Positions 1 to 64,000 of a stretch of DNA of 64,000 nt are shown piece by piece. The translations under genes and the position numbers were made by a program. The DNA comes from Changchengzhania lutea (GTDB taxonomy: Bacteria > Bacteroidota > Bacteroidia > Flavobacteriales > Flavobacteriaceae), in the NCBI RefSeq assembly GCF_006974145.1, contig NZ_CP039456.1:558001-622000 (forward strand), read 5' to 3'. Within the stretch, counting starts at the first letter, position 1. Every line of letters begins with the position of its first letter. Under the pieces are notes generated by a model that was not told the origin of the DNA, searched no databases, and saw only the letters and a list, made by a program, of their open reading frames with translations.

Positions 1-775
1 CCAAGAGCGCTTTAAGATTCTCAATTGTTGGTGATGTTTTGTACAACTCTTGAATATCATTATAGAATTTATTCTTGATCAAACGTACAGGTGCCAGTTC
101 TTTTAATGTTAGTTGCGTATCTCCTTCCTTAGCATCTACAACTAGTTGTTTGAATGCTCTGTCGGCTGAAGATTCTTCGCTAGCTACAAAACGGCTACCT
201 ACCTGCACGCCATCTGCTCCTACAATCATGGTCGCCAACATAGCCCTGCCTGTTGCAATGCCCCCAGCTGCAATAAGCGGTATCCTGATGTATTCTTTCA
301 CCATGGGAATTAAAGTCAAGGTAGTAGTTTCGTCTCTACCGTTATGCCCCCCAGCTTCAAAACCTTCTGCGACAATGGCATCAACACCAGCCTCCTGTGC
401 TTTTAATGCAAACTTGACACTGCTAACTACGTGTACCACGGTAACCCCTCGTTCTTTTAACCAAGACGTCCAGGTTTTTGGATTTCCCGCCGAAGTAAAA
501 ACAATTTTAACTTCCTCTTCAATAATAATATCCATAATCTCCTGAATATTGGGATACAACATGGGTACATTAACACCAAAGGGTTGCGTTGTAGCTCGTT
601 TACATTTTTGGATATGTTCTCGTAATACTTCTGGGTACATGGACCCTGCACCAATAAGCCCCAAAATACCTGAGTTGCTGGCAGCAGAAGCTAATCGCCA
701 GCCGCTGTTCCAAATCATTCCTGCCTGTATAATGGGATATTTTATTCTAAACAACTCTGTAATTCTGTTTGACAT
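1..775 (-). CDS. Nitronate monooxygenase family protein (partial, C-terminus outside window)
   Basis: This minus-strand reading frame is open from the ATG at 775 to the window edge, about 258 codons, so its stop lies outside. The translation begins MSNRITELFRIKYPIIQAGM and has the FMN-binding TIM-barrel landmarks of the 2-nitropropane dioxygenase/nitronate monooxygenase family: a G-A-G-S stretch near residue 40, EAGG-H-NGRD in the middle, then IAAGGIATG and GADGVQVGSRF for phosphate binding. Family members oxidise alkyl nitronates or act as NAD(P)H flavin oxidoreductases; FabK-type enoyl reductases share the fold, so the exact substrate is uncertain. The start lies 14 bp beyond the mnmA stop on the same strand, so the two genes are probably co-transcribed. 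Confidence 0.88.
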   Translation of the reverse strand, partial: MSNRITELFRIKYPIIQAGMIWNSGWRLASAASNSGILGLIGAGSMYPEVLREHIQKCKRATTQPFGVNVPMLYPNIQEIMDIIIEEEVKIVFTSAGNPKTWTSWLKERGVTVVHVVSSVKFALKAQEAGVDAIVAEGFEAGGHNGRDETTTLTLIPMVKEYIRIPLIAAGGIATGRAMLATMIVGADGVQVGSRFVASEESSADRAFKQLVVDAKEGDTQLTLKELAPVRLIKNKFYNDIQELYKTSPTIENLKALL

Positions 776-789
776 GTGCTATATAAAAA

Positions 790-1986
790 TTAAGAAATTA
801 CTCCAGAACCAATGAGTTCATCTTCTAAGTACCATGCCACAAACTGACCTTCTGTAATAGCAGATTGAAAGTCTTCAAACTCTACATATAAACCACTATC
901 TACACGATGTATCGTTGCCTCTTGTAGCGACTGGCGGTATCTAATTCTAGCTTTTACAGCCATAGACTCGTCGATTTTCAATGCCAGATCTTCACGTATC
1001 CAATGCAACTCTTCATTGGTTACAAAAAGTGCCTTTTTTAATAATCCTGGGTGTTCTTTTCCTTGACCCGTATAAATTACATTTTCTATGACATCGGTAT
1101 CAATAACAAATAGAGGTTCTACAGTACCGCCTACGGCTAAACCTTTTCTTTGACCTTTTGTAAAATAATGAGCCCCTTGATGTGTCCCTACTACCTTGCC
1201 GTCTTCAACCGTGTATTTAGGTTTTCTGGATAGGTATTGAAGCTTTTCTCTTTCGGAATTAAAATGCTGTATATCTTCTTTATAAATAGGTCTGTCTCTA
1301 CCGACTTCCACAATAATACCTTCTTTCGGTTTTAATTGTTGTTGAAGAAAATCTGGCAGTTTTACTTTTCCGATAAAACATAAACCTTGTGAATCTTTTT
1401 TATCCGCAGTTATTAAATCCAATTGTGCTGCAATCTCACGAACTTCAGGTTTAGTTAATTCTCCAATAGGGAATAAAGATCTTGAAAGTTGCTCTTGAGA
1501 AAGCTGACATAAAAAGTAAGACTGATCTTTATTAACGTCTGCTCCAGCAAGTAATTGATAAATATTTTCCCCATTCTTTTCAATAACACCTTTTCTGCAA
1601 TAGTGTCCTGTAGCCACGTAATCGGCACCTAATTCAAGGGCTATCTTCATAAACACATCAAACTTAATCTCTCTATTGCACAATACATCAGGGTTAGGTG
1701 TTCTACCCTTCTCGTATTCATGAAACATATAATCCACGATACGTTCTTTATAAGCTTCACTTAAATCTACTGTTTGAAAAGGAATATCTAATTTTTCGGC
1801 AACCAGCATCGCATCATTGCTATCATCTAACCACGGACATTCATCGGATATCGTTACCGAATCATCATGCCAATTCTTCATAAATAGACCAATTACCTCG
1901 TACCCTTGCTCCTTCAGCAAATACGCAGCAACACTAGAATCAACACCACCTGATAGGCCTATTATAACACGTTTCATTTTACTCAT
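790..1986 (-). CDS. mnmA: tRNA-specific 2-thiouridylase MnmA
   Basis: MnmA installs the 2-thio group on U34 of tRNA-Lys, -Glu and -Gln in the cytoplasm, using ATP to adenylate the tRNA and taking sulfur from the cysteine desulfurase relay. The pyrophosphatase P-loop SGGVDSS is at residues 12-18. The two catalytic cysteines are visible as [10 protein letters not shown] (Cys103) and SQGLCFIG (Cys203), and the C-terminal beta-barrel half is complete (398 aa, normal for the family). The first ATG at 1986 gives [10 protein letters not shown]. An internal ATG at 1977 would give the more usual start MKRVIIG and leave room for a short leader behind the -7 box at 1997-2004; the two starts cannot be separated by eye. 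The downstream partner is the nitronate monooxygenase gene. Confidence 0.96.
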
Positions 1987-1996
1987 CTTTAAAGCG

Positions 1997-2004
1997 CAAA
2001 GATA
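1997..2004 (-). promoter_or_regulatory. -7 box for mnmA
   Basis: On the minus strand this reads TATCTTTG, a full match to the Bacteroidota -7 consensus TAnnTTTG. No TTG is seen at the usual distance upstream. The leader would be only a few bases if translation starts at 1986 and about 15 bases if it starts at 1977. Confidence 0.5.
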
Positions 2005-2100
2005 GTCATAATTACAGAAATATTATGGTAACAAACCTGTATCAAAAAAGTGCTTATATTACTTTTTGTTTAAGTTTTATAAAATATATTGAAACAAAAA

Positions 2101-2133
2101 TTTGGATTTATGTTTAACTTTTTTATATATTTG
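2101..2133 (+). promoter_or_regulatory. Promoter of the fasciclin lipoprotein gene
   Basis: TTTG at 2101-2104 and TATATTTG at 2126-2133 match the Bacteroidota -33 and -7 elements, with 21 bp between them. The leader to the ATG at 2166 would be about 27 bases. Confidence 0.6.
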
Positions 2134-2165
2134 TTAAACACAATAAACAGTAAAAAATAGCTATC

Positions 2166-3554
2166 ATGAAAAAATTAAAAAATTACACCAAAATTGCTCT
2201 AGTCCTTTTCGGATTAACAGCTACTGTTTCTTGCAGTAGTGATGATGATGGTCCAGAACCATTCATACCAACAAATAATATTGTAGAGATTGCTCAGACA
2301 ACACCACAATTATCTAACTTAGTAACTGCTTTAACTAAGTATCCAGACTTAGTAAATCTTTTAAGTACCGATGGCAGTTTTACTGTTTTCGCCCCTAACA
2401 ATGATGCCTTTACCGCATTATTGGTAGCTCTTGGTCAAGATTCTATTGACGATATTCCAGAAAGCGTTCTAAAAAACGTTTTACAATATCATGTATACGC
2501 AACAGCAGCACTACAAGCAAGTGCAGTAACATCTGGCACACTAACTATGGCCAATGGTGAAAATGCAGAGGTAGTCGCTAATAGCAGTGGTGTAACTATA
2601 GCAAACGCTACAGTAATTGCTGTAGATGGCGTAGCTACTAACGGTGTAGTACATATTATAGATAGTGTTATGATACCGCCATCCATTTTACCTATAGTAG
2701 GAACTATTGTGGCACCTGCATATTTCAATATAGATTTTACAACGTTAATTGCTGCTGTTGAAGCTGCAGATCCTAGTATATTGGAATTACTTTTGAGTAA
2801 TGGACCAAGTGGAAATGGTTTAACGCTTTTTGCACCAACCAATGCCGCATTCGAAGCTGCAGGAATTACAGATGTTAATGGTGCAGATGCTATATTAGCT
2901 TATCATGTTATTGATGGAACAATTACAGCGTCTATGTTACCGACTACAAATGGTGCAGCTGCTGAAGTAGAAGCTATTGGCGGAAACTTATATGTAACTA
3001 ATGCTGGTGGTGCCGTAATGTTAAATGGAAAAACAACAGTTATAGCTACAGATATTGCTGGATCTAACGGTGTGGTACATGTCATTGATAGAACATTGGT
3101 TCCTCCAACAAGTACTATAAATGAAATCGTAGCAAGTTTTGCAACAAGTAGTACGCCAGAATTTACGTTGTTAGCAGCTGCTTTAGCAAAAGCTGGTTTA
3201 GGCGATTTCTTTTCACAAGATGGTCCATATACAGTATTCGCCCCAACAGATGCTGCATTTATAGCGGCAGGTTTTCCAGATGCTGCAGCAATTAACGCTG
3301 CATCGGAAGTAGCTGTGGCCGGTATCCTTACACACCACGTGGTAAAAGCTAATGCCTATGTATTTTCGTCTGATTTAAGTGATGGCGCAGTGACTATGTT
3401 AAATGACCAAGACGTTACAATTAATTTAGGAAGCTTAACCATTCAAGATGCCAGTGGATCTAATCCCGCTGCAGGTTTAATACCCAGCTTATTGAATGTC
3501 CATGCCACAAATGGTGTTGTACACGTAATTGATAAAGTATTATTACCACAATAA
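2166..3554 (+). CDS. Fasciclin (FAS1) repeat lipoprotein, three domains
   Basis: The protein starts with a lipoprotein signal (MKKLKNYTKIALVLFGLTA, then lipobox TVSC) followed by an SSDDD tail, so it is probably anchored in the outer membrane or periplasm. Three FAS1 domains follow, roughly residues 40-170, 175-315 and 320-462. Each has the H1 pattern (GSFTVFAPNNDAF, LTLFAPTNAAF, YTVFAPTDAAF) and ends with an H2-like NGVVHIID or NGVVHVID. FAS1 domains generally mediate cell adhesion or matrix binding; the ligand here is unknown. The gene stands alone with its own promoter and a strong terminator shared with the convergent downstream gene. Confidence 0.93.
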   Translation: MKKLKNYTKIALVLFGLTATVSCSSDDDGPEPFIPTNNIVEIAQTTPQLSNLVTALTKYPDLVNLLSTDGSFTVFAPNNDAFTALLVALGQDSIDDIPESVLKNVLQYHVYATAALQASAVTSGTLTMANGENAEVVANSSGVTIANATVIAVDGVATNGVVHIIDSVMIPPSILPIVGTIVAPAYFNIDFTTLIAAVEAADPSILELLLSNGPSGNGLTLFAPTNAAFEAAGITDVNGADAILAYHVIDGTITASMLPTTNGAAAEVEAIGGNLYVTNAGGAVMLNGKTTVIATDIAGSNGVVHVIDRTLVPPTSTINEIVASFATSSTPEFTLLAAALAKAGLGDFFSQDGPYTVFAPTDAAFIAAGFPDAAAINAASEVAVAGILTHHVVKANAYVFSSDLSDGAVTMLNDQDVTINLGSLTIQDASGSNPAAGLIPSLLNVHATNGVVHVIDKVLLPQ

Positions 3555-3639
3555 ATATATGATTAAAAAAAATTAGTTTGGTTTGTTGATTGTAGATAAT
3601 GGCTTAGTTAATAGCTAAAAAATTGTCTATGAAAAAGAG

Positions 3640-3668
3640 GTCCTTCGAGCAATCGAGGGACTTTTTTT
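3640..3668. terminator. Bidirectional Rho-independent terminator
   Basis: An 8-bp stem (3640-3647 with 3654-3661, one G-T wobble) and a 6-base loop are followed by seven T on the plus strand. On the minus strand the stem is followed by CTCTTTTTC. It separates the convergent fasciclin and MORN-repeat genes and overlaps the stop codon of the latter. Confidence 0.8.
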
Positions 3669-4389
3669 AGTCTTTTACTTTTGGGTTGGAACTGTATGTA
3701 AAATCCTTTTCTTCTTCCAATTTGCCATCTTTGTAGTATTTCCAAATGCCATGTTTTTTATCGTTCTTATAGAAACCTTCAATAATTAAATCCCCTTCAA
3801 GATTGTAAAATTTTGACATACCATGTAACTCACCATTTACATAAAAAAATGTTTTAGATATTTTACCGGTATCTGAGTAATAGGTAGAAGGCCCATCCAA
3901 TTGTTCATTGTTATAATTCTGAGCTTCGGCTACTTTTCCATTAGGATAATACACAAAACGTTCCCCTTTCAATTGCCCCTTATCATTATAATGTTCCAAG
4001 ATCAATAAGGTATCAGAATTTTTTTGATAGTATTTCCAAGTACCAATATAAGTTTTGCTTTTCATCACACCTTCACTTATTAATTTGCCTTTAGATGAAA
4101 AAAACTTCACTTCTGCTAAATCATCTTCATCATGAAATTGTCTTGTAGCTGCCAAAACAGGTTTCTTATTTACATTCTTATAAAATTTAAATAGCCCTAT
4201 CTCTTTACCGTGAAAAAATTCACCTTCATAACGTAAAACATCGGTGTCATCATAATTCTTTTTCCATACTCCATGGCGCTTGCCGCTTTCATCAAATTGA
4301 TTAATTTCTTGTGCTGAAAGGCATGCTGTTATAAATAAGAATAAACTGAACTGAAAGAATTTCATAAATAGAGTTTTGTTTAATTTCAC
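3667..4389 (-). CDS. MORN-repeat (YwqK-like) secreted protein
   Basis: A 240-residue protein with an N-terminal signal (FFQFSLFLFITACLSAQ) and repeated MORN_2-type modules such as GKRHGVWKKNY, EGEFFHGKEIGLFKFY, NGKVAEAQNYNNEQLDGPSTYY and KNDKKHGIWKYYKDGKLEEE. Such proteins in Bacteroidota are often labelled YwqK-family antitoxins, but there is no partner toxin here and the export signal argues against that role. An in-frame ATG at 4365 (MKFFQFSLFL) gives a more compact signal peptide and may be the true start. Ser/Ala around ACLSAQ allows either lipoprotein or signal-peptidase I processing. The function is unknown. Confidence 0.8.
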   Translation of the reverse strand: MKLNKTLFMKFFQFSLFLFITACLSAQEINQFDESGKRHGVWKKNYDDTDVLRYEGEFFHGKEIGLFKFYKNVNKKPVLAATRQFHDEDDLAEVKFFSSKGKLISEGVMKSKTYIGTWKYYQKNSDTLLILEHYNDKGQLKGERFVYYPNGKVAEAQNYNNEQLDGPSTYYSDTGKISKTFFYVNGELHGMSKFYNLEGDLIIEGFYKNDKKHGIWKYYKDGKLEEEKDFTYSSNPKVKD

Positions 4390-4443
4390 TTCCCGAAGAC
4401 TAAAAGAATTAGAACGAATAAATATATTTCAAATTGTATCTAA

Positions 4444-4473
4444 CAAAAAAGCTGCCAATTTTCATAGACAGCT
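4444..4473 (-). terminator. Terminator of yidC
   Basis: On the minus strand, AGCTGTC pairs with GGCAGCT (7 bp, one wobble) around a 10-base loop and is followed by six T. It lies 30 bp beyond the yidC stop. Confidence 0.75.
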
Positions 4474-4503
4474 CTTTTTAGTTTATAAAATATTGAAATG
4501 TAC

Positions 4504-6399
4504 TTACTTTTTTCTGCTTTGAGCTTGCTTTTGCTTTTCTGCCTGCTCCATCATTTCAGCCATTTTTTTCTGAAAGCGATTTTCTTTTTTCGGCTTCTTT
4601 TTTTTCTCTTGAATTTGTGCGTGAATTTTATCTTCATCAAGTATAAAATTCTTGATAACCAATATAATACCGATACTAATTAAGTTTGAAATAAAATAAT
4701 ACAAACTCAACCCGGATGCATAGTTATTAAAGAAGAACAACATCATGATGGGTGAAAAGTACATCATATACTTCATCATTTTGCTCATGTCGGGCATCCC
4801 TTCTTGCGTAGGTTGTGATGCCATTTGTTGACCGGTTGTTAATCGCATGTAAAAGAAGATAGCAATCGATGCCAATATTGGGAACAGACTTACGTGATCT
4901 CCATAGAATGGTATATGGAATGGCAATTCTGCAATCGTATCATAAGATGATAAATCCTTTACCCAAAGGAAACTTTTTTGACGTAAATCGAAAGCTGATG
5001 GGAAAAACTGAAAGAGCGCATAAAATACCGGCAACTGCACCAAAGCGGGCATACACCCAGCCAATGGACTAGCACCTGCCTTATTTTGAAGCGCCATGGT
5101 CTCCTGTTGCGCTTTCATTTTATTGTCTTTGTGTTTCTCACGAATAGCATCCAGTTCTGGCTTAAGAATCTTTAACTTAGCTTGGGACAGAAACTGCTTA
5201 TACTGCACAAAAGACATGATAAGTTTTATAAGAATGGTCATGACTATAATGGCAATACCATAAGGTAAAAAGCCACCTAGAAATGCAAATAATGGGATGA
5301 ATAAATAACGGTTAATCCAACCAAATATCCCCCATCCCAATGGGACTATTTCATCAAGATTACGCTTATAGGCGTTCAGAATTTTATAATCACTAGGGCC
5401 AAAATACCAGTCCATGGATTTATTTAATTCGCCGCCAGTAAGTTCCATAGGCAGTTTCACTGCAAAGGCTTTAGTGAAAACCGTATCGATCTCCTCATCT
5501 TGCACTAAATTCCTAGATTCCAGTGAGGCTGTTTTAAATGGTGAATCTGCTAATAAAATAGAGGTAAAAAAATGTTGTTTAAAGGCGACATAGGTTACTT
5601 CCTCTTCAGTATCGTCTGTAGACTCTTGCTGACCTAGATAATCGTCTTTTCCGTCTTCATATTCATAAACCACTTCCGTATATCTATTTTCATAAGAAAT
5701 ACTTTTGGCGTGCCTATACGCTTTTAAATTCCAGTCTAAATTAACGTCCTGTGAACTGTTGATCACGTCATTCAAGCCTTGAGAGCGAATGGTGAAATCC
5801 ATCATATAATCCCCTTCCTTCAGCTCATAACGGTACTCCAAAAATTTACTTTCAGATACTTTCAGTTTCATTGAAACGATTGTATTCTGTCCGTTCTTGG
5901 TTATGGTAGGTTCAAAAAGCAAGTCTTTAGTATTCAGAATTCTGCTATCTGTTGTACCAAAATTAAGATTGAACGATGCGTTATTATCTTTAATTAAATA
6001 GATTGGATTATCATTAAAGTCAACAAATTTCTTCAATTTAACTTCTGATAAATATCCGCCTCTATTACTGAATTTTAATGCCAACAAATCGCTTTCAACT
6101 AAAGTTTCAGAATCAGATACCTGAGTTGCTGAATAGGCAAAAGCCCCTAATTGATTCTTTAAAGCGATTTGTTGAATGGAATCATTTACAGAACCCGGGG
6201 TATAATCTGCCGCAGTGGTCACCTTCGTGTCTTCTGAAACCTGTGCCTTTTCCTCTGCTGCTAATTGTTCTTGTTTTGCTTTTTCTTCTGCTTCCAATTC
6301 CTCTGGCGTGGGCTGATTTTGCCAAAGCATGTACATTAATATTCCGAAAATCAGTACAAAACCAATAATCGAATTAATATCTAATTTCTTTTCTTCCAT
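4504..6399 (-). CDS. yidC: Membrane protein insertase YidC
   Basis: YidC inserts and folds inner-membrane proteins, alone or with SecYEG. The 631-residue protein has an N-terminal transmembrane anchor (IIGFVLIFGILMYMLW), a large periplasmic domain of about 330 residues typical of the Gram-negative type, and a conserved C-terminal 60KD_IMP core of several membrane segments (FIPLFAFLGGFLPYGIAIIVM, CMPALVQLPVFYALFQFF). The tail is strongly basic and Lys/Gln rich (KKKKPKKENRFQKK), a feature linked to ribosome binding. The upstream neighbour pyrG ends 97 bp away on the same strand, so read-through is plausible. A terminator follows. Confidence 0.97.
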   Translation of the reverse strand: MEEKKLDINSIIGFVLIFGILMYMLWQNQPTPEELEAEEKAKQEQLAAEEKAQVSEDTKVTTAADYTPGSVNDSIQQIALKNQLGAFAYSATQVSDSETLVESDLLALKFSNRGGYLSEVKLKKFVDFNDNPIYLIKDNNASFNLNFGTTDSRILNTKDLLFEPTITKNGQNTIVSMKLKVSESKFLEYRYELKEGDYMMDFTIRSQGLNDVINSSQDVNLDWNLKAYRHAKSISYENRYTEVVYEYEDGKDDYLGQQESTDDTEEEVTYVAFKQHFFTSILLADSPFKTASLESRNLVQDEEIDTVFTKAFAVKLPMELTGGELNKSMDWYFGPSDYKILNAYKRNLDEIVPLGWGIFGWINRYLFIPLFAFLGGFLPYGIAIIVMTILIKLIMSFVQYKQFLSQAKLKILKPELDAIREKHKDNKMKAQQETMALQNKAGASPLAGCMPALVQLPVFYALFQFFPSAFDLRQKSFLWVKDLSSYDTIAELPFHIPFYGDHVSLFPILASIAIFFYMRLTTGQQMASQPTQEGMPDMSKMMKYMMYFSPIMMLFFFNNYASGLSLYYFISNLISIGIILVIKNFILDEDKIHAQIQEKKKKPKKENRFQKKMAEMMEQAEKQKQAQSRKK

Positions 6400-6496
6400 T
6401 TAAAATTCTTGTGAGTTGGTAAATTTTCTCTCGGTTATCATTAAAATTCGCAACGTGTTGAGAATGATTAACCCAGTGTCAAAAAGCTATCCAGTT

Positions 6497-8182
<1,686 letters not shown>

Positions 8183-8279
8183 TTAATAGCGTATTGTTTT
8201 TTACTTAATTGATAGTAGTTATAAACAGGAGTTTGTAGGATATTTATTTGAGTTTGTCAGAAAAAAAAACAATCAAAAC

Positions 8280-8507
8280 CTACCTAGGATAACGTTTTTT
8301 AATATTCCAAATCAATTCCTCCAATCCGTTTAATTTCAACTCATAGACCGAGTTTAGCATATCGCCCAATTTTCCTTTGGGAAAGCCTTTATTATGGTAC
8401 CACACCACGTAATGTTCAGGTAAATCAATAAGATAACGGCCTTTATATTTTCCGAAAGGCATTTTGGTGTGTGCCAGTTTGATGAGAAAGTCTTTATCGG
8501 GCGTCAT
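8280..8507 (-). CDS. DUF3820 family protein
   Basis: A 75-residue protein with the family core MPFGKYKGRYLIDLPEHYVVWY and a helical C-terminus. DUF3820 proteins are small, cytoplasmic and of unknown function; a similar MPFGKxKG motif also occurs at the C-terminus of some exonucleases, including FGKHKGKL in the exonuclease at 23.8 kb of this window. It starts 3 bp after the stop of the DUF922 gene, so the two form a translationally close pair. Confidence 0.85.
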   Translation of the reverse strand: MTPDKDFLIKLAHTKMPFGKYKGRYLIDLPEHYVVWYHNKGFPKGKLGDMLNSVYELKLNGLEELIWNIKKRYPR

Positions 8508-8510
8508 ACG

Positions 8511-9050
8511 TTAATCAACGGATTTGAAAGTTACCAATTTATCAAGTTCTTGTGATATAAAGCCTTGCCATGCTGTTTGTTGTTCCACATTTCTGGAGTA
8601 ATTGGTTTCAGTATCATAGGTATCTTGCATGTGAGCAAGGTCATCATTAATTTTTAAATGTAGGCTTCTTAAGTCGTTTTTAATGGCATTGGATACTTCC
8701 AATTTGGAAATTCGCTGTCTCAATCTTCTGGCAAATAATTCAGTAATATCATAATGCAATTGTTCATGACCCAAAACATGTGCATTGGCCAACTGAGATT
8801 TATACCAAGATTTATCTGGATAAAAATGTGCCTTTACTGTAGCAGTATAACTTATAACCTCTGTGTCTGTTTGACGTATGGATGACCCTAAGGTAATACC
8901 GGACGCAGTAGTTGCTACAGCACTGGTTTTGTTATCTGGCGCCGCTCGAAAATCTGACCATGATAATTTATACGATTCGCTCCACGTAATCACAGGTTCG
9001 TCTTTTTGAAAAAATAGAAAAAACCCAATGTATACCGCTAATCGAAACAT
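8511..9050 (-). CDS. DUF922 domain protein, possible Zn-dependent protease-like secreted protein
   Basis: A 179-residue protein beginning with a hydrophobic stretch (FRLAVYIGFFLFF) that could be a signal or anchor. The body matches the DUF922 pattern, with W-S-D-F near the start, repeated Ala/Thr-rich strands, and HVLGHEQLHYDITELFARRLR, whose H-E-x-x-H core resembles a metalloprotease zinc site. Catalytic activity is inferred from that motif alone. It sits between the LysM protein gene (13 bp upstream) and the DUF3820 gene on the same strand, suggesting one transcript of envelope-related genes. Confidence 0.75.
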   Translation of the reverse strand: MFRLAVYIGFFLFFQKDEPVITWSESYKLSWSDFRAAPDNKTSAVATTASGITLGSSIRQTDTEVISYTATVKAHFYPDKSWYKSQLANAHVLGHEQLHYDITELFARRLRQRISKLEVSNAIKNDLRSLHLKINDDLAHMQDTYDTETNYSRNVEQQTAWQGFISQELDKLVTFKSVD

Positions 9051-9063
9051 CCTTTTATTAGTT

Positions 9064-11001
9064 TTATTCTACTGATACAATACGTAAGTCTTGATGCTTT
9101 ACCAAGTATACGGAGTTATTATAATACCCACCGAAAAGTTTTTTCTTGTATGCAAACTTATTCTCTACATATTCTGTGAGTGGTGCATCATTTACAGATT
9201 GATAAATATCTTCAGAGGTTACTAAGCGCAATACGACATCCATAGTAAGGTCGAAACCTCTAATGGCCCGTTTATTAGGGGTTGTAAAATAGGTTTTTTC
9301 GTATTTTTTGATAAACGAATTATTATCTTCTTCATTAAACCATTTTGATGCCGCTGCAAAATGAAATTGCAATTTTGATAAGTGCATATTAGAGACATCG
9401 TCGCTTTCAAACGCGCTATTAATATTGGTGGTGGCCAATACAATTTGTGACCCTTCAGATGCGCTGCTTATAGCTTCTGGGCTTAGCGCTAATGAGGCTA
9501 ATATACTGGTGACATTTGACACAAAACCTGCATTTTGGGTTTCTAGAAAAACAACATTTTTACCTGATTTTAAGGCATCACGAATATCATCTACAATGAC
9601 ATAATTTTCATCCTTTCCATTTTTTTTATCTTTTCTGGAATAGACTAAAGAAGCATGAGGAAATAGACCTTTTAGATTATTGGCAATATTGGTGTTTTTT
9701 GAATCTGAAATAATGACCACGTGATTGACCAGACTGTCCGATTTTATATAATCTATAATTCTGTTTCTCAATAACTCATCGGTTGTTCGCGTTTGAAACA
9801 CGTTTTCAAGTAAATTTAAATCTGAACTAATAGGTGACACAATGGGCACATTCAATCGACTTAATTTAGAGGCTGCTCTTGCAAATGTATTGGGTGTTAA
9901 AGGACCTATAACCGCATCAACATTTTCAAAATTATTTCTGTCAATAATATCTGAGACTTCACCCTCCTGATATTTCGTATCGTATACATCTACTTTAAGT
10001 GACACCCCTATAGTTTTAAGCGAATCTATAGCCATGAGTACCCCTGAATAAAAATCTAATGATGCATCTAAATATGGATCTTTATTTATTTGGGATTTCA
10101 TTCCAGAAACCGAATCGACAGCCACTCTATGTAATCGAAAAGGGAGCATGACTGCAATATGTTTAACGTCTTTACTTTTTCTTCTATTAAGCAAATTTGT
10201 TGCATTATAATCGATGCCCTCAAAAGAATTGATAGCCTCAGAATATGGCGTTTTCAATATCATTCCTTCTTTTAAACCTGTTTCTTTTAATTCTGGATTT
10301 AAGGCTTCCAAGGCTTCTTGCTCTAAGCCTAGTTTTAGTTTTAATCTGTAAAATCCTTCCTTTGGCAATACTTTATAATAGCCATATTTTTCATCTATCT
10401 CTTTCTCTTCAGTTTCGGTAATATTAGGTACGTAAATTTGCTGTCCTTCCTGTAACACCTCACCCATTTTTGGGTTGAGCGCTTCCAACTCACTTAAAGT
10501 AATTCCGAATTTATAGGCAATACGCCACTTCCCTTCCTTAGGCTGAACAATATAGGTTTTAGAGGTTTCTGGAACTTCTGTAGTGGTGCTTGTAATATAG
10601 ACAGGGATTTGAAGCTTATCGCCTTTTCGCAAAGGGTTAGCATATAAAAATTTATTATACTTTTTTATATCGTCCTGTGATACATTATACCTTTTAGATA
10701 TGCTGTACAAAGTTTCTTTACGCCTTGTTTTATGCTTTTTAAACCCATTTAATTTCTGCGTTACTACTGTTATGGGCTTATTAGCTTTTGAAAGAGGAAT
10801 GATTAAAATCGTATTGGGTTTTAACTCCTTTTTAGCATCTGGATTAAGACTAAAAATATCGTTAGTAGTAATATAATAGCGCTGTGCTATTTCTTCGACA
10901 GTTTCCCCCTTTTTAACTTGATGGGTGCTAAAATTCTGTGCCTTTACGGTATTCGAACCAAAGGCTAAAATCAAAATTAATACTAAAAAAATTTTATTCA
11001 T
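9064..11001 (-). CDS. LysM and type-1 periplasmic-binding-fold protein
   Basis: A 645-residue exported protein (signal MNKIFLVLILILAFGSNTVKAQ). Four LysM-like modules lie at about residues 26-70, 89-134, 149-192 and 207-252, each with a GET/KET/EGK start and an ending such as LIIP, LQIP or IYVP. From about residue 275 the chain adopts the periplasmic-binding type-1 pattern (KHIAVMLPFRLH, GVLMAIDSLKTIG, DAVIGPLTPNTF, VPIVSPISSDLN). Annotation pipelines often name such proteins amino-acid ABC transporter binding proteins, but no transporter genes are nearby and four LysM modules point to the cell wall. E. coli LpoA, the activator of PBP1A, uses the same fold, so a peptidoglycan-synthesis regulator is a reasonable alternative. 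Confidence 0.85.
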   Translation of the reverse strand: MNKIFLVLILILAFGSNTVKAQNFSTHQVKKGETVEEIAQRYYITTNDIFSLNPDAKKELKPNTILIIPLSKANKPITVVTQKLNGFKKHKTRRKETLYSISKRYNVSQDDIKKYNKFLYANPLRKGDKLQIPVYITSTTTEVPETSKTYIVQPKEGKWRIAYKFGITLSELEALNPKMGEVLQEGQQIYVPNITETEEKEIDEKYGYYKVLPKEGFYRLKLKLGLEQEALEALNPELKETGLKEGMILKTPYSEAINSFEGIDYNATNLLNRRKSKDVKHIAVMLPFRLHRVAVDSVSGMKSQINKDPYLDASLDFYSGVLMAIDSLKTIGVSLKVDVYDTKYQEGEVSDIIDRNNFENVDAVIGPLTPNTFARAASKLSRLNVPIVSPISSDLNLLENVFQTRTTDELLRNRIIDYIKSDSLVNHVVIISDSKNTNIANNLKGLFPHASLVYSRKDKKNGKDENYVIVDDIRDALKSGKNVVFLETQNAGFVSNVTSILASLALSPEAISSASEGSQIVLATTNINSAFESDDVSNMHLSKLQFHFAAASKWFNEEDNNSFIKKYEKTYFTTPNKRAIRGFDLTMDVVLRLVTSEDIYQSVNDAPLTEYVENKFAYKKKLFGGYYNNSVYLVKHQDLRIVSVE

Positions 11002-11212
11002 AGGGTTCTTATATGCTGAATGTAAATATAATAAATCGGTGTTTATTATATTTATATACGTTTGTTATGGTCATCAAAGACACAATCTGTCATATTGATT
11101 AGAAACAAATACTTCTTATACTTGAGTATAAGCATTTAGTGTGCCAAAAAATGATGATTAATAGAATCTATATCCAATCTTACATTATTAAGACTACAGC
11201 ACTCGCAGTATT

Positions 11213-12748
11213 TTATTCCCACTCAATGGTTGCTGGTGGTTTTGAACTAATGTCATAAACTACTCTATTAACGCCTTTTACTTTATTTATTATATCATTT
11301 GATGTTTTTTGAAGAAAAGCGTATGGTAAATTCACCCAATCGGCCGTCATACCGTCGGTGCTTTCTACCGCTCTAAGTGCTACACATTTTTCGTAGGTGC
11401 GCTCATCACCCATAACGCCTACGCTATTTACCGGTAAAAGCATTGCGCCAGCTTGCCACACCTTATCATAAAGATTCCATTCACGTAAACCATTAATAAA
11501 TATAGCATCTACTTCCTGTAAAATACGAACTTTCTCTTCCGTAATATCGCCTAATATACGAATGGCTAAACCTGGACCTGGAAAGGGATGGCGTCCTAAA
11601 AGTTCGGGATCAATTCCCAATGTCGCACCAACACGTCTTACTTCGTCCTTAAACAATGCTTTAAGCGGTTCTACTATTTTAAGCTTCATAAAATCTGGTA
11701 AACCACCAACATTATGGTGACTTTTAATGGTTGCTGAAGGCCCTCCAGTTGCCGAAACACTTTCAATAACATCTGGATAAATGGTGCCTTGTGCCAGCCA
11801 TTTTACACCTTCTATATGGTGGGCTTCATCATCAAAAACCTCAATAAAAGCATTCCCAATGGCCTTACGCTTTTTTTCTGGATCATCAATGCCCCTTAAT
11901 GCATCTAAAAACCGTTTGGAAGCATCAACGCCTTTAACATTAAGCCCCATGCCTTCATACTGATTTAATACACTCTGAAATTCATTTTTCCGAAGCAAAC
12001 CATTGTTGACAAAAATACAATACAGGTTTTTTCCAATGGCTTTATGTAATAGCACAGCAGCTACTGAAGAATCTACACCTCCAGAAAGCCCTAAGACCAC
12101 CTTATCATTTCCAACTTTATTTTGAATAGCCTCCACCGTTTCCTCAACAAACGAATCTGGTGTCCAATCCTGTTTTAGGCCAGCAATGCGAACCAAAAAA
12201 TTTTCCAATAGTTGTTTCCCATCGGTTGTATGATATACCTCGGGGTGGAATTGAATAGCATATGTTTGCTCATCTTCAATTTTATAGGCCGCATATTTAA
12301 CATCATTGGTACTTGCAAGTAATATAGCCTTAGTTGGAAGGTGCTTAATGGTATCGCTATGGCTCATCCAAACTTGACTGCCTTTATTAATGGCTGTAAA
12401 AAATTCGGCGTCGCTTTTTACAAAAGACAGATTCGCACGGCCATACTCTCTAGTATTAGATGGAGCCACTTCTCCACCAGAAAAATGTGCCAAATACTGG
12501 GCGCCATAACATACGGCTAGCAAGGGCTTTTTACCTCGAATTTGTGATAAGTCTGGATGTGGTGCATCTTCTCCTCTTACTGAAAATGGGCTACCTGAAA
12601 GAATCACAGCATTATAATCTGTAACCGCAGAGGGCATTTTGTTATAGGGGTGAATTTCGCAATAAATGTTGAGTTCTCTAACTCTTCGGGCTATAAGTTG
12701 TGTGTATTGTGAGCCGAAATCTAAAATAAGGACCTTGTCGTGTTGCAT
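11213..12748 (-). CDS. guaA: GMP synthase (glutamine-hydrolysing)
   Basis: GuaA aminates XMP to GMP in purine synthesis. The N-terminal class I amidotransferase has the nucleophile in LAVCYGAQ (Cys80) and the catalytic His-Glu in QFHPEVYH. The ATP-pyrophosphatase domain has the P-loop [10 protein letters not shown], and the C-terminal dimerisation domain ends in KPPATIEWE, typical of the family. I take the ATG at 12748 ([14 protein letters not shown], 511 aa); the frame also extends two codons further to a TTG. A full -7 box lies only 3 bp before this ATG, so the mRNA may have almost no leader. Confidence 0.97.
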
Positions 12749-12751
12749 GCG

Positions 12752-12759
12752 CAAAAATA
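12752..12759 (-). promoter_or_regulatory. -7 box abutting the guaA start
   Basis: The minus strand reads TATTTTTG, a perfect TAnnTTTG, ending 3 bp before the guaA ATG. No TTG is seen at the -33 distance. If used, transcription would start at or inside the ATG. Confidence 0.4.
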
Positions 12760-12799
12760 GGAATTGATTTTATATTGACATATCCTGAATGCCATTTTT

Positions 12800-12971
12800 A
12801 TTGATGAACTGGTTTAAACTTTTTGTCTTTAACCGAAAATGAGTTGAAATTTATTCAGATGAGGCACTTTATGCAAGGCATAGCAGAGCTACGCATAAGA
12901 AAAGTAACGACATATGGGCAAATTTCAGCCATTTTTTAGGAAACAGAAAAAGTTTAAACCAGTTCATCAAT
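12800..12971. repeat. 172-bp hairpin element, copy A (GTTTAAAC-armed family)
   Basis: Perfect 25-bp inverted repeats occupy 12800-12824 and 12947-12971 and contain GAACTGGTTTAAACTTTTT. Inside, AAAATG..TGAAATTT (about 12836-12851) pairs with AAATTTCA..CATTTT (about 12921-12936). A central stem TTATGC..TAGC-AGA-GCTA.GCATAA lies near 12869-12898. The right arm ends 2 bp beyond the stop codon of the decarboxylase gene, and guaA starts about 50 bp past the left arm. A diverged second copy is at 50096-50256. No coding capacity is seen. It could be a non-autonomous mobile element or an RNA hairpin. Confidence 0.75.
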
Positions 12972-12973
12972 AT

Positions 12974-14344
12974 TTAAATCATGGTATCCAATATCATTTT
13001 AATATCCTTTTCGGTCGTATCTGGATTGATAAAACAAAACCGTGATACGGTCTCAAAAGTATCGCCTTGTTTCCATTTGGTAGGTGTCACTAAAGCAAAA
13101 CCTTTATTATGATTTTCGTAAGTCCAATGTGTGTAATTTTCAGGTTTCCAGCCTACTCTTCTATATAATACACACGATAAACTTGGTGCTCTCACAAGTT
13201 CAACATGTGGCATATCTTCAATCATCTCTCCTGCTATTTGAGCTAATTCGATACCCCGTTCTACGGCTTCCTTATATTTATCGGTGCCGTGGGTAGCCAA
13301 TGAAAACCATAATGGCAAACCTCGAACACGACGGGTTAATTGTATTTGATAATCGGTGGGATTAAAGCCGTGCGCCCCTTCATCTTTAAAAATATCAAGA
13401 TAAGACCCCTCTTGTGAATGTGCGTTTTTTGCCAATTCTGGATGTCTATAAATAACCGCTCCACAATCATAAGGTGAAAACATCCATTTATGTGGATCTA
13501 TGGTAATACTATCAGCGTGCTCTATGCCATTAAACAAATGCTTGACAGAATCTGCAACTAAAGCGCCACCACCATAGGCCGCATCGACATGAAACCATAA
13601 GTTTTCTTTTTTGCAAATTTGAGCAACACCATTTAAATCGTCAATAATTCCCGCATTTGTAGTACCTCCTGTCGCAACTACTGCAAATAATCGTTTTCTC
13701 TGATGCGGTGTTAAACCGTCAATGGCATGTTGTAACGCAGGACCCTCCAATCGGTCTTCAGTTTCTACTAGGAGCAAATCCACATCAATGACCTTCGCCA
13801 TGGCTTTTATGGAAGAATGCGCCCCAATGGATGTTATAATGAGCCCTTTTTCTCCTTTAAATTCTTCCTGTTCTCTCCAATGTTCGCGTGCGGTTACCAT
13901 AGCCGATAGATTTGCGGCTGTTCCGCCACTCGTGAACACACCCAATGCTCCTGCTGGTAAACCGGTTAAAGACACAATCCATTTCATGGCCTCGTTTTCA
14001 CAAAAAATCCCTCCAGCACCTTCCATCCAATAGGCTCCGTGAATACTTGACGCCGAGGTTACCAAATCGAACATGATAGCTGCTCGAGTTGGAGAAGCTG
14101 GCACAAATGCGAGATGCCTTGGGTGATCGATAGCCACATTGGCTTTGGCTAAATATTTTCGCCAGAGCTTAAAGGCATACTCGCCCCCAATACCGTCCTT
14201 AGTTATGGTCTCGCCAACAAGCGCTTTAAGCTCTTCTTCCTTTTTTGGTTTACCGATTTTATCTTCTACAGCAGATATTCTTCCAATAGCATATTTCATG
14301 ACATCCAATGTCATTTCTACTAAATCTATATCAATTTTATGCAT
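12974..14344 (-). CDS. PLP-dependent group II decarboxylase (aromatic-L-amino-acid type)
   Basis: A 456-residue cytoplasmic enzyme of the glutamate/aromatic amino-acid decarboxylase family. The PLP Schiff-base lysine is in SITIDPHKW (Lys286), the cofactor-binding aspartate in FHVDAAYGGG (Asp254), and the substrate-site HPRH and TSGGTAANLSA stretches are present. The family decarboxylates amino acids to amines. The substrate (aromatic residue, glutamate or diaminobutyrate) cannot be settled from the sequence. It starts 7 bp after the bshC stop on the same strand, so the two share a transcript. Hairpin element A directly follows its stop codon. Confidence 0.9.
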   Translation of the reverse strand: MHKIDIDLVEMTLDVMKYAIGRISAVEDKIGKPKKEEELKALVGETITKDGIGGEYAFKLWRKYLAKANVAIDHPRHLAFVPASPTRAAIMFDLVTSASSIHGAYWMEGAGGIFCENEAMKWIVSLTGLPAGALGVFTSGGTAANLSAMVTAREHWREQEEFKGEKGLIITSIGAHSSIKAMAKVIDVDLLLVETEDRLEGPALQHAIDGLTPHQRKRLFAVVATGGTTNAGIIDDLNGVAQICKKENLWFHVDAAYGGGALVADSVKHLFNGIEHADSITIDPHKWMFSPYDCGAVIYRHPELAKNAHSQEGSYLDIFKDEGAHGFNPTDYQIQLTRRVRGLPLWFSLATHGTDKYKEAVERGIELAQIAGEMIEDMPHVELVRAPSLSCVLYRRVGWKPENYTHWTYENHNKGFALVTPTKWKQGDTFETVSRFCFINPDTTEKDIKMILDTMI

Positions 14345-14351
14345 TGTTTAT

Positions 14352-15953
14352 TTATAAAGTTAATAGTGTAAACTCCAATTTTAAAGGTTCTAAATGATCT
14401 ATCAATTGCGGAATCAATTGCTCTCCATATTCTAAATAAAATTCTGAAAAATTAGTGTTACGCTCTTGTAAATTTCCATTAGGGAATAATTCATTTTGTA
14501 ACTCTGTAATTCTTAAAACATGATCCGATAATTTTATTTTTTGAGCCTTTAATAAACGATTTTCCAAGTTTTCCAAACCTTTTAATTGTTTGACTTCTTG
14601 AGCTCTTACAGCGCCTATAAAGGATTTATCTGTTTGTTCTGCCAATTTGTACAAATTTTTGAATTGATTTATTAGGTGGTTTTTTTGATCTGAAAAATCA
14701 ATATCAATATTTGATATGGCTCTCACTTTTTTATTGATAAACGCATGTCGTTTTAGAAAAATATCGACTTTTGAAATGTCTAATTTAACCAATTTTTCCT
14801 TTTGATTATGTGTTTGAATGACCATCGAATTTCTAAGTAGCAAGATAGGAAACGTCACTTTGCTTGTATCAAAGTAAGATTTCAACTGAAACCAATAAGC
14901 CAACTCACCACCTCCACCAATATAACACAGATTGGGCAGAATAACTTCTTGATAAAGCGGACGCATAATGACATTAGGCGAAAAGCGCTCAGGAAAATTC
15001 GCAACTTCTTTTAATATCTCAGGCTTAGTCCAAACGATATCTGTATTTAAAATTTTATAAGCTTGATCTTCAAAAACAATACGTTCCCGTAAGTCATCTT
15101 TCAGATAAAACAGATTAATTTCTCTGGGATTTACCTGTATTTTATAATTTCTCGGTAATGCATTTATACACTTATTAGTTTCAGAAACTTTGTTATGGGA
15201 TGTCTGATTGACTAACTCGTCTTCAAGAAATGGAACAAACTGTTTTTTTAATTCCGCATCATTGGCATCAATAATTACCAATCCGTAATCCTTGAACAAT
15301 TCATTGGCTAAAAAACGTGTTGCTTCGGCTAAGTTATCATGCTTCAAATAGGCCTCTTTAAACAAGGCTCTTAATTCATTGGCGTTATCTCCTGCGCCTA
15401 GTTCCTTCGAAAATAAATCAAAAACGCCATCAAGACCATTGGTGGAGAGCTCGCCAACAGCGCCGCTGGCATTTTTGGTCCACATCAATTTTTTTCCTTT
15501 AAAGTTGAAGTAATTAATTTCTTCAAAATCATGATCCTCGGTCGCCATCCAATATATGGGTACAAAGTTATATTCTGAATACTTACTTTTTAATTGCTTG
15601 GCTAAATTTATGGTCGATACTATTTTGTATAAAAAATACAAAGGCCCTGTGAACAAATTCAACTGATGCCCAGTTGTTATGGTAAATGTGTTGTCGGATT
15701 TTAAGCTTACAATATGTTGTTCTGTTGATTCTGATACGGCTATATTCTGATACTGCTTTTTTAAAACATCTGTTAAAATAGTTCTCGATTGTGCCGGAAA
15801 GGATACTTGTTTCTCTTCTATTTGAAGTTTGAAGTTTTCAAGATTTGGAAATCTATTGTAAAATGATTTCAAATCCTGTTTTTCATCTAGATAATCACAA
15901 ATAAGTGCTGAAAAATATCCTGTGTCTTTAAATGAAATACTGTCTGATGGCAT
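14352..15953 (-). CDS. bshC: Bacillithiol biosynthesis cysteine-adding enzyme BshC
   Basis: The 533-residue protein matches BshC, proposed to add cysteine to glucosaminyl-malate as the last step of bacillithiol synthesis. Visible landmarks are TITTGHQLNLFTGPLYFLYKI near residues 94-114, FVPIYWMATEDHDFEEINYFNF, and a later coiled-coil-prone stretch before the C-terminal helices. Bacillithiol is a low-molecular-weight thiol found in Firmicutes and many Bacteroidota. bshA and bshB are not in this window. A good promoter lies immediately upstream and the PLP decarboxylase follows in the same operon. Confidence 0.93.
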   Translation of the reverse strand: MPSDSISFKDTGYFSALICDYLDEKQDLKSFYNRFPNLENFKLQIEEKQVSFPAQSRTILTDVLKKQYQNIAVSESTEQHIVSLKSDNTFTITTGHQLNLFTGPLYFLYKIVSTINLAKQLKSKYSEYNFVPIYWMATEDHDFEEINYFNFKGKKLMWTKNASGAVGELSTNGLDGVFDLFSKELGAGDNANELRALFKEAYLKHDNLAEATRFLANELFKDYGLVIIDANDAELKKQFVPFLEDELVNQTSHNKVSETNKCINALPRNYKIQVNPREINLFYLKDDLRERIVFEDQAYKILNTDIVWTKPEILKEVANFPERFSPNVIMRPLYQEVILPNLCYIGGGGELAYWFQLKSYFDTSKVTFPILLLRNSMVIQTHNQKEKLVKLDISKVDIFLKRHAFINKKVRAISNIDIDFSDQKNHLINQFKNLYKLAEQTDKSFIGAVRAQEVKQLKGLENLENRLLKAQKIKLSDHVLRITELQNELFPNGNLQERNTNFSEFYLEYGEQLIPQLIDHLEPLKLEFTLLTL

Positions 15954-15973
15954 ACGTTACTAAATTTTAAACA

Positions 15974-16006
15974 CAAATATACTGCTATTCAATTTTGGAA
16001 ATCCAA
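15974..16006 (-). promoter_or_regulatory. Promoter of bshC
   Basis: On the minus strand TTG (16006-16004) and TATATTTG (15981-15974) are separated by 22 bp, fitting the Flavobacteriaceae promoter pattern. The leader to the ATG at 15953 is about 15-20 bases. Confidence 0.6.
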
Positions 16007-16296
16007 AAATATAGTTAAGAGTTATCCCAATTACAACATAAATCACACTTAAAAATATCGCTTGTATTTAGTAAGGAGCGACTAAAACTGGGTGCTATGG
16101 TTTATAGGGTTGATGATGTCATGTTTATAAATTTTTGGGAAAATGGAAAATTATTTTTAGTCAATGCCATTTTTTTCACAAACAACAACGCCGAAGAATT
16201 ATAGTTTTTCCTAGCAAAAAATTGATTCAAAATCAAGCTATAACATTTGTTTTTTTCGTATCTTATGCTATACAAAAAATTAAAATACAGAATGTT
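16007..16296. other. Divergent intergenic region
   Basis: This stretch separates divergent bshC and the carboxypeptidase-regulatory-like gene. The frame of the latter is open back to an ATG at 16135, but that extension has no recognisable content and would place a poor sequence ahead of a clean signal peptide. No convincing plus-strand TAnnTTTG box, repeat or RNA was found. Confidence 0.4.
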
Positions 16297-17565
16297 ATGA
16301 AAAACAAGATAATCTTATCATGCGTGGTCTTAGGTTTTTTTTTCATATGTAATTTACAAAACCTAAATGCCCAAAACAATGACTCCTTTGAAGCGTTTAA
16401 AGGAAGCGTTTTAGATAGTGCTACCAAAGTGCCTTTAATTTTTAGTGATATTGTCGTTAATGGTTCAAATATCAGCACTATAACAAACAATGAGGGTGAG
16501 TTTGTATTAAAAATTCCGAATAATCTTTTAACCGAAACTTTAATAATCTCTCATTTAGGATATCAAACGACACAGATAAAGATTTCCGATTTAGAAAACC
16601 AGCAAACCATTCTATTGGCACCAGCGGTCACAACTCTGGCTGAAGTAAACATTTTCAATTCTAAATATGAGAACGATGCTAAAGGCTTATTTCTAGCCAT
16701 GCTGAAAAAGAAAAGCGATCTTTACAGTAATGGTAACACACTAATGACCGGGTTTTACAGGGAAACCATTAAAAAAAGACGTCGAAACGCCTCATTATCT
16801 GAAGCCGTGGTTCAAATACACAAACAGCCCTATACAAATCTTAAAAGAGACGCCATAGAGTTAGTAAAGGCGAGAAAGAACACCAATTACTCGCGCCTAG
16901 ATACGATTGCCATAAAACTACAAGGTGGTCCGTTTAGTAATTTGTATACCGACATTATCAAATACCCTGAATTTATATTCACAAAAGAAGATATTCTGCT
17001 TTATGACTTTAGCTTTGATACGCCAATTCAATCCAATCAAAATATGGTTTATGTAGTTAACTTTAAACAAAAACCAAATATCTATACACCATTGTATTAC
17101 GGCAAATTATATATAGATTCTAAAAGCTTAGCGCTTACAAATGCTGTGTACAGCCTGAATGTTGAAAACAGGGAGTTATCTAGCCAAATGTATGTGCGCA
17201 AGAAACCTAGGAAAGTCGATGTGTATCCAACTGAGGCTTCCTATCGTGTGAATTACAGAACTAAAAACGGTAAATGGCATTATGCTTACAGCAACATATC
17301 CCTAACCTTTAAAGTGAACTGGAAGGGTAAACTTTTTAATAGTGTTTATACCCTCAATAGTGAAATGGCTATTACAGATTGGAAACCTATAGACACGCGA
17401 ATAGCAAAAACAAGAGGGAATATGCTAAGACCTACAACAATTCTGACCGATAAAGTTTCTGGTTTCTCAGATCCTGAATTTTGGGGAGAATATAATATTA
17501 TAGAACCAGAGAAATCTATTGAGTCTGCCATAAAAAAAATACAAAAGCAATTGAAAAGGACTTAA
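16297..17565 (+). CDS. Carboxypeptidase-like regulatory domain protein, exported
   Basis: I place the start at 16297, giving the signal peptide MKNKIILSCVVLGFFF..LNAQ and 422 residues. After the signal comes a carboxypeptidase-D regulatory-like beta-sandwich (FKGSVLDSATKVPLIFSDIVV...NEGEFVLKIP...ISHLGYQT, about residues 33-115), a module common at the N-terminus of SusC/TonB receptors but here without a plug or barrel. The rest, from about residue 130, is rich in aromatic residues and beta strands, resembling uncharacterised Bacteroidota envelope proteins. It probably acts in the periplasm or at the outer membrane; the function is unknown. A very small lipoprotein gene follows 48 bp downstream. 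Confidence 0.75.
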   Translation: MKNKIILSCVVLGFFFICNLQNLNAQNNDSFEAFKGSVLDSATKVPLIFSDIVVNGSNISTITNNEGEFVLKIPNNLLTETLIISHLGYQTTQIKISDLENQQTILLAPAVTTLAEVNIFNSKYENDAKGLFLAMLKKKSDLYSNGNTLMTGFYRETIKKRRRNASLSEAVVQIHKQPYTNLKRDAIELVKARKNTNYSRLDTIAIKLQGGPFSNLYTDIIKYPEFIFTKEDILLYDFSFDTPIQSNQNMVYVVNFKQKPNIYTPLYYGKLYIDSKSLALTNAVYSLNVENRELSSQMYVRKKPRKVDVYPTEASYRVNYRTKNGKWHYAYSNISLTFKVNWKGKLFNSVYTLNSEMAITDWKPIDTRIAKTRGNMLRPTTILTDKVSGFSDPEFWGEYNIIEPEKSIESAIKKIQKQLKRT

Positions 17566-17613
17566 ATTAAAAGATTAATTTTAACTTTAAGCATCTATTT
17601 TAAACCAATCCTT

Positions 17614-17730
17614 ATGAACATCAGAAAAACAATTCTCATCATTTTTATAGCACCGTTTCTTCTTTTTAATTGCAGTAGCGATAGTAGTGATGATTCACCT
17701 ACAGCAAGGACTTATAATAATGTTTGGTAA
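17614..17730 (+). CDS. 38-residue lipoprotein
   Basis: ATG at 17614 and TAA at 17728-17730 enclose 38 codons. The product has a basic N-terminus, the hydrophobic stretch TILIIFIAPFLLF, a lipobox-like LFNC at residues 17-20, and the SSDSSDDSP tail typical of Bacteroidota lipoproteins. The mature peptide would be only 19 residues, ending YNNVW. It may be a genuine lipopeptide or the N-terminal stub of a lipoprotein gene whose remainder has been lost; the next bases contain a second stop and then run into convergent rimO. Confidence 0.5.
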   Translation: MNIRKTILIIFIAPFLLFNCSSDSSDDSPTARTYNNVW

Positions 17731-17750
17731 TAAACCAATTATAATTTTGC

Positions 17751-19061
17751 CTATAATGATGCAGTAACTTCCGCATACAAATCGAAATCTTCGGCTTCAG
17801 TAATTTTAACCCTTGTAAACTCGCCTGTTTTTAGATACGTGTCTGTCGCGCTAATTAAAACCTCGTTATCAACATCTGGGGAATCAAATTCTGTTCTTCC
17901 AACAAAATATTGACCTTCTTTTCTATCAATAACCACCTTTAATACTTGTCCGATTTTGGCCTGATTCAATTCCCATGAAATCTGTGATTGTATTTCCATA
18001 ATTTCATTGGCGCGCGCCATTTTGATATCCTCTGGCACATCGTCCACCAAATTATAGGCATGGGTATTCTCTTCATGGCTATACGTAAAACAGCCTAAAC
18101 GTTCAAAACGCATATCTATAACCCATTGCTTTAGGGTTTGATAATCTTCTTCAGTTTCTCCAGGATATCCAACTATTAGAGTCGTTCTAATGGTCATGTT
18201 GGGTACTGCCGCTCTAAAATCTTGGAGTAGTTTCGTGGTTTTTTCCTTAGTAGTCCCACGGCGCATACTTTTTAGAATTGAATCTGAAATATGCTGTAAC
18301 GGAATATCTATATAATTGCAAACTTTAGGTTCCCTATTCATGACGTCTAAGACATCCATTGGGAATCCTGTTGGAAAGGCATAATGTAAACGAATCCACT
18401 CCACACCTTCAACTTTTACCAAAGCCCCTAGTAATTCTGCTAAGTTTCTTTTTTTATATAAATCTAAACCATAGTAGGTTAAATCTTGTGCAATTAAAAT
18501 GAGTTCTTTAACGCCATTTGCTGCTAATTTTTCAGCTTCGATAACGATATCCTCAATAGGCGTGCTTCTATGTTTACCTCGCATAATGGGAATGGCGCAG
18601 AAACTACATGGTCTGTCACAGCCTTCAGCTATTTTTAAATAGGCATAATTTTTAGGAGTCGTGGTTAACCGTTCTCCAATCAGTTCATGTTTATAATCGG
18701 CTCCAAGCGCCTTTAATAATCCGGGAAGTTCTGTAGTACCAAAGTATTCATCAACATTCGGGATTTCCTTTAGTAAATCTGGTTTATACCGCTCGCTTAA
18801 ACAACCGGTTACAAATACCTTATCCACATCACCATCATCTTTTTTCTGAACATACTCCAAGATGGTATTCACACTTTCCTCTTTAGCATTTTTTATAAAA
18901 CCACAGGTATTAATGACTACTATATTGCCTTCTTCTTCATGCACTACGTCCTTACCACTAGCTTTTAATTGCCCCATTAAAACCTCACTATCGTAAACGT
19001 TCTTGCTGCAACCTAAGGTCACTACGTTTATTCTATTCTTCTTTAAAGACTTTGTTCTCAT
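17751..19061 (-). CDS. rimO: Ribosomal protein uS12 methylthiotransferase RimO
   Basis: RimO is a radical-SAM enzyme that adds a methylthio group to an aspartate of ribosomal protein uS12. The N-terminal cluster cysteines are Cys18 (LGCSKN), Cys53 (NTCGF) and Cys87 (TGCLSE). The radical-SAM triad is CDRPCSFC (Cys148, 152, 155). A C-terminal TRAM domain covers about residues 370-436, and the 436-residue length fits. The first ATG (MRTKSLKKNR) is used. It converges on the 38-residue lipoprotein with 20 bp between the ends. Confidence 0.96.
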   Translation of the reverse strand: MRTKSLKKNRINVVTLGCSKNVYDSEVLMGQLKASGKDVVHEEEGNIVVINTCGFIKNAKEESVNTILEYVQKKDDGDVDKVFVTGCLSERYKPDLLKEIPNVDEYFGTTELPGLLKALGADYKHELIGERLTTTPKNYAYLKIAEGCDRPCSFCAIPIMRGKHRSTPIEDIVIEAEKLAANGVKELILIAQDLTYYGLDLYKKRNLAELLGALVKVEGVEWIRLHYAFPTGFPMDVLDVMNREPKVCNYIDIPLQHISDSILKSMRRGTTKEKTTKLLQDFRAAVPNMTIRTTLIVGYPGETEEDYQTLKQWVIDMRFERLGCFTYSHEENTHAYNLVDDVPEDIKMARANEIMEIQSQISWELNQAKIGQVLKVVIDRKEGQYFVGRTEFDSPDVDNEVLISATDTYLKTGEFTRVKITEAEDFDLYAEVTASL

Positions 19062-19081
19062 ACGATCTGTAATTCAGGGCG

Positions 19082-19089
19082 CAAAGATA
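19082..19089 (-). promoter_or_regulatory. -7 box for rimO
   Basis: The minus strand reads TATCTTTG, a full TAnnTTTG, 20 bp before the ATG at 19061. No -33 TTG is evident. Confidence 0.45.
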
Positions 19090-19134
19090 CGTAATGATTG
19101 TGGATTTATGAGCTAATGCGTAATTTATGAAGAC

Positions 19135-19563
19135 CTAGTTTCGGTCTTGAAAAGGAACAATTTTTCCTTTTTCAACATAATTTTTAAGTCCGTTTAAAAG
19201 CATTGCCCAACAAAAAGAGGAATGTTTGAAATTGTCATTTGGCATTTTCCAGTTTTCATGACTAAACTTGAGCCATGTGGCATTATCTTTTGGCTCTAAA
19301 TCAAAACCAAAGGTAGTGCCTTCCCAATCCTTATCAGATTTGGTCATTTTGAAATAAATTGAAGTATTCTTTTGTACGTCGGAAACCTTGCAGTACCAAT
19401 TAAAATCATCAGTAAAATTCAGATTGTACTCCGCTCCTAATTCTGGCCTTCCTGAACTTTTAAGCGACCACCAATTATTAAGGTGCTCAGGTTTTGTAAC
19501 GGCATCAAAAACCTGCTTTGGTGATGCTTTAATTAGAAGATTATGATAGATATTAACGGCCAT
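19135..19563 (-). CDS. SRPBCC / AHSA1-like domain protein
   Basis: A 142-residue soluble protein with the START/SRPBCC pattern: IYHNLLIKASPKQVFDAVTKPEHLNNWW at the start, a beta-sheet middle, and a C-terminal helix HSSFCWAMLLNGLKNYVEKG. Members related to the Aha1 C-terminal domain bind hydrophobic ligands or act as small-molecule response proteins, and the specific role is unknown. It lies between rimO and ftsY on the same strand, 44 bp after the ftsY stop, and may be read from the ftsY transcript. Confidence 0.82.
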   Translation of the reverse strand: MAVNIYHNLLIKASPKQVFDAVTKPEHLNNWWSLKSSGRPELGAEYNLNFTDDFNWYCKVSDVQKNTSIYFKMTKSDKDWEGTTFGFDLEPKDNATWLKFSHENWKMPNDNFKHSSFCWAMLLNGLKNYVEKGKIVPFQDRN

Positions 19564-19607
19564 GAAGCTATTATTTATTTAAAATAAATATACTAAAAAA
19601 AATAAGT

Positions 19608-20561
19608 CTATTTAAAAAACGAATCTACAAACTCAAATTTATTAAACACTTGCAAATCTTCAATACCTTCTCCTACGCCGATATATTTAACAGGAATTTT
19701 AAATTGGTCTGAAATTCCAATCACCACGCCTCCTTTTGCAGTCCCATCTAATTTGGTCACTGCTAAAGATGTAACCTCTGTGGCCGCTGTAAACTGTTTA
19801 GCCTGTTCAAATGCATTTTGCCCAGTGGAGCCATCTAAAACCAATAGTACATCATTTGGAGTATCCTCGACTACTTTTTGCATCACACGTTTTACCTTGG
19901 TAAGCTCATTCATTAAGTTTACCTTATTGTGCAAACGACCTGCCGTGTCTATGATGACAACATCTGCATTTTGGGTAACCGCACTTTGCAAGGTATCGAA
20001 AGCGACTGATGCAGGGTCACTTCCCATAGATTGCTTCACCAAAGGCACATCAACCCGGTCTGCCCAAACCTGGAGTTGGTCTATAGCGGCCGCTCTAAAC
20101 GTATCGGCTGCTCCCAAAACAACATTTAATCCTTGCTTTTTAAATTGATAGGCTAATTTACCTATTGTTGTAGTTTTACCAACGCCATTAACACCAACTA
20201 CCATAATGACATAGGGTCGTTTATCTTTAGGAATTGTAAAATCTGTTTCTTCACCTACATTGGTCTCAGATAACAGTCCTGCTATTTCTTCTCTTAGGAT
20301 TTGATTTAGTTCATCCGTTCCTAGATATTTATCTTGAGACACACGGGCCTCTATTCTATCAATAATTTTTAAAGTCGTATTTACACCCACATCACTAGAC
20401 ACTAAAACTTCCTCTAAATTATCTAAAACCTCATCGTCTACCTTAGATTTTCCAGCAACTGCTTTACTTAGTTTACCAAAAAAAGTTGATTTTGATTTTT
20501 CTAAACCTTTATCTAGGGTTTCCTTTTTTTCTGATGAAAATATGTTTTTAAAAAAACTCAT
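19608..20561 (-). CDS. ftsY: Signal recognition particle receptor FtsY
   Basis: FtsY is the membrane-associated SRP receptor GTPase that hands ribosome-nascent chain complexes to the translocon. The 317-residue form lacks a long acidic A domain and starts straight at an amphipathic helix (SFFKNIFSS). The N domain is followed by the G domain with P-loop VVGVNGVGKT (121-130), DTFRAAA, DTAGRLHNK, TKLDGTAKGG and the closing GVGEGIEDLQVF. In Bacteroidota ftsY usually follows rpmB-rpmG-DUF4295, as here, although a terminator and a structured spacer separate them. Confidence 0.97.
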   Translation of the reverse strand: MSFFKNIFSSEKKETLDKGLEKSKSTFFGKLSKAVAGKSKVDDEVLDNLEEVLVSSDVGVNTTLKIIDRIEARVSQDKYLGTDELNQILREEIAGLLSETNVGEETDFTIPKDKRPYVIMVVGVNGVGKTTTIGKLAYQFKKQGLNVVLGAADTFRAAAIDQLQVWADRVDVPLVKQSMGSDPASVAFDTLQSAVTQNADVVIIDTAGRLHNKVNLMNELTKVKRVMQKVVEDTPNDVLLVLDGSTGQNAFEQAKQFTAATEVTSLAVTKLDGTAKGGVVIGISDQFKIPVKYIGVGEGIEDLQVFNKFEFVDSFFK

Positions 20562-20589
20562 GTGTTATTCGTTGTTTAATGTCGAGTAA

Positions 20590-20720
20590 TTAAGCATCAC
20601 TCATGCTGCAATGTTGCGTTAAGAATTGAGGCATTTGCTGAAGCTCCTGCCAATTAATATCGGAAGAGAGCGACTGCCAAAGCCTGACCATGTTTTTGCA
20701 TGGTAACGCCCTAAAGGTAC
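20590..20720 (-). other. Structured spacer upstream of ftsY (possible repeat or RNA)
   Basis: On the minus strand this stretch reads TTAGGGCGTTACC followed by a hairpin (ACCATG, 6-base loop, CATGGT, 20687-20704) and then CAGGCTTTGGCAGTCGCTC. CTAAAGG..CCTTTAG pairs just before it, and a GCATGAGTGATGC hairpin lies near the ftsY end. A 69-codon frame crosses it, but its translation has no domain and looks like read-through of structured DNA. The pattern GGGCGTTnCC, hairpin, then a pyrimidine-rich GGCTTT half resembles an intergenic element I recall from other Bacteroidota; I cannot verify that. Confidence 0.4.
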
Positions 20721-20782
20721 TAACAAAAATGCTGCCTTTAGTGCAAGTATGAAAATTTGTCAGACACGCATTTTCAAAACAT

Positions 20783-20816
20783 AAAAAAGCTGCTTTCAAA
20801 AAGATTGAAAGCAGCT
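20783..20816 (-). terminator. Terminator after the rpmB-rpmG-DUF4295 operon
   Basis: A perfect 10-bp stem AGCTGCTTTC/GAAAGCAGCT with a 9-base loop is followed on the minus strand by six T. It lies 25 bp beyond the DUF4295 stop and separates that operon from ftsY. Confidence 0.85.
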
Positions 20817-20840
20817 AGAATATTATAAGGTGTCTGTTAA

Positions 20841-20993
20841 TTACTTTTTACTTAAAAAGTCGTTAACACGTTCTGGTGCCATAATGGATTCTACAAACAT
20901 ATAAGCTCCTGTTTTGGGAGACTTCACCATTTTTACAGCTTTTGCTAGTCTTTTAGATCCTGTCTGTAACGATGCTACTGATTTCTTTGCCAT
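20841..20993 (-). CDS. DUF4295 protein, probable Bacteroidota-specific ribosomal protein
   Basis: A 50-codon gene, MAKKSVASLQTGSKRLAKAV through VNDFLSKK. It is small, strongly basic in its first half, and lies directly after rpmG, the position in which DUF4295 is conserved across Bacteroidota. I recall this family being reported as a ribosomal protein (bL38) in a Flavobacterium ribosome structure, but this cannot be checked here. Gene order and composition support a ribosomal role. The gap to rpmG is 43 bp and a terminator follows. Confidence 0.85.
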   Translation of the reverse strand: MAKKSVASLQTGSKRLAKAVKMVKSPKTGAYMFVESIMAPERVNDFLSKK

Positions 20994-21036
20994 GATTCAA
21001 TGTCTTTAAACATATCACCTTAGTGATGCGCTATAA

Positions 21037-21219
21037 TTATTTAATTTCTTTGTGAACAGTCATACGTTTTAGGATAGGATTAAATTTCTTAATCTCCATT
21101 CTATCTGGCGTATTCTTTTTATTCTTAGTAGTAATGTATCTTGAAGTTCCTGGTTTTCCAGTTTCTTTGTGCTCAGTACACTCTAATATTACTTGTATTC
21201 TATTACCTCTCTTTGCCAT
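21037..21219 (-). CDS. rpmG: 50S ribosomal protein bL33
   Basis: A 60-residue protein with the bL33 signature: [18 protein letters not shown] near the start and [20 protein letters not shown] in the middle. Only one cysteine remains (ECTEH), so this is a zinc-free (C-minus) form without the paired CxxC ribbons. It is part of the large subunit near the E site. It lies 25 bp after rpmB in the ribosomal operon. Confidence 0.97.
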
Positions 21220-21244
21220 GTCTTTTCCTTATTAAATGCAGCTA

Positions 21245-21481
21245 TTATTTTAAAAATCCTTTAGATTTTGCTTCTTTAATTGCTGCAGAAATACCAATTT
21301 TATTAATAGTCTTTAAAGCAGATGTTGAAACTTTTAGAGTTACCCAACTGTCATTTTCTGGAATGTAAAAACGTTTCTTTAATAAATTCGCATTAAATTT
21401 GCGCTTGGTTCTGTTTAATGCATGAGACACGTTGTTTCCAACCATTGCCTTCTTTCCTGTAAGTTCACAAACTCTAGACAT
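21245..21481 (-). CDS. rpmB: 50S ribosomal protein bL28
   Basis: A 78-residue bL28 protein ([20 protein letters not shown], then [11 protein letters not shown], ending SKGFLK). It is the first gene of the rpmB-rpmG-DUF4295 operon and has the clearest promoter in the window 42 bp upstream. Length and motif order match the family. Confidence 0.97.
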
Positions 21482-21522
21482 TATATATAACTTTAAATTT
21501 TTTGTTGTTTAAAAACGAGGTG

Positions 21523-21552
21523 CAAATATACAAAATCTTTAATTTATGACAA
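21523..21552 (-). promoter_or_regulatory. Promoter of the rpmB operon
   Basis: On the minus strand, TTG (21552-21550), 19 bp, then TATATTTG (21530-21523) is a textbook Bacteroidota promoter. The leader to the rpmB ATG is about 35-40 bases. Confidence 0.75.
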
Positions 21553-21563
21553 CTTAATTATTA

Positions 21564-22814
21564 TCAATTTTTTAAAATTTCTTTTAGCAGCATTTCGAAG
21601 GCTTTATTAACCCCTTTATTTATGACTCTCACTCTATGGTTACCCAACATAAATTGCTCTGAATAAACCTCATTTTTGGTAGCGATAGCAATAAATGCTG
21701 TACCTATTTCTTCGTCTGAATCGCCTTTTGTTGGTCCTGCGCTACCCGTAGTGGCAATGGCATAATCTGAATCAAATAATTGCAAGGCATTTTTAGCCAT
21801 AGCTTCTGCTACTTGTGAGCTCACTACAGAATGGTCTTCTATGAGTTGTTTTGAAACTCCTAAAACTTTCACTTTAGCATCTGATGCATAAGTAACAGCG
21901 CTGCCTTTAAAATAATTGGAAGCTCCTGGTATTGCTGTAATACTTTCGGCAATTTTTCCTCCTGTAAAACTCTCAGCAGTTGCCAAGGTTTTGCCCATTT
22001 TTATAAGCTGTCTACCAATTATAGCTTCTATAGTCGCATCATGATCTTCAAAACCAAAAAATTCATCTTTAACTAATGGAAGCACTTTATCTATCTCTTT
22101 CTGAACCTCTTTTTTAATCTTTTCACTATCAAAACCTTTTGCAGAAAGACGTAATCGCATTCTACCTAAACCTGGTAAATACGCCAGTTTTATATGTTTT
22201 GGCAAGTTATCTTCCCAAGCTTCAATTCTAGCCGCTAAAGTGCTTTCGCCCAAGCCATAAATTAAAAGTGTGCGGTGTAATATAAATGGAAATTGGAAGG
22301 TCTTTTTTAATTTCGGAATGACTTCGTCTTTTATTAACGCTTTCATTTCGAAAGGCACACCTGGTAAGGATATAAATACTTTATTATCTTTTTCTAACCA
22401 CATGCCTGGAGCTGTCCCAAACTTGTTCATAAGCACTTGGGCTTTTGAAGGTATGAATGCTTGATCTATATTTACTTGTAATAGGGTTTGCCTGATGTAT
22501 AATTTCCAAATACGTTGAATATTTTCTAAAACAAGCGCATTCTTAACGAGGGTATCATTAAAATATTCAGCAATCGTTTTTTTTGTAATATCGTCTTTAG
22601 TTGGGCCCAAACCACCTGTTAATATAATGATATCCACACTTTTTTCAGCATCCTTAAGCGCCTTTAAAATATGCGTTTTATCATCTTGTACCGACGTGAT
22701 CTGATAGACAGAAACGCCTATCTTATTAAGTTCTTTTGCAATAAAAGCGGAATTAGTATCTACAACCTGACCAATGAGAAGTTCATCGCCGATGGTTATT
22801 ATTTCGGCTAACAT
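21564..22814 (-). CDS. cinA: CinA family protein (NMN amidohydrolase-like)
   Basis: A 416-residue two-domain protein. The N-terminal MoCF_biosynth (MoaB-like) domain has IGDELLIGQVVDTNSAFIA and LTGGLGPTKDD. The C-terminal CinA domain (from about 250) has LATAESFTGGKIAESIT and TGSAGPTKGD, the region carrying NMN deamidase or ADP-ribose pyrophosphatase activity in studied members. It therefore probably works in pyridine nucleotide recycling. Its ATG overlaps the Hpt stop (TAATG), so the two are translationally coupled, and the gene ends the exonuclease-FAH-Hpt-cinA operon. Confidence 0.93.
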   Translation of the reverse strand: MLAEIITIGDELLIGQVVDTNSAFIAKELNKIGVSVYQITSVQDDKTHILKALKDAEKSVDIIILTGGLGPTKDDITKKTIAEYFNDTLVKNALVLENIQRIWKLYIRQTLLQVNIDQAFIPSKAQVLMNKFGTAPGMWLEKDNKVFISLPGVPFEMKALIKDEVIPKLKKTFQFPFILHRTLLIYGLGESTLAARIEAWEDNLPKHIKLAYLPGLGRMRLRLSAKGFDSEKIKKEVQKEIDKVLPLVKDEFFGFEDHDATIEAIIGRQLIKMGKTLATAESFTGGKIAESITAIPGASNYFKGSAVTYASDAKVKVLGVSKQLIEDHSVVSSQVAEAMAKNALQLFDSDYAIATTGSAGPTKGDSDEEIGTAFIAIATKNEVYSEQFMLGNHRVRVINKGVNKAFEMLLKEILKN

Positions 22815-23155
22815 TATAACTTGAAGTCTGATCTTATCTCAGAAACAGCGTTTTCTACAGCGTTGATAATGGTTTCTAGCTGAGCAGTAACATCTAAATC
22901 CTTCTTTTCAAATTTACCCCAATCTTGAACTTCAATTAAAATATCGAGTACTCCAAGTTCAAATAAATCGATGGTTGGTTTCATTTTATGAGCTGCTTGG
23001 TAGGCATTATAATAATCTTTTTCTGCTACCGCTTTTTTTAATCGTTCAGCATCTTCTGGCACTTCTTCTAAAAATGCTTCGGCTAAAGCACCTATGAATG
23101 CTTCATCGTTATCTGCCAGTTCACGTACCCTATATAATTTATAATGTTGCTCCAT
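22814..23155 (-). CDS. Hpt (histidine phosphotransfer) domain protein
   Basis: A 113-residue four-helix protein with the phosphotransfer motif AAHKMKPTIDLF (phospho-acceptor His56), preceded by an acidic helix (EEVPEDAERLKKAVAEK). Free-standing Hpt proteins relay phosphate between hybrid sensor kinases and response regulators. No kinase or regulator is in this window, so the partners are unknown. It sits with no spacer inside a metabolic operon: one base after its own start comes the FAH stop, and its stop overlaps cinA. Confidence 0.85.
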   Translation of the reverse strand: MEQHYKLYRVRELADNDEAFIGALAEAFLEEVPEDAERLKKAVAEKDYYNAYQAAHKMKPTIDLFELGVLDILIEVQDWGKFEKKDLDVTAQLETIINAVENAVSEIRSDFKL

Positions 23156-23767
23156 TTATTTAACTGTTATTGAAAACATTTCTTTGTCTTCTATAAATCC
23201 TTTTAATTTATCATTAGCAATAACCCTGCCTACTCCAGACGGAGTTCCTGTAAATATAATATCTCCAATCTTTAAAGTAAAATATTTTGATACATATTCG
23301 ATTATTTCATCAATTTCCCAAAGCATATGGCTTGTATTTCCACTTTGAACAATTTTTTCATTCTTTTTTAACGAAAAGTCAATGGCGTTTACATCCTCTA
23401 TATCTTTTACCGAAATCCATTTACCAATTACTGCTGCGCCATCAAAAGATTTTGCCTTTTCCCATGGCAATCCTTTTTTCTTTAAGCTCTTTTGTAAATC
23501 GCGAGCCGTAAAATCTATCCCTAAACCAATCTCACTATAATATTTATGTGCAAATTGCTTATTAATATATTTACCAACGCGATTAATTTTCACCAAAACC
23601 TCGACTTCATGATGTACATCATCTGAGAAATCTGGAATAAAAAACGGTTGCTTTTTAAGAAGAATTGCCGTGTCCGGCTTTAGAAATACCACTGGGTCTG
23701 TTGGCTTTTCATTTTCTAATTCAACGATATGGTCTGTATAATTCCGACCGATGCAGATAAGTTTCAT
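23156..23767 (-). CDS. Fumarylacetoacetate hydrolase (FAH) family protein
   Basis: A 203-residue cytoplasmic enzyme starting MKLICIGRNYTDHIVELENE. Divalent-metal ligands are visible as HHEVEVLV (Glu54, Glu56), and GIDFTARDLQ and FTGTPSGVG are family signatures. Compact FAH proteins of this size act as acylpyruvases or oxaloacetate decarboxylases (FAHD1 type); which one cannot be told. It is the second gene of a tight four-gene operon with 1-bp spacers on both sides. Confidence 0.9.
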   Translation of the reverse strand: MKLICIGRNYTDHIVELENEKPTDPVVFLKPDTAILLKKQPFFIPDFSDDVHHEVEVLVKINRVGKYINKQFAHKYYSEIGLGIDFTARDLQKSLKKKGLPWEKAKSFDGAAVIGKWISVKDIEDVNAIDFSLKKNEKIVQSGNTSHMLWEIDEIIEYVSKYFTLKIGDIIFTGTPSGVGRVIANDKLKGFIEDKEMFSITVK

Positions 23768-23768
23768 C

Positions 23769-24545
23769 CTATCCTAACTTATTGTTGAAACTTCTCAATT
23801 TAATAGCTGTTAACACCTTTTTGGTATACAGCGGAAAATCCGCATTAAGCAACCAACCAAAGTACCCTGGTTCTGTTTCCAAAACATCTGTAATGAGTTT
23901 TCCTTTATGCTTTCCGAAAGAAAAACATTCCTCCCCATTTTTATTATAACTGATAAATCCAGCAAAATCTGCAAACTTTCTTCTAGAACTAAATTCAGCC
24001 AAAAACTTGGTATCGTTCTCTAAATCGTCATACTTTTCAATTTGGGCCTTTAACACTTCAAATGTGGCATTTGTATCTGCCTCGGCACTGTGCGCGTCTT
24101 CTAAGTTTTGATTGCAATAAAACTTATACGCTGCACTTAGAGTGCGTTGTTCCTTTTTATGAAAAATGGTTTGTACATCTACAGCTAAACGATTTTTCAT
24201 ATCAAAATCAATCTCAGCACGTAACATTTCTTCTGCCAACAAAGGGATATCGAATCGGTTAGAATTAAATCCCCCTAAGTCAGAGTCTTTAATCATATTA
24301 TAAACACATTTCGCTAATTCCTTAAAAGTGAGCTCATTGGCAACTTTTTCATTAGTAATACCATGTATGGCAATGACTTCCTCTGGAATTTCCATTTCTG
24401 GATTTACCAACCACGTTTTGCGTTCTTCGGTGCCGTTGGGAAAAACTTTAAGAATCGAAATTTCTACTATTCTATCTTTTGATATATTGACACCCGTTGT
24501 TTCTAAATCAAAAAAACAGATGGGTTTTGTGAGGTTGAGTTGCAT
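23769..24545 (-). CDS. 3'-5' exonuclease, DnaQ/epsilon type
   Basis: I use the ATG at 24545 (MQLNLTKPICFFDLETTGVN, 258 aa); the frame extends upstream only through a TTG. The DEDDh fold is complete: FFDLETTG (Asp13, Glu15, Exo I), GFNSNRFDIPLL (Exo II) and HSAEADTNAT (Exo III). The C-terminus adds a small domain with FGKHKGKLITDV, similar to DUF3820. It could be a stand-alone proofreading or repair exonuclease or an RNase T-like enzyme. It is the first gene of the operon leading to cinA. Confidence 0.92.
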   Translation of the reverse strand: MQLNLTKPICFFDLETTGVNISKDRIVEISILKVFPNGTEERKTWLVNPEMEIPEEVIAIHGITNEKVANELTFKELAKCVYNMIKDSDLGGFNSNRFDIPLLAEEMLRAEIDFDMKNRLAVDVQTIFHKKEQRTLSAAYKFYCNQNLEDAHSAEADTNATFEVLKAQIEKYDDLENDTKFLAEFSSRRKFADFAGFISYNKNGEECFSFGKHKGKLITDVLETEPGYFGWLLNADFPLYTKKVLTAIKLRSFNNKLG

Positions 24546-24566
24546 TTTTTTAAATGTATTTAATGA

Positions 24567-24574
24567 CAAATATA
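24567..24574 (-). promoter_or_regulatory. -7 box of the exonuclease-FAH-Hpt-cinA operon
   Basis: The minus strand reads TATATTTG, a perfect -7 match, 21 bp before the exonuclease ATG. No clear -33 TTG at normal spacing. Confidence 0.5.
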
Positions 24575-24597
24575 CTGAAATGATTCGCGTTTAAAAC

Positions 24598-24630
24598 AGT
24601 AAATCCAACGTCTTATGTGTTGGATTTACT
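24598..24630 (-). terminator. Terminator after the E2 acyltransferase gene
   Basis: A perfect 12-bp stem (AGTAAATCCAAC paired with GTTGGATTTACT) around a 9-base loop lies 18 bp beyond the stop and is followed by GTTTTAAAC on the minus strand. The U-tract is short. Confidence 0.65.
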
Positions 24631-24648
24631 ATTTGATAAATATGAGAA

Positions 24649-25968
24649 TTATATTTCTCGATTAGAATCCCAAGCTTCTAAATAATTTTTAACGGCTTGA
24701 ACAAATTGACCGCCTAATGCACCATTTACTACGCGGTGATCGTAGGAGTGTGACAAATACATTCTATAACGAATCCCAATAAAATCACCTTCTGGTGTTT
24801 CAATAACCGCAGGCACTTTTCTTATAGCGCCTAAAGCCAATATCCCTACTTGTGGTTGATTAATAATTGGTGTCCCCATGATACTACCAAAGGTACCAAC
24901 ATTGGTTACAGTATACGTACCACCTTGGGTATCATCTGGTTTTAATTTACCAATTCTAGCACGCTTAGCCAAATCGTTGACCTGTTTTGTTATTCCAACG
25001 AGATTGAGCTGATCTGCATTTTTAATTACAGGAACAATTAAATTACCATCTGGAAGCGCCGCGGCCATACCCAGATTGATATTTTTCTTTTTTACAATGG
25101 TATCCCCTTGCAAAGAAATATTCATCATAGGAAAATCGCGAAGTGCCTTTGCAATCGCTTCCATAAAAATAGGCGTAAACGTAAGGTTTTCCCCTTCACG
25201 CTTCATAAAGCCATCTTTAACCTTCTTTCTCCAATTCCATATATTCGTTACATCTGCCTCTATAAAACTTTGCACATGCGCAGAAGTTTGTACAGATGCG
25301 ACCATATGATGTGCAATCATTTTGCCCATTCTGGAAAGCTCGATTATTTCATCGTCTCCACTCGCAACAATTGGAGCTGCGTTTTGTTTTGGTTGGTCTT
25401 GCAATTTGGACGGCGCAGCAGGTTTAGTTTCTGTACGCGTTTCAGCTTTCGACGTTCCTCTTGACTCAATGTATTCAAGAATATCGTTTTTTGTAACTCT
25501 CCCATCTTTACCTGTACCAGAAATAGCATCTAACTCATTTTGAGAGACGCCTTCCTGTTTTGCTATATTTTTAACCAAAGGTGAATAAAAACGCTCATCA
25601 CTGGACTTAACTGCTGCCACAGTTGCTTGGGCATTGACTAAAGTTTCTCGAACAGTTTCCACAGCTTTGGTTTCAACTATATCTTCATCTTCTTCCTTTT
25701 TATCTGGTGTTGCCTCTCTGTCTTCACCATCGGTTTCAATTACAGCAATTACTTGCCCTACCTGCACCACATCATCAACGTTAAATAATTTCTCAAGCAA
25801 AATCCCATCCACTTCACTGGGCACTTCACTATCCACCTTATCTGTAGCGATTTCTAAAACAGCTTCATCAAGTTCTATAGTATCTCCAACTTCTTTTAAC
25901 CAAGAGGTTATGGTTGCTTCTGCAACACTCTCTCCCATTTTCGGTAATTTGAGTTCAAACTTTGCCAT
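24649..25968 (-). CDS. 2-oxo acid dehydrogenase E2 (dihydrolipoamide acyltransferase)
   Basis: The 439-residue E2 transfers acyl groups from lipoate to CoA within a 2-oxo acid dehydrogenase complex. One lipoyl domain (residues 1-75) has the lipoyl lysine in EIATDKVDSE (Lys44). After an acidic linker comes an E3-binding domain (YSPLVKNIAKQEGVS.., about 128-165), then the CAT-like catalytic core. The active-site motif reads DHRVVNGALGG, with His411 present but Asn415 where the family usually has Asp. E1 and E3 genes are not nearby, so the substrate (branched-chain, pyruvate or 2-oxoglutarate) is undecided; the single lipoyl domain and sequence style lean to the branched-chain type. Confidence 0.92.
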   Translation of the reverse strand: MAKFELKLPKMGESVAEATITSWLKEVGDTIELDEAVLEIATDKVDSEVPSEVDGILLEKLFNVDDVVQVGQVIAVIETDGEDREATPDKKEEDEDIVETKAVETVRETLVNAQATVAAVKSSDERFYSPLVKNIAKQEGVSQNELDAISGTGKDGRVTKNDILEYIESRGTSKAETRTETKPAAPSKLQDQPKQNAAPIVASGDDEIIELSRMGKMIAHHMVASVQTSAHVQSFIEADVTNIWNWRKKVKDGFMKREGENLTFTPIFMEAIAKALRDFPMMNISLQGDTIVKKKNINLGMAAALPDGNLIVPVIKNADQLNLVGITKQVNDLAKRARIGKLKPDDTQGGTYTVTNVGTFGSIMGTPIINQPQVGILALGAIRKVPAVIETPEGDFIGIRYRMYLSHSYDHRVVNGALGGQFVQAVKNYLEAWDSNREI

Positions 25969-26005
25969 ATCAATAATGTAATACCTGTTTTTTATATTTC
26001 GTTTG

Positions 26006-26013
26006 CAAAATTA
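26006..26013 (-). promoter_or_regulatory. -7 box for the E2 gene
   Basis: The minus strand reads TAATTTTG, matching TAnnTTTG, 37 bp before the ATG. A -33 TTG is not evident. Confidence 0.4.
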
Positions 26014-26054
26014 ATAAAAAAGCATTGATTTCTTTAAATTTTTTGTAATAAAGA

Positions 26055-27155
26055 CTATTTTATACTTATAACCTCACCTTTACTTATTGTGTCATTGCTT
26101 CCTATAATAAAATCGGACTTACAGGGTAAGATTTTAAAGGTTATGCTTTGATTCTGGTTTTTACAACCTATATTACTAATTATCTCTTTATAACTTATAT
26201 AATTGGCATCAAATATAATTTCAGAATTAGGCTCGATATCCTTTACAACCATTTTAAAAATGACATCTTTGCGCAATTTTTTACTCACTTTTTTACTCAA
26301 AGTATCCGAAACGAAATAATATCTTTCTATATGATTCTCTTGCTTAACTGGTTTTTTTCTAAAAACATAAACGAACCGAATTCCGAACCATACAAACATA
26401 TCAAATAATATGTTTTTCTTAAAATGCTTTTTATAAAAAATTTGCATGGCACTATAGAAGCGTTTTGCGTAAAACTTATCCCTTAATGTGCTTTCGCCCT
26501 TAAAATGGATAATGCTCGTTTTGCCAAAATAATAATTGTCGAATCCCGCTTTTAATGACTTGTAAGACATATCAATATCTTCACCATACATAAAATAATC
26601 TTCATCAAATCCATTAATTTCGTTGAAAACGCTTCTTTTTAGTAACATAAAAGCACCCACTAAAACGTCGGTTTTTCCAATGTCATTATCCTTTAAATGA
26701 TTGGCATAATAATCTTCAGGATTCCCAATCAACTTTTTAAACGCCGCTTTTACATAAGGGGTATTGCGTTTGCTTTCTAGCAGAAAATCTCCTGCACCGT
26801 TAATCAACCTACATCCAACAATTCCAAGATTTTCAGTACTATCTGCGAAGGCTAAAAGTTTTAAAAAGGTATCTTCGGCCACTACAGTGTCTGGATTAAG
26901 AATACATATATATAATCCCTTTGCCTCGGCGACACCAATATTATTACCTTTTGAAAAGCCATAGTTTTCTTTATTCTCAATTAGCTTAACATTTGGGAAA
27001 GTCGTTTTCACCATTTCGCAACTACCGTCTTCAGAATTATTATCGACTACAATAATTTCTGCATTTATATTGATAAGTGATGCTTCTACACTTTTTAGAC
27101 AAAGTTCTAAAAAGTAACGGACATTATAATTTAAAATGACGATGGAGAGTTTCAA
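26055..27155 (-). CDS. Family 2 glycosyltransferase (rhamnosyltransferase-like)
   Basis: A 366-residue enzyme with the GT-A fold: LSIVILNYNVRYFLELCLKS at the start, IIVVDNNSEDGS, ENYGFSKGNNIG, and LNPDTV as the metal-binding DxD equivalent. FDEDYFMYGEDIDMSYKSLKAG is the typical acceptor-side ED-x-D motif. The last 120 residues contain a short hydrophobic stretch (ILFDMFVWFGIRFVYVF) that may attach it to the inner membrane. It probably adds a sugar during surface polysaccharide or lipid synthesis; donor and acceptor are unknown. It follows recR by 51 bp on the same strand. Confidence 0.9.
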   Translation of the reverse strand: MKLSIVILNYNVRYFLELCLKSVEASLININAEIIVVDNNSEDGSCEMVKTTFPNVKLIENKENYGFSKGNNIGVAEAKGLYICILNPDTVVAEDTFLKLLAFADSTENLGIVGCRLINGAGDFLLESKRNTPYVKAAFKKLIGNPEDYYANHLKDNDIGKTDVLVGAFMLLKRSVFNEINGFDEDYFMYGEDIDMSYKSLKAGFDNYYFGKTSIIHFKGESTLRDKFYAKRFYSAMQIFYKKHFKKNILFDMFVWFGIRFVYVFRKKPVKQENHIERYYFVSDTLSKKVSKKLRKDVIFKMVVKDIEPNSEIIFDANYISYKEIISNIGCKNQNQSITFKILPCKSDFIIGSNDTISKGEVISIK

Positions 27156-27206
27156 GTGCCTAAAATAGAGATTTTATTATACTGAGCATTATCCAGTCAG
27201 CAGAAA

Positions 27207-27824
27207 TTATAATTTTAAAGACGATTCGAAGGGAATTCTGTTTAAAATACTTCGACCTAAAGTAATTTCATCTGCATACTCTAATTCATCCCCCACAGAT
27301 ATCCCTCGGGCAATCGTAGATGTAAACACATTATAATCTTGAATTTGCTTATAGATGTAAAAGTTAGTCGTATCGCCTTCCATTGTAGAACTCAGTGCAA
27401 AAATAAGCTCACTCACTTTATTCGATTTCACTTTAGTTACCAAGGTTTCAATATTTAAATCATGTGGGCCAACCCCATCCATGGGAGAAATTTTACCACC
27501 AAGCACATGATACAAACCCTTAAAGGAACTGGTGTTTTCAATAGCCAACACATCACGTATATCCTCAACCACACAAATCAATGATTCATTTCTATTGGGA
27601 TTGGAGCAAATCTCACAAACATCATAATCGCTAATATTGTGACAAGATTTGCAAAATTTAACATCGTTACGCATGGTTTGTAAAGCTTCTGATAATGCCA
27701 AGGTTTGTTCCTTGGGCTGCCTTAACATATGCAGCACCAAACGTAATGCCGTTCGTTTACCAATACCTGGCAGCTGTGACATCTCATTTACAGCACGTTC
27801 TAGAAGTTTTGATGAAAATTCCAT
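27207..27824 (-). CDS. recR: Recombination protein RecR
   Basis: RecR works with RecO (and RecF) to load RecA at gaps. The 205-residue protein has the helix-hairpin-helix [12 protein letters not shown], the C4 zinc finger [16 protein letters not shown], the Toprim domain [12 protein letters not shown] and the C-terminal Walker-B-like TLGRSIL region. Length and motif order are normal. Confidence 0.97.
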
Positions 27825-27947
27825 AGCTGCGAAATTACTATTTAGACACCAATTTCGCTAATTTTCAAGAACTCTTTTAAATTACATCCATAGCATTTGG
27901 AAATTGGAATTTAATATTTGTAATTTGAAACTTGAAAATCACGTTTT

Positions 27948-29390
27948 ATGACGCCCACACAAATTCTCCTACTCATACTTGCTTATTTTGTTGTTTTAAT
28001 AGTGATAAGCTACCTTACGGGAAAAGAAGATTCTAACGATGCTTTTTTTAAAGCAAACAAATCTGCCCCATGGTATTTAGTCGCTTTCGGGATGATTGGA
28101 GCATCACTTTCGGGCGTAACCTTTATTTCAGTTCCTGGCGCCGTTGAAACCAAACAATTTGGATATCTGCAGGTTGTTTTTGGCTATTTTTTTGGCTATT
28201 TAGTTATAGCATATGTCTTACTGCCAATTTACTACAGGCTTAATCTAACTTCAATTTACACCTATTTAAAAGATCGGTTTGGAAACACGAGTTATAAAAC
28301 AGGCTCTGTGGCTTTTTTAATTTCAAGAACTGTTGGTGCTGCATTCAGATTGTTTTTGGTAGCCAAGGTGCTTCAGCTTTTAATTTTTGACCAGTATCAT
28401 ATTCCTTTTACCGTTACCGTGATTATTACCATAGCGCTTATCTGGCTTTACACCTTTAAAGGCGGTATTAAAACCATCATATTTACCGATACTTTGCAGA
28501 CCTTGTTTATGCTCATTTCTGTTGTGATAACCATTGTTTTTTTGGCATCAGCTCTAGATTTGAATAGCGTATCTGAAGTCTATACCAATGTAAAGGAAAG
28601 TGCTTTGAGCAAAGTGTTTTTTACTGATGATGTGAACGATGCTCAATTTTTTATTAAAAGCTTTCTGGCAGGCATGTTTATCACGATAACTATGACAGGA
28701 TTAGATCAAGATATGATGCAGAAAAACCTAGCGTGTAAAAATCTAAAGGAAGCACAAAAGAATATGATTTCCTTTAGCGTGGTACTTGTTTTTGTGAATA
28801 TATTGTTCCTGGTTTTGGGGCTTCTACTCACACAATATGCCAATCAACATGGCATTACAGCAAAAAAAGATGACTTATTTCCAACTATTGCCATGTTACC
28901 GGAGATTGGTGTTATAACCTCAGCCTTTTTTTTACTAGGCCTTATTGCTGCGGCCTATTCTAGTGCCGATTCGGCACTGACCTCGTTAACCACATCTTTT
29001 TGCATCGATATTATTGAATTAGATAAAAAACCACAGGCCTCACAAAAACGTATAAGAAAGCAGACTCATGTTTTTATTAGCATCGTATTGGTTATTGTTA
29101 TTGTTTTATTTGATGCTATTTTCAAGGATGTTTCAGTAATCTGGGAGTTATTTAAAGCCGCGGGGTATACTTATGGCCCGCTATTGGGTCTATTCGCTTT
29201 TGGGATTTTCACCAAAACCGAGCTTAAAGATAAATACGTTTGGATTATTGCCATTATCGCCCCTATGGTGTCTTATCTCATAAATGCATATTCAGTAGAT
29301 TTATTAAATGGTTATCAAATAGGGTTTGAAATATTAATAATTAATGGCCTACTCACCTTTTTAGGGTTAATATTGATTCGTAGAAAGTAA
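27948..29390 (+). CDS. Sodium:solute symporter (SSS family)
   Basis: A 480-residue membrane protein with about 13 hydrophobic helices, beginning [20 protein letters not shown]. The SSS pattern is seen in the unwound helix [17 protein letters not shown] and in the sodium-site helix [21 protein letters not shown]. The family imports sugars, amino acids, proline or organic anions with Na+, and the substrate cannot be read from the sequence. It overlaps the convergent CoA-binding protein gene by 24 bp at the 3' end. Confidence 0.92.
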
Positions 29391-29729
29391 CACGAGTGTG
29401 CAGGCTGTTTCAAACTCAATATGATGTTCTCGTAATATTTTATACAGTTCCGGGTTTTCTGTCCCGGGATTAAAAATAACCCGTTCAGGTTTTAAGGATA
29501 CGATATAATCGTAATACGGCACTTGGTTTTTTGGATTCAAATATATGGTCACGGTATCTATGTCTTCAAAACCTTTCAATGTAGTATCAACCGTAACTCC
29601 AGAAACTTCTCCAGACCGCAAACCAATCGCAAGTGTTTCAAACTTATGACTTACAAGTCGTTGTATAGCATAATGCGAATATCTATTCGGTTTTAATGAG
29701 GCTCCAAGCACTAATGTTTTCTTTTTCAT
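29367..29729 (-). CDS. CoA-binding domain protein (YccU type)
   Basis: A 120-residue single Rossmann-like domain: [23 protein letters not shown], then VYLNP-like strand [17 protein letters not shown] and [21 protein letters not shown]. Such stand-alone CoA-binding proteins resemble the N-terminal domain of succinyl-CoA synthetase alpha; their biological role is unclear. The last 24 bp overlap the convergent symporter gene, so both transcripts share complementary 3' ends. Confidence 0.88.
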
Positions 29730-29830
29730 ATGTTAAAAAAATGTTAATAAAGGCTAAATATAGTAACAGAAATTGAATTACAGCGTCTACAAGTTAAAGT
29801 AAATCATCAATCAAAAATCAATCAAATCTA

Positions 29831-32296
29831 ATGAAAAGACTACTCTTTTTGTGTGCTTTATTATTAACAATTTCTATAAATGCGCACACAGACCCCAAAA
29901 CAAAATCTGATAAAACTGGCTCTATAACTGGAAAGGTTTTAGACGCAACGCTTAACGAACCCTTACCCTATGTCAATATTATCCTTAAAAATACAGATGG
30001 CACAACCATAACTGGAACCATTACTCTAGAAGATGGCACTTTTGAACTGGATAAAATTGCTGAAGGCAGCTTTATTATTAGTATTCAATATATTGGTTAT
30101 AAGACCGAATCTAAAAATGTAACTATAGGAAAAGGCAGTTACAAAATTGATTTGGGTATTATTCTTTTAAAAGAATCTGCAGAAGGTTTAGATGAAGTAA
30201 CAGTTATAGCCGAAACCTCAACAATACAACAAAAAGTAGACAGAAAGGTAATAACTATTGGTAAAGACTTAGCCGCTATAGGAAGTGCTTCAGAACTCAT
30301 GGTAGGTATTCCATCTGTAAGTGTTGATGCCCAAACCGGGGAGATTAGTTTACGGGGCAATCAGAACGTACGCGTAATGGTTGACGGTAAATTATCTAAT
30401 ATTCCGACTGCTCAATTATTAAAGCAAATTCCATCAACAGCTATTAAATCCATCGAATTAATAACCAATCCTTCAGCAAAATATAATCCTGAAGGTATGA
30501 GCGGTATTATTAATATTGTATTGCACAAAAACACCATGATAGGCTTTAATGGTAATTTTAATGTGGGATTAACTCATGAAATAGAAGCGAAGTTCAACAG
30601 TTCTTTAGATATGAACTATCGTAACGGAAAATTCAATTTATACGGAAGCTATAGTAACAACATCTCTAAAAACAGAAATAGAGGAAATATCTTTAGACCA
30701 GAAAATAACTCGGAACAATTTTTTAAGTTTTTAGATAAAAGACAATCCCATTTATTTAAAGTAGGTGTGGATTTTTATTTAGATGATAAAAATACTATTT
30801 CATTTTTTACAACTCAAAACACCTCTGATAGTAGTACCGAAGGGCAAACTGAAGCATTATTTTATGATAATCCTACGTTTAATCAAAGTCAAATTTTTCT
30901 TGCTGAAAGTGATAACGAATCATCACAATACAATTTTGATTATAAGCATGATTTCTCAGAAGATGGCCATAATATAGAATTAGAAATCGACTATAATGTT
31001 TTTGAAGATGTTACGCCAGCAGATTTCAGGTTTTTACTCGACTCAAATGAAGATTACAAAGATTTCAATAATACAGACAGAAGTAGCACTACCATAAACT
31101 TAGATTATGTGAACCCGTTATCTGAAACCACAAAATTAGAATTAGGTTTACAGGCCCGTTTATTCAATTCGGATATTGCTTATGCTTCAACGGGGAAGAC
31201 CTTAAATGAAGAAGGGATTTTAAGACCCACGCCCAGTAATGATTTTGATTATACTAGGGACATTTACTCTGCTTATGGAACATTCAGCAAAAAATTTGAA
31301 AAATGGACCTATCAAATAGGATTGCGCGCCGAAAGTGTGAAAGAAGATGCTTTGGCACTGTCCTCTGAAGCTGCAAGTACTCAAACATTTGTGAATGACT
31401 ATTTTGAATTGTACCCATCCGCTTTTTTCACTTATACCCCTTCCGAAAAAAATTCCTATCAATTAAGTTATAGCCGCCGTGTTGATAGACCTGGGATCGG
31501 ACAGGTAAACCCGATTAAAGAATGGAGCACACCTTTGATTTCTTCTTTTGGAAATATAGATTTAAGACCTCAATTTACCAATTCATTTGAAGCAAATTAT
31601 ACAAGAACATTAAAAGACAAAAAAGGAAGTATTACCGGTGGTGTTTTCTATAGAATAATTTCAGATGAGATTAATAGAGCACTATTTATTGATAGAACAG
31701 ATGTGAACTCGGGGCGTATTATCTTAACCCATGATAATTTTGATGACACGTCTGCATACGGTATTGAGTTATCATCCAATTACAAACCAACAAAATGGTG
31801 GAGTATAAATTCTAGTTTTGACTTGTATTCGCAAACCCAAAAAGGTATTGCAGAAAATTTAACAGCGCCCATCGAAACGGCCACGATTGATGATATTGAA
31901 ACTAATATTGATGAAGTTGATAATGTAGCATGGAATTTTAGAATGTTCAACAATTTTAAAGTAACTAAAACTTTAAGTTTTACTGCATTTGGTTTTTATA
32001 GAGGAAAAAACAAAAACTTGCAGTTTAACATGGAACCCATGTATTTTGTTAATGTGGGAGCTCGCGTAGGTTTTGCTGAAGGAAAAGGAACTGTTAGCCT
32101 AAACTATAATGATATTTTTGACACTATGGAATTTGCTTTCAAAGGCAAAAAGCCTTTTGTTCAAAATGGGGCGTTCAATTGGGAAAGCAATACATGGAAC
32201 GTGAGTTTGTCTTATCGTTTTGGCGGCGGAAAATACCGTGCCAAATCAAGAAAACGTCGTGATAACAATGAAAAATCTGGTGGAGGATTTTTATAA
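29831..32296 (+). CDS. Outer-membrane beta-barrel receptor (TonB-dependent-like)
   Basis: An 821-residue outer-membrane protein with a signal peptide (MKRLLFLCALLLTISINAH). A carboxypeptidase-regulatory-like module covers about residues 33-115 (GSITGKVLDATLNEPLPYVNI). A plug-like domain follows (ISLRGNQNVRVMVDGKLS, PSAKYNPEGMSGIINIVL), then a long barrel ending in alternating aromatic strands (WNVSLSYRFGGGKY) and a short basic tail. This is the OM beta-barrel family (PF14905 style) related to TonB receptors, probably for import of an unknown ligand. A strong terminator lies 60 bp downstream. Confidence 0.9.
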   Translation: MKRLLFLCALLLTISINAHTDPKTKSDKTGSITGKVLDATLNEPLPYVNIILKNTDGTTITGTITLEDGTFELDKIAEGSFIISIQYIGYKTESKNVTIGKGSYKIDLGIILLKESAEGLDEVTVIAETSTIQQKVDRKVITIGKDLAAIGSASELMVGIPSVSVDAQTGEISLRGNQNVRVMVDGKLSNIPTAQLLKQIPSTAIKSIELITNPSAKYNPEGMSGIINIVLHKNTMIGFNGNFNVGLTHEIEAKFNSSLDMNYRNGKFNLYGSYSNNISKNRNRGNIFRPENNSEQFFKFLDKRQSHLFKVGVDFYLDDKNTISFFTTQNTSDSSTEGQTEALFYDNPTFNQSQIFLAESDNESSQYNFDYKHDFSEDGHNIELEIDYNVFEDVTPADFRFLLDSNEDYKDFNNTDRSSTTINLDYVNPLSETTKLELGLQARLFNSDIAYASTGKTLNEEGILRPTPSNDFDYTRDIYSAYGTFSKKFEKWTYQIGLRAESVKEDALALSSEAASTQTFVNDYFELYPSAFFTYTPSEKNSYQLSYSRRVDRPGIGQVNPIKEWSTPLISSFGNIDLRPQFTNSFEANYTRTLKDKKGSITGGVFYRIISDEINRALFIDRTDVNSGRIILTHDNFDDTSAYGIELSSNYKPTKWWSINSSFDLYSQTQKGIAENLTAPIETATIDDIETNIDEVDNVAWNFRMFNNFKVTKTLSFTAFGFYRGKNKNLQFNMEPMYFVNVGARVGFAEGKGTVSLNYNDIFDTMEFAFKGKKPFVQNGAFNWESNTWNVSLSYRFGGGKYRAKSRKRRDNNEKSGGGFL

Positions 32297-32357
32297 GATT
32301 ATTTAATAGTTTACATCTTAGTTGATGGTTACTATTAGTGTCAAACTATTAAATATC

Positions 32358-32396
32358 AACCCCTAGGCATTTGCGTTTAGGGGTTTCTTTTTTTGT
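32358..32396 (+). terminator. Terminator of the outer-membrane receptor gene
   Basis: AACCCCTA pairs with TAGGGGTT (8 bp) around a 12-base loop and is followed by TTTC and a T run. Confidence 0.85.
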
Positions 32397-32537
32397 TTTT
32401 TTCAAATTTAAACAATAAAAAGACAGATGTTAGCGTTAAACGTATTATACGGTCAACCAAAACGAATATTGTAATTATTTTAGAGTTAGTCACCTTCACA
32501 TAATAAATTCGTAATATGAAGATTTGTATAAGAAAGT

Positions 32538-32575
32538 AAAAGCTCGAAATATAATATTTCGAGCTTTTGATTTTA
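32538..32575. terminator. Terminator-like hairpin 2
   Basis: AGCTCGAAAT (32541-32550) pairs perfectly with ATTTCGAGCT (32556-32565), extended by A/T pairs and followed by TTTGATTTT. No gene ends directly before it on either strand. Confidence 0.7.
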
Positions 32576-32610
32576 ATATTGTTAAAAAAAGTTAAAGTTT
32601 AAATGCGTAT

Positions 32611-32630
32611 GCAATAATTATTGCTTTTTT
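32611..32630 (+). terminator. Terminator-like hairpin 3 (short stem)
   Basis: GCAATA pairs with TATTGC with a 2-base centre, followed by six T. The stem is AT-rich, so this is weaker than its neighbours. Confidence 0.4.
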
Positions 32631-32695
32631 ACGTCTAAGTATATAATATTCTTCACATCAGTAATAGTGTTAGTTGAAGTTAATTAATAGCTAGA

Positions 32696-32730
32696 AAAAC
32701 CCGAAATTTACATTTCGGGTTTTTCGTTTT
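32696..32730 (+). terminator. Terminator-like hairpin 4
   Basis: AAAACCCGAAAT (32696-32707) pairs perfectly with ATTTCGGGTTTT (32712-32723), then TCGTTTTTT. No coding region precedes it on the plus strand for about 400 bp. Confidence 0.7.
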
Positions 32731-32858
32731 TTATAATTCAATTAACTTGAACAATGGATAAAGAAGTTAGTGTCAGTTTGAGTTCTAAATCCATGATCTA
32801 CTGTCTCATGTCTCAAAACAAATAAATCCCTAAAACTGACTATCAATTGGTTATTGAA

Positions 32859-32938
32859 ATCCTGCAAGGTTTTGAAAACCTTGTAGGTTTATTTTGTAAT
32901 TCTAATACCTACAAGATCAAAATAAGACCTTGCAGGAT
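32859..32938. repeat. 80-bp nested inverted repeat
   Basis: Outer arms ATCCTGCAAGG (32859-32869) and CCTTGCAGGAT (32928-32938) are perfect. Inside, CCTTGTAGGT pairs with ACCTACAAG. The left half is itself a hairpin: CAAGGTTTTGAAAACCTTG. The result is a structure that can fold two ways. No coding content. Confidence 0.6.
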
Positions 32939-33040
32939 ATGAATCGAACTCGAAAAAAGCTAAATAGTGCATCAAGGCAGAAGAACAAAGAAATAGCAAA
33001 ACTAACACTTGAGAACTATTTAAACTTTACATATAAAGAG

Positions 33041-33060
33041 ATTCCTGCTTTCGCAGGAAT
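33041..33060 (-). repeat. Palindromic hairpin behind the fabH stop codon
   Basis: ATTCCTGC, a 4-base loop and GCAGGAAT form a perfect 8-bp stem that ends 3 bp from the fabH stop. On the minus strand CTCTTTATATG follows, so it may serve as the fabH terminator. Similar CCTGC-GCAGG palindromes are, from memory, common intergenic repeats in Flavobacteriia. Confidence 0.55.
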
Positions 33061-33063
33061 TAA

Positions 33064-34068
33064 TTACCATTTAATGATAGCGCTTCCCCAAGTAAAGCCA
33101 CTACCAAAAGCTGCTAAAACCACATTATCGCCTTCTTTAATCTTACCCTCTTCCCAAGCTTCGGTTAGGGCAATAATTATAGAAGCCGCTGTGGTATTAC
33201 CGTACTTCATAATATTATTAAAAACCTGGTCATCGCGCAGTCCAAATTTTTTCTGAATGAACTGTGCTATACGTAAATTAGCCTGATGCGGAATTAACAT
33301 ATCAATATCATCCTTATGCAATCCGTTTTGCTTTAAGCCTTCCATGATCACTTCACTAAAACGTACCACAGCATTTTTAAATACAAATGTGCCATCCATA
33401 TATGGAAAATAAGATACATCTTCTTCTCCTGCCTCTATAATTTCGGGAACCCAATGTGCAATACTTGGAGATGCAACAATCAATTTATCGGCATATTTTC
33501 CTTCACTATGTAAATGCGTAGACAAAATTCCTTTGCTATTATCTTCCTCCCTTGAAAGCACACAGGCGCCAGCCCCATCGCCAAAAATAACCGTAACGCC
33601 TCGACCACGTGTCGTTTTATCTAAACCATTACTATGGTATTCAGCACCAATAACTAAAATGTTTTTGTACATCCCCGTTTTAATAAACTGGTCTGCAACA
33701 GAAATCGCATATATAAACCCTGAACATTGGTTCCTAACATCAAGTGCACCGACCGTTGGCATATCCAGCATATCCTGAATTTGCACGCCACAACCTGGAA
33801 AATAATAATCTGGACTTAAGGTTGCAAACACTATAAAATCGATATCGTCTTTGGTTAACCCAGCACGTTCTATGGCAATTCGTGCAGCCTTGGCTCCCAT
33901 GACCGCAGAAGTGTCTTCAGATCCTTCTTTTATCCAACGGCGTTCTTTAATACCTGTACGTTCTTGAATCCATTCATCACTTGTGTCCATCATTTTAGCC
34001 AAGTCATCATTAGTTACAATATTATCTGGGACATACTTACCTAAACCGGTTATTTTTGAATTGTACAT
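33064..34068 (-). CDS. fabH: Beta-ketoacyl-ACP synthase III (FabH)
   Basis: FabH condenses acetyl-CoA (or branched primers) with malonyl-ACP to start fatty acid synthesis. The 334-residue protein has the catalytic triad Cys115 (VRNQCSGF), His261 (LIPHQANLR) and Asn291 (KYGNTTAAS), and the closing GSGFTWGSAIIKW. It is not next to plsX, rpmF or other fab genes, so it may be a second copy or a variant for branched primers. Its stop is followed by a palindromic repeat. Confidence 0.94.
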   Translation of the reverse strand: MYNSKITGLGKYVPDNIVTNDDLAKMMDTSDEWIQERTGIKERRWIKEGSEDTSAVMGAKAARIAIERAGLTKDDIDFIVFATLSPDYYFPGCGVQIQDMLDMPTVGALDVRNQCSGFIYAISVADQFIKTGMYKNILVIGAEYHSNGLDKTTRGRGVTVIFGDGAGACVLSREEDNSKGILSTHLHSEGKYADKLIVASPSIAHWVPEIIEAGEEDVSYFPYMDGTFVFKNAVVRFSEVIMEGLKQNGLHKDDIDMLIPHQANLRIAQFIQKKFGLRDDQVFNNIMKYGNTTAASIIIALTEAWEEGKIKEGDNVVLAAFGSGFTWGSAIIKW

Positions 34069-34191
34069 AGTTTGCTTTTTGTCAATATTAATAATTTCAA
34101 GCCAATAAATTTAAGAAATTATGAAAATACAATAATAAATTACGTTCATAATTATCATTTTATAAATTTTTTATCTTTTAGATATAATAAA

Positions 34192-34384
34192 AAATTTCTT
34201 GAAACCGACTAAAGGAGGCAAGCCGTAGGGGTATTTCGCCGGTTTCATTTTGGCCTTGGGGCCAAAAACCGAAATTTTGTATTTTACCTCACCCAGAACT
34301 GCTGAAAATGGCAGTTCTGACCTCTCCCAAGGAGAGGTAAACAGGAAACCCCGACCCAAGGGTCGGAGAATCTTTAGATTGAAA
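34192..34384. repeat. Array of palindromes upstream of htpG
   Basis: Within about 190 bp there are five hairpins: GAAACCG..CGGTTTC (outer arms, about 34201-34246), TGGCC..GGCCA, AGAACTGC..GCAGTTCT, ACCTCTCC-CAA-GGAGAGGT and CCGACC-CAAG-GGTCGG. The edges (CTTGAAACCGACTA..GAGGCA..AGCCGT.GGGG at the left and GAATCTTTAGATTGAAA at the right) are shared with a shorter copy at 48244-48306. An open frame crosses it on the minus strand, but the palindromes explain its composition. No gene is called. Confidence 0.6.
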
Positions 34385-34428
34385 ATATAAGTTAAATCGT
34401 CTTAAAATAAATGTACTTCAATGCCAGT

Positions 34429-34457
34429 TTGTCACCTTTAACACATTGGCATTTTTG
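34429..34457 (+). promoter_or_regulatory. Tentative htpG promoter
   Basis: TTG (34429-34431), 18 bp, then CATTTTTG (34450-34457, one mismatch to TAnnTTTG), 48 bp before the htpG ATG. Weak support. Confidence 0.35.
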
Positions 34458-34505
34458 TTGTCCTATCCTATACCATAACGAAAACAACAATAAATTATAA
34501 ATATT

Positions 34506-36419
34506 ATGACAAAAGGAAACATTAATGTGTCGGTAGAAAATATCTTTCCGCTTATTAAAAAATTCTTATATAGTGATCACGAAATATTTTTACGTGAGCT
34601 TATCAGTAATGCAACGGATGCCACTTTAAAATTGAAACACCTTACTAATGTAGGTGATGCTAAGGTTGAGTATGGTAATCCAAATATTGAAGTTAAGATA
34701 GACAAAGAGGGCAAAAAACTTCACATTATTGACCAAGGTTTAGGTATGACAGCCGAGGAAGTAGAAAAGTACATTAACCAAGTGGCTTTTTCTGGTGCAG
34801 AAGAGTTTTTGGATAAATATAAAGATTCTGCTAAAGATTCAGGAATTATAGGGCATTTTGGTTTAGGGTTCTATTCCGCTTTTATGGTTGCCGAAAAAGT
34901 AGAAATTATCACCAAATCTTATACAGATGAACCCGCAGCACATTGGACCTGTGATGGCTCTCCTGAATTTACTATAGAGCAGTCTGATAAAACAGAACGT
35001 GGTACTGAGATCATACTTCATATTGCGGACGATTCTACAGAGTTTTTAGAAGAAAGTAGAATCCGTGAATTGTTATTAAAATACAACAAATTCATGCCTA
35101 TTCCAATTAAATTTGGAACCAAGGAAGTTAACGATCCTGACTTTACGCCTAAAACGACTACAGATAAAGATGGCAAAGAAACTACGGAGCCACATAAACA
35201 AATTACAGTAGATAATATTATTAATAACCCTAATCCAGCATGGACCAAACAGCCAGCAGAATTAGAAGATCAAGATTATAAAGACTTTTACAGAGAATTG
35301 TATCCTATGCAATTTGAAGAGCCTTTATTCAACATTCACTTGAATGTAGATTATCCGTTCAATTTAACTGGTATCTTGTATTTCCCAAAAATGGGTCAGG
35401 ATTTAAATGTTCAAAAAGATCGCATTCAACTGTATCAAAACCAAGTGTATGTTACAGATAATGTGGAAGGCATTGTACCGGAATTTTTGACCATGCTTCG
35501 TGGTGTCATTGATTCACCAGACATTCCTTTAAATGTATCTCGTTCTTATTTACAGGCAGATGGTGCGGTTAAAAAAATAGCATCTTACATTACCCGTAAA
35601 GTAGCTGATAAATTGAAATCGCTATTCAACAATAATCGTGAAGAATTTGAAGCAAAATGGAATGATATTAAAATCGTGATAGAATACGGGATGCTTTCTG
35701 AAGATAAATTCTTTGAAAAGGCAGATGCCTTTGCATTGTACCCTTCGGTTGATGGTAAATACTATACTTACGAAGAATTATTCAATAAAATAAAAGCGAG
35801 TCAAACCGATAAAGATGATAAGTTAGTGATTCTTTACGCTTCAGATAAAGATGCGCAACACAGTTATATTGAAGCTGCAAAAGCGAAAGGTTATGAAGTC
35901 TTGTTATTGGATTCTCCAATCGTATCGCACTTAATCCAGAAGTTAGAAACAACAAAAGAGAACATTTCTTTTGCACGTGTAGACGGCGATCATATTGATA
36001 ATTTAATTAAGAAAGACGAAAACACTATTTCTAAATTAGGTGATGACCAAAAGAAAGCTCTTGATGAAATTTTAAAAGAAGTGATTCCTTCTGAAAAATT
36101 CATGGTGCAATTGGAAGCTATGGATAGTGATGCCTCACCTTTTATAATTACGCAACCTGAATTTATGCGTAGAATGAAAGAAATGCAAGCTACTGGTGGT
36201 GGCGGTGGTATGTTCGGCATGGGTAATATGCCAGAAATGTACAATCTTATAGTGAACACTAATTCTGAATTGGTTGGAGACATTTTAGCCACTAAAACCA
36301 AAAAGAAACAAGAACGCTTAATAAACCAGAGTTTAGATTTAGCACGCTTGTCTCAAGGCTTGCTTAAAGGAGAGGAATTAACAAACTTTGTTAAACGCAG
36401 TTACGAAATGATAAAGTAA
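34506..36419 (+). CDS. htpG: Molecular chaperone HtpG (Hsp90)
   Basis: HtpG is the bacterial Hsp90, an ATP-driven cytoplasmic chaperone. The GHKL ATPase signatures are present: RELISNATDATLKL, IIDQGLGMT and GIIGHFGLGFYSAFMVA. The middle domain has YFPKMGQDLNVQKDRIQLYQNQVYV, and the C-terminal dimerisation domain ends without an EEVD tail, as is normal in bacteria. A Gly/Met-rich loop (GGGGGMFGMGNMPEM) near residue 570 is an unusual low-complexity insert. The 637-residue length is otherwise typical. The gene has its own terminator. Confidence 0.97.
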   Translation: MTKGNINVSVENIFPLIKKFLYSDHEIFLRELISNATDATLKLKHLTNVGDAKVEYGNPNIEVKIDKEGKKLHIIDQGLGMTAEEVEKYINQVAFSGAEEFLDKYKDSAKDSGIIGHFGLGFYSAFMVAEKVEIITKSYTDEPAAHWTCDGSPEFTIEQSDKTERGTEIILHIADDSTEFLEESRIRELLLKYNKFMPIPIKFGTKEVNDPDFTPKTTTDKDGKETTEPHKQITVDNIINNPNPAWTKQPAELEDQDYKDFYRELYPMQFEEPLFNIHLNVDYPFNLTGILYFPKMGQDLNVQKDRIQLYQNQVYVTDNVEGIVPEFLTMLRGVIDSPDIPLNVSRSYLQADGAVKKIASYITRKVADKLKSLFNNNREEFEAKWNDIKIVIEYGMLSEDKFFEKADAFALYPSVDGKYYTYEELFNKIKASQTDKDDKLVILYASDKDAQHSYIEAAKAKGYEVLLLDSPIVSHLIQKLETTKENISFARVDGDHIDNLIKKDENTISKLGDDQKKALDEILKEVIPSEKFMVQLEAMDSDASPFIITQPEFMRRMKEMQATGGGGGMFGMGNMPEMYNLIVNTNSELVGDILATKTKKKQERLINQSLDLARLSQGLLKGEELTNFVKRSYEMIK

Positions 36420-36541
36420 TAGTGTCATTGGTAGAATACAGGACGTGGCAATCCCTTTATTTAGAATAAGATTTGTTTTTTCAAAGAAACATAGCTTTAA
36501 CTCATAGTAAAGAGAGACGAGACCCTTTTAAATAATATTAA

Positions 36542-36572
36542 AACCACCTTGTAAAATCAAGGTGGTTTTTTT
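36542..36572 (+). terminator. Terminator of htpG
   Basis: AACCACCTTG pairs with CAAGGTGGTT (10 bp, 6-base loop), followed by a T run. It lies 122 bp beyond the htpG stop. Confidence 0.85.
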
Positions 36573-36610
36573 ATGGTCAAAAGCCTCGGAAAGTCTCGGA
36601 AAGCCCAGTA

Positions 36611-36632
36611 TTATGTAACATTTGTTACATAA
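36611..36632. promoter_or_regulatory. 22-bp palindromic operator upstream of the sulfur operon
   Basis: TTATGTAAC (36611-36619), four bases, GTTACATAA (36624-36632) is a perfect 9-bp inverted repeat. TGTAA-N6-TTACA matches the half-site spacing of Crp/Fnr-family sites. It is centred about 45 bp before the start predicted from the -7 box at 36654-36661, close to the usual activator position. Confidence 0.55.
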
Positions 36633-36635
36633 CCT

Positions 36636-36661
36636 CATGATAATTATCATGTTTATTTTTG
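36636..36661 (+). promoter_or_regulatory. Second palindrome plus -7 box of the sulfur operon
   Basis: CATGATAA/TTATCATG (36636-36651) is a perfect 16-bp palindrome of unknown regulator, partly Fur-box-like. TATTTTTG (36654-36661), a full TAnnTTTG, follows within 3 bp. There is no TTG at normal -33 spacing, which fits an activator-dependent promoter. Confidence 0.45.
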
Positions 36662-36754
36662 ATGTCTTGTTATAATTTTACAGTATGATAAAAGCATGAC
36701 AATCATGTGGTATTTGATACCGTTTATTCAAATATTGCAACAAACTATATAATC

Positions 36755-38119
36755 ATGAAATCAATTATTTCAAATGTATTCATTCTACTTTTTTCAACAG
36801 CAGCAATTGCACAATCTGGTCATATAATGCAAGGGGTTGGTGCTGTAAACATGTCAATGGGTAGTGCTGCGACGGCACAACCACTGGATATTTCAGGAGC
36901 ACTCCACTGGAATCCCGCAGCAATCTCAACCTTTGATGATAAAATTTTAAAACTTGATGTTGGATTATTCTTTTCTTCGCCAGAATTATCTTCTTCTTTA
37001 CCTGCTGGAATGTTAGGACCAGGAGCTCCTGGTGTAAGTGGTACTACTAAGGATGATAGAGGCACTTCTATCATGCCTAACTTAGGATACTTATGGGGCA
37101 AAGAAGGCAGCAAACACACGTTTGGTGCTTCCGCCTTTGGTATTAGTGGCTTTGGTGTTACGTTTCCAGAAGAAGACAACAATCCCTTGAATCCTAATTT
37201 TAATCCATTAGATAATTCAAATCCTCTTAATTATCCTCAAGCTGCAAATGGATTCGGACATATAGAATCTGACTATATGCTATTACAAGTAAGTTTATCC
37301 TATGCCTATGAAATAACCGATAAATTATCTGTTGGTGTACAACCAAATATTAATTACGCAGCGTTAGAGTTGATGCCCAATCCAACAGCTAACCCAACAA
37401 CGGCAGGATACCCATCGTCCGACAAAGCCTCTTCCATTGGTTTTGGTGCTCAGTTTGGATTATTCTTCGATTCAGGTTTTGGATTAAAACTTGGTGCATC
37501 ATATAAAACAACTCAAAAATTCAGTGAATTTGAATTTGATAACACCTATTTAGATGACACTAGTGCTACTAATAAATTCCAAATGGATTATCCAGCAATC
37601 TTTTCTCTTGGATTAGGATACTCAATAGGAAATATAGATTTAGCACTGGATTTTAGAAGAGTTGATTATGAAAACACCGACGGATTTTCTGAAACTGGTT
37701 GGACTCCAACCGCATCTGTTGCTGGTTTTGGTTGGAAAAATATTTCAATTCTGGCAGCAGGCCTACAATACAAAGGCATTAATAAATTACCATTACGTTT
37801 TGGATATACCTATAACTCTAATCCAATTCCAGAGGAAGTTACATTTTTTAATATCCCGGCAACTGCTATTATTAAGCATTCATATCAGTTCGGTTTAAGC
37901 TATCAAGTAAACGATGCTTGGAGTATTGACGGCGTTTACCATTATGCTGCTAGCGATGGGGCAACTTCGGGACAAATACTGAGCCCATTAGCAGCCTCAA
38001 CGTCAAATCCATTAGGAGCGATTCCTGGATCATCAGTTTCCTATGACATGACAACATCCATGGTAATGGTAGGCATTAGTTATAAATTTCAAAAAAAAGA
38101 TTCAGAGACTAACATCTAA
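36755..38119 (+). CDS. OmpP1/FadL-type outer-membrane transporter
   Basis: I place the start at 36755 (MKSIISNVFILLFSTAAIAQ, 454 aa), because it gives a clean signal peptide; the frame is open 16 codons further upstream. After the signal comes the FadL hatch-like segment (MGSAATAQPLDISGALHWNPAAIS, with the NPA motif) and a beta-barrel ending in MTTSMVMVGISYKFQKK. FadL porins pass hydrophobic compounds such as fatty acids through lateral openings. As first gene of an operon with sulfide oxidation and sulfur-relay genes (14 bp to the next gene), it may carry a hydrophobic sulfur species, but that is only inference. Confidence 0.88.
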   Translation: MKSIISNVFILLFSTAAIAQSGHIMQGVGAVNMSMGSAATAQPLDISGALHWNPAAISTFDDKILKLDVGLFFSSPELSSSLPAGMLGPGAPGVSGTTKDDRGTSIMPNLGYLWGKEGSKHTFGASAFGISGFGVTFPEEDNNPLNPNFNPLDNSNPLNYPQAANGFGHIESDYMLLQVSLSYAYEITDKLSVGVQPNINYAALELMPNPTANPTTAGYPSSDKASSIGFGAQFGLFFDSGFGLKLGASYKTTQKFSEFEFDNTYLDDTSATNKFQMDYPAIFSLGLGYSIGNIDLALDFRRVDYENTDGFSETGWTPTASVAGFGWKNISILAAGLQYKGINKLPLRFGYTYNSNPIPEEVTFFNIPATAIIKHSYQFGLSYQVNDAWSIDGVYHYAASDGATSGQILSPLAASTSNPLGAIPGSSVSYDMTTSMVMVGISYKFQKKDSETNI

Positions 38120-38133
38120 TTAAAAAAAATAAA

Positions 38134-39381
38134 ATGAAACAGTTACTCATACTTGGCGCAGGTACATCGGGAACCATGATGGCAAATCATTTAAATAAAG
38201 TCTTGCCTAAAGATTCTTGGAACATCTCAATAGTTGACCAAGAGGAAACACATTATTACCAACCTGGTTTTTTGTTTTTACCTTTTGATTTATATAAAAC
38301 CAAAGATGTAAAAAAGAAAATAGACAAGTTCATACCAAAACGGGTTAAACTAATAAATGAAAAGATAGAACGTATTGACAAGGACAAGAATGAAGTTGTT
38401 CTAAAAAACAATACCATTCTAAGTTATGATATTCTAATTGTTGCGACAGGAACCAACATTGCACCCCAAGAAATTGAAGGCATGCTTGGAGCGCATTGGC
38501 ATAAATCGGTTTTCGACTTTTATACTTATGAGGGTGCCAAAAATTTACGTGATAAACTAAGAACTTGGAAAGGGGGAAAACTCGTTGTCCATATCTCTGA
38601 AATGCCAATTAAATGTCCTGTAGCACCCTTGGAATTTGCATTTTTAGCCGATTCTTTTTTCACCAATAAAGGCATACGAGATCAAGTAGAAATTAGTTTT
38701 GTAACACCCATGTCTGGTGCTTTTACAAAACCGAAAGCTACAGAGGCACTTAACTACCTCTTGGAACAAAAGCATATAAAGGTTATTCCAGATTTTAATA
38801 TTGAATCTGTAGATGGCCCAAACCATAAAATCATGGATTATGCAGGTGAAGAAGTTGCCTATGATCTATTGGTAACCATACCCACAAATATGGGAGACCC
38901 TATGATTAAACGCTCTGGAATTGGTGACGAACTCAATTATATCCCTACAGATAAAGCCACCTTGCAAACCAAAATAAAAGATAATATATTTGCTATTGGT
39001 GATGCTACAAATTTACCAGCATCCAAGGCGGGTTCTGTGGCACATTTTGAGGCAGAAATTTTAACGGAGAACATACAACGTTATATCGCCGGAAAAGAAC
39101 TTAAAAAAGAATTCGACGGACATGCCAACTGTTTTATTGAAACTGGTCACGGCAAAGCATTGCTCATCGATTTTAATTATACACAAGAACCTGTTAAGGG
39201 AACATTTCCGTTTCCTGGAGTTGGTCCACTAAGCCTATTAAAGGAAACACATATGAATCATATGGGCAAATTAGCCTTTAAATGGATTTACTGGAATATG
39301 CTAATCAAAGGAAAACACATTCCCTTTGTATCGGCAACCATGCAGACATCAGGCAAACAAATAGAAGAAACAACACATTAA
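38134..39381 (+). CDS. Sulfide:quinone oxidoreductase-like flavoprotein
   Basis: A 415-residue FAD protein of the SQR type. The N-terminal dinucleotide site is LLILGAGTSGTMMANHL, a second ATGTNIAP motif follows, and the C-terminal FAD site is NIFAIGDATNLPASKAG. Two cysteines fit the redox pair of SQRs: Cys161 (KCPVAPLEF) and Cys333 (HANCFIE). The third cysteine of some SQRs, near residue 125, is absent. The enzyme would oxidise sulfide or persulfide at the membrane and reduce quinone. The C-terminal stretch (LLKETHMNHMGKLAFKWIYWNMLIKG) is amphipathic, matching monotopic attachment. A related quinone or flavocytochrome subunit is possible. Confidence 0.88.
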   Translation: MKQLLILGAGTSGTMMANHLNKVLPKDSWNISIVDQEETHYYQPGFLFLPFDLYKTKDVKKKIDKFIPKRVKLINEKIERIDKDKNEVVLKNNTILSYDILIVATGTNIAPQEIEGMLGAHWHKSVFDFYTYEGAKNLRDKLRTWKGGKLVVHISEMPIKCPVAPLEFAFLADSFFTNKGIRDQVEISFVTPMSGAFTKPKATEALNYLLEQKHIKVIPDFNIESVDGPNHKIMDYAGEEVAYDLLVTIPTNMGDPMIKRSGIGDELNYIPTDKATLQTKIKDNIFAIGDATNLPASKAGSVAHFEAEILTENIQRYIAGKELKKEFDGHANCFIETGHGKALLIDFNYTQEPVKGTFPFPGVGPLSLLKETHMNHMGKLAFKWIYWNMLIKGKHIPFVSATMQTSGKQIEETTH

Positions 39382-39392
39382 AATAATATAAA

Positions 39393-39710
39393 ATGAATAC
39401 CATGGAAAAAACATATGCAGGACAAGCAATCAGTACAAATGAACAAGGCTATTTAACCGATTTAAATCAATGGAATCGTGACATCGGGACCGAAATAGCA
39501 AAAGAGGAAGATATTGAAATGACCGACAGGCATTGGGAAGTGATTGAATACCTTCAAGACCAATACCGAAAAGAGGTACCACTAAGTGTCAGAAAGGTAG
39601 GCAAAAGTAATGTGGTAAGCATTAAGGAGTTCTATCAATTATTTCCTAAAGGACCTTTAAAAATTTCAAGCAGAATTGCAGGGATTCCAAAACCTGTAAG
39701 TTGTATTTAA
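39393..39710 (+). CDS. TusE/DsrC/DsvC family sulfur-relay protein
   Basis: A 105-residue protein ending GIPKPVSCI, the conserved flexible arm of the DsrC family with the penultimate Cys104. The second arm cysteine of true DsrC (11 residues earlier) is Ser93 here (KISSRIAG), so it is a single-cysteine TusE/RspA-like form that can carry a persulfide but cannot form the intramolecular trisulfide used by DsrAB. Helical features such as DRHWEVIEYLQDQYR match the family. It lies 11 bp after the SQR gene and before dsrE2, so it probably receives sulfur in the cytoplasm. Confidence 0.9.
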   Translation: MNTMEKTYAGQAISTNEQGYLTDLNQWNRDIGTEIAKEEDIEMTDRHWEVIEYLQDQYRKEVPLSVRKVGKSNVVSIKEFYQLFPKGPLKISSRIAGIPKPVSCI

Positions 39711-39737
39711 TAACATAATAACTATAAAAAAATTATA

Positions 39738-40256
39738 ATGGAAAATATAGTCGAAAGTCCCATAAAACAAAAAGAAGACACCTCTAAAAAGCCCATAAAA
39801 AAAATGATGCTTATTCTGTCTAAAGCTACCATAGACAATGTGTATGCATGTTTTATTTTAGCTAATGGTGCACGAATGGAAGGCATAGAATCAGAAATAT
39901 TCTTTACGTTTTTCGGTTTGGAAGCCATCACTAAAAAGAAACTAGAACATTTAAGAGTAGCAACCGTTGGCAACCCCGGCATGCACATTCCAACGATGGT
40001 TGGCGGATTACCAGGGATGGAAGCCTTTGCCACTAAAATGATGAAAAGCGAGATGGAAAAACTAGATATTCCGCCTGTAGGGGAATTTTTAGAAATCTTA
40101 GCAGCATCAGGAACAAAACTCTGGGCCTGCAAATTAGCTATGGACATGTTCCATTTAAATGAAGATAAATTAATAGATGATTTAGACGGCGTTTTAACGG
40201 TTGGCGATTTTTATAATCGCGCACAAGGTGACAATACACAACTTATGTTTATCTAA
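39738..40256 (+). CDS. DsrE/DsrF/DrsH-like (DsrE2-type) sulfurtransferase
   Basis: A 172-residue protein of the DsrE2 type: KMMLILSKATIDNVYACFILANGARMEG, then FFTFFGLEAITKK and KLWACKLAMDMF. Cys131 in WACKLAMD fits the sulfur-carrying cysteine of the family; Cys38 is a second candidate. DsrE2 proteins in sulfur oxidisers work with TusA and rhodanese; neither is in this window. It ends the FadL-SQR-TusE-DsrE2 operon, and a terminator follows. Start and length are normal; the N-terminal lysine-rich stretch is soluble. Confidence 0.9.
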   Translation: MENIVESPIKQKEDTSKKPIKKMMLILSKATIDNVYACFILANGARMEGIESEIFFTFFGLEAITKKKLEHLRVATVGNPGMHIPTMVGGLPGMEAFATKMMKSEMEKLDIPPVGEFLEILAASGTKLWACKLAMDMFHLNEDKLIDDLDGVLTVGDFYNRAQGDNTQLMFI

Positions 40257-40281
40257 AATTATCATAAACTCAAAAAAAGAG

Positions 40282-40309
40282 CCATCTTGTACAACCAAGG
40301 TGGTTTTTT
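40282..40309 (+). terminator. Terminator of the FadL-SQR-TusE-DsrE2 operon
   Basis: CCATCTTG pairs with CAAGGTGG (8 bp, one wobble, 6-base loop), followed by six T, 25 bp after the dsrE2 stop. Confidence 0.8.
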
Positions 40310-40362
40310 GTTTGCAGTCTAAATTTTAACTTTAGAAGTAAATTAGTATTCTAACACTTACC

Positions 40363-40370
40363 TATATTTG
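40363..40370 (+). promoter_or_regulatory. -7 box of the FKBP lipoprotein gene
   Basis: TATATTTG, a perfect -7 match, 16 bp before the ATG at 40387. No TTG at the -33 distance. Confidence 0.5.
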
Positions 40371-40386
40371 TCTCTAAAAAATTCAC

Positions 40387-40839
40387 ATGATGAAAAACAC
40401 ACTTTTTATTTTAGCAGTAATACTTATGGCTTCTTGCTCTAGCGATGATAAAATCGATTTTAAGGCTAAAAACGAACAAGAGATAACCACCTATATAGCC
40501 GATAATAATTTAAATGCTGTTAGAAGTGACACAGGACTTTACTATGTTATAGAAACTGAGGGCAGCGGCGAACAACCTATCACAACCAGTAACGTTACCG
40601 TAGCTTATAAGGGCTATTATACGAATGGCAATGTGTTTGATGAAAGCACTTCCGCTGGAATTTCGTTTAATTTACAACAAGTTATAAAAGGCTGGACGGA
40701 AGGTATTACGTACTTCAAAAAAGGGGGTAGCGGTAAATTATTAGTCCCAGCGCACTTAGGGTATGGCAACAGTGATACTAGAGGCATCCCGGGAGGCTCT
40801 GTACTCATATTTGATATTAACTTAATCTCAGTAAATTAA
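40387..40839 (+). CDS. FKBP-type peptidyl-prolyl isomerase lipoprotein
   Basis: A 150-residue lipoprotein with signal KNTLFILAVILMASC (lipobox MASC, Cys17) and an SSDDK tail. From about residue 55 it has one FKBP domain: TVAYKGYYTNGNVFDES, IKGWTEGITYFKKGGSGKLLVPAHLGYG and PGGSVLIFDINLISV. The domain catalyses prolyl cis-trans isomerisation; attached to the envelope, it probably helps fold exported proteins. ATG codons at 40387 and 40390 are adjacent and equivalent. It stands alone with its own promoter and terminator. Confidence 0.93.
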   Translation: MMKNTLFILAVILMASCSSDDKIDFKAKNEQEITTYIADNNLNAVRSDTGLYYVIETEGSGEQPITTSNVTVAYKGYYTNGNVFDESTSAGISFNLQQVIKGWTEGITYFKKGGSGKLLVPAHLGYGNSDTRGIPGGSVLIFDINLISVN

Positions 40840-40874
40840 AACCGACAAATAGTCAGTGCATTAAAAATATTAAG

Positions 40875-40905
40875 ACCCGCTTTGTATAAACAATGCGGGT
40901 TTTTT
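40875..40905 (+). terminator. Terminator of the FKBP gene
   Basis: ACCCGCTTTG pairs with CAATGCGGGT (one mismatch, 6-base loop), followed by six T. It directly precedes the next gene's -7 box. Confidence 0.85.
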
Positions 40906-40910
40906 GTAAC

Positions 40911-40918
40911 TAGATTTG
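40911..40918 (+). promoter_or_regulatory. -7 box of the serine hydrolase gene
   Basis: TAGATTTG, a full TAnnTTTG, 5 bp after the preceding terminator and 62 bp before the ATG at 40981. Confidence 0.45.
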
Positions 40919-40980
40919 CCAATGGTCGTCATATAAATAATTCGTATCTTAAATCAATCAAAAAAATTAAAACAACAACT

Positions 40981-42633
40981 ATGACACCCATCAAATCATT
41001 AAAAACACTTTTCCTATTACTAGTTACCCTCGGCATATCCTATCTTTCAGAAGCCCAAAACTTAGAACAACAAATTGATGCCTTTATGGCTTCAGAATAT
41101 AAAGCTAATGAACCTGGAGCTTCGGTTTTAATTGCTAGGGATGGAAAAACCATCTACAAAAAAGCCTTCGGACAAGCCAATTTAGAGCTTAATGTGCCTA
41201 TGACTACACAAAATGTAGTTGAAATTGGTTCCATCACCAAACAATTTACCGCAGTAGCCATTTTAATGTTGGAAGAGCAAGGGAAACTTAATATTAATGA
41301 TATCATTACTAAATTTATTCCAGACTATCCTACCATGGGCAAAACCGTTACCGTGCATCATTTGCTCAACCATACGTCGGGGATAAAAAGTTATACAGGA
41401 ATGAAGGATTTTAGAAAGATGGCCGCTACAGATATGACCCCACTTGAACTGATTGATGTCTTTAAAAACGAACCTATGGATTTTGATCCCGGTGAAGATT
41501 TCCGATATAATAACTCGGGATATATTTTATTGGGATATATTATAGAAGTAGCCTCTGGACAGACTTATGAGGATTTTATTGAAAAAGAAATCTTCCAAAA
41601 GTTAGGCATGTATAATTCATATTATGGTAGTAAAAAAGAAATTATAGAGCATCGCGCTACGGGGTATAGTATGGCTGATAATGGTTACGTAAATGCCGAT
41701 TATTTGAGTTTAACACTGCCTTATGCGGCAGGTTCTATCATGTCTACTGTAGATGATTTATTAATCTGGCAAAATGCCATTGTTAATAATAAACTCATTA
41801 AAAAATCAAGTTTAGAAAAAGCGATCCGTGGGTCAGAACTAAATTCTGGCAAACATATTTCTTACGGCTATGGCTGGTTTGAGGATGATGTAAATGGGTC
41901 GAACGCCTACCAACATGGTGGCGGCATTTTTGGCTATACCACAATGGGTATTTATTTACCAGAAGAAAAGCTTTATGTAGCTGGATTAACCAATTGCAAT
42001 TGCAAAGACATTTCTGGAGTGATTACAAAAATAGCAGCTATGGCAATTAATAAGCCGTTTCCAAAAAAAGAAGATGCCGTATCACTTTCTGAAGAGCAAC
42101 AACAAAAATGGTTAGGAGCCTATCAATTTGATAATGTCGTGCGTTACGTTACCTTAACAGATGGGCAGTTGTATAGCCAAAGAGAAGGCAGTACCAATTT
42201 AGAGATTTATCCCATGAGCCCAAATACTTTTATTTTTGAAAATGGTACGACATCGTACACGTTTTCTATGAAAGACGGTAAAAAACAGGCTTTGTTTAAA
42301 GGCTCAGGACAAGAGGTGATAGGTGTAGAAATAGACAAAGCCGCACCCGAGCCAAAAAAAGAAATCACCCTATCCCCTGACGCCTTAGTGCAGTATATAG
42401 GCAAATTCGAGTTGCAACCGGGGTTTATAATAACAGTAACGACAAATGATGGCAGATTATTTGCACAGGCCACGGGGCAGCCACAATTTGAATTATTTGC
42501 AGAAGATGAAGATACATTTTTTTTAAAGGTAGTCCCTGCTAGCGTAGACTTTAATAAAGATAATGAAGGCAATATTGAAAGTTTAACCCTTCATCAAAAC
42601 GGTCAACACATGGAAGGTAAAAAGATTGAGTAA
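40981..42633 (+). CDS. Serine hydrolase, class C beta-lactamase fold
   Basis: I start at 40981 (MTPIKSLKTLFLLLVTLGIS, 550 aa), as the upstream extension runs through the preceding terminator. After the signal peptide comes a beta-lactamase/penicillin-binding-protein domain with Ser84-xx-Lys87 (GSITKQ), Tyr176-Asn-Asn178 (RYNNSG) and HGGG near residue 316. Two DUF3471-type C-terminal modules follow (QQQKWLGAYQFDNVV.., DALVQYIGKFELQPG..). Such enzymes act on peptides or esters in the periplasm, for example D-amino-acid peptidases. True beta-lactam hydrolysis is not implied. Substrate unknown. Confidence 0.9.
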   Translation: MTPIKSLKTLFLLLVTLGISYLSEAQNLEQQIDAFMASEYKANEPGASVLIARDGKTIYKKAFGQANLELNVPMTTQNVVEIGSITKQFTAVAILMLEEQGKLNINDIITKFIPDYPTMGKTVTVHHLLNHTSGIKSYTGMKDFRKMAATDMTPLELIDVFKNEPMDFDPGEDFRYNNSGYILLGYIIEVASGQTYEDFIEKEIFQKLGMYNSYYGSKKEIIEHRATGYSMADNGYVNADYLSLTLPYAAGSIMSTVDDLLIWQNAIVNNKLIKKSSLEKAIRGSELNSGKHISYGYGWFEDDVNGSNAYQHGGGIFGYTTMGIYLPEEKLYVAGLTNCNCKDISGVITKIAAMAINKPFPKKEDAVSLSEEQQQKWLGAYQFDNVVRYVTLTDGQLYSQREGSTNLEIYPMSPNTFIFENGTTSYTFSMKDGKKQALFKGSGQEVIGVEIDKAAPEPKKEITLSPDALVQYIGKFELQPGFIITVTTNDGRLFAQATGQPQFELFAEDEDTFFLKVVPASVDFNKDNEGNIESLTLHQNGQHMEGKKIE

Positions 42634-42654
42634 TCCATTTCAAACTTAGATTTT

Positions 42655-42686
42655 AAAACCACCTACAAAGTAAGGTGGTTTTTTAT
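42655..42686 (+). terminator. Terminator of the serine hydrolase gene
   Basis: AAAACCACCT pairs with AGGTGGTTTT (10 bp, 8-base loop), then a T run. Confidence 0.85.
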
Positions 42687-42760
42687 TGTTCTGGTCAGAA
42701 TAATTTTATAGCTTCGTCTAAGCGCATCTCTAATTTCCTATATTTATTATCAATCAAACT

Positions 42761-43402
42761 ATGAAAATTATTTCCACAAACATAGCAGAACCCACTAAAA
42801 TAAGGTTTAATGGGAAAGAGGTGCTCACAGGAATTTATAAAACCCCCACCACAAACCCCATTTTTTTAGGGCATGAATTAGTAAAAGGTGATGAAGTTTC
42901 CGATAGAAAACACCACGGTGGTATCTTTAAAGCCTGTTATTTGTTTTCAGCAGATTACTATGCGTATTGGAAAAATCTTTATCCCAATTTAGATTGGAAT
43001 TGGGGTATGTTAGGTGAAAATATTACTGTTTCCGGTTTAGATGAAACCCAATTGCGCATTGGCGATATTTACAAAGTAGGTCATGCACTCGTTCAAATCA
43101 CCCAACCGCGAGAACCTTGTTTTAAGTTTGGGGTGAAGTTTGGTAACCAAGGTGTACTTCAACAATTTATAGAGCACGGGCATCCAGGAACGTATGTTCG
43201 CGTTTTAGAAGAAGGCCTTGTAGCTGTTGGTGACACTTTTGAATTAGTAGAGCAAGCCAAAAATTCCTTAACCACAGCTGCATTTTTCGAAATGTTATAT
43301 GCCAAGGATAAAAATCAAGACCATTTATCATTAGCCCTTAAAAACGACGCCTTGCCCTTAAAAAAGCGCGAAAAATTAGCCACTTTTAAAAAGAATGATT
43401 GA
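42761..43402 (+). CDS. MOSC domain protein (YiiM-like)
   Basis: A 213-residue MOSC protein. The MOSC core has DRKHHGGIFKACYLFSADYYAYW, GMLGENITVSGL and the conserved cysteine in ITQPREPCFKFG. YiiM-type proteins bind the molybdenum cofactor and reduce N-hydroxylated compounds such as 6-hydroxylaminopurine. The C-terminal 3-alpha extension (LVEQAKNSLTTAAFFEMLYAKDK) matches that type. It is a single cytoplasmic gene, 36 bp upstream of the RNA helicase. Confidence 0.9.
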   Translation: MKIISTNIAEPTKIRFNGKEVLTGIYKTPTTNPIFLGHELVKGDEVSDRKHHGGIFKACYLFSADYYAYWKNLYPNLDWNWGMLGENITVSGLDETQLRIGDIYKVGHALVQITQPREPCFKFGVKFGNQGVLQQFIEHGHPGTYVRVLEEGLVAVGDTFELVEQAKNSLTTAAFFEMLYAKDKNQDHLSLALKNDALPLKKREKLATFKKND

Positions 43403-43414
43403 TTTAGGATACAT

Positions 43415-43422
43415 TATCTTTG
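43415..43422 (+). promoter_or_regulatory. -7 box of the DEAD helicase gene
   Basis: TATCTTTG, a perfect -7 box, 16 bp before the ATG. A TTG at 43399-43401 is only 13 bp upstream, closer than usual. Confidence 0.5.
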
Positions 43423-43438
43423 TGCCAAATTATACTGC

Positions 43439-44677
43439 ATGTCGTTTAAAGATTTAAAACTAAATAGACCCCTATTAAGAGCTATTGCCGAAACAGGTTA
43501 TGATTCCCCAACGCTTGTTCAGCAAAAAACCATTCCTTTAGTTTTAGATAATAAAGACGTGATTGTTTCTGCACAAACCGGTACAGGAAAAACAGCAGCG
43601 TTTGCACTGCCTATTTTACAGGCGTTGTTTGACAAACAAGAAGGTTCTAAACAAGGCAAAAAAATACGGGCCTTAGTGATTAGTCCGACCCGAGAATTGG
43701 CCGTTCAAATTTCAGAAAATTTTAAAAATTATAGTAGCTATACTAATTTAAGAACCACTGTCGTTTTTGGTGGAACTTCTATTGAACCCCAAAAAGACAT
43801 CTTAAAAAAAGGCGTTGATATTTTAATTGCCACGCCAGGGCGTTTGTTGGACTTACACAAACAAGATTTAGTAAATCTAGATTATATTGAAACGCTCGTT
43901 TTAGATGAAGCCGATTTGATGTTAGACATGGGTTTTATTGATGATGTGAAGAAAATTGAGCGGCTATGTCCTACTCAAAAACAAACCTTGCTATTTTCGG
44001 CAACCATACCTTACAAAGTCGAGCAATTAGCCAATACCATTTTAAAATCCCCTGAACGTATTGAAGTGGCGCCCAATGCATCCACTTCAAAAAACGTCAA
44101 TCAGCTTTTATATTTCGTACCTAAAAAGAGTAAAATTGAATTGTGCTTGCACCTCCTCAGGAATACGATTAAAGGCAATATTATCATATTTAGACGCACC
44201 AAATTTGGTGTTGCTAAATTAGAAAACACCTTAATAAACAACGGGTATAAAGTGGATAGTATCCATGGCGATAAAAGCCAAAATTTAAGACAAGAGGCTT
44301 TAAATAATTTTAAAAAGGGAATTAGCAATATTTTAATTGCCACCGATGTTGCTGCACGTGGCATCGATATTAATGATTTAGATGCGGTTGTAAATTTTGA
44401 TTTACCAAACGTACCGGAAACATATGTACACCGTATTGGGAGAACCGCCAGAGCAGGAAATACCGGTGTAGCCTATTCGCTGTGTTCTGCTGACGAGAAA
44501 ATATATCTGCAAAGTATTCAGCAATTAATCCAATTACAATTGGATGTTATTGATGAGCACCCTTATCCTTTAGATCCAAAGGCAAAAAAGGAAATACATA
44601 AGACCCCAGGAAAAAGCAAACATAAAAAGGGACGTAAGAGTGTAGCTTCTAAAAAGAAGAAAAAACGTTGGTATTAA
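43439..44677 (+). CDS. DEAD-box RNA helicase
   Basis: A 412-residue ATP-dependent RNA helicase of the RhlE-like group. Motifs in order: Q motif (SPTLVQQKTIP), I (AQTGTGKT), Ia (SPTRELA), II (VLDEADLMLD), III (FSATIP), IV (IIFRRTKF), V (ATDVAARGID) and VI (HRIGRTARAG). A short Lys-rich tail (KHKKGRKSVASKKKKKRW) would bind RNA. Such enzymes assist ribosome assembly or RNA decay, often in the cold. Confidence 0.95.
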   Translation: MSFKDLKLNRPLLRAIAETGYDSPTLVQQKTIPLVLDNKDVIVSAQTGTGKTAAFALPILQALFDKQEGSKQGKKIRALVISPTRELAVQISENFKNYSSYTNLRTTVVFGGTSIEPQKDILKKGVDILIATPGRLLDLHKQDLVNLDYIETLVLDEADLMLDMGFIDDVKKIERLCPTQKQTLLFSATIPYKVEQLANTILKSPERIEVAPNASTSKNVNQLLYFVPKKSKIELCLHLLRNTIKGNIIIFRRTKFGVAKLENTLINNGYKVDSIHGDKSQNLRQEALNNFKKGISNILIATDVAARGIDINDLDAVVNFDLPNVPETYVHRIGRTARAGNTGVAYSLCSADEKIYLQSIQQLIQLQLDVIDEHPYPLDPKAKKEIHKTPGKSKHKKGRKSVASKKKKKRWY

Positions 44678-44732
44678 TTGAGGTTATTAGAACATTATAT
44701 CACTGAAGCATTGACTTTTAAAAACGATATTT

Positions 44733-45149
44733 TTATAGTTCAAACCGTTTATTAAAGCGATTTTTAAGTAAAATAACCTGTAAACCAATCATTAGTCCAA
44801 AAAACACAATTGCATAAGTAAATGTTTTAGAAATTGATATGCTTGGTAAGGCATCAACTATATTTAGATTAGAAAGCCTGCTCAAATCCAAAGACTGAAT
44901 CCAGCTAGGTGTTTCTGTATTACTTCCGAACAATAACGCATATAGCACTAAAACTATAGTAGCAAAACCAATTAAAAGCCAAGCAGTTTTTGAAATAAGT
45001 GGTTTGTAAACCGTTGCATTATCTTCGTTTAATGCCTCAACCTTAGACATTACGGCATCAGTAAAATTAAAAGATGGACGATCCATAGAAGTCTCTTTCA
45101 TAATTTTTCTCGCAAAGTCATCTAAATATTTATCGCCTTTCTCTTTCAT
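44733..45149 (-). CDS. Membrane protein downstream of an ECF sigma factor, possible anti-sigma factor
   Basis: A 138-residue protein with a soluble N-terminus of about 50 residues and two membrane segments (AWLLIGFATIVLVLYALLF and FTYAIVFFGLMIGLQVILL). Its start overlaps the sigma factor gene by 20 bp, the arrangement expected for a cognate anti-sigma factor. It has no zinc anti-sigma HxxxCxxC motif and no recognised family, so the role rests on gene order only. Confidence 0.65.
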   Translation of the reverse strand: MKEKGDKYLDDFARKIMKETSMDRPSFNFTDAVMSKVEALNEDNATVYKPLISKTAWLLIGFATIVLVLYALLFGSNTETPSWIQSLDLSRLSNLNIVDALPSISISKTFTYAIVFFGLMIGLQVILLKNRFNKRFEL

Positions 45150-45717
45150 AATTCGCTATTATTTCTGGTTCTAATCGTGTTCTTAAAATACTGGCCAACT
45201 TTTTTCTGCTTCTAAATAATTTCACCTTAACATTATTCGCTGTAAGACGCATCACTTTCGAAATCTCTTCTAAAGATTGGTCTTCAAAATAATATAAAGT
45301 TAAAAGTATCCCATCTTCACTGGATAACAAATTTAAGCAACTTTTAATGGCTTCATTATATTCATCCTGTTCCATTTTATCTAAGGCGTTGTCTATAGTT
45401 TTCACTTCATGTTCAGTAAACTCATTAATGGCAACATCATTAAAGTGCTTTTTATTCTTTTTTAAATTATCTAAACAGGTGTTATAGGCTACTCGATAAA
45501 TCCAAGTTGAAAACTTTGAATCGCCTTTGAATTTACTCAGCGACTTATATACTTTTACGAACGTGTCCTGAGAAACCTCCTCGGCCTCTTCCCTGTTTTT
45601 CAACATCCTAATGGATAACATAAATACCAAGTCCTTATATCTATCAACCAAAACCGCATAGGCATTGGTATCTCCATTTAGAACTAAATCTATATAATGT
45701 TGGTCGTTGATGGTCAT
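45130..45717 (-). CDS. RNA polymerase ECF sigma factor
   Basis: A 195-residue sigma-70 family protein. Region 2 has YKDLVFMLSIRMLKNREEAEEVSQDTFVKVYKSL and STWIYRVAYNTCLDNLKK; region 4 has LLTLYYFEDQSLEEISKVMRLTANNVKVKLFRSRKKL. Region 3 is absent, as expected for ECF factors. It directs RNA polymerase to a stress regulon that is not identifiable here. The overlapping membrane protein is the likely control partner, and DUF6249 is divergently transcribed 131 bp away. Confidence 0.94.
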   Translation of the reverse strand: MTINDQHYIDLVLNGDTNAYAVLVDRYKDLVFMLSIRMLKNREEAEEVSQDTFVKVYKSLSKFKGDSKFSTWIYRVAYNTCLDNLKKNKKHFNDVAINEFTEHEVKTIDNALDKMEQDEYNEAIKSCLNLLSSEDGILLTLYYFEDQSLEEISKVMRLTANNVKVKLFRSRKKLASILRTRLEPEIIANYERERR

Positions 45718-45848
45718 TTTATGGTTGGACGATAGAGTGTTCCAATTGGTTACAGAAAAATAAAAAATTATAAAATATGTAACCTAAACAAAAAGTTTAT
45801 CGTCATAGATACAAACAATTAAAAATAATCAATTTAAAACGAACACTT

Positions 45849-46193
45849 ATGGGATCAGAATTAATCATTATACCAATTATATTTGGTGCAATCTTCGGAG
45901 TATTTTATCTATACTTCTCAACCAGAAACAAAGAACGTTTAGCACTTATTGAAAAAGGGACTGATGCCAGTATTTTCATGAAAGGCAAAGGGCATACCGC
46001 ACCCATTTGGAAGGTCTTTATTTTAAATTTGGCATTAGTCCTTATGGGTATTGGTGTGGGTGTTTTTATTGCCACGATTTTAGAAACGTATACCACCATA
46101 GGGGAAGCAGCGTATCCAGCTACCATATTTTTAATGGCGGGTATTGGCTTATTTATTGGTTTTAATATGACTAAAAACCTAGATAAAGAATAA
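45849..46193 (+). CDS. DUF6249 family membrane protein
   Basis: A 114-residue protein with three hydrophobic segments (LIIIPIIFGAIFGVFYLYF; VFILNLALVLMGIGVGVFIATIL; ATIFLMAGIGLFIGFNM) separated by a basic loop with ERLALIEKG. This layout matches DUF6249, which I associate with ECF sigma loci in Bacteroidota. It is divergent from the sigma gene, so may be part of its response. Function unknown. Confidence 0.75.
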   Translation: MGSELIIIPIIFGAIFGVFYLYFSTRNKERLALIEKGTDASIFMKGKGHTAPIWKVFILNLALVLMGIGVGVFIATILETYTTIGEAAYPATIFLMAGIGLFIGFNMTKNLDKE

Positions 46194-46218
46194 ATAAATT
46201 CATCAATCAAAAAACATA

Positions 46219-46256
46219 GAAAAGCTTTATTCAAAGTAAGAATACAGCTTTTCTTA
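46219..46256. terminator. Bidirectional terminator between DUF6249 and the dipeptidase
   Basis: GAAAAGCT-T-TATTC pairs with GAATA-C-AGCTTTTC (13 bp, one mismatch) around a 7-base loop. T runs lie on both sides. Confidence 0.75.
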
Positions 46257-46919
46257 TTCAACCAAAAAGTCAAAATACGTATCGGGAAACGGCTCCCACC
46301 TTAAAGTAAAATGCCACCATTCTTTCGGGTAATTTCTAAAGCCATGTTTTAACATGACCTTTTGCAAAAGCGCTCTATTGGTTTGTTGTTGTTTTGTAAT
46401 ACTTCTATCATTGACCCAGGACACTTCTCCAAAAAAATCATAGGGGCTTCCCATATCAATAGGAGCTCCGGTATTACCGTCAATAAGTGTTAAATCTACC
46501 GTACTCCCACGACTATGTCCGGATTTGGTAGCAATATAGCCAGCTTTAAACAAATGTCGTTTATCTATATTAGGATAAAATTCTTGCTTATTAACCGTAT
46601 CATTCAAATCTCTTGCCCAAAGCATAAAATGGTTTACGGCCCGCTGTGGTCTATAGCCATCGTAAACTTTTAGACATAGGTTATTATCTTGCAATTCCAA
46701 CTGCACCAATTTTAAGGCCTCAGCAGTTGCCTTTGTTAATATGAGCCGGTTGGCATGGTAGCCTGTTACTTTAGTTCCCAAAAAATTATGAGACGTATTA
46801 TACCGCAGCTCAACATCTAGATCCGGAATTACCTCTTTTACATACACAAAACCATCTGGTAACTGCCCAAAAACACTTAAATAAAATAACCCAATAAAAA
46901 AGGTGATTTTGAATTTCAT
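46254..46919 (-). CDS. D-alanyl-D-alanine dipeptidase (VanX/DdpX-like, M15)
   Basis: A 221-residue exported enzyme (signal MKFKITFFIGLFYLSVFGQ). The M15 zinc-site pattern is SGHSRGSTVDLTLID, with the second catalytic region in PKEWWHFTLRWE. VanX/DdpX enzymes hydrolyse D-Ala-D-Ala. In non-resistant bacteria the usual role is recycling of cell-wall dipeptide, and no vancomycin resistance genes are nearby. The protein length and complete motifs indicate an active enzyme. Confidence 0.92.
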   Translation of the reverse strand: MKFKITFFIGLFYLSVFGQLPDGFVYVKEVIPDLDVELRYNTSHNFLGTKVTGYHANRLILTKATAEALKLVQLELQDNNLCLKVYDGYRPQRAVNHFMLWARDLNDTVNKQEFYPNIDKRHLFKAGYIATKSGHSRGSTVDLTLIDGNTGAPIDMGSPYDFFGEVSWVNDRSITKQQQTNRALLQKVMLKHGFRNYPKEWWHFTLRWEPFPDTYFDFLVE

Positions 46920-46964
46920 ATCCGCTTCTATTTATGCTAATTTAGAAAAATTAAATTTCAGATT

Positions 46965-47324
46965 ATGACATATCCTTGGCATTTGTACCTCATGGCTATT
47001 ATTTATATAGTTGCAGGTATATTTCATTTTATAAAACCACAAATTTATTTACGCATCATGCCACGCTATATACCAAATCATAAACTGCTTGTTTATGCCA
47101 GTGGTATTTTTGAAATTTTATTGGGTATTACCATTTGTATTCCGGAACTAAAAAACATAGCGTTATATGCAATCATATTAATGCTTGCTGTTTTTCTGTT
47201 AGTTCATTTTTATATGTTGTCTAGTGAAAAAGCATCTGCTGGCATTCCAAAATGGTTGCTATGGTTGCGCATCCCCACTCAATTTGTGCTCATGTATTGG
47301 GCGTATTCGTATTTGAAATTATAG
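46965..47324 (+). CDS. DoxX-like membrane protein
   Basis: A 119-residue inner-membrane protein with four hydrophobic helices (LYLMAIIYIVAGIFHFI, LLVYASGIFEILLGITI, IALYAIILMLAVFLLVHFY, WLRIPTQFVLMYWAYSY). AIIYIVAGIFHFIKP and ASGIFEILLG match the DoxX/DoxD-like family, which is linked to redox functions but usually uncharacterised. The AlkB gene follows after 7 bp on the same strand. Confidence 0.82.
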   Translation: MTYPWHLYLMAIIYIVAGIFHFIKPQIYLRIMPRYIPNHKLLVYASGIFEILLGITICIPELKNIALYAIILMLAVFLLVHFYMLSSEKASAGIPKWLLWLRIPTQFVLMYWAYSYLKL

Positions 47325-47331
47325 AATTAAC

Positions 47332-47922
47332 ATGCATACGAAACCCGTTAAATTAAATATGAAAGATGCTGATGTGGTATACTATCCTGCATTTTTTAAC
47401 AATTTAAAAGCGATAGACTATTTCAAGACCTTATATAACACTATTAATTGGAAACAAGACCATATTACACTTTTTGGAAAAACACATCTACAACCTAGGC
47501 TTACCGCTTTTTTTGCTGAAAATTTGAATAGCTATTCGTATTCAAATATTGTCATGAAACCAAACCTTTTTACACCAGAATTACTGGAGATTAAAACCAC
47601 TGTTGAGTCACATTTAAAATTAGAATTCACCAGTTGTTTGGCTAATTTATATCGAGATGGCTCTGATAGCAACGGATGGCATGCTGATAATGAAAAGGAA
47701 TTAGGATCACAACCCATAATCGCTTCAGTTTCTTTTGGGGCGGAACGGGTATTTCATTTTAAACATAGACATATTAAAGAAGAAAAAAGAAAATTTGTTT
47801 TAGGGGATGGCAGTTTATTGTTAATGCGTGGAGATACTCAAAAATACTGGTTGCATCAAGTCTCAAAAACCAGAAAAAATATAGGAAAGCGCATTAATTT
47901 AACCTTTAGAATTATTGCATAA
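47332..47922 (+). CDS. Alpha-ketoglutarate-dependent dioxygenase, AlkB family
   Basis: A 196-residue Fe(II)/2-oxoglutarate oxygenase. The iron ligands are seen as GWHADNEKELG (His-x-Asp) and WLHQVSKTRK (His), with the 2-oxoglutarate arginines in GKRINLTFRII. PIIASVSFGAERVFHFKHR is the family strand pair. AlkB enzymes remove alkyl groups from DNA or RNA bases. This compact form resembles the AlkB homologue 2/3 type common in Bacteroidota. A terminator follows at once. Confidence 0.92.
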   Translation: MHTKPVKLNMKDADVVYYPAFFNNLKAIDYFKTLYNTINWKQDHITLFGKTHLQPRLTAFFAENLNSYSYSNIVMKPNLFTPELLEIKTTVESHLKLEFTSCLANLYRDGSDSNGWHADNEKELGSQPIIASVSFGAERVFHFKHRHIKEEKRKFVLGDGSLLLMRGDTQKYWLHQVSKTRKNIGKRINLTFRIIA

Positions 47923-47925
47923 AAA

Positions 47926-47957
47926 AAACCGAGTTCCCTCAAACTCGGTTTCTTTTC
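47926..47957 (+). terminator. Terminator of the AlkB gene
   Basis: AAACCGAGTT pairs with AACTCGGTTT (10 bp, 6-base loop), then CTTTTC. It starts 4 bp after the stop. Confidence 0.85.
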
Positions 47958-48243
47958 AATTTGCTTTATTATTATGATGTAGATTTAGGGTTCCTATAAA
48001 AACAACATAACGCAAATATTAATTAATTAATCCATTGAACTAAAAAGTATGTTATTTAGTACCCTCCAAATATATAAATATTCAAGCTCACTTAACGATT
48101 AAATACATTATAATTCGATGAAATACACTTAATTTTAACACTTATAGATGAAAATAATCAAATCATCGACGAAATGCGCTTTTGCTTTTTTGAATAATTT
48201 TTCATTTTAAATCACAGCTCTTTAAAATTAACAGGGGATTAAT
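47958..48243. other. AT-rich intergenic stretch between two terminators
   Basis: About 290 bp without a supportable gene: the best frame is a 20-codon one at about 48148 with no homology features. It is bounded by the AlkB terminator and the terminator at 48313-48342, so a small RNA is possible but not shown. Confidence 0.35.
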
Positions 48244-48306
48244 AAAAAAATTCTTGAAACCAACTATCCTCGAGGCAGAGCCGTCGGGGGAATTATTTAG
48301 ATTAAA
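48244..48306. repeat. Short copy of the 34-kb repeat element
   Basis: CTTGAAACCAACTA, GAGGCAGAGCCGTCGGGG and GAATTATTTAGATTAAAA follow in the same order as at 34192-34384, but without the internal hairpins. The element lies just before a strong terminator. Confidence 0.55.
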
Positions 48307-48312
48307 AGCAAT

Positions 48313-48342
48313 AAAAAAGCATCCCAATGGGATGCTTTTTTC
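48313..48342. terminator. Terminator hairpin of unknown transcript
   Basis: GCATCCC-AAT-GGGATGC with flanking A and T runs is a strong bidirectional terminator, but no gene ends within 350 bp on the plus strand. Confidence 0.75.
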
Positions 48343-48585
48343 TAACTAACCAACCAAAAATATGAATTACAATTCTAAAGTTTAAAGTAACCACTCAATA
48401 AACTTATAATGTTGAATGTAATTATTATCTATAATGCAATCTCCGTGCCAAACTCATTTAATATACAAAATGTTATTTGCTAAAGCATTAAAAAATAATC
48501 ACGCACAGATATAAATTAAACAAGTCACTCTAGCATTTAAAATATAATTATAGCATATTTGCAACAGGAAACATTAAATACATTT

Positions 48586-49290
48586 ATGAAAAGATTCTTA
48601 TTAATAGCTAGCCTAATTTCTATAGTAGCATGCAATGATAAACCAAAGGACTTAATTGTTAAAGCTAAGATTTATGGCTTAAAAAAAGGCGTCCTTTATT
48701 TAAAAAAGATGGCAGATTCTACGCTTATTACAGTAGATTCTTTAGTGATAAACGGCCAATCTGAGTTTGAGCTAAGTAGCGCTTTAGAATCACCTGAAGT
48801 ATTTTATCTTTATTTAGACAAAAACAGTCTTGAAAAAAATAGTATTCCGTTTTTTGCAGATCAAGGCATTACAGAAATTAATACGACTTTAAAAACCTTC
48901 ACTTTTGATGCTCAAATTAAAGGCTCGGAACAGCAAAAAATTTGGGAAGAATATCAATTGATGCAATCTCGGTTTAATGATAGTAACTTAGAATTAATAA
49001 AAGCCAACTTTGAGGCACAAAAGGAGGGCGATCCCACATCCGCTTCAACTTATGAAAAGCAATTCAACAGTTTATTAAAGCGAAAATATTTGTATACAGT
49101 TAATTTCGCACTAAACCATAAGGATAGCGAGGTCGCTCCTTTTTTAGCTTTAACCGAGATTTATAATGCCCGATTAGATTTATTAGATACCATAAATAAC
49201 TCCATATCTGAAAAAGTGAAACGTTCTAAATATGGTAAAGCATTACAAACCTTTGTGGATGATATTAGAAAAAATGAAGTAGCAAACTAA
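48586..49290 (+). CDS. DUF4369 lipoprotein
   Basis: I start at 48586 (MKRFLLIASLISIVAC, 234 aa); the open frame extends to a TTG nine codons upstream. The lipobox is SIVAC. The N-terminal DUF4369-like domain (LIVKAKIYGLKKGVLYLKKM, about residues 22-115) is typical of Bacteroidota thiol-disulfide proteins, but here no thioredoxin domain or CxxC follows; the rest is helical. It is probably an envelope lipoprotein of unknown function. A MITE-like element is inserted 20 bp after its stop, between the gene and its terminator. Confidence 0.8.
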   Translation: MKRFLLIASLISIVACNDKPKDLIVKAKIYGLKKGVLYLKKMADSTLITVDSLVINGQSEFELSSALESPEVFYLYLDKNSLEKNSIPFFADQGITEINTTLKTFTFDAQIKGSEQQKIWEEYQLMQSRFNDSNLELIKANFEAQKEGDPTSASTYEKQFNSLLKRKYLYTVNFALNHKDSEVAPFLALTEIYNARLDLLDTINNSISEKVKRSKYGKALQTFVDDIRKNEVAN

Positions 49291-49309
49291 TCACTTTTAT
49301 AATTTTATT

Positions 49310-49556
49310 CATTATTGTCCGATTAAAGAATCAAGACCGCTTTGCTGTTAGAACCAAGAACAAAGACTTGATTGTAACTAAACAAAGACTTGATTGTAAC
49401 TAATTGATAAACAGTAATCTTTAAATTCTTACCTTTCTAAAAAATAAAATTTTTCAGTAATCGCAAAAAGCAAGCCCCTCTTTTTTTATAAGCCTTGAAA
49501 ACCCTGTGTTCGCAAAGGTTTTCTTTAAGCTAACTATTTTTAATCGGACAACAATG
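49310..49556. mobile_element. 247-bp MITE-like element with 9-bp target duplication
   Basis: Terminal inverted repeats of 18 bp lie at 49310-49327 and 49539-49556 (17 of 18 bases identical; both carry TTGTCCGATTAAA). They are flanked on both sides by the same 9 bases AATTTTATT (49301-49309 and 49557-49565), the mark of transposition. No transposase frame exists inside. A 22-bp unit is repeated twice in tandem at 49359-49402. The element separates the DUF4369 gene from its terminator. Confidence 0.8.
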
Positions 49557-49570
49557 AATTTTATTAAACA

Positions 49571-49606
49571 AAAAACCTTTCGTAACGAAAGGTTTTTTGT
49601 TTTTTA
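49571..49606. terminator. Bidirectional terminator between DUF4369 and tRNA-Thr
   Basis: AAAAACCTTTCG pairs with CGAAAGGTTTTT (12 bp, 3-base loop), with T runs both ways. It serves the lipoprotein gene and the convergent tRNA. Confidence 0.85.
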
Positions 49607-49623
49607 TTGTCTAAAAATTAGAG

Positions 49624-49697
49624 AGCCGATGGAGGGACTCGAACCCACGACCTGCTGATTACAAATCAGCTGCTCTAGCCAGCTGAGCTACATCGGC
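49624..49697 (-). tRNA. tRNA-Thr (anticodon TGT)
   Basis: The minus strand folds as a complete cloverleaf. The acceptor pairs GCCGATG with CATCGGC, the D arm is GCTCAGCTGGCTAGAGC, and the anticodon stem CTGAT/ATCAG holds loop TTTGTAA with anticodon TGT. The T arm is GTGGGTTCGAGTCCC-like with TTCGAGTC. 74 bases; the CCA end is not encoded. Confidence 0.95.
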
Positions 49698-49751
49698 GTA
49701 TTTTAACGGAGGCAAATATAATATTTACTTTAGAAATCCGCTAAAAAAAAT

Positions 49752-50021
49752 TTAATCTAATTTATTGATTTTATCAATTAGCACACGACCTTTAGTCTCC
49801 AGCTCATTGTTGATAGATTTAAAATGTGCCTTAGGGTTCTCAACATTCTTAGCATTAACTTTCACTATTAATTCATCAAAAGTTTCAATAGCCTCATCTA
49901 TAATAGCTTCACTTTTTTTAGTGTCTTTATCTGTGTTGGCATATTCCCACACATATACTGCTTCAATAATATCACCTAAAACATAATTTATGTCTTTTTT
50001 AAGGTCTCTAACATTTGCCAT
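49752..50021 (-). CDS. Hypothetical 89-residue helical protein
   Basis: I do not recognise this family with confidence. The 89-residue product is acidic-basic balanced and almost fully helical (VRDLKKDINYVLGDIIEAVYVW; KSEAIIDEAIETFDELIVKVNA), with no signal or membrane segment. Codon use fits neighbouring genes, and it is preceded by an AT-rich leader. Hairpin element B lies between it and manA. It looks like a real small cytoplasmic gene. Confidence 0.75.
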   Translation of the reverse strand: MANVRDLKKDINYVLGDIIEAVYVWEYANTDKDTKKSEAIIDEAIETFDELIVKVNAKNVENPKAHFKSINNELETKGRVLIDKINKLD

Positions 50022-50095
50022 AATTTCAATTTTAATTTAACTGCAAAAATAAGCAATTAAATCAAATAATAAGGAGTCACATTAATTAAGAATAT

Positions 50096-50256
50096 GAAGT
50101 GGTTTAAACTTTTTTGATTGAAGCGAAAAATAGCTATTTTTTATTCATTTTAAAGACTTTTTTGCACTTCATAGCAGGGCTACGAAGTAATAAAAAGGCG
50201 AAAAAGGGATGAAAAGGAGCCTTTTGCAGCCAATTGAAAAGAGTTTAAACCACTTC
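50096..50256. repeat. 161-bp hairpin element, copy B (GTTTAAAC-armed family)
   Basis: Arms GAAGTGGTTTAAACT (50096-50110) and its exact complement at 50242-50256 form a 15-bp inverted repeat extending imperfectly inward. The centre reads CTTCATAGC-AGG-GCTACGAAG (about 50168-50188), a 9-bp stem with one A-C mismatch. The copy at 12800-12971 has the same core (CATAGCAGnGCTACG) but a different outer stem. It lies 46 bp beyond the manA stop, like copy A beyond the decarboxylase stop. Confidence 0.75.
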
Positions 50257-50302
50257 TATATTTTTATTTTTAGAACCGTAACGCTCTGGTTTTAAAACTA
50301 TT

Positions 50303-51274
50303 CTACACATAAACCTCTAGTAGTGTAGCGTTCTCAGTACCAATTTCAAATTGCGAAATTGAAGCTGGGAGTAATACGGTCTCGCCTTTCGATAGAGATA
50401 CTGAAACTGTATTAGCTGTAATGGTTGCACTGCCTTCTACGCAGATATAAATAAGAAAAGTATCTCGGCTATTTATTTTTTTTGCGGTTTCATTAAGTTT
50501 TAAATAACTGGTTGTAAAATAAGGACAGCTCACCATTTGGTTACTTTTGTTTTGCTCTTTCTCATAGCTTACACGAAAATCATCTTTCATATCAAAATCT
50601 ATCGCATCAATCGCTAAATCATTATGTAGTTCCCGTTCATTGCCATCATCATCAACGCGATCCCAATCATAAACGCGATACGTAACATCACTGGTTTGTT
50701 GAATTTCTGCCAACATCACACCAGCACCAATGGCATGTACCCTACCCACTTCAATAAAATAAGTATCACCAGTTTTTACTTTATCAAAGTTTAAAATTTT
50801 GGTAAGTGACTTATTATTTAAATGTTCCAAATAACTTTCTGGAGTCACTTTTTGATTAAACCCTACAATTAAATTAGCATCTTTGTCTGCCTGCATCACA
50901 TACCACATTTCAGTTTTACCAAACGAATTATGGCGTTCTGCCGCTAATTGGTCGTTAGGATGGAGCTGAATAGACAAATCTTCCTTTGCATCGATAAACT
51001 TTATTAATAACGGAAATTTATTTTTGAAAATGCGGTAGTTCTGATTACCAAGTAGATCCTCTTTGTAGGTGTTTAATAAATCTTTCAAGGACTGCCCTTT
51101 TAATGAGCCATTACTTACAATGGATGTATCACCCTCTACATCACTAATCTCCCAGCTCTCACCAATATTAGGTAGATTACTTGTTTTGTTTAAAAGTGTT
51201 TTTAGTTTTTGTCCTCCCCAAATCTTATCTTTTAAAATGGGTTCAAACTTTATGGGATATAATAGATCGCTCAT
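50303..51274 (-). CDS. manA: Mannose-6-phosphate isomerase, class I
   Basis: ManA interconverts mannose-6-phosphate and fructose-6-phosphate. The 323-residue protein has KPIWGG-like KDKIWGGQKL near the start, the zinc motif SIQLHPNDQLAAERH, and the catalytic region IEVGRVHAIGAGVMLAEIQQTSDVTYRVYDWDR. It ends the idi-queD-manA operon with 2 bp to queD, an unusual metabolic mix. Repeat element B follows its stop. Confidence 0.93.
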   Translation of the reverse strand: MSDLLYPIKFEPILKDKIWGGQKLKTLLNKTSNLPNIGESWEISDVEGDTSIVSNGSLKGQSLKDLLNTYKEDLLGNQNYRIFKNKFPLLIKFIDAKEDLSIQLHPNDQLAAERHNSFGKTEMWYVMQADKDANLIVGFNQKVTPESYLEHLNNKSLTKILNFDKVKTGDTYFIEVGRVHAIGAGVMLAEIQQTSDVTYRVYDWDRVDDDGNERELHNDLAIDAIDFDMKDDFRVSYEKEQNKSNQMVSCPYFTTSYLKLNETAKKINSRDTFLIYICVEGSATITANTVSVSLSKGETVLLPASISQFEIGTENATLLEVYV

Positions 51275-51276
51275 AG

Positions 51277-51687
51277 TTATTTACCTGAATAAGTTACAAA
51301 ATTACGCGGTGTTTCATACAAGGTCACTTCCAAATCCAAATTGGAAGCCAAACGTTTTTTAAGTTTGTTGAAAATAACCACCACAATATTCTCAGCTGTA
51401 GGATTTAAATCTTTAAACTCGGGCACTTCTATATTTAAATTTTTATGATCAAAGGCATCTTCGACTTCCACCTTGATCATATCCTTTAAATCTTTAATGT
51501 CTATAACATAACCCGTTTCAGTATCAATATCACCAGTAACACTGACAATAAGTTCGTAGTTGTGCCCGTGAAAATTTGGGTTATTGCATTTTCCAAAAAT
51601 CAAATCGTTCTTCTCATCAGTCCAATCTTTTCGATATAACCGATGCGCCGCGTTAAAATGTGCTTTTCTACTAACCGTTACTTTCAT
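51277..51687 (-). CDS. queD: 6-carboxytetrahydropterin synthase (QueD family)
   Basis: A 136-residue member of the PTPS/QueD family that converts dihydroneopterin triphosphate in queuosine or pterin synthesis. Zinc histidines are in FNAAHRLYR and NFHGHNYELIVS, and the catalytic cysteine in GKCNNPN. Family members in Bacteroidota may make pterins or queuosine precursor; queC/E/F are not nearby. It overlaps idi by 17 bp. Confidence 0.92.
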   Translation of the reverse strand: MKVTVSRKAHFNAAHRLYRKDWTDEKNDLIFGKCNNPNFHGHNYELIVSVTGDIDTETGYVIDIKDLKDMIKVEVEDAFDHKNLNIEVPEFKDLNPTAENIVVVIFNKLKKRLASNLDLEVTLYETPRNFVTYSGK

Positions 51688-52210
51688 TCTGAGCTATATT
51701 TATATGTTTGTAGAATTTATTGAAAATGACTTTAAACCAAGCGGTATAAGCTTCTGGATGTAAAGACATATCCACTTTTACAGCTTCTAAAGGCATCCAT
51801 TTCCAATTGGCAACTTCCAACGGATTTACTGTTGGCTCGTCGTTATAAGTTCCTAATAAAACATGATCGTATTCATGCTCGGTTAGCCCATTATCAAACG
51901 GTGCTTTATAAATAAAGGATATAGATTCTTGCAGTTCTGCCACAAATCCCATTTCTTCTTGCAAGCGTCGTTTTCCGGCTTCAATATTGCTTTCACCATC
52001 ACGCTGATGGCTGCAACAGGTATTTGTCCAAAGACTCGGAGAATGGTATTTACTATGCGCACGCTGCTGAAGCATCAACTCGTTGTTATCATTAAAAATA
52101 AAAACTGAAAAGGCACGGTGCAATACCGCTTTTTCATGAGCTTCCAATTTGGGCATGAGTCCTATTTGCTCATCATTTTCATTGACAAGGATTACTTTTT
52201 CTTCTTTCAT
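51671..52210 (-). CDS. idi: Isopentenyl-diphosphate delta-isomerase, type I
   Basis: The 179-residue enzyme interconverts IPP and DMAPP for isoprenoid synthesis. The Nudix-fold motifs are HRAFSVFIFNDNNELMLQQRA, LWTNTCCSHQRDGES (catalytic Cys-His) and ANWKWMPLEAVK. TNTCCSHP-type and EYDHVLLG stretches match type I. It starts the three-gene operon; a -7 box lies 7 bp before its ATG. Confidence 0.95.
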   Translation of the reverse strand: MKEEKVILVNENDEQIGLMPKLEAHEKAVLHRAFSVFIFNDNNELMLQQRAHSKYHSPSLWTNTCCSHQRDGESNIEAGKRRLQEEMGFVAELQESISFIYKAPFDNGLTEHEYDHVLLGTYNDEPTVNPLEVANWKWMPLEAVKVDMSLHPEAYTAWFKVIFNKFYKHINIAQNESNG

Positions 52211-52217
52211 ATTAAAA

Positions 52218-52225
52218 CAAAAATA
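52218..52225 (-). promoter_or_regulatory. -7 box of the idi-queD-manA operon
   Basis: The minus strand reads TATTTTTG, a full match, only 7 bp before the idi ATG, so the leader would be very short. Confidence 0.45.
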
Positions 52226-52308
52226 CCAAGTAAAATTTAAAAAACGGGTCTGTATCCAAAAAATTAAAAACGCCTATATCTGTATAACATAATTGGTGTT
52301 ATAAATAT

Positions 52309-52316
52309 TATCTTTG
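52309..52316 (+). promoter_or_regulatory. -7 box of prfC
   Basis: TATCTTTG, a perfect -7 match, 22 bp before the prfC ATG; a TTG lies only 13 bp upstream. Confidence 0.5.
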
Positions 52317-52338
52317 CAACCCATTTGCACAAATATTT

Positions 52339-53928
52339 ATGAGTTTTTTAAAGGAAATACAACGTAGAAGAACATTCGGAATTATATCACATCCAGATGC
52401 AGGTAAAACCACTTTAACGGAGAAATTATTGTTATTTGGTGGCGCTATTCAAGAAGCAGGTGCCGTAAAAAGTAACAAAATTAAAAAAGGTGCTACCAGT
52501 GACTTTATGGAAATTGAGCGCCAACGTGGTATTTCGGTAGCAACGTCTGTTTTAGCTTTTGAATATAATGGTATAAAAATTAATATTTTAGATACTCCTG
52601 GGCATAAGGATTTTGCTGAAGACACCTTTAGAACCCTTACCGCTGTAGATAGTGTGATTGTGGTTATAGATGTCGCAAAAGGTGTTGAAGAGCAAACTGA
52701 AAAACTTGTGGAAGTTTGTCGCATGCGTAACATCCCTATGATTGTATTCATTAACAAAATGGATAGAGAAGGAAAAGACGCCTTCGATTTGTTAGATGAA
52801 ATTGAACAAAAATTGGGGTTAAAAGTAGTGCCATTAAGTTTTCCTATTGGGATGGGTTACGACTTTAAGGGTATTTATAATTTATGGGAGAAGAATGTAA
52901 ATCTCTTTAGTGGTGATAGCCGAAAGGATATAGAAGAAACGATTGAGGTTTCCGATTTGTCTTCTCCAAAGTTGGACGAACTAGTTGGTGAAAAAGCAGC
53001 TGATACTTTGCGAGAAGAAATTGAACTCGTTACTGGTATCTATCCGAAATTTGATAAGGAAGCGTATTTAAGTGGCTCACAACAACCGGTATTTTTCGGT
53101 TCGGCCTTGAATAATTTTGGGGTTAGGGAATTGTTGGATTGTTTTGTAGACATAGCACCTAAACCTCGACCTAAGCAAAGTGAAGAACGTTTAGTGAAGC
53201 CCGATGAAAATAAATTTAGTGGTTTTGTGTTTAAAATTCATGCCAATATGGATCCGAATCATCGGGATCGATTGGCCTTTATTAAAATTGTATCTGGGAT
53301 CTTTGAAAGAAACAAGCCCTATCTCCACGTGAGACATAATAAAAAACTAAAGTTTTCGAGTCCTAATGCTTTTTTTGCAGAAAAAAAAGAAATTGTCGAC
53401 ACCTCTTACCCAGGTGATATTGTAGGCCTACATGATACCGGAAATTTCAAAATTGGAGATACACTTACTGAAGGTGAAATTATTAATTACAAGGGAGTTC
53501 CTAGTTTTTCACCAGAACATTTTAGATATATAAACAATGCCGATCCTTTAAAATCAAAGCAATTGTTTAAAGGTATTGATCAATTAATGGACGAAGGCGT
53601 CGCTCAATTATTCACCTTAGAATTAAATGGAAGAAAAGTAATAGGTACGGTGGGAGCTTTACAGTACGAGGTCATCCAATACCGATTGGAACATGAATAT
53701 GGTGCTAAGTGTACCTATGAAAATTTGAATGTTTTTAAAGCCTGTTGGGTAGATCCGAAGGGGTCAAAGACCGATGAGTATAAAGAATTTGTAAGAGTAA
53801 AACAACGATTTTTAGCTAAGGATAAACAAAACCAATTAGTATTTTTAGCTGATTCTCCTTTTTCATTACAAATGACCCAACAGAAATATCCAAATATTAA
53901 ATTCCATTTTACTTCAGAATTCGATTAA
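52339..53928 (+). CDS. prfC: Peptide chain release factor 3
   Basis: RF3 is a translational GTPase that recycles RF1/RF2 after termination. The 529-residue protein has G1 ([14 protein letters not shown]), switch I ([14 protein letters not shown]), G3 ([12 protein letters not shown]), G4 ([12 protein letters not shown]) and the RF3-type domains II and III ([16 protein letters not shown]). Length and motif order match the family. Confidence 0.96.
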
Positions 53929-54005
53929 TTAGATGCTGTTCGTCGATGTTTATTGTACGCGTCATCCAATTATCGTTTTTATTTAAACTTTAAACAAATA
54001 AATTA

Positions 54006-54025
54006 TAACTACAACGTTGTAGTTA
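54006..54025. promoter_or_regulatory. 20-bp perfect palindrome upstream of the small Fe-S protein
   Basis: TAACTACAAC followed directly by its complement GTTGTAGTTA, 45 bp before the ATG at 54070. The ACTACA..TGTAGT core resembles operators of dimeric repressors such as BlaI/CopY or TetR type. The regulator is unknown and no regulator gene is adjacent. Confidence 0.5.
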
Positions 54026-54069
54026 GTTACATTTATTGCATAATCATAATCCCAAATAATGATTAACCT

Positions 54070-54303
54070 ATGGAAACAAAAGCCAACGTTTACAGTAACG
54101 AGGAGATTACGGTCACATTTGAACCTCGTATATGCATACATGCAGAAAAATGTGCTAGTGAATTATCAGAGGTCTTTAGACTGTCTATAATTCCTTGGAT
54201 TGATTTGGATGCCACCGAAACCAACAAGATTGTTAAACAAATTAATCGTTGTCCTTCTGGTGCTTTAAAGTATAAGCGTCATGAGAAAAAACAAGCTTCA
54301 TAA
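54070..54303 (+). CDS. (4Fe-4S) mono-cluster protein YjdI-like
   Basis: A 77-residue protein of the Fer4_19/YjdI type, with cysteines in RICIHAEKCASEL and RCPSGALKY. This is a small redox-type protein of unknown function, sometimes found with N-acetyltransferase or CDGSH genes. It has a palindromic site in its leader and a perfect terminator behind it. Confidence 0.85.
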   Translation: METKANVYSNEEITVTFEPRICIHAEKCASELSEVFRLSIIPWIDLDATETNKIVKQINRCPSGALKYKRHEKKQAS

Positions 54304-54330
54304 TTCATATTCAATTAAGTGTTGATTAGA

Positions 54331-54368
54331 AAAAAAGCCCTATGAATTTAAATTCATAGGGCTTTTTT
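54331..54368. terminator. Bidirectional terminator
   Basis: GCCCTATGAATTT and its complement, flanked by A6 and T6, form a perfect 38-bp palindrome between the convergent Fe-S and DUF3467 genes. Confidence 0.9.
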
Positions 54369-54372
54369 AATG

Positions 54373-54690
54373 TTATGCTTGACCAGTTGGCCCAAAGTTT
54401 AGAGGTATTGGTGGCTGCTCATAATCTTTAATTTCACCATGCGCATTTTCAAATCTATTTATATTCTCACCCAGCGCTTTTAACAAACGTTTAGCGTGCT
54501 GAGGCGTTAATATAATTCTTGATTTTACCTTGCTTTTTGGAATCCCTGGCATAATACTCACAAAATCCACTACAAACTCAGAGACTGAATGATTGATTAT
54601 TGCTAGGTTAGAATAAATACCTTCTGCTACAGCTTCATCCAATTCAATATTAATTTGTCCTTGTTTGGGTTGCTCTTTTTCGTTTGCCAT
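54373..54690 (-). CDS. DUF3467 domain protein
   Basis: A 105-residue protein. The core GIYSNLAIINHSVSEFVVDFVSIMPG followed by ILTPQHAKRLLKALGENI is the DUF3467 signature. It is cytoplasmic, common in Bacteroidota and of unknown function. It lies downstream of rpoC on the same strand, but a terminator separates them. Confidence 0.9.
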   Translation of the reverse strand: MANEKEQPKQGQINIELDEAVAEGIYSNLAIINHSVSEFVVDFVSIMPGIPKSKVKSRIILTPQHAKRLLKALGENINRFENAHGEIKDYEQPPIPLNFGPTGQA

Positions 54691-54708
54691 AATTTTAATT
54701 TTAAATAT

Positions 54709-54748
54709 AAAAAGCCTTCAAGTTACTAACATGAAGGCTTTTATTTTT
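54709..54748. terminator. Terminator after rpoC
   Basis: AAAAGCCTTCA pairs with TGAAGGCTTTT (11 bp) around an 11-base loop, with T-rich sequence on both sides. It closes the rpl-rpo operon on the minus strand. Confidence 0.8.
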
Positions 54749-54829
54749 ATGAGATGCTTCGACTACGCTCAGCATAAATTCGACTTACAAGTTTCACTTC
54801 CCCTTCGGCTCATGAAACTTGGATCTCAT
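54749..54829. repeat. Nested palindromic repeat directly behind the rpoC stop
   Basis: Outer arms ATGAGAT (54749-54755) and ATCTCAT (54823-54829) enclose two hairpins: TGCTTCGACTACGCTCAGCA and AAGTTTCA..TGAAACTT. The right end touches the rpoC stop codon. The TTCGAC..GCTCAG core resembles, from memory, a frequent intergenic palindrome of Flavobacteriia. Confidence 0.6.
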
Positions 54830-57800
54830 TTAATTATAATTTAATTCTTGTTTTACCTGCATCATTTCGTCAAACTCTTCTTTAGACCCAACGATGATAT
54901 CTGTATAACTACGCATACCTGTTCCTGCTGGAATTCTATGTCCAACAATGACATTCTCTTTCAAGCCTTCTAAAGTATCTACTTTACCTGCAACCGCAGC
55001 TTCATTAAGTACTTTAGTTGTTTCTTGGAAGGATGCTGCAGAAATAAATGATTTCGTTTGAAGTGACGCTCTAGTAATACCTTGAAGAATTGGTGTCGCT
55101 GTTGCAGACTTCGCATCTCTTGCTACCACTAGCTGCTTATCTTCTCGTCTTAAAATAGAATTCTCATCTCTTAAATCGCGAGGTGAGATTATTTGTCCTT
55201 GTTTAAGATTTGCAGAATCTCCAGCATCTTCAATCACTTTCATTCCAAAAATGGCATCATTTTCTAAAATAAAATCAGCTTTATGTGCCAATTGATCTTC
55301 TAAGAAAATAGTATCACCAGAATCAATAATACGCACTTTACGCATCATTTGTCTTACAACAACCTCAAAGTGCTTATCATTAATTTTCACACCTTGTAAA
55401 CGATATACTTCTTGTACTTCATTTACTAAATATTGCTGCACCGCTGAAGGGCCTTTAATATTTAAGATATCGTTTGGTGTAATAGACCCATCAGATAAAG
55501 GCATACCTGCTTTTACATAATCATTTTCTTGTACAAGAATTTGATTAGATAATTTTACTAAGTATTTCTTAATATCACCTAGTTTAGATTCTACAATAAT
55601 CTCACGATTACCACGCTTGATTTTTCCGAAAGAAACCACACCATCAATAGCACTAACAACTGCTGGATTAGAAGGGTTACGTGCTTCAAACAACTCTGTT
55701 ACACGTGGTAAACCACCTGTAATATCACCTGCTTTTGCAGATTTACGTGGAATTTTAACTAATATCTTACCAACATTAATTTTCTCCCCATCGTCAATCA
55801 TTAAATGCGCCCCTACTGGTAGGTTATACGAACGAATCGTTCCACCTTTTCCATCTTCAATATGAAGTGTTGGAATCAGCTTTTTGTTTCTTGATTCAGA
55901 AATTACTTTCTCTTGGAAACCTGTTTGCTCATCAATTTCTACTTGATAGGTAATCCCTTGTTCGATGTTTTCATATTTAACTTGACCAGCAAATTCTGAA
56001 ATAATAACACCATTGTATGGATCCCATGAACAAACCACATCACCTTTACTTAACTTATCCCCACTATTAATAAATATAGAGGAACCGTAAGGAATATTAT
56101 TAGTACTTAATAAAATACCTGTTTTCTTATCTGTTAATTTAAGTTCAGAAGTTCTAGAAATAACAATATCAATGTCATTTCCTTCATTATCTTTTCCTTT
56201 AACTGTTTTTAGATCTTCAATTTCAGCGATACCGTCAAACTTAACAGCCAATTTATTTTCTTCTGAAATGTTACCTGCAATACCTCCCACGTGGAATGTA
56301 CGTAACGTTAACTGCGTTCCAGGTTCTCCAATAGATTGAGCAGCAACTACACCTACCGCTTCTCCACGTTGTACCATTTTACCTGTGGCCAAGTTACGTC
56401 CGTAACATTTTGCACAAATACCTTGTAAGGCTTCACAACTTAAAGCTGAACGTACTTCGACGGCATCAACTGGAGATGCTTCAATAGCTTTTGCTATAGG
56501 ATCTTCAATTAACTCACCAGCAGCTACTAACAACTCATCTGTTAAAGGATTATAAACATCATTTAAAGATACACGACCAACGATTCTTTCTTCCAAAGTT
56601 TCAACAACTTCATCATTTTTCTTCAATGGTTCGACTTCCACACCTCTTAGAGTGCCACAATCTTCTGTGTTAATTATCACATCTTGAGAAACATCTACTA
56701 AACGTCTTGTTAAGTAACCTGCATCTGCCGTTTTAAGAGCCGTATCTGCAAGTCCTTTACGTGCACCGTGTGTAGAGATAAAGTATTCTAAAATTGAAAG
56801 CCCTTCCTTAAAGTTAGAAAGAATTGGATTTTCAATAATTTCACCACCTCCAGCATTTGATTTTTTCGGTTTTGCCATTAATCCACGCATACCTGTTAGC
56901 TGACGAATCTGTTCTTTAGATCCACGTGCTCCAGAATCAAGCATCATAAACACCGAGTTAAATCCTTGTTGATCTTCGCGAATACGCTTCATAGACAATT
57001 CTGTCAATTCAGCATTTGTAGACGTCCAGATATCAATAACTTGGTTGTAACGTTCGTTATTGGTAATAAGTCCCATATTATAGTTACCCATAATACCATC
57101 AACTAAGCCATTGGCTTTATCAATCATACCTTGCTTTTCTGGCGGAATGATAATATCACCTAAACTGAATGACAAGCCACCTTGGAAAGCGAACTTAAAC
57201 CCTAAAGTCCTAATTTCATCTAAGAAATCAGCCGTTTCTGGCACTGATGTAAACTTAAGAATGCTACCAATAATATCCCTTAATGACTTTTTAGTCAATA
57301 CTTCATTAATATATCCTGCTGCTTCTGGAACTTTTTGATTAAATAATACACGACCTACAGTCGTTTCAATAATCATTGGTTCTAGTTTACCATCAGCATT
57401 AATATCAAGTGTTCTTACTTTAATACCCGCATTCAAATCTACTTTCTTCTCATTGAAAGCAATCTCAACTTCTTCTGGTGCATAAAACGTAAGGCCTTCT
57501 CCCAATACTTTAACTTCTGGTGTAGACTTACGCAGTTTGGTCATATAATACAGACCAAGTACCATATCTTGAGAAGGTACCGTTACTGGCGAACCATTAG
57601 CTGGATTCAAAATATTATGTGATGCCAACATTAATAATTGACACTCAAGAATAGCTTCTGGACCTAGTGGTAAATGTACCGCCATTTGGTCACCATCAAA
57701 ATCGGCGTTAAAAGCCGTACACACTAATGGGTGTAATTGAATCGCTTTCCCCTCAATTAATTTTGGTTGGAATGCTTGGATACCCAAACGGTGTAATGTA

Positions 57801-59131
57801 GGCGCACGGTTTAGTAATACAGGATGTCCTTTAAGAACATTCTCTAAAATATCCCAAACTACAGGCTCTCTTTTATCTATAATTTTCTTTGCAGATTTTA
57901 CAGTTTTTACAATCCCTCTTTCAATTAGTTTTCTAATTACGAAAGGCTTGTACAGTTCCGCTGCCATGTTTTTAGGCAATCCACATTCGAATAATCTTAA
58001 TTCTGGTCCAACAACAATTACAGAACGTGCAGAATAATCAACACGCTTACCCAATAAGTTTTGACGGAAACGGCCTTGCTTACCTTTAAGTGAATCTGAA
58101 AGTGATTTTAATGGTCTGTTAGAATCGGTTTTTACAGCAGATGATTTACGTGTGTTATCAAATAATGAATCTACTGACTCTTGTAACATACGTTTTTCAT
58201 TACGTAAAATAACTTCTGGCGCTTTAATCTCAACCAATCGTTTTAAACGGTTGTTACGGATAATAACCCTTCTGTATAAATCATTCAAATCTGACGTTGC
58301 AAAACGCCCACCATCTAACGGCACTAACGGACGCAATTCTGGTGGAATGATTGGAATAACCTTCATAATCATCCATTCTGGACGATTTTCTCTGTTCTTA
58401 TTAGAATCACGTAAGGCACCAACAACTTGCAAACGTTTTAAAGCTTCTGTTTTACGTTGTTTAGACGTTTCAGTATTGGCTTTATGACGCAACTCATATG
58501 ATAGTGCTTCTAAATCTATTCTAGATAATAATTCGATTAAACACTCTGCTCCCATTTTCGCAAGGAACTTGTTTGGATCTGTATCATCTAAGTATTGATT
58601 ATCTTGAGGAAGCGCTTCTAAAATATTTAAATATTCTTCTTCAGTAAGGAAGTCCATTTTTTGCAATGGCTCACCTTCTTCATTTTTAGCATTACCTGGT
58701 TGAATAACTACGTAGCGTTCGTAGTAAATAATCATATCTAATTTCTTAGATGGTAAGCCCAATAAGTAACCTATTTTGTTCGGTAAAGAACGGAAATACC
58801 AAATGTGTGCCACAGGAACCACCAAATTGATGTGCCCTACTCTATCACGACGTACTTTCTTCTCTGTAACTTCTACACCACAACGGTCACATACAATACC
58901 CTTATAACGAATACGTTTGTATTTACCACAGGCACATTCGTAATCCTTTACAGGACCAAAAATACGCTCACAGAACAAACCATCACGCTCCGGTTTGTGC
59001 GTTCGATAATTGATAGTTTCTGGTTTTAAAACCTCACCTCTAGACTCTGCTAAAATAGATTCTGGTGATGCTAAACCAATAGAGATTTTATTAAACCGCT
59101 TTACTGTATTCTTGTCTTGTTTTCTTGCCAT
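54830..59131 (-). CDS. rpoC: RNA polymerase beta' subunit
   Basis: The 1433-residue catalytic subunit. The zinc-binding finger is [20 protein letters not shown] near residues 66-85, the Mg-binding motif NADFDGD is near residue 470, and the second zinc site includes [13 protein letters not shown]. The bridge helix and trigger loop region ([19 protein letters not shown]) and the C-terminal domains are intact. It follows rpoB by 82 bp, a spacer with an unusual repeat. Confidence 0.98.
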
Positions 59132-59144
59132 TTTCTTAAGTTTT

Positions 59145-59210
59145 CAGTCTCAGTCTCAGTATTCAGTATCTGGCATAAACTGCCAACTGGATACTGTAAC
59201 TGCTAACTAT
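59145..59210. repeat. Repetitive, hairpin-forming rpoB-rpoC spacer
   Basis: The sequence CAGTCTCAGTCTCAGTATTCAGTATCTGG repeats CAGT four to five times. CAGTATC..GATACTG (59164-59170 with 59191-59197) and TGGCA..TGCCA then form a stem around a small loop. No coding content. Confidence 0.45.
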
Positions 59211-59213
59211 ATT

Positions 59214-62200
59214 TTACTCCTCTAATCTGATATCCAAACCTAAACCTTTCAATTCGTGCATAAGTACGTTGAACGATTCTGGTAACCCTGGATCTGGCAT
59301 GGGTTCGCCTTTTACGATTGCTTCGTAAGTTTTGGCTCTACCTATAACATCATCAGATTTTACAGTTAAAATTTCTCGTAAGGTACTTGATGCGCCGTAC
59401 GCTTCAAGTGCCCAAACTTCCATCTCACCAAAACGCTGACCACCAAATTGTGCTTTACCACCAAGAGGTTGTTGAGTAATTAATGAGTAAGGTCCAATAG
59501 AACGCGCGTGCATTTTATCGTCTACCATATGTCCTAGTTTCAACATATAGATCACACCAACAGTTGCTGGCTGATCGAAACGCTGACCTGTTCCTCCATC
59601 GTATAAATACGTATGCCCGTATCTTGGAATTCCAGCTTCATCTGTAAATTCGTTAATTTGATCTATTGTTGCACCATCAAAGATTGGTGTGGCGTATTTG
59701 CGATCTAATTTTTGACCAGCCCATCCAAGAACCGTTTCATAAATCTGACCAATATTCATACGTGATGGTACACCAAGTGGATTCAATACAATATCAACAG
59801 GTGTTCCATCTTCTAAGAATGGCATATCTTCTTGACGAACGATACGAGCCACAATACCTTTGTTACCGTGGCGTCCTGCCATTTTATCTCCAACTTTAAG
59901 TTTACGCTTTTTAGCAATATAAACTTTAGCTAATTTGATGATACCTGCCGGTAACTCATCACCTACAGAAATAGTGAACTTCTCACGACGTAAAGACCCT
60001 TGAAGATCGTTTTCCTTAATTTTGTAGTTGTGAATCAAATCGGCTACTAATTTGTTCGTATGATCATCTGTTGTCCATTTTCCAGACACTAAATGCGCAT
60101 AATCATCAACAGCATTTAACATTTTAAGTGTGAATTTTTTACCTTTTGGTAATACTTCCTCACCTAAATCATTAAAAATACCTTGAGCCGTTTTACCATT
60201 TACAATAGCGAAAAGTTTTTCGATTAAAACATCCTGTAAATCATCAAACTTTCTATCGTATTGTGCTTCAAGCGCTAAAATATCATCTTTATCCTGAGCT
60301 CTTTTACGTTTGTCTTTTACCGCTCTAGCGAATAATTTCTTCTCAATTACAACACCATTTAATGAAGGTGATGCTTTTAAGGATGCATCTTTTACATCAC
60401 CAGCTTTATCACCAAAAATCGCACGTAATAACTTTTCTTCAGGTGTTGGATCGGATTCTCCTTTAGGTGTGATTTTACCAATTAGGATATCGCCAGGTTT
60501 AACCTCGGCACCAACGCGAATCATTCCGTTTTCATCTAAATCTTTAGTCGCTTCTTCAGAAACGTTAGGAATGTCATTAGTCAACTCTTCGTTTCCTAAC
60601 TTTGTATCTCTAACTTCTAAAGAATACTCATCAATATGAATCGATGTGAAAATATCTTCACGAACCACTTTTTCAGAAATCACAATCGCATCCTCAAAGT
60701 TATACCCTTTCCAAGGCATAAAGGCCACTTTCATATTTCTACCTAAAGCAAGCTCGCCTTTTTGAGTCGCATACCCCTCACATAAAACTTGACCTTTAGT
60801 TACCTTATTACCTTTAACCACGATTGGTTTAAGGTTAATAGAAGTGCCTTGGTTTGTTTTTCTGAATTTCACTAATTGATAGGTTTTAATATCGCTATCA
60901 AAACTTACTTTAGCTTCATCCTCAGTACGAGCATATTTTATTTTAATCTCATTGGCATCAACATACAGCACTTCTCCATCACCTTCAGCATTTATCAACA
61001 CACGCGAATCTGAAGCTACTTGACGTTCAAGACCTGTTCCTACAATTGGTGCATCAACTCTTAATAACGGCACTGCTTGACGCATCATGTTAGATCCCAT
61101 CAAGGCTCTATTTGCATCATCATGTTCTAAGAACGGAATTAAAGATGCAGATATAGATGAAATTTGATTTGGTGCAACATCTGTATAATGTAATCCAACA
61201 GGATCAATTACAGGGAAATCGCCTTCCATTCTTGCAATAACCTTGTCATGCAGAATCTTACCGTTTTCATCAACCTTAACTGTAGCTTGCGCAATCAGTT
61301 TATCTTGCTCTTCTTCAGCACTTAAATAAATAGGTTCGGTTTTAATATCAACCACCCCATCAGTTACTGGTCTATATGGCGTTTCGATGAAGCCCATAGA
61401 GTTCACTTTCGCAAATACTGAAAGTGACGATATTAAACCAATATTTGGTCCCTCTGGCGTTTCAATAGGACATAAACGTCCGTAGTGCGTATAATGTACA
61501 TCACGAACCTCGAATCCTGCACGCTCTCTAGATAAACCTCCAGGTCCAAGAGCAGACAAACGACGCTTATGCGTAATTTCGGCTAATGGATTGGTTTGAT
61601 CCATAAACTGTGATAACTGATTGGTACCAAAGAATGAATTAATAACAGAAGATAAGGTCTTTGCATTAATTAAATCTATTGGTGTAAACACCTCGTTATC
61701 ACGAACGTTCATACGCTCACGAATAGTACGTGCCATCCGCGCTAGACCAACTCCAAACTGTTGAGATAATTGCTCACCAACAGTACGTACACGACGGTTA
61801 GATAAGTGATCAATATCATCAATCTCTGCTTTTGAGTTGATAAGCTCGATTAAGTATTTTATAATGGTGATGATATCTTCTTTGGTAAGCACTTGCTTAT
61901 CCATACCGATATCCAAACCTAATTTCTTGTTCATTCTATAACGACCTACTTCTCCTAAAGAGTAACGTTGGTCACTAAAGAACAACTTATCTATAATACC
62001 ACGTGCTGTTTCCTCATCTGGCGGCTCAGCATTACGTAATTGTCTATAGATATGTTCAACGGCTTCTTTTTCAGAATTCGTTGGATCTTTTTGAAGGGTA
62101 TTATGAATAATGGCATAATCCCCTTGCTCAGCACTTTCTTTATGTAATAAGATGGTTTTAACACCAGCTTCAAGAATCTCTTCAACATTTTCTTTATCAA

Positions 62201-63026
62201 GAACAGTATCACGGTCAAGCACAATTTCATTACGCTCGATAGATACTACCTCGCCTGTATCTTCATCAACAAAATCCTCATGCCATGTGTTTAAAACACG
62301 TGCTGCTAATTTTCTTCCTAAGTATTTTTTTAATCCAGATTTTGATACTTTGACCTCTTCGGCTAAATCAAAAATCTCTAAAATATCCTTATCACGCTCA
62401 AATCCAATAGCACGGAAAAGTGTCGTAACAGGTAATTTTTTCTTTCTATCAATGTAAGCATACATCACTTGATTGATATCTGTAGCAAACTCTATCCAAG
62501 ATCCTTTGAATGGTATAACTCTTGCTGAATATAATTTTGTTCCATTGGCATGGAATGATTGACCAAAAAACACACCTGGTGAACGGTGCAATTGAGATAC
62601 TACAACACGTTCTGCACCATTGATACAAAATGTACCACTTGGCGTCATGTAAGGTATTGTTCCTAAATACACATCTTGAACAATGGTCTCGAAATCCTCA
62701 TGTTCAGGGTCCGTACAATATAACTTTAACCTTGCTTTTAGCGGAACGCTGTAAGTAAGTCCTCTTTCAATACACTCATCAATAGCATATCTTGGTGGGT
62801 CTACAAAGTAATCTAGAAATTCTAAAACGAATTGATTACGTGAATCTGTAATTGGGAAGTTTTCCATGAAGGTATTATACAGACCTTCATCACCTCTTTC
62901 TTCAGATTTTGTTTCTAATTGGAAAAAATCCTGGAAGGATTTAATCTGAATATCCAAGAAATCCGGATATTCCGTTCTATTTACAATAGAGGAGAAATTT
63001 AATCTTTCAGCTTGTGTTGATAACAT
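59214..63026 (-). CDS. rpoB: RNA polymerase beta subunit
   Basis: The 1270-residue subunit; I use the ATG at 63026 ([17 protein letters not shown]), one codon after a TTG. The rifampicin-pocket region [31 protein letters not shown] has the standard residues. The catalytic-site regions ([29 protein letters not shown]) and the C-terminal [11 protein letters not shown] are intact. It follows rplL with a spacer holding an attenuator-like hairpin and precedes rpoC. Confidence 0.98.
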
Positions 63027-63090
63027 CAATGGACGGAATTTTGATTAAAAAAAATAGTGATAGCGTACTTAAATATTATATACGCAAAAT

Positions 63091-63126
63091 GGTTTAGGTC
63101 TTGAAGATAACCTCCAGACCTAAACC
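63091..63126 (-). terminator. Attenuator-like hairpin between rplL and rpoB
   Basis: An 11-bp perfect stem (63091-63101 with 63116-63126) with a 14-base loop lies 23 bp beyond the rplL stop. On the minus strand only ATTTTG follows, so it is a weak terminator or a processing site, like the rplL-rpoB attenuator known in E. coli. Confidence 0.6.
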
Positions 63127-63149
63127 TTTATGTTGTTTGGTTGTTAAGC

Positions 63150-63524
63150 TTACTTAAGCTCAACCTCTGCTCCAGCTTCTTCTAATTGCGCTTTTAATGC
63201 TTCAGCTTCATCTTTAGAAACTGCTTCTTTAATTGGGCTTGGTGCATCGTCAACTAAACCTTTAGCTTCTTTTAAGCCAAGACCTGTTAATTCTTTTACT
63301 AATTTAACAACTGCTAATTTAGAACCACCAGCGGCTTTAAGGATAACATCAAACTCAGTTTGAGCTTCTTCAGCGTCTCCACCAGCAGCAGGGCCAGCAG
63401 CAACTGCTACAGCAGCAGCAGCAGGCTCGATACCATACTCATCTTTTAATATAGTAGCTAACTCATTTACTTCTTTTACCGTAAGGTTAACCAATTGTTC
63501 TGCGAAATCTTTTAAATCTGCCAT
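63150..63524 (-). CDS. rplL: 50S ribosomal protein bL12 (L7/L12)
   Basis: The 124-residue stalk protein has the N-terminal dimer domain ([23 protein letters not shown]), an Ala/Gly hinge (residues 36-55) and the C-terminal domain [34 protein letters not shown]. It recruits translation factors to the ribosome. The gene sits between rplJ and rpoB as is usual. Confidence 0.98.
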
Positions 63525-63590
63525 TTTTCTATCGTTTTAATAAATTTTTAATAATAATATAATTGTAATAAAGTGCGTACTATTTAAGTA

Positions 63591-64000
63591 TTATCCCTCT
63601 TTTTGAGATAATGTTTTTAAGATACCTGAAAGTTTACCACCACTTGATTGAAGTGCTGATATAACGTTTTTAGCAGGAGATTGTAATAAACCAACAATCT
63701 CTCCTATCAATTCTTCTTTAGATTTGATATCTACTAACATATCTAATTGCTCATCGCCAATGTAAACCGCTTCTTCAATAAACGCGCCTTTTAATAAAGG
63801 TTTGTCTGATTTTTTTCTAAAAGCTTTAATTACCTTAGCTGGAGCATTTCCAGTTTCTGAATACATTACTGAGGTGTTTCCTTTTAAAACTGTTGGAAGG
63901 TCTCCGAAATCTCTATCAGAAGCTTCCATAGCTTTTTCAAGCAATGTGTTTTTAACAACCGCTAACTGTACGTTGGCCTTAAAACAAGCGCGACGTAAGT
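63591..64000 (-). CDS. rplJ: 50S ribosomal protein uL10 (partial, N-terminus outside window)
   Basis: The frame is open to the window edge, so this is the C-terminal about 136 residues. It begins LRRACFKANVQLAVVKNTLLEKAME and ends SALQSSGGKLSGILKTLSQKEG. uL10 anchors the bL12 stalk and binds 23S rRNA. Its start, and probably rplA/rplK, lie beyond position 64000. Confidence 0.95.
   Translation of the reverse strand, partial: LRRACFKANVQLAVVKNTLLEKAMEASDRDFGDLPTVLKGNTSVMYSETGNAPAKVIKAFRKKSDKPLLKGAFIEEAVYIGDEQLDMLVDIKSKEELIGEIVGLLQSPAKNVISALQSSGGKLSGILKTLSQKEG

Follow-up and report, generated by a model that had tools for sequence, protein, structure and literature searches.

A conserved SQR-DsrC-DsrE2 module led by a FadL-type channel gene in a putative sulfide-oxidation operon of Changchengzhania lutea

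Among known systems, the nearest to the locus described below is the H2S-induced operon MFUM_v2_0219-0221 of Methylacidiphilum fumariolicum SolV, which encodes a type III sulfide:quinone oxidoreductase (SQR), TusA and DsrE2; SorAB is likewise induced by H2S, and the genome also holds sulfur dioxygenase-type genes (PMC10205796). Sulfur transfer from DsrE to DsrC was demonstrated in the DsrEFH-DsrC relay of Allochromatium vinosum, and DsrC proteins with CysA kept and CysB replaced have been reported for organisms without DsrAB (PMC3397948). In the menaquinone-linked formate dehydrogenase ForCE, the DUF1641-type gene forE accompanies forC (PMC8808070).

The locus described here lies in a window of 64,000 nucleotides from the genome of C. 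lutea. As in M. fumariolicum, a type III SQR comes first and DsrE2 last, with a small sulfur carrier between them. In contrast, the middle carrier belongs to the DsrC family instead of TusA, which is absent from the C. lutea genome, and the trio is led by a FadL gene; most relatives outside the Flavobacteriaceae carry DUF1641 in addition. With the A. vinosum relay the locus has in common a carrier of the DsrE fold and a DsrC-family acceptor whose penultimate cysteine is conserved; it differs in lacking DsrAB and the second DsrC cysteine, and in having a single DsrE2-type protein, encoded with SQR, in place of DsrEFH. The locus is read here as part of a co-regulated module that would carry sulfide through protein persulfide and sulfite to sulfate and in which FadL would transport hydrophobic zero-valent sulfur (probability roughly 0.68). 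This reading draws directly on gene order, conservation, cysteine conservation, the presence and absence of partner genes, and an operator.

Gene layout and conservation

The preliminary description listed four plus-strand genes in the order FadL-SQR-DsrC family-DsrE2-like, separated by 14, 11 and 27 bp (Table 1). Open reading frames and family profiles agreed with this, and the four-gene sulfur operon was confirmed as real. A terminator-like hairpin followed by T6 was likewise seen in the sequence, though not among the results of the automatic terminator scan.

Table 1. Positions of the operon genes and flanking elements in the window
Feature	Position	Strand	Details
FadL/OmpP1/TodX-type outer-membrane channel	36755..38119	+	PF03349; 454 aa from ATG; signal-peptide-like N-terminus; zero cysteines
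Type III sulfide:quinone oxidoreductase (SQR)	38134..39381	+	NF049943; redox cysteines C161, C333
DsrC/TusE-family sulfur carrier	39393..39710	+	PF04358/TIGR03342; penultimate cysteine C104 only; CysB position = S93
DsrE2-like sulfur carrier	39738..40256	+	PF13686; invariant C131 at strand end, DsrE fold
Terminator-like hairpin with T-run, operon end	40282..40309	+	direct reading: CCATCTTG-TACAAC-CAAGGTGG-T6
Putative palindromic operator TTATGTAACATTTGTTACATAA	36611..36632	.	core GTAAC-N4-GTTAC at 36615-36628; 5-N4-5 architecture, cf. Crp/Fnr-type boxes
Second perfect palindrome CATGATAATTATCATG, adjoining operator	36636..36651	.	sequence

All 30 Flavobacteriaceae loci first examined kept the SQR-DsrC-DsrE2 order, as did loci belonging to 16 more families of Bacteroidota. 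In a cross-phylum set of 80 loci, drawn from Calditrichota, Marinimicrobia, Chloroflexota, Verrucomicrobiota, Acidobacteriota and other groups, about 70 had it too, so that it extends over about a dozen bacterial phyla. The grouping is therefore more than chance. Among 251 Flavobacteriaceae genomes the module was present in only 37, and SQR and DsrE2 co-occurred in 36 of 38 holders (Fisher p 3e-41). A DUF1641 gene was often inserted directly after SQR in relatives, as forE accompanies forC, which suggests that DUF1641 is a quinone-coupling subunit of SQR; the window operon has no DUF1641 gene, and SQR differs from ForCE in having a flavoprotein as its catalytic subunit. What is conserved is SQR-(DUF1641)-DsrC-DsrE2; FadL often accompanies this unit but can be separated from it, and in the Flavobacteriaceae it usually lies in divergent orientation. 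Conservation in relatives held for genes 2-4 of the proposed unit. No description of the SQR-DUF1641-DsrC-DsrE2 order was found in the literature searched, which included few subscription papers. Plasmid-borne copies were represented by one match only, on a plasmid of a distant halophile (33% identity).

The SQR and the two putative sulfur carriers

The flavoprotein scored 648 bits against the curated model NF049943 (cut-off 525), and its deep homologues were also above the cut-off. Human SQOR was the best structural match, and its catalytic cysteines aligned with C161 and C333. These were both invariant in the 80 rows of the cross-phylum alignment; the C-terminal part of the structure model (331-415), containing C333, was of low confidence. 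In a tree that included type III SQRs, human SQOR and the second SQR of the Flavobacteriaceae, but not types I, IV, V or VI, the protein fell in one clade with the type III SQRs, with a 100/100 split from the other two. Family score, cysteines and tree together bear out the initial assignment of an SQR-like protein with two redox cysteines. With the flavoprotein placed among SQRs and adjacency kept in relatives, the pathway idea stands for genes 2-4. C333 corresponds to the selenocysteine position of NF049943 and was Cys in 80/80 rows. Selenocysteine was considered for an in-frame TGA in one relative (G209) and rejected; the open frame was about the length of the protein, so the stop is the protein end.

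The DsrC-family protein scored 70 bits, below the TusE equivalog cut-off of 191. Its C104 (CysA) was present in all complete cross-phylum rows and in all Flavobacteriaceae rows, and CysB was replaced by S93 in C. lutea and by A, S or T elsewhere. Of the marks of a dissimilatory DsrC (rDsr/Dsr pathway), CysA is present, and CysB and DsrAB are missing. The fourth protein reached 113 bits against Pfam DrsE_2 (PF13686; cut-off 25) and 100 bits against the NCBIfam DsrE2 equivalog NF047629 (cut-off 210). Because the latter cut-off was missed, it is termed DsrE2-like, the plain name DsrE2 being left to proteins that pass the curated model. Foldseek matched its fold to 2qs7 (E 9e-12) and to DsrEFH (1e-4), C131 was conserved (66/66), and in the membrane-segment check the best 19-residue hydropathy was 1.48. 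Membership of the DsrC family and the cysteines C104 and C131 were as first described, but both proteins fell short of their equivalog models. The name TusE is further unearned in a genome without TusA.

In E. coli, tRNA 2-thiouridine synthesis uses TusA-TusBCD-TusE, and the single cysteine of the DsrC-family protein resembles that of TusE. That DsrC/TusE and DsrE2 serve this synthesis here, with SQR as the sulfur source, is nonetheless highly improbable and was rejected on distribution and missing TusA: a module found in only 37 of 251 genomes is too sparsely distributed to serve a core function in tRNA, and TusA was above cut-off in only 2 of the 37 Flavobacteriaceae genomes with SQR. The missed TusE cut-off and an operator common to sulfite dehydrogenase genes also speak against it.

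The FadL channel and a shared operator

A palindrome with the core GTAAC-N4-GTTAC was found upstream of the operon and, at two sites, ahead of the C. lutea sorA; in relatives it precedes sqr, fadL, sorA and phsA-like genes. Exact sites numbered 33 in 646 kb of loci, as against 0-2 for each other spacing; 300 kb taken from elsewhere in the C. lutea genome contained none. In a held-out set of 20 sorA genes, 6 had the sequence upstream, and it also occurred at the TauE-PDO (persulfide dioxygenase) operon of locus L043; a search ahead of the PDO operon in C. lutea gave no site. A Crp/Fnr-type protein, a candidate for binding the operator, is encoded at C1:376086-376721. A literature search for HcpR as the regulator returned nothing usable. 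As a putative operator shared with sorAB, the palindrome ties the FadL channel to sulfur metabolism.

FadL scored 76 bits against PF03349 (cut-off 30), with similarity to TodX (E 9e-6). The gene was present in 28 of the 37 Flavobacteriaceae genomes with SQR and in 19 of the 214 without (odds ratio 32, p 4e-17). Nine SQR genomes thus have no close FadL, and in one genome (G220) FadL stands between htpG and a MOSC gene, as in C. lutea, with the trio missing; FadL may therefore have sat at the C. lutea site independently. These cases would fit a FadL that transports fatty acids or hydrocarbons in the usual way and is a neighbour by chance, leaving the three downstream genes as the whole system. 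Such a reading is doubtful in view of the co-occurrence with SQR, of the exact operator before 16 of 31 fadL genes (genomes without SQR included), and of the same-strand position of FadL beside the module, at differing places, in Verrucomicrobiota, Acidobacteriota, Ignavibacteria, Gemmatimonadota and Latescibacterota. In genomes without SQR, moreover, FadL can adjoin PDO/SorAB or a cluster of a PhsA-like reductase.

The pairing with this cluster, of a sulfur-reducing type, indicates that members of the Flavobacteriaceae may reduce zero-valent sulfur, and it would suit an SQR-like flavoprotein that worked backwards, reducing polysulfide or persulfide with quinol or thiol as electron donor. That is very unlikely for the present protein, given its linkage to sulfite dehydrogenase, which is oxidative, and the reported coupling of sulfide oxidation to quinone reduction in type III SQRs (PMC10205796). 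Hydrophobic sulfur uptake by FadL, raised in the preliminary description, has gained indirect support from the phylogenetic profile, the operator and the other phyla, but the substrate is still a matter of inference. It is tentatively suggested that FadL may be an outer-membrane channel devoted to zero-valent sulfur (S8/polysulfane) and part of the core of a Crp/Fnr-type sulfur regulon (fadL, sqr-dsrC-dsrE2, sorAB, phs-like), SQR-DUF1641-DsrC-DsrE2 being a pan-phylum, TusA-free route that would keep sulfide sulfur on protein persulfides.

Partner enzymes and the proposed route

The absence of dsrAB and sHdr with the module was upheld: DsrA was absent genome-wide, and the genome held a single CCG protein (263 aa), adjoining an Fe-S protein of 320 aa, in place of the two HdrB-type CCG proteins of an shdr cluster. 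DsrA was above cut-off in 0 of the 37 SQR genomes; weak matches in 12 genomes, far under the cut-off and in frames of about 700-870 aa, are probably assimilatory sulfite reductases. The same genome carries a PDO-rhodanese cluster with TauE/YeeE (C1:376850-380113) and a SorA-SorB-sulfurtransferase cluster (SorAB sulfite dehydrogenase; C1:923404-926922). Each type of cluster adjoins the trio in some relatives. The original "unknown acceptor" was thus too pessimistic, and PDO-rhodanese and SorAB are, judged from their genes, good candidates for the sulfur acceptor and downstream steps. Sulfide oxidation by SQR, PDO and rhodanese occurs in mitochondria and many bacteria, and C. lutea encodes all three together with sulfite dehydrogenase; it differs in adding the protein carriers DsrE2 and DsrC, and low-molecular thiols therefore need not be the acceptor.

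PDO was present in 225 of 251 Flavobacteriaceae genomes, with or without SQR; this near-universal presence means that PDO is no dedicated partner, and its association was set aside as evidence for a specific one. Four SQR genomes had no close PDO match and may use a different acceptor. Of the 37 SQR genomes, only 19 had SorA. The spread of PDO and of SorA would be in keeping with a module serving detoxification only, SQR converting sulfide to zero-valent sulfur or polysulfide and DsrE2 and DsrC buffering persulfide, with no dedicated hand-off to PDO and with sulfite oxidation serving other sulfite; the stoichiometry in M. fumariolicum, where oxidation mostly halts at elemental sulfur (PMC10205796), points the same way. 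This is considered unlikely, since sorA and sqr have the operator in common, the TauE-PDO operon of L043 also bears it, and PDO and SorAB clusters stand beside the trio in some relatives.

In the favoured sulfide-to-sulfate route, a type III SQR on the cytoplasmic side of the inner membrane would oxidise sulfide, pass electrons to the quinone pool and make persulfide. Sulfane sulfur would move from SQR to C131 of DsrE2 and on to C104 of the single-cysteine DsrC, a cytosolic relay replacing TusA; by analogy with A. vinosum, this direction, with DsrC as acceptor, is likely. DsrC would hand the sulfur to the PDO-rhodanese fusion, whose gene lies at another place in the genome, yielding sulfite, which SorAB would convert to sulfate or TauE would export. 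FadL would pass S8 or polysulfane through the outer membrane, and transcription would be governed, presumably by a Crp/Fnr-type regulator, through the operator shared with sorAB. The joint sulfide-to-persulfide role first proposed is thereby partly supported, by the SQR, the conserved genes 2-4 and the lack of DsrA, but not as a four-gene unit, with a TusE, or with an unknown acceptor.

True transport proteins for S0 have been reported as experimentally unconfirmed (PMC10045233). For passage across the outer membrane, a FadL that co-occurs and appears co-regulated with sulfide, sulfite and polysulfide-type enzymes would be a concrete candidate. The SQR-DUF1641-DsrC-DsrE2 order offers a testable role for DsrC proteins without DsrAB, and may help to recognise sulfide oxidation from the genomes of lineages without dsr or shdr genes.

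Operon layout and the flavoprotein

The four genes of the operon are separated by gaps of 14, 11 and 27 bp and lie between two terminators whose arms are near-identical (CCACCTTG/CAAGGTGG), one on each side. All of the cysteines listed in the preliminary description (C161 and C333 of SQR, C104 of DsrC, C131 of DsrE2) were located in the sequence.

Features of the operon, its surroundings and two sulfur clusters of the same genome
Feature	Position	Description
htpG		upstream of operon, with its own terminator at 36540-36569
Operator	36611-36632	TTATGTAACATTTGTTACATAA, upstream of fadL
Second perfect palindrome	36636-36651	CATGATAATTATCATG, directly after operator; one exact copy in window
Operon	36755-40256 (+)	four genes
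Gene 1		FadL/TodX-type (PF03349)
Gene 2		type III SQR (NF049943 score 648 bits, cut-off 525)
Gene 3		DsrC/TusE family (PF04358)
Gene 4		DsrE2-like (PF13686)
Hairpin and T-run	40282-40309	closes operon
FKBP-type isomerase gene		downstream of operon
Crp-YeeE-YeeE-TauE-PDO/rhodanese	C1:376086-380113	PDO (persulfide dioxygenase) cluster, elsewhere in genome
SorA-SorB-sulfurtransferase-sterol desaturase-like	C1:923404-926922	SorAB (sulfite dehydrogenase) cluster, elsewhere in genome

Human SQOR was the top solved relative of the flavoprotein both by sequence (E 3e-47) and by fold (E 1.5e-32), with other SQRs, flavocytochrome c and type II NADH dehydrogenases ranking behind it. C161 and C333 aligned on the SQOR redox cysteines and were invariant in 80/80 homologues. 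In the tree the protein clustered with type III SQRs of many phyla, and a 100/100 split parted it from human SQOR and the second SQR of the same family. These results, with the NF049943 match, support classing as an SQR the flavoprotein that had been described as SQR-like. The fold model was of low confidence from residue 331 onward. The HxxU position of NF049943, where selenocysteine is possible in some members (PMC13188914), is H330-A-N-C333 in this protein.

Conservation of the SQR, DsrC and DsrE2 genes

Among 251 genomes from the window's own family (Flavobacteriaceae), the SQR was found in 37 and DsrE2 in 37, with 36 common to both (p 3e-41); the two mismatched genomes were incomplete assemblies (73 and 80% complete). 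For three of the four genes, the adjacency on which a joint pathway had been proposed extends to relatives, the order SQR-DsrC-DsrE2 being kept in 30/30 family loci and in Bacteroidota loci of 16 other families. No such trio lay beside the SQR in two more distant families (f18 and f21; 34–47% identity). Four loci of f18, probably Chlorobiaceae (L087, L090, L091, L093), carry same-clade SQRs without adjoining dsrC and dsrE2; a soxB-like gene precedes the SQR in L090 and L091.

A GTDB species scan returned at least 572 relatives, and in the 80 kept for locus comparison the SQR was adjoined by DsrC in 74, DsrE2 in 71 and DUF1641 in 68, missing partners being mostly explained by contig ends. Relatives came from phyla including Calditrichota, Marinimicrobia, KSB1, Verrucomicrobiota, Chloroflexota, Gemmatimonadota, Acidobacteriota, Myxococcota, Latescibacterota, Actinomycetota and Planctomycetota. 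In most other phyla (cross-phylum loci L101–L180) a DUF1641 gene (PF07849) separates SQR from DsrC; it is absent from that position in nearly all loci of the window's own family. Because a formate dehydrogenase needs the DUF1641-type protein ForE for its coupling to menaquinone (PMC8808070), DUF1641 may be a quinone partner of SQR. MerR-family regulators are frequent upstream in Calditrichota, Ignavibacteria and Marinimicrobia.

FadL genes and the operator

A close FadL was present in 28/37 family genomes with the SQR versus 19/214 without it (odds ratio 32; p 4e-17, only an upper bound on strength because related genomes are non-independent draws). Across phyla, FadL was nearby in 20 of the 76 loci with both flanks, and in none of the Chloroflexota loci among them; Chloroflexota lack a typical outer membrane. 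It is divergent from SQR in most family loci, directly upstream on the same strand, as in the window, in Verrucomicrobiota and an Acidobacteriota locus, and downstream of the module in Ignavibacteria, Gemmatimonadota and Latescibacterota. A caution for the link comes from locus L194 (genome G220), where htpG-fadL-MOSC occupies the same place as in the window without sqr-dsrC-dsrE2, which suggests that the trio was lost or inserted at this site. In other genomes without the SQR, FadL adjoins PDO and SorAB (locus L184) or a cluster that combines a PhsA-like molybdoenzyme with a multihaem cytochrome (L183 and L187). In the latter two loci (genomes G062 and G134) an ExtM-like multihaem cytochrome gene is followed by fadL, which faces the PhsA-like cluster with its Fe-S and NrfD-type subunits across an operator; a system reducing zero-valent sulfur or thiosulfate through the same channel is possible.

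The operator core, GTAAC-N4-GTTAC, occurs twice before sorA of the same genome, and with at most one mismatch it was found upstream of sqr in 14/20 family loci, where chance would give about 0.01 per locus. Across 646 kb of locus sequence, a sample picked for sqr or fadL, the exact core had 33 copies versus 0–2 for each other spacing. It preceded 11/21 sqr, 16/31 fadL, 5/5 sorA and 2/2 phsA-like genes, compared with 7/382 other genes, some of them divergent partners. Because of the way these loci had been picked, two extra tests were run. The exact core was absent from 300 kb of other stretches of the window's genome, and was present at -62 to -139 before 6/20 held-out sorA genes, which came from genomes lacking this sqr and fadL (p 9e-6). 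Crp/Fnr-type boxes have this same 5-N4-5 architecture. A Crp/Fnr-type gene lies within the PDO cluster of the window's genome and beside fadL in genome G133, and its product is the candidate regulator.

The second SQR type, which groups with human SQOR, adjoins sorA with an operator between them (L184:1874, L045:4377). At L184:12212-12225 an operator precedes the gene of a SulP-type anion transporter, a candidate carrier of sulfate or sulfite, near PDO, fadL and sorAB. Exact copies at L033:11715 and L042:466 and 489 precede genes whose products, a TolC-like efflux protein and a restriction-endonuclease-like protein, have no evident part in sulfur metabolism.

Sulfur carriers and proposed sulfur route

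The penultimate cysteine of DsrC, C104, was present in all complete rows, and the second cysteine position is S in the window protein and A, S or T elsewhere. Organisms that lack DsrAB are reported to have DsrC/TusE proteins of this pattern (PMC3397948). In A. vinosum, sulfur is transferred from DsrE to the penultimate DsrC cysteine and not in reverse (PMC3397948). C131 of DsrE2 is invariant and sits at a strand end in the DsrE fold. DsrA was above cut-off in 0/37 genomes with the SQR and TusA in only 2/37; in the window's genome TusA was not found, nor was an shdr set, with one CCG-domain protein only.

The PDO cluster adjoins the trio in L038, L043, L048 and L051, and the SorA cluster in L036, L043, L045 and L048. 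SorA was commoner with the SQR (19/37 versus 51/214 genomes; p 0.001); co-occurrence of PDO was uninformative because it is nearly universal in the family.

Among known systems the closest is the SQR-TusA-DsrE2 operon of M. fumariolicum, which is induced by H2S together with the SorAB genes (PMC10205796). Since oxidation there mostly ended at elemental sulfur (PMC10205796), detoxification stays alive as a rival to full oxidation. The best-supported reading of the window operon is a module for sulfide oxidation in which sulfur is held on protein persulfides. Sulfur would pass from SQR to DsrE2, DsrC, PDO-rhodanese and SorAB in turn, and FadL would handle hydrophobic zero-valent sulfur.
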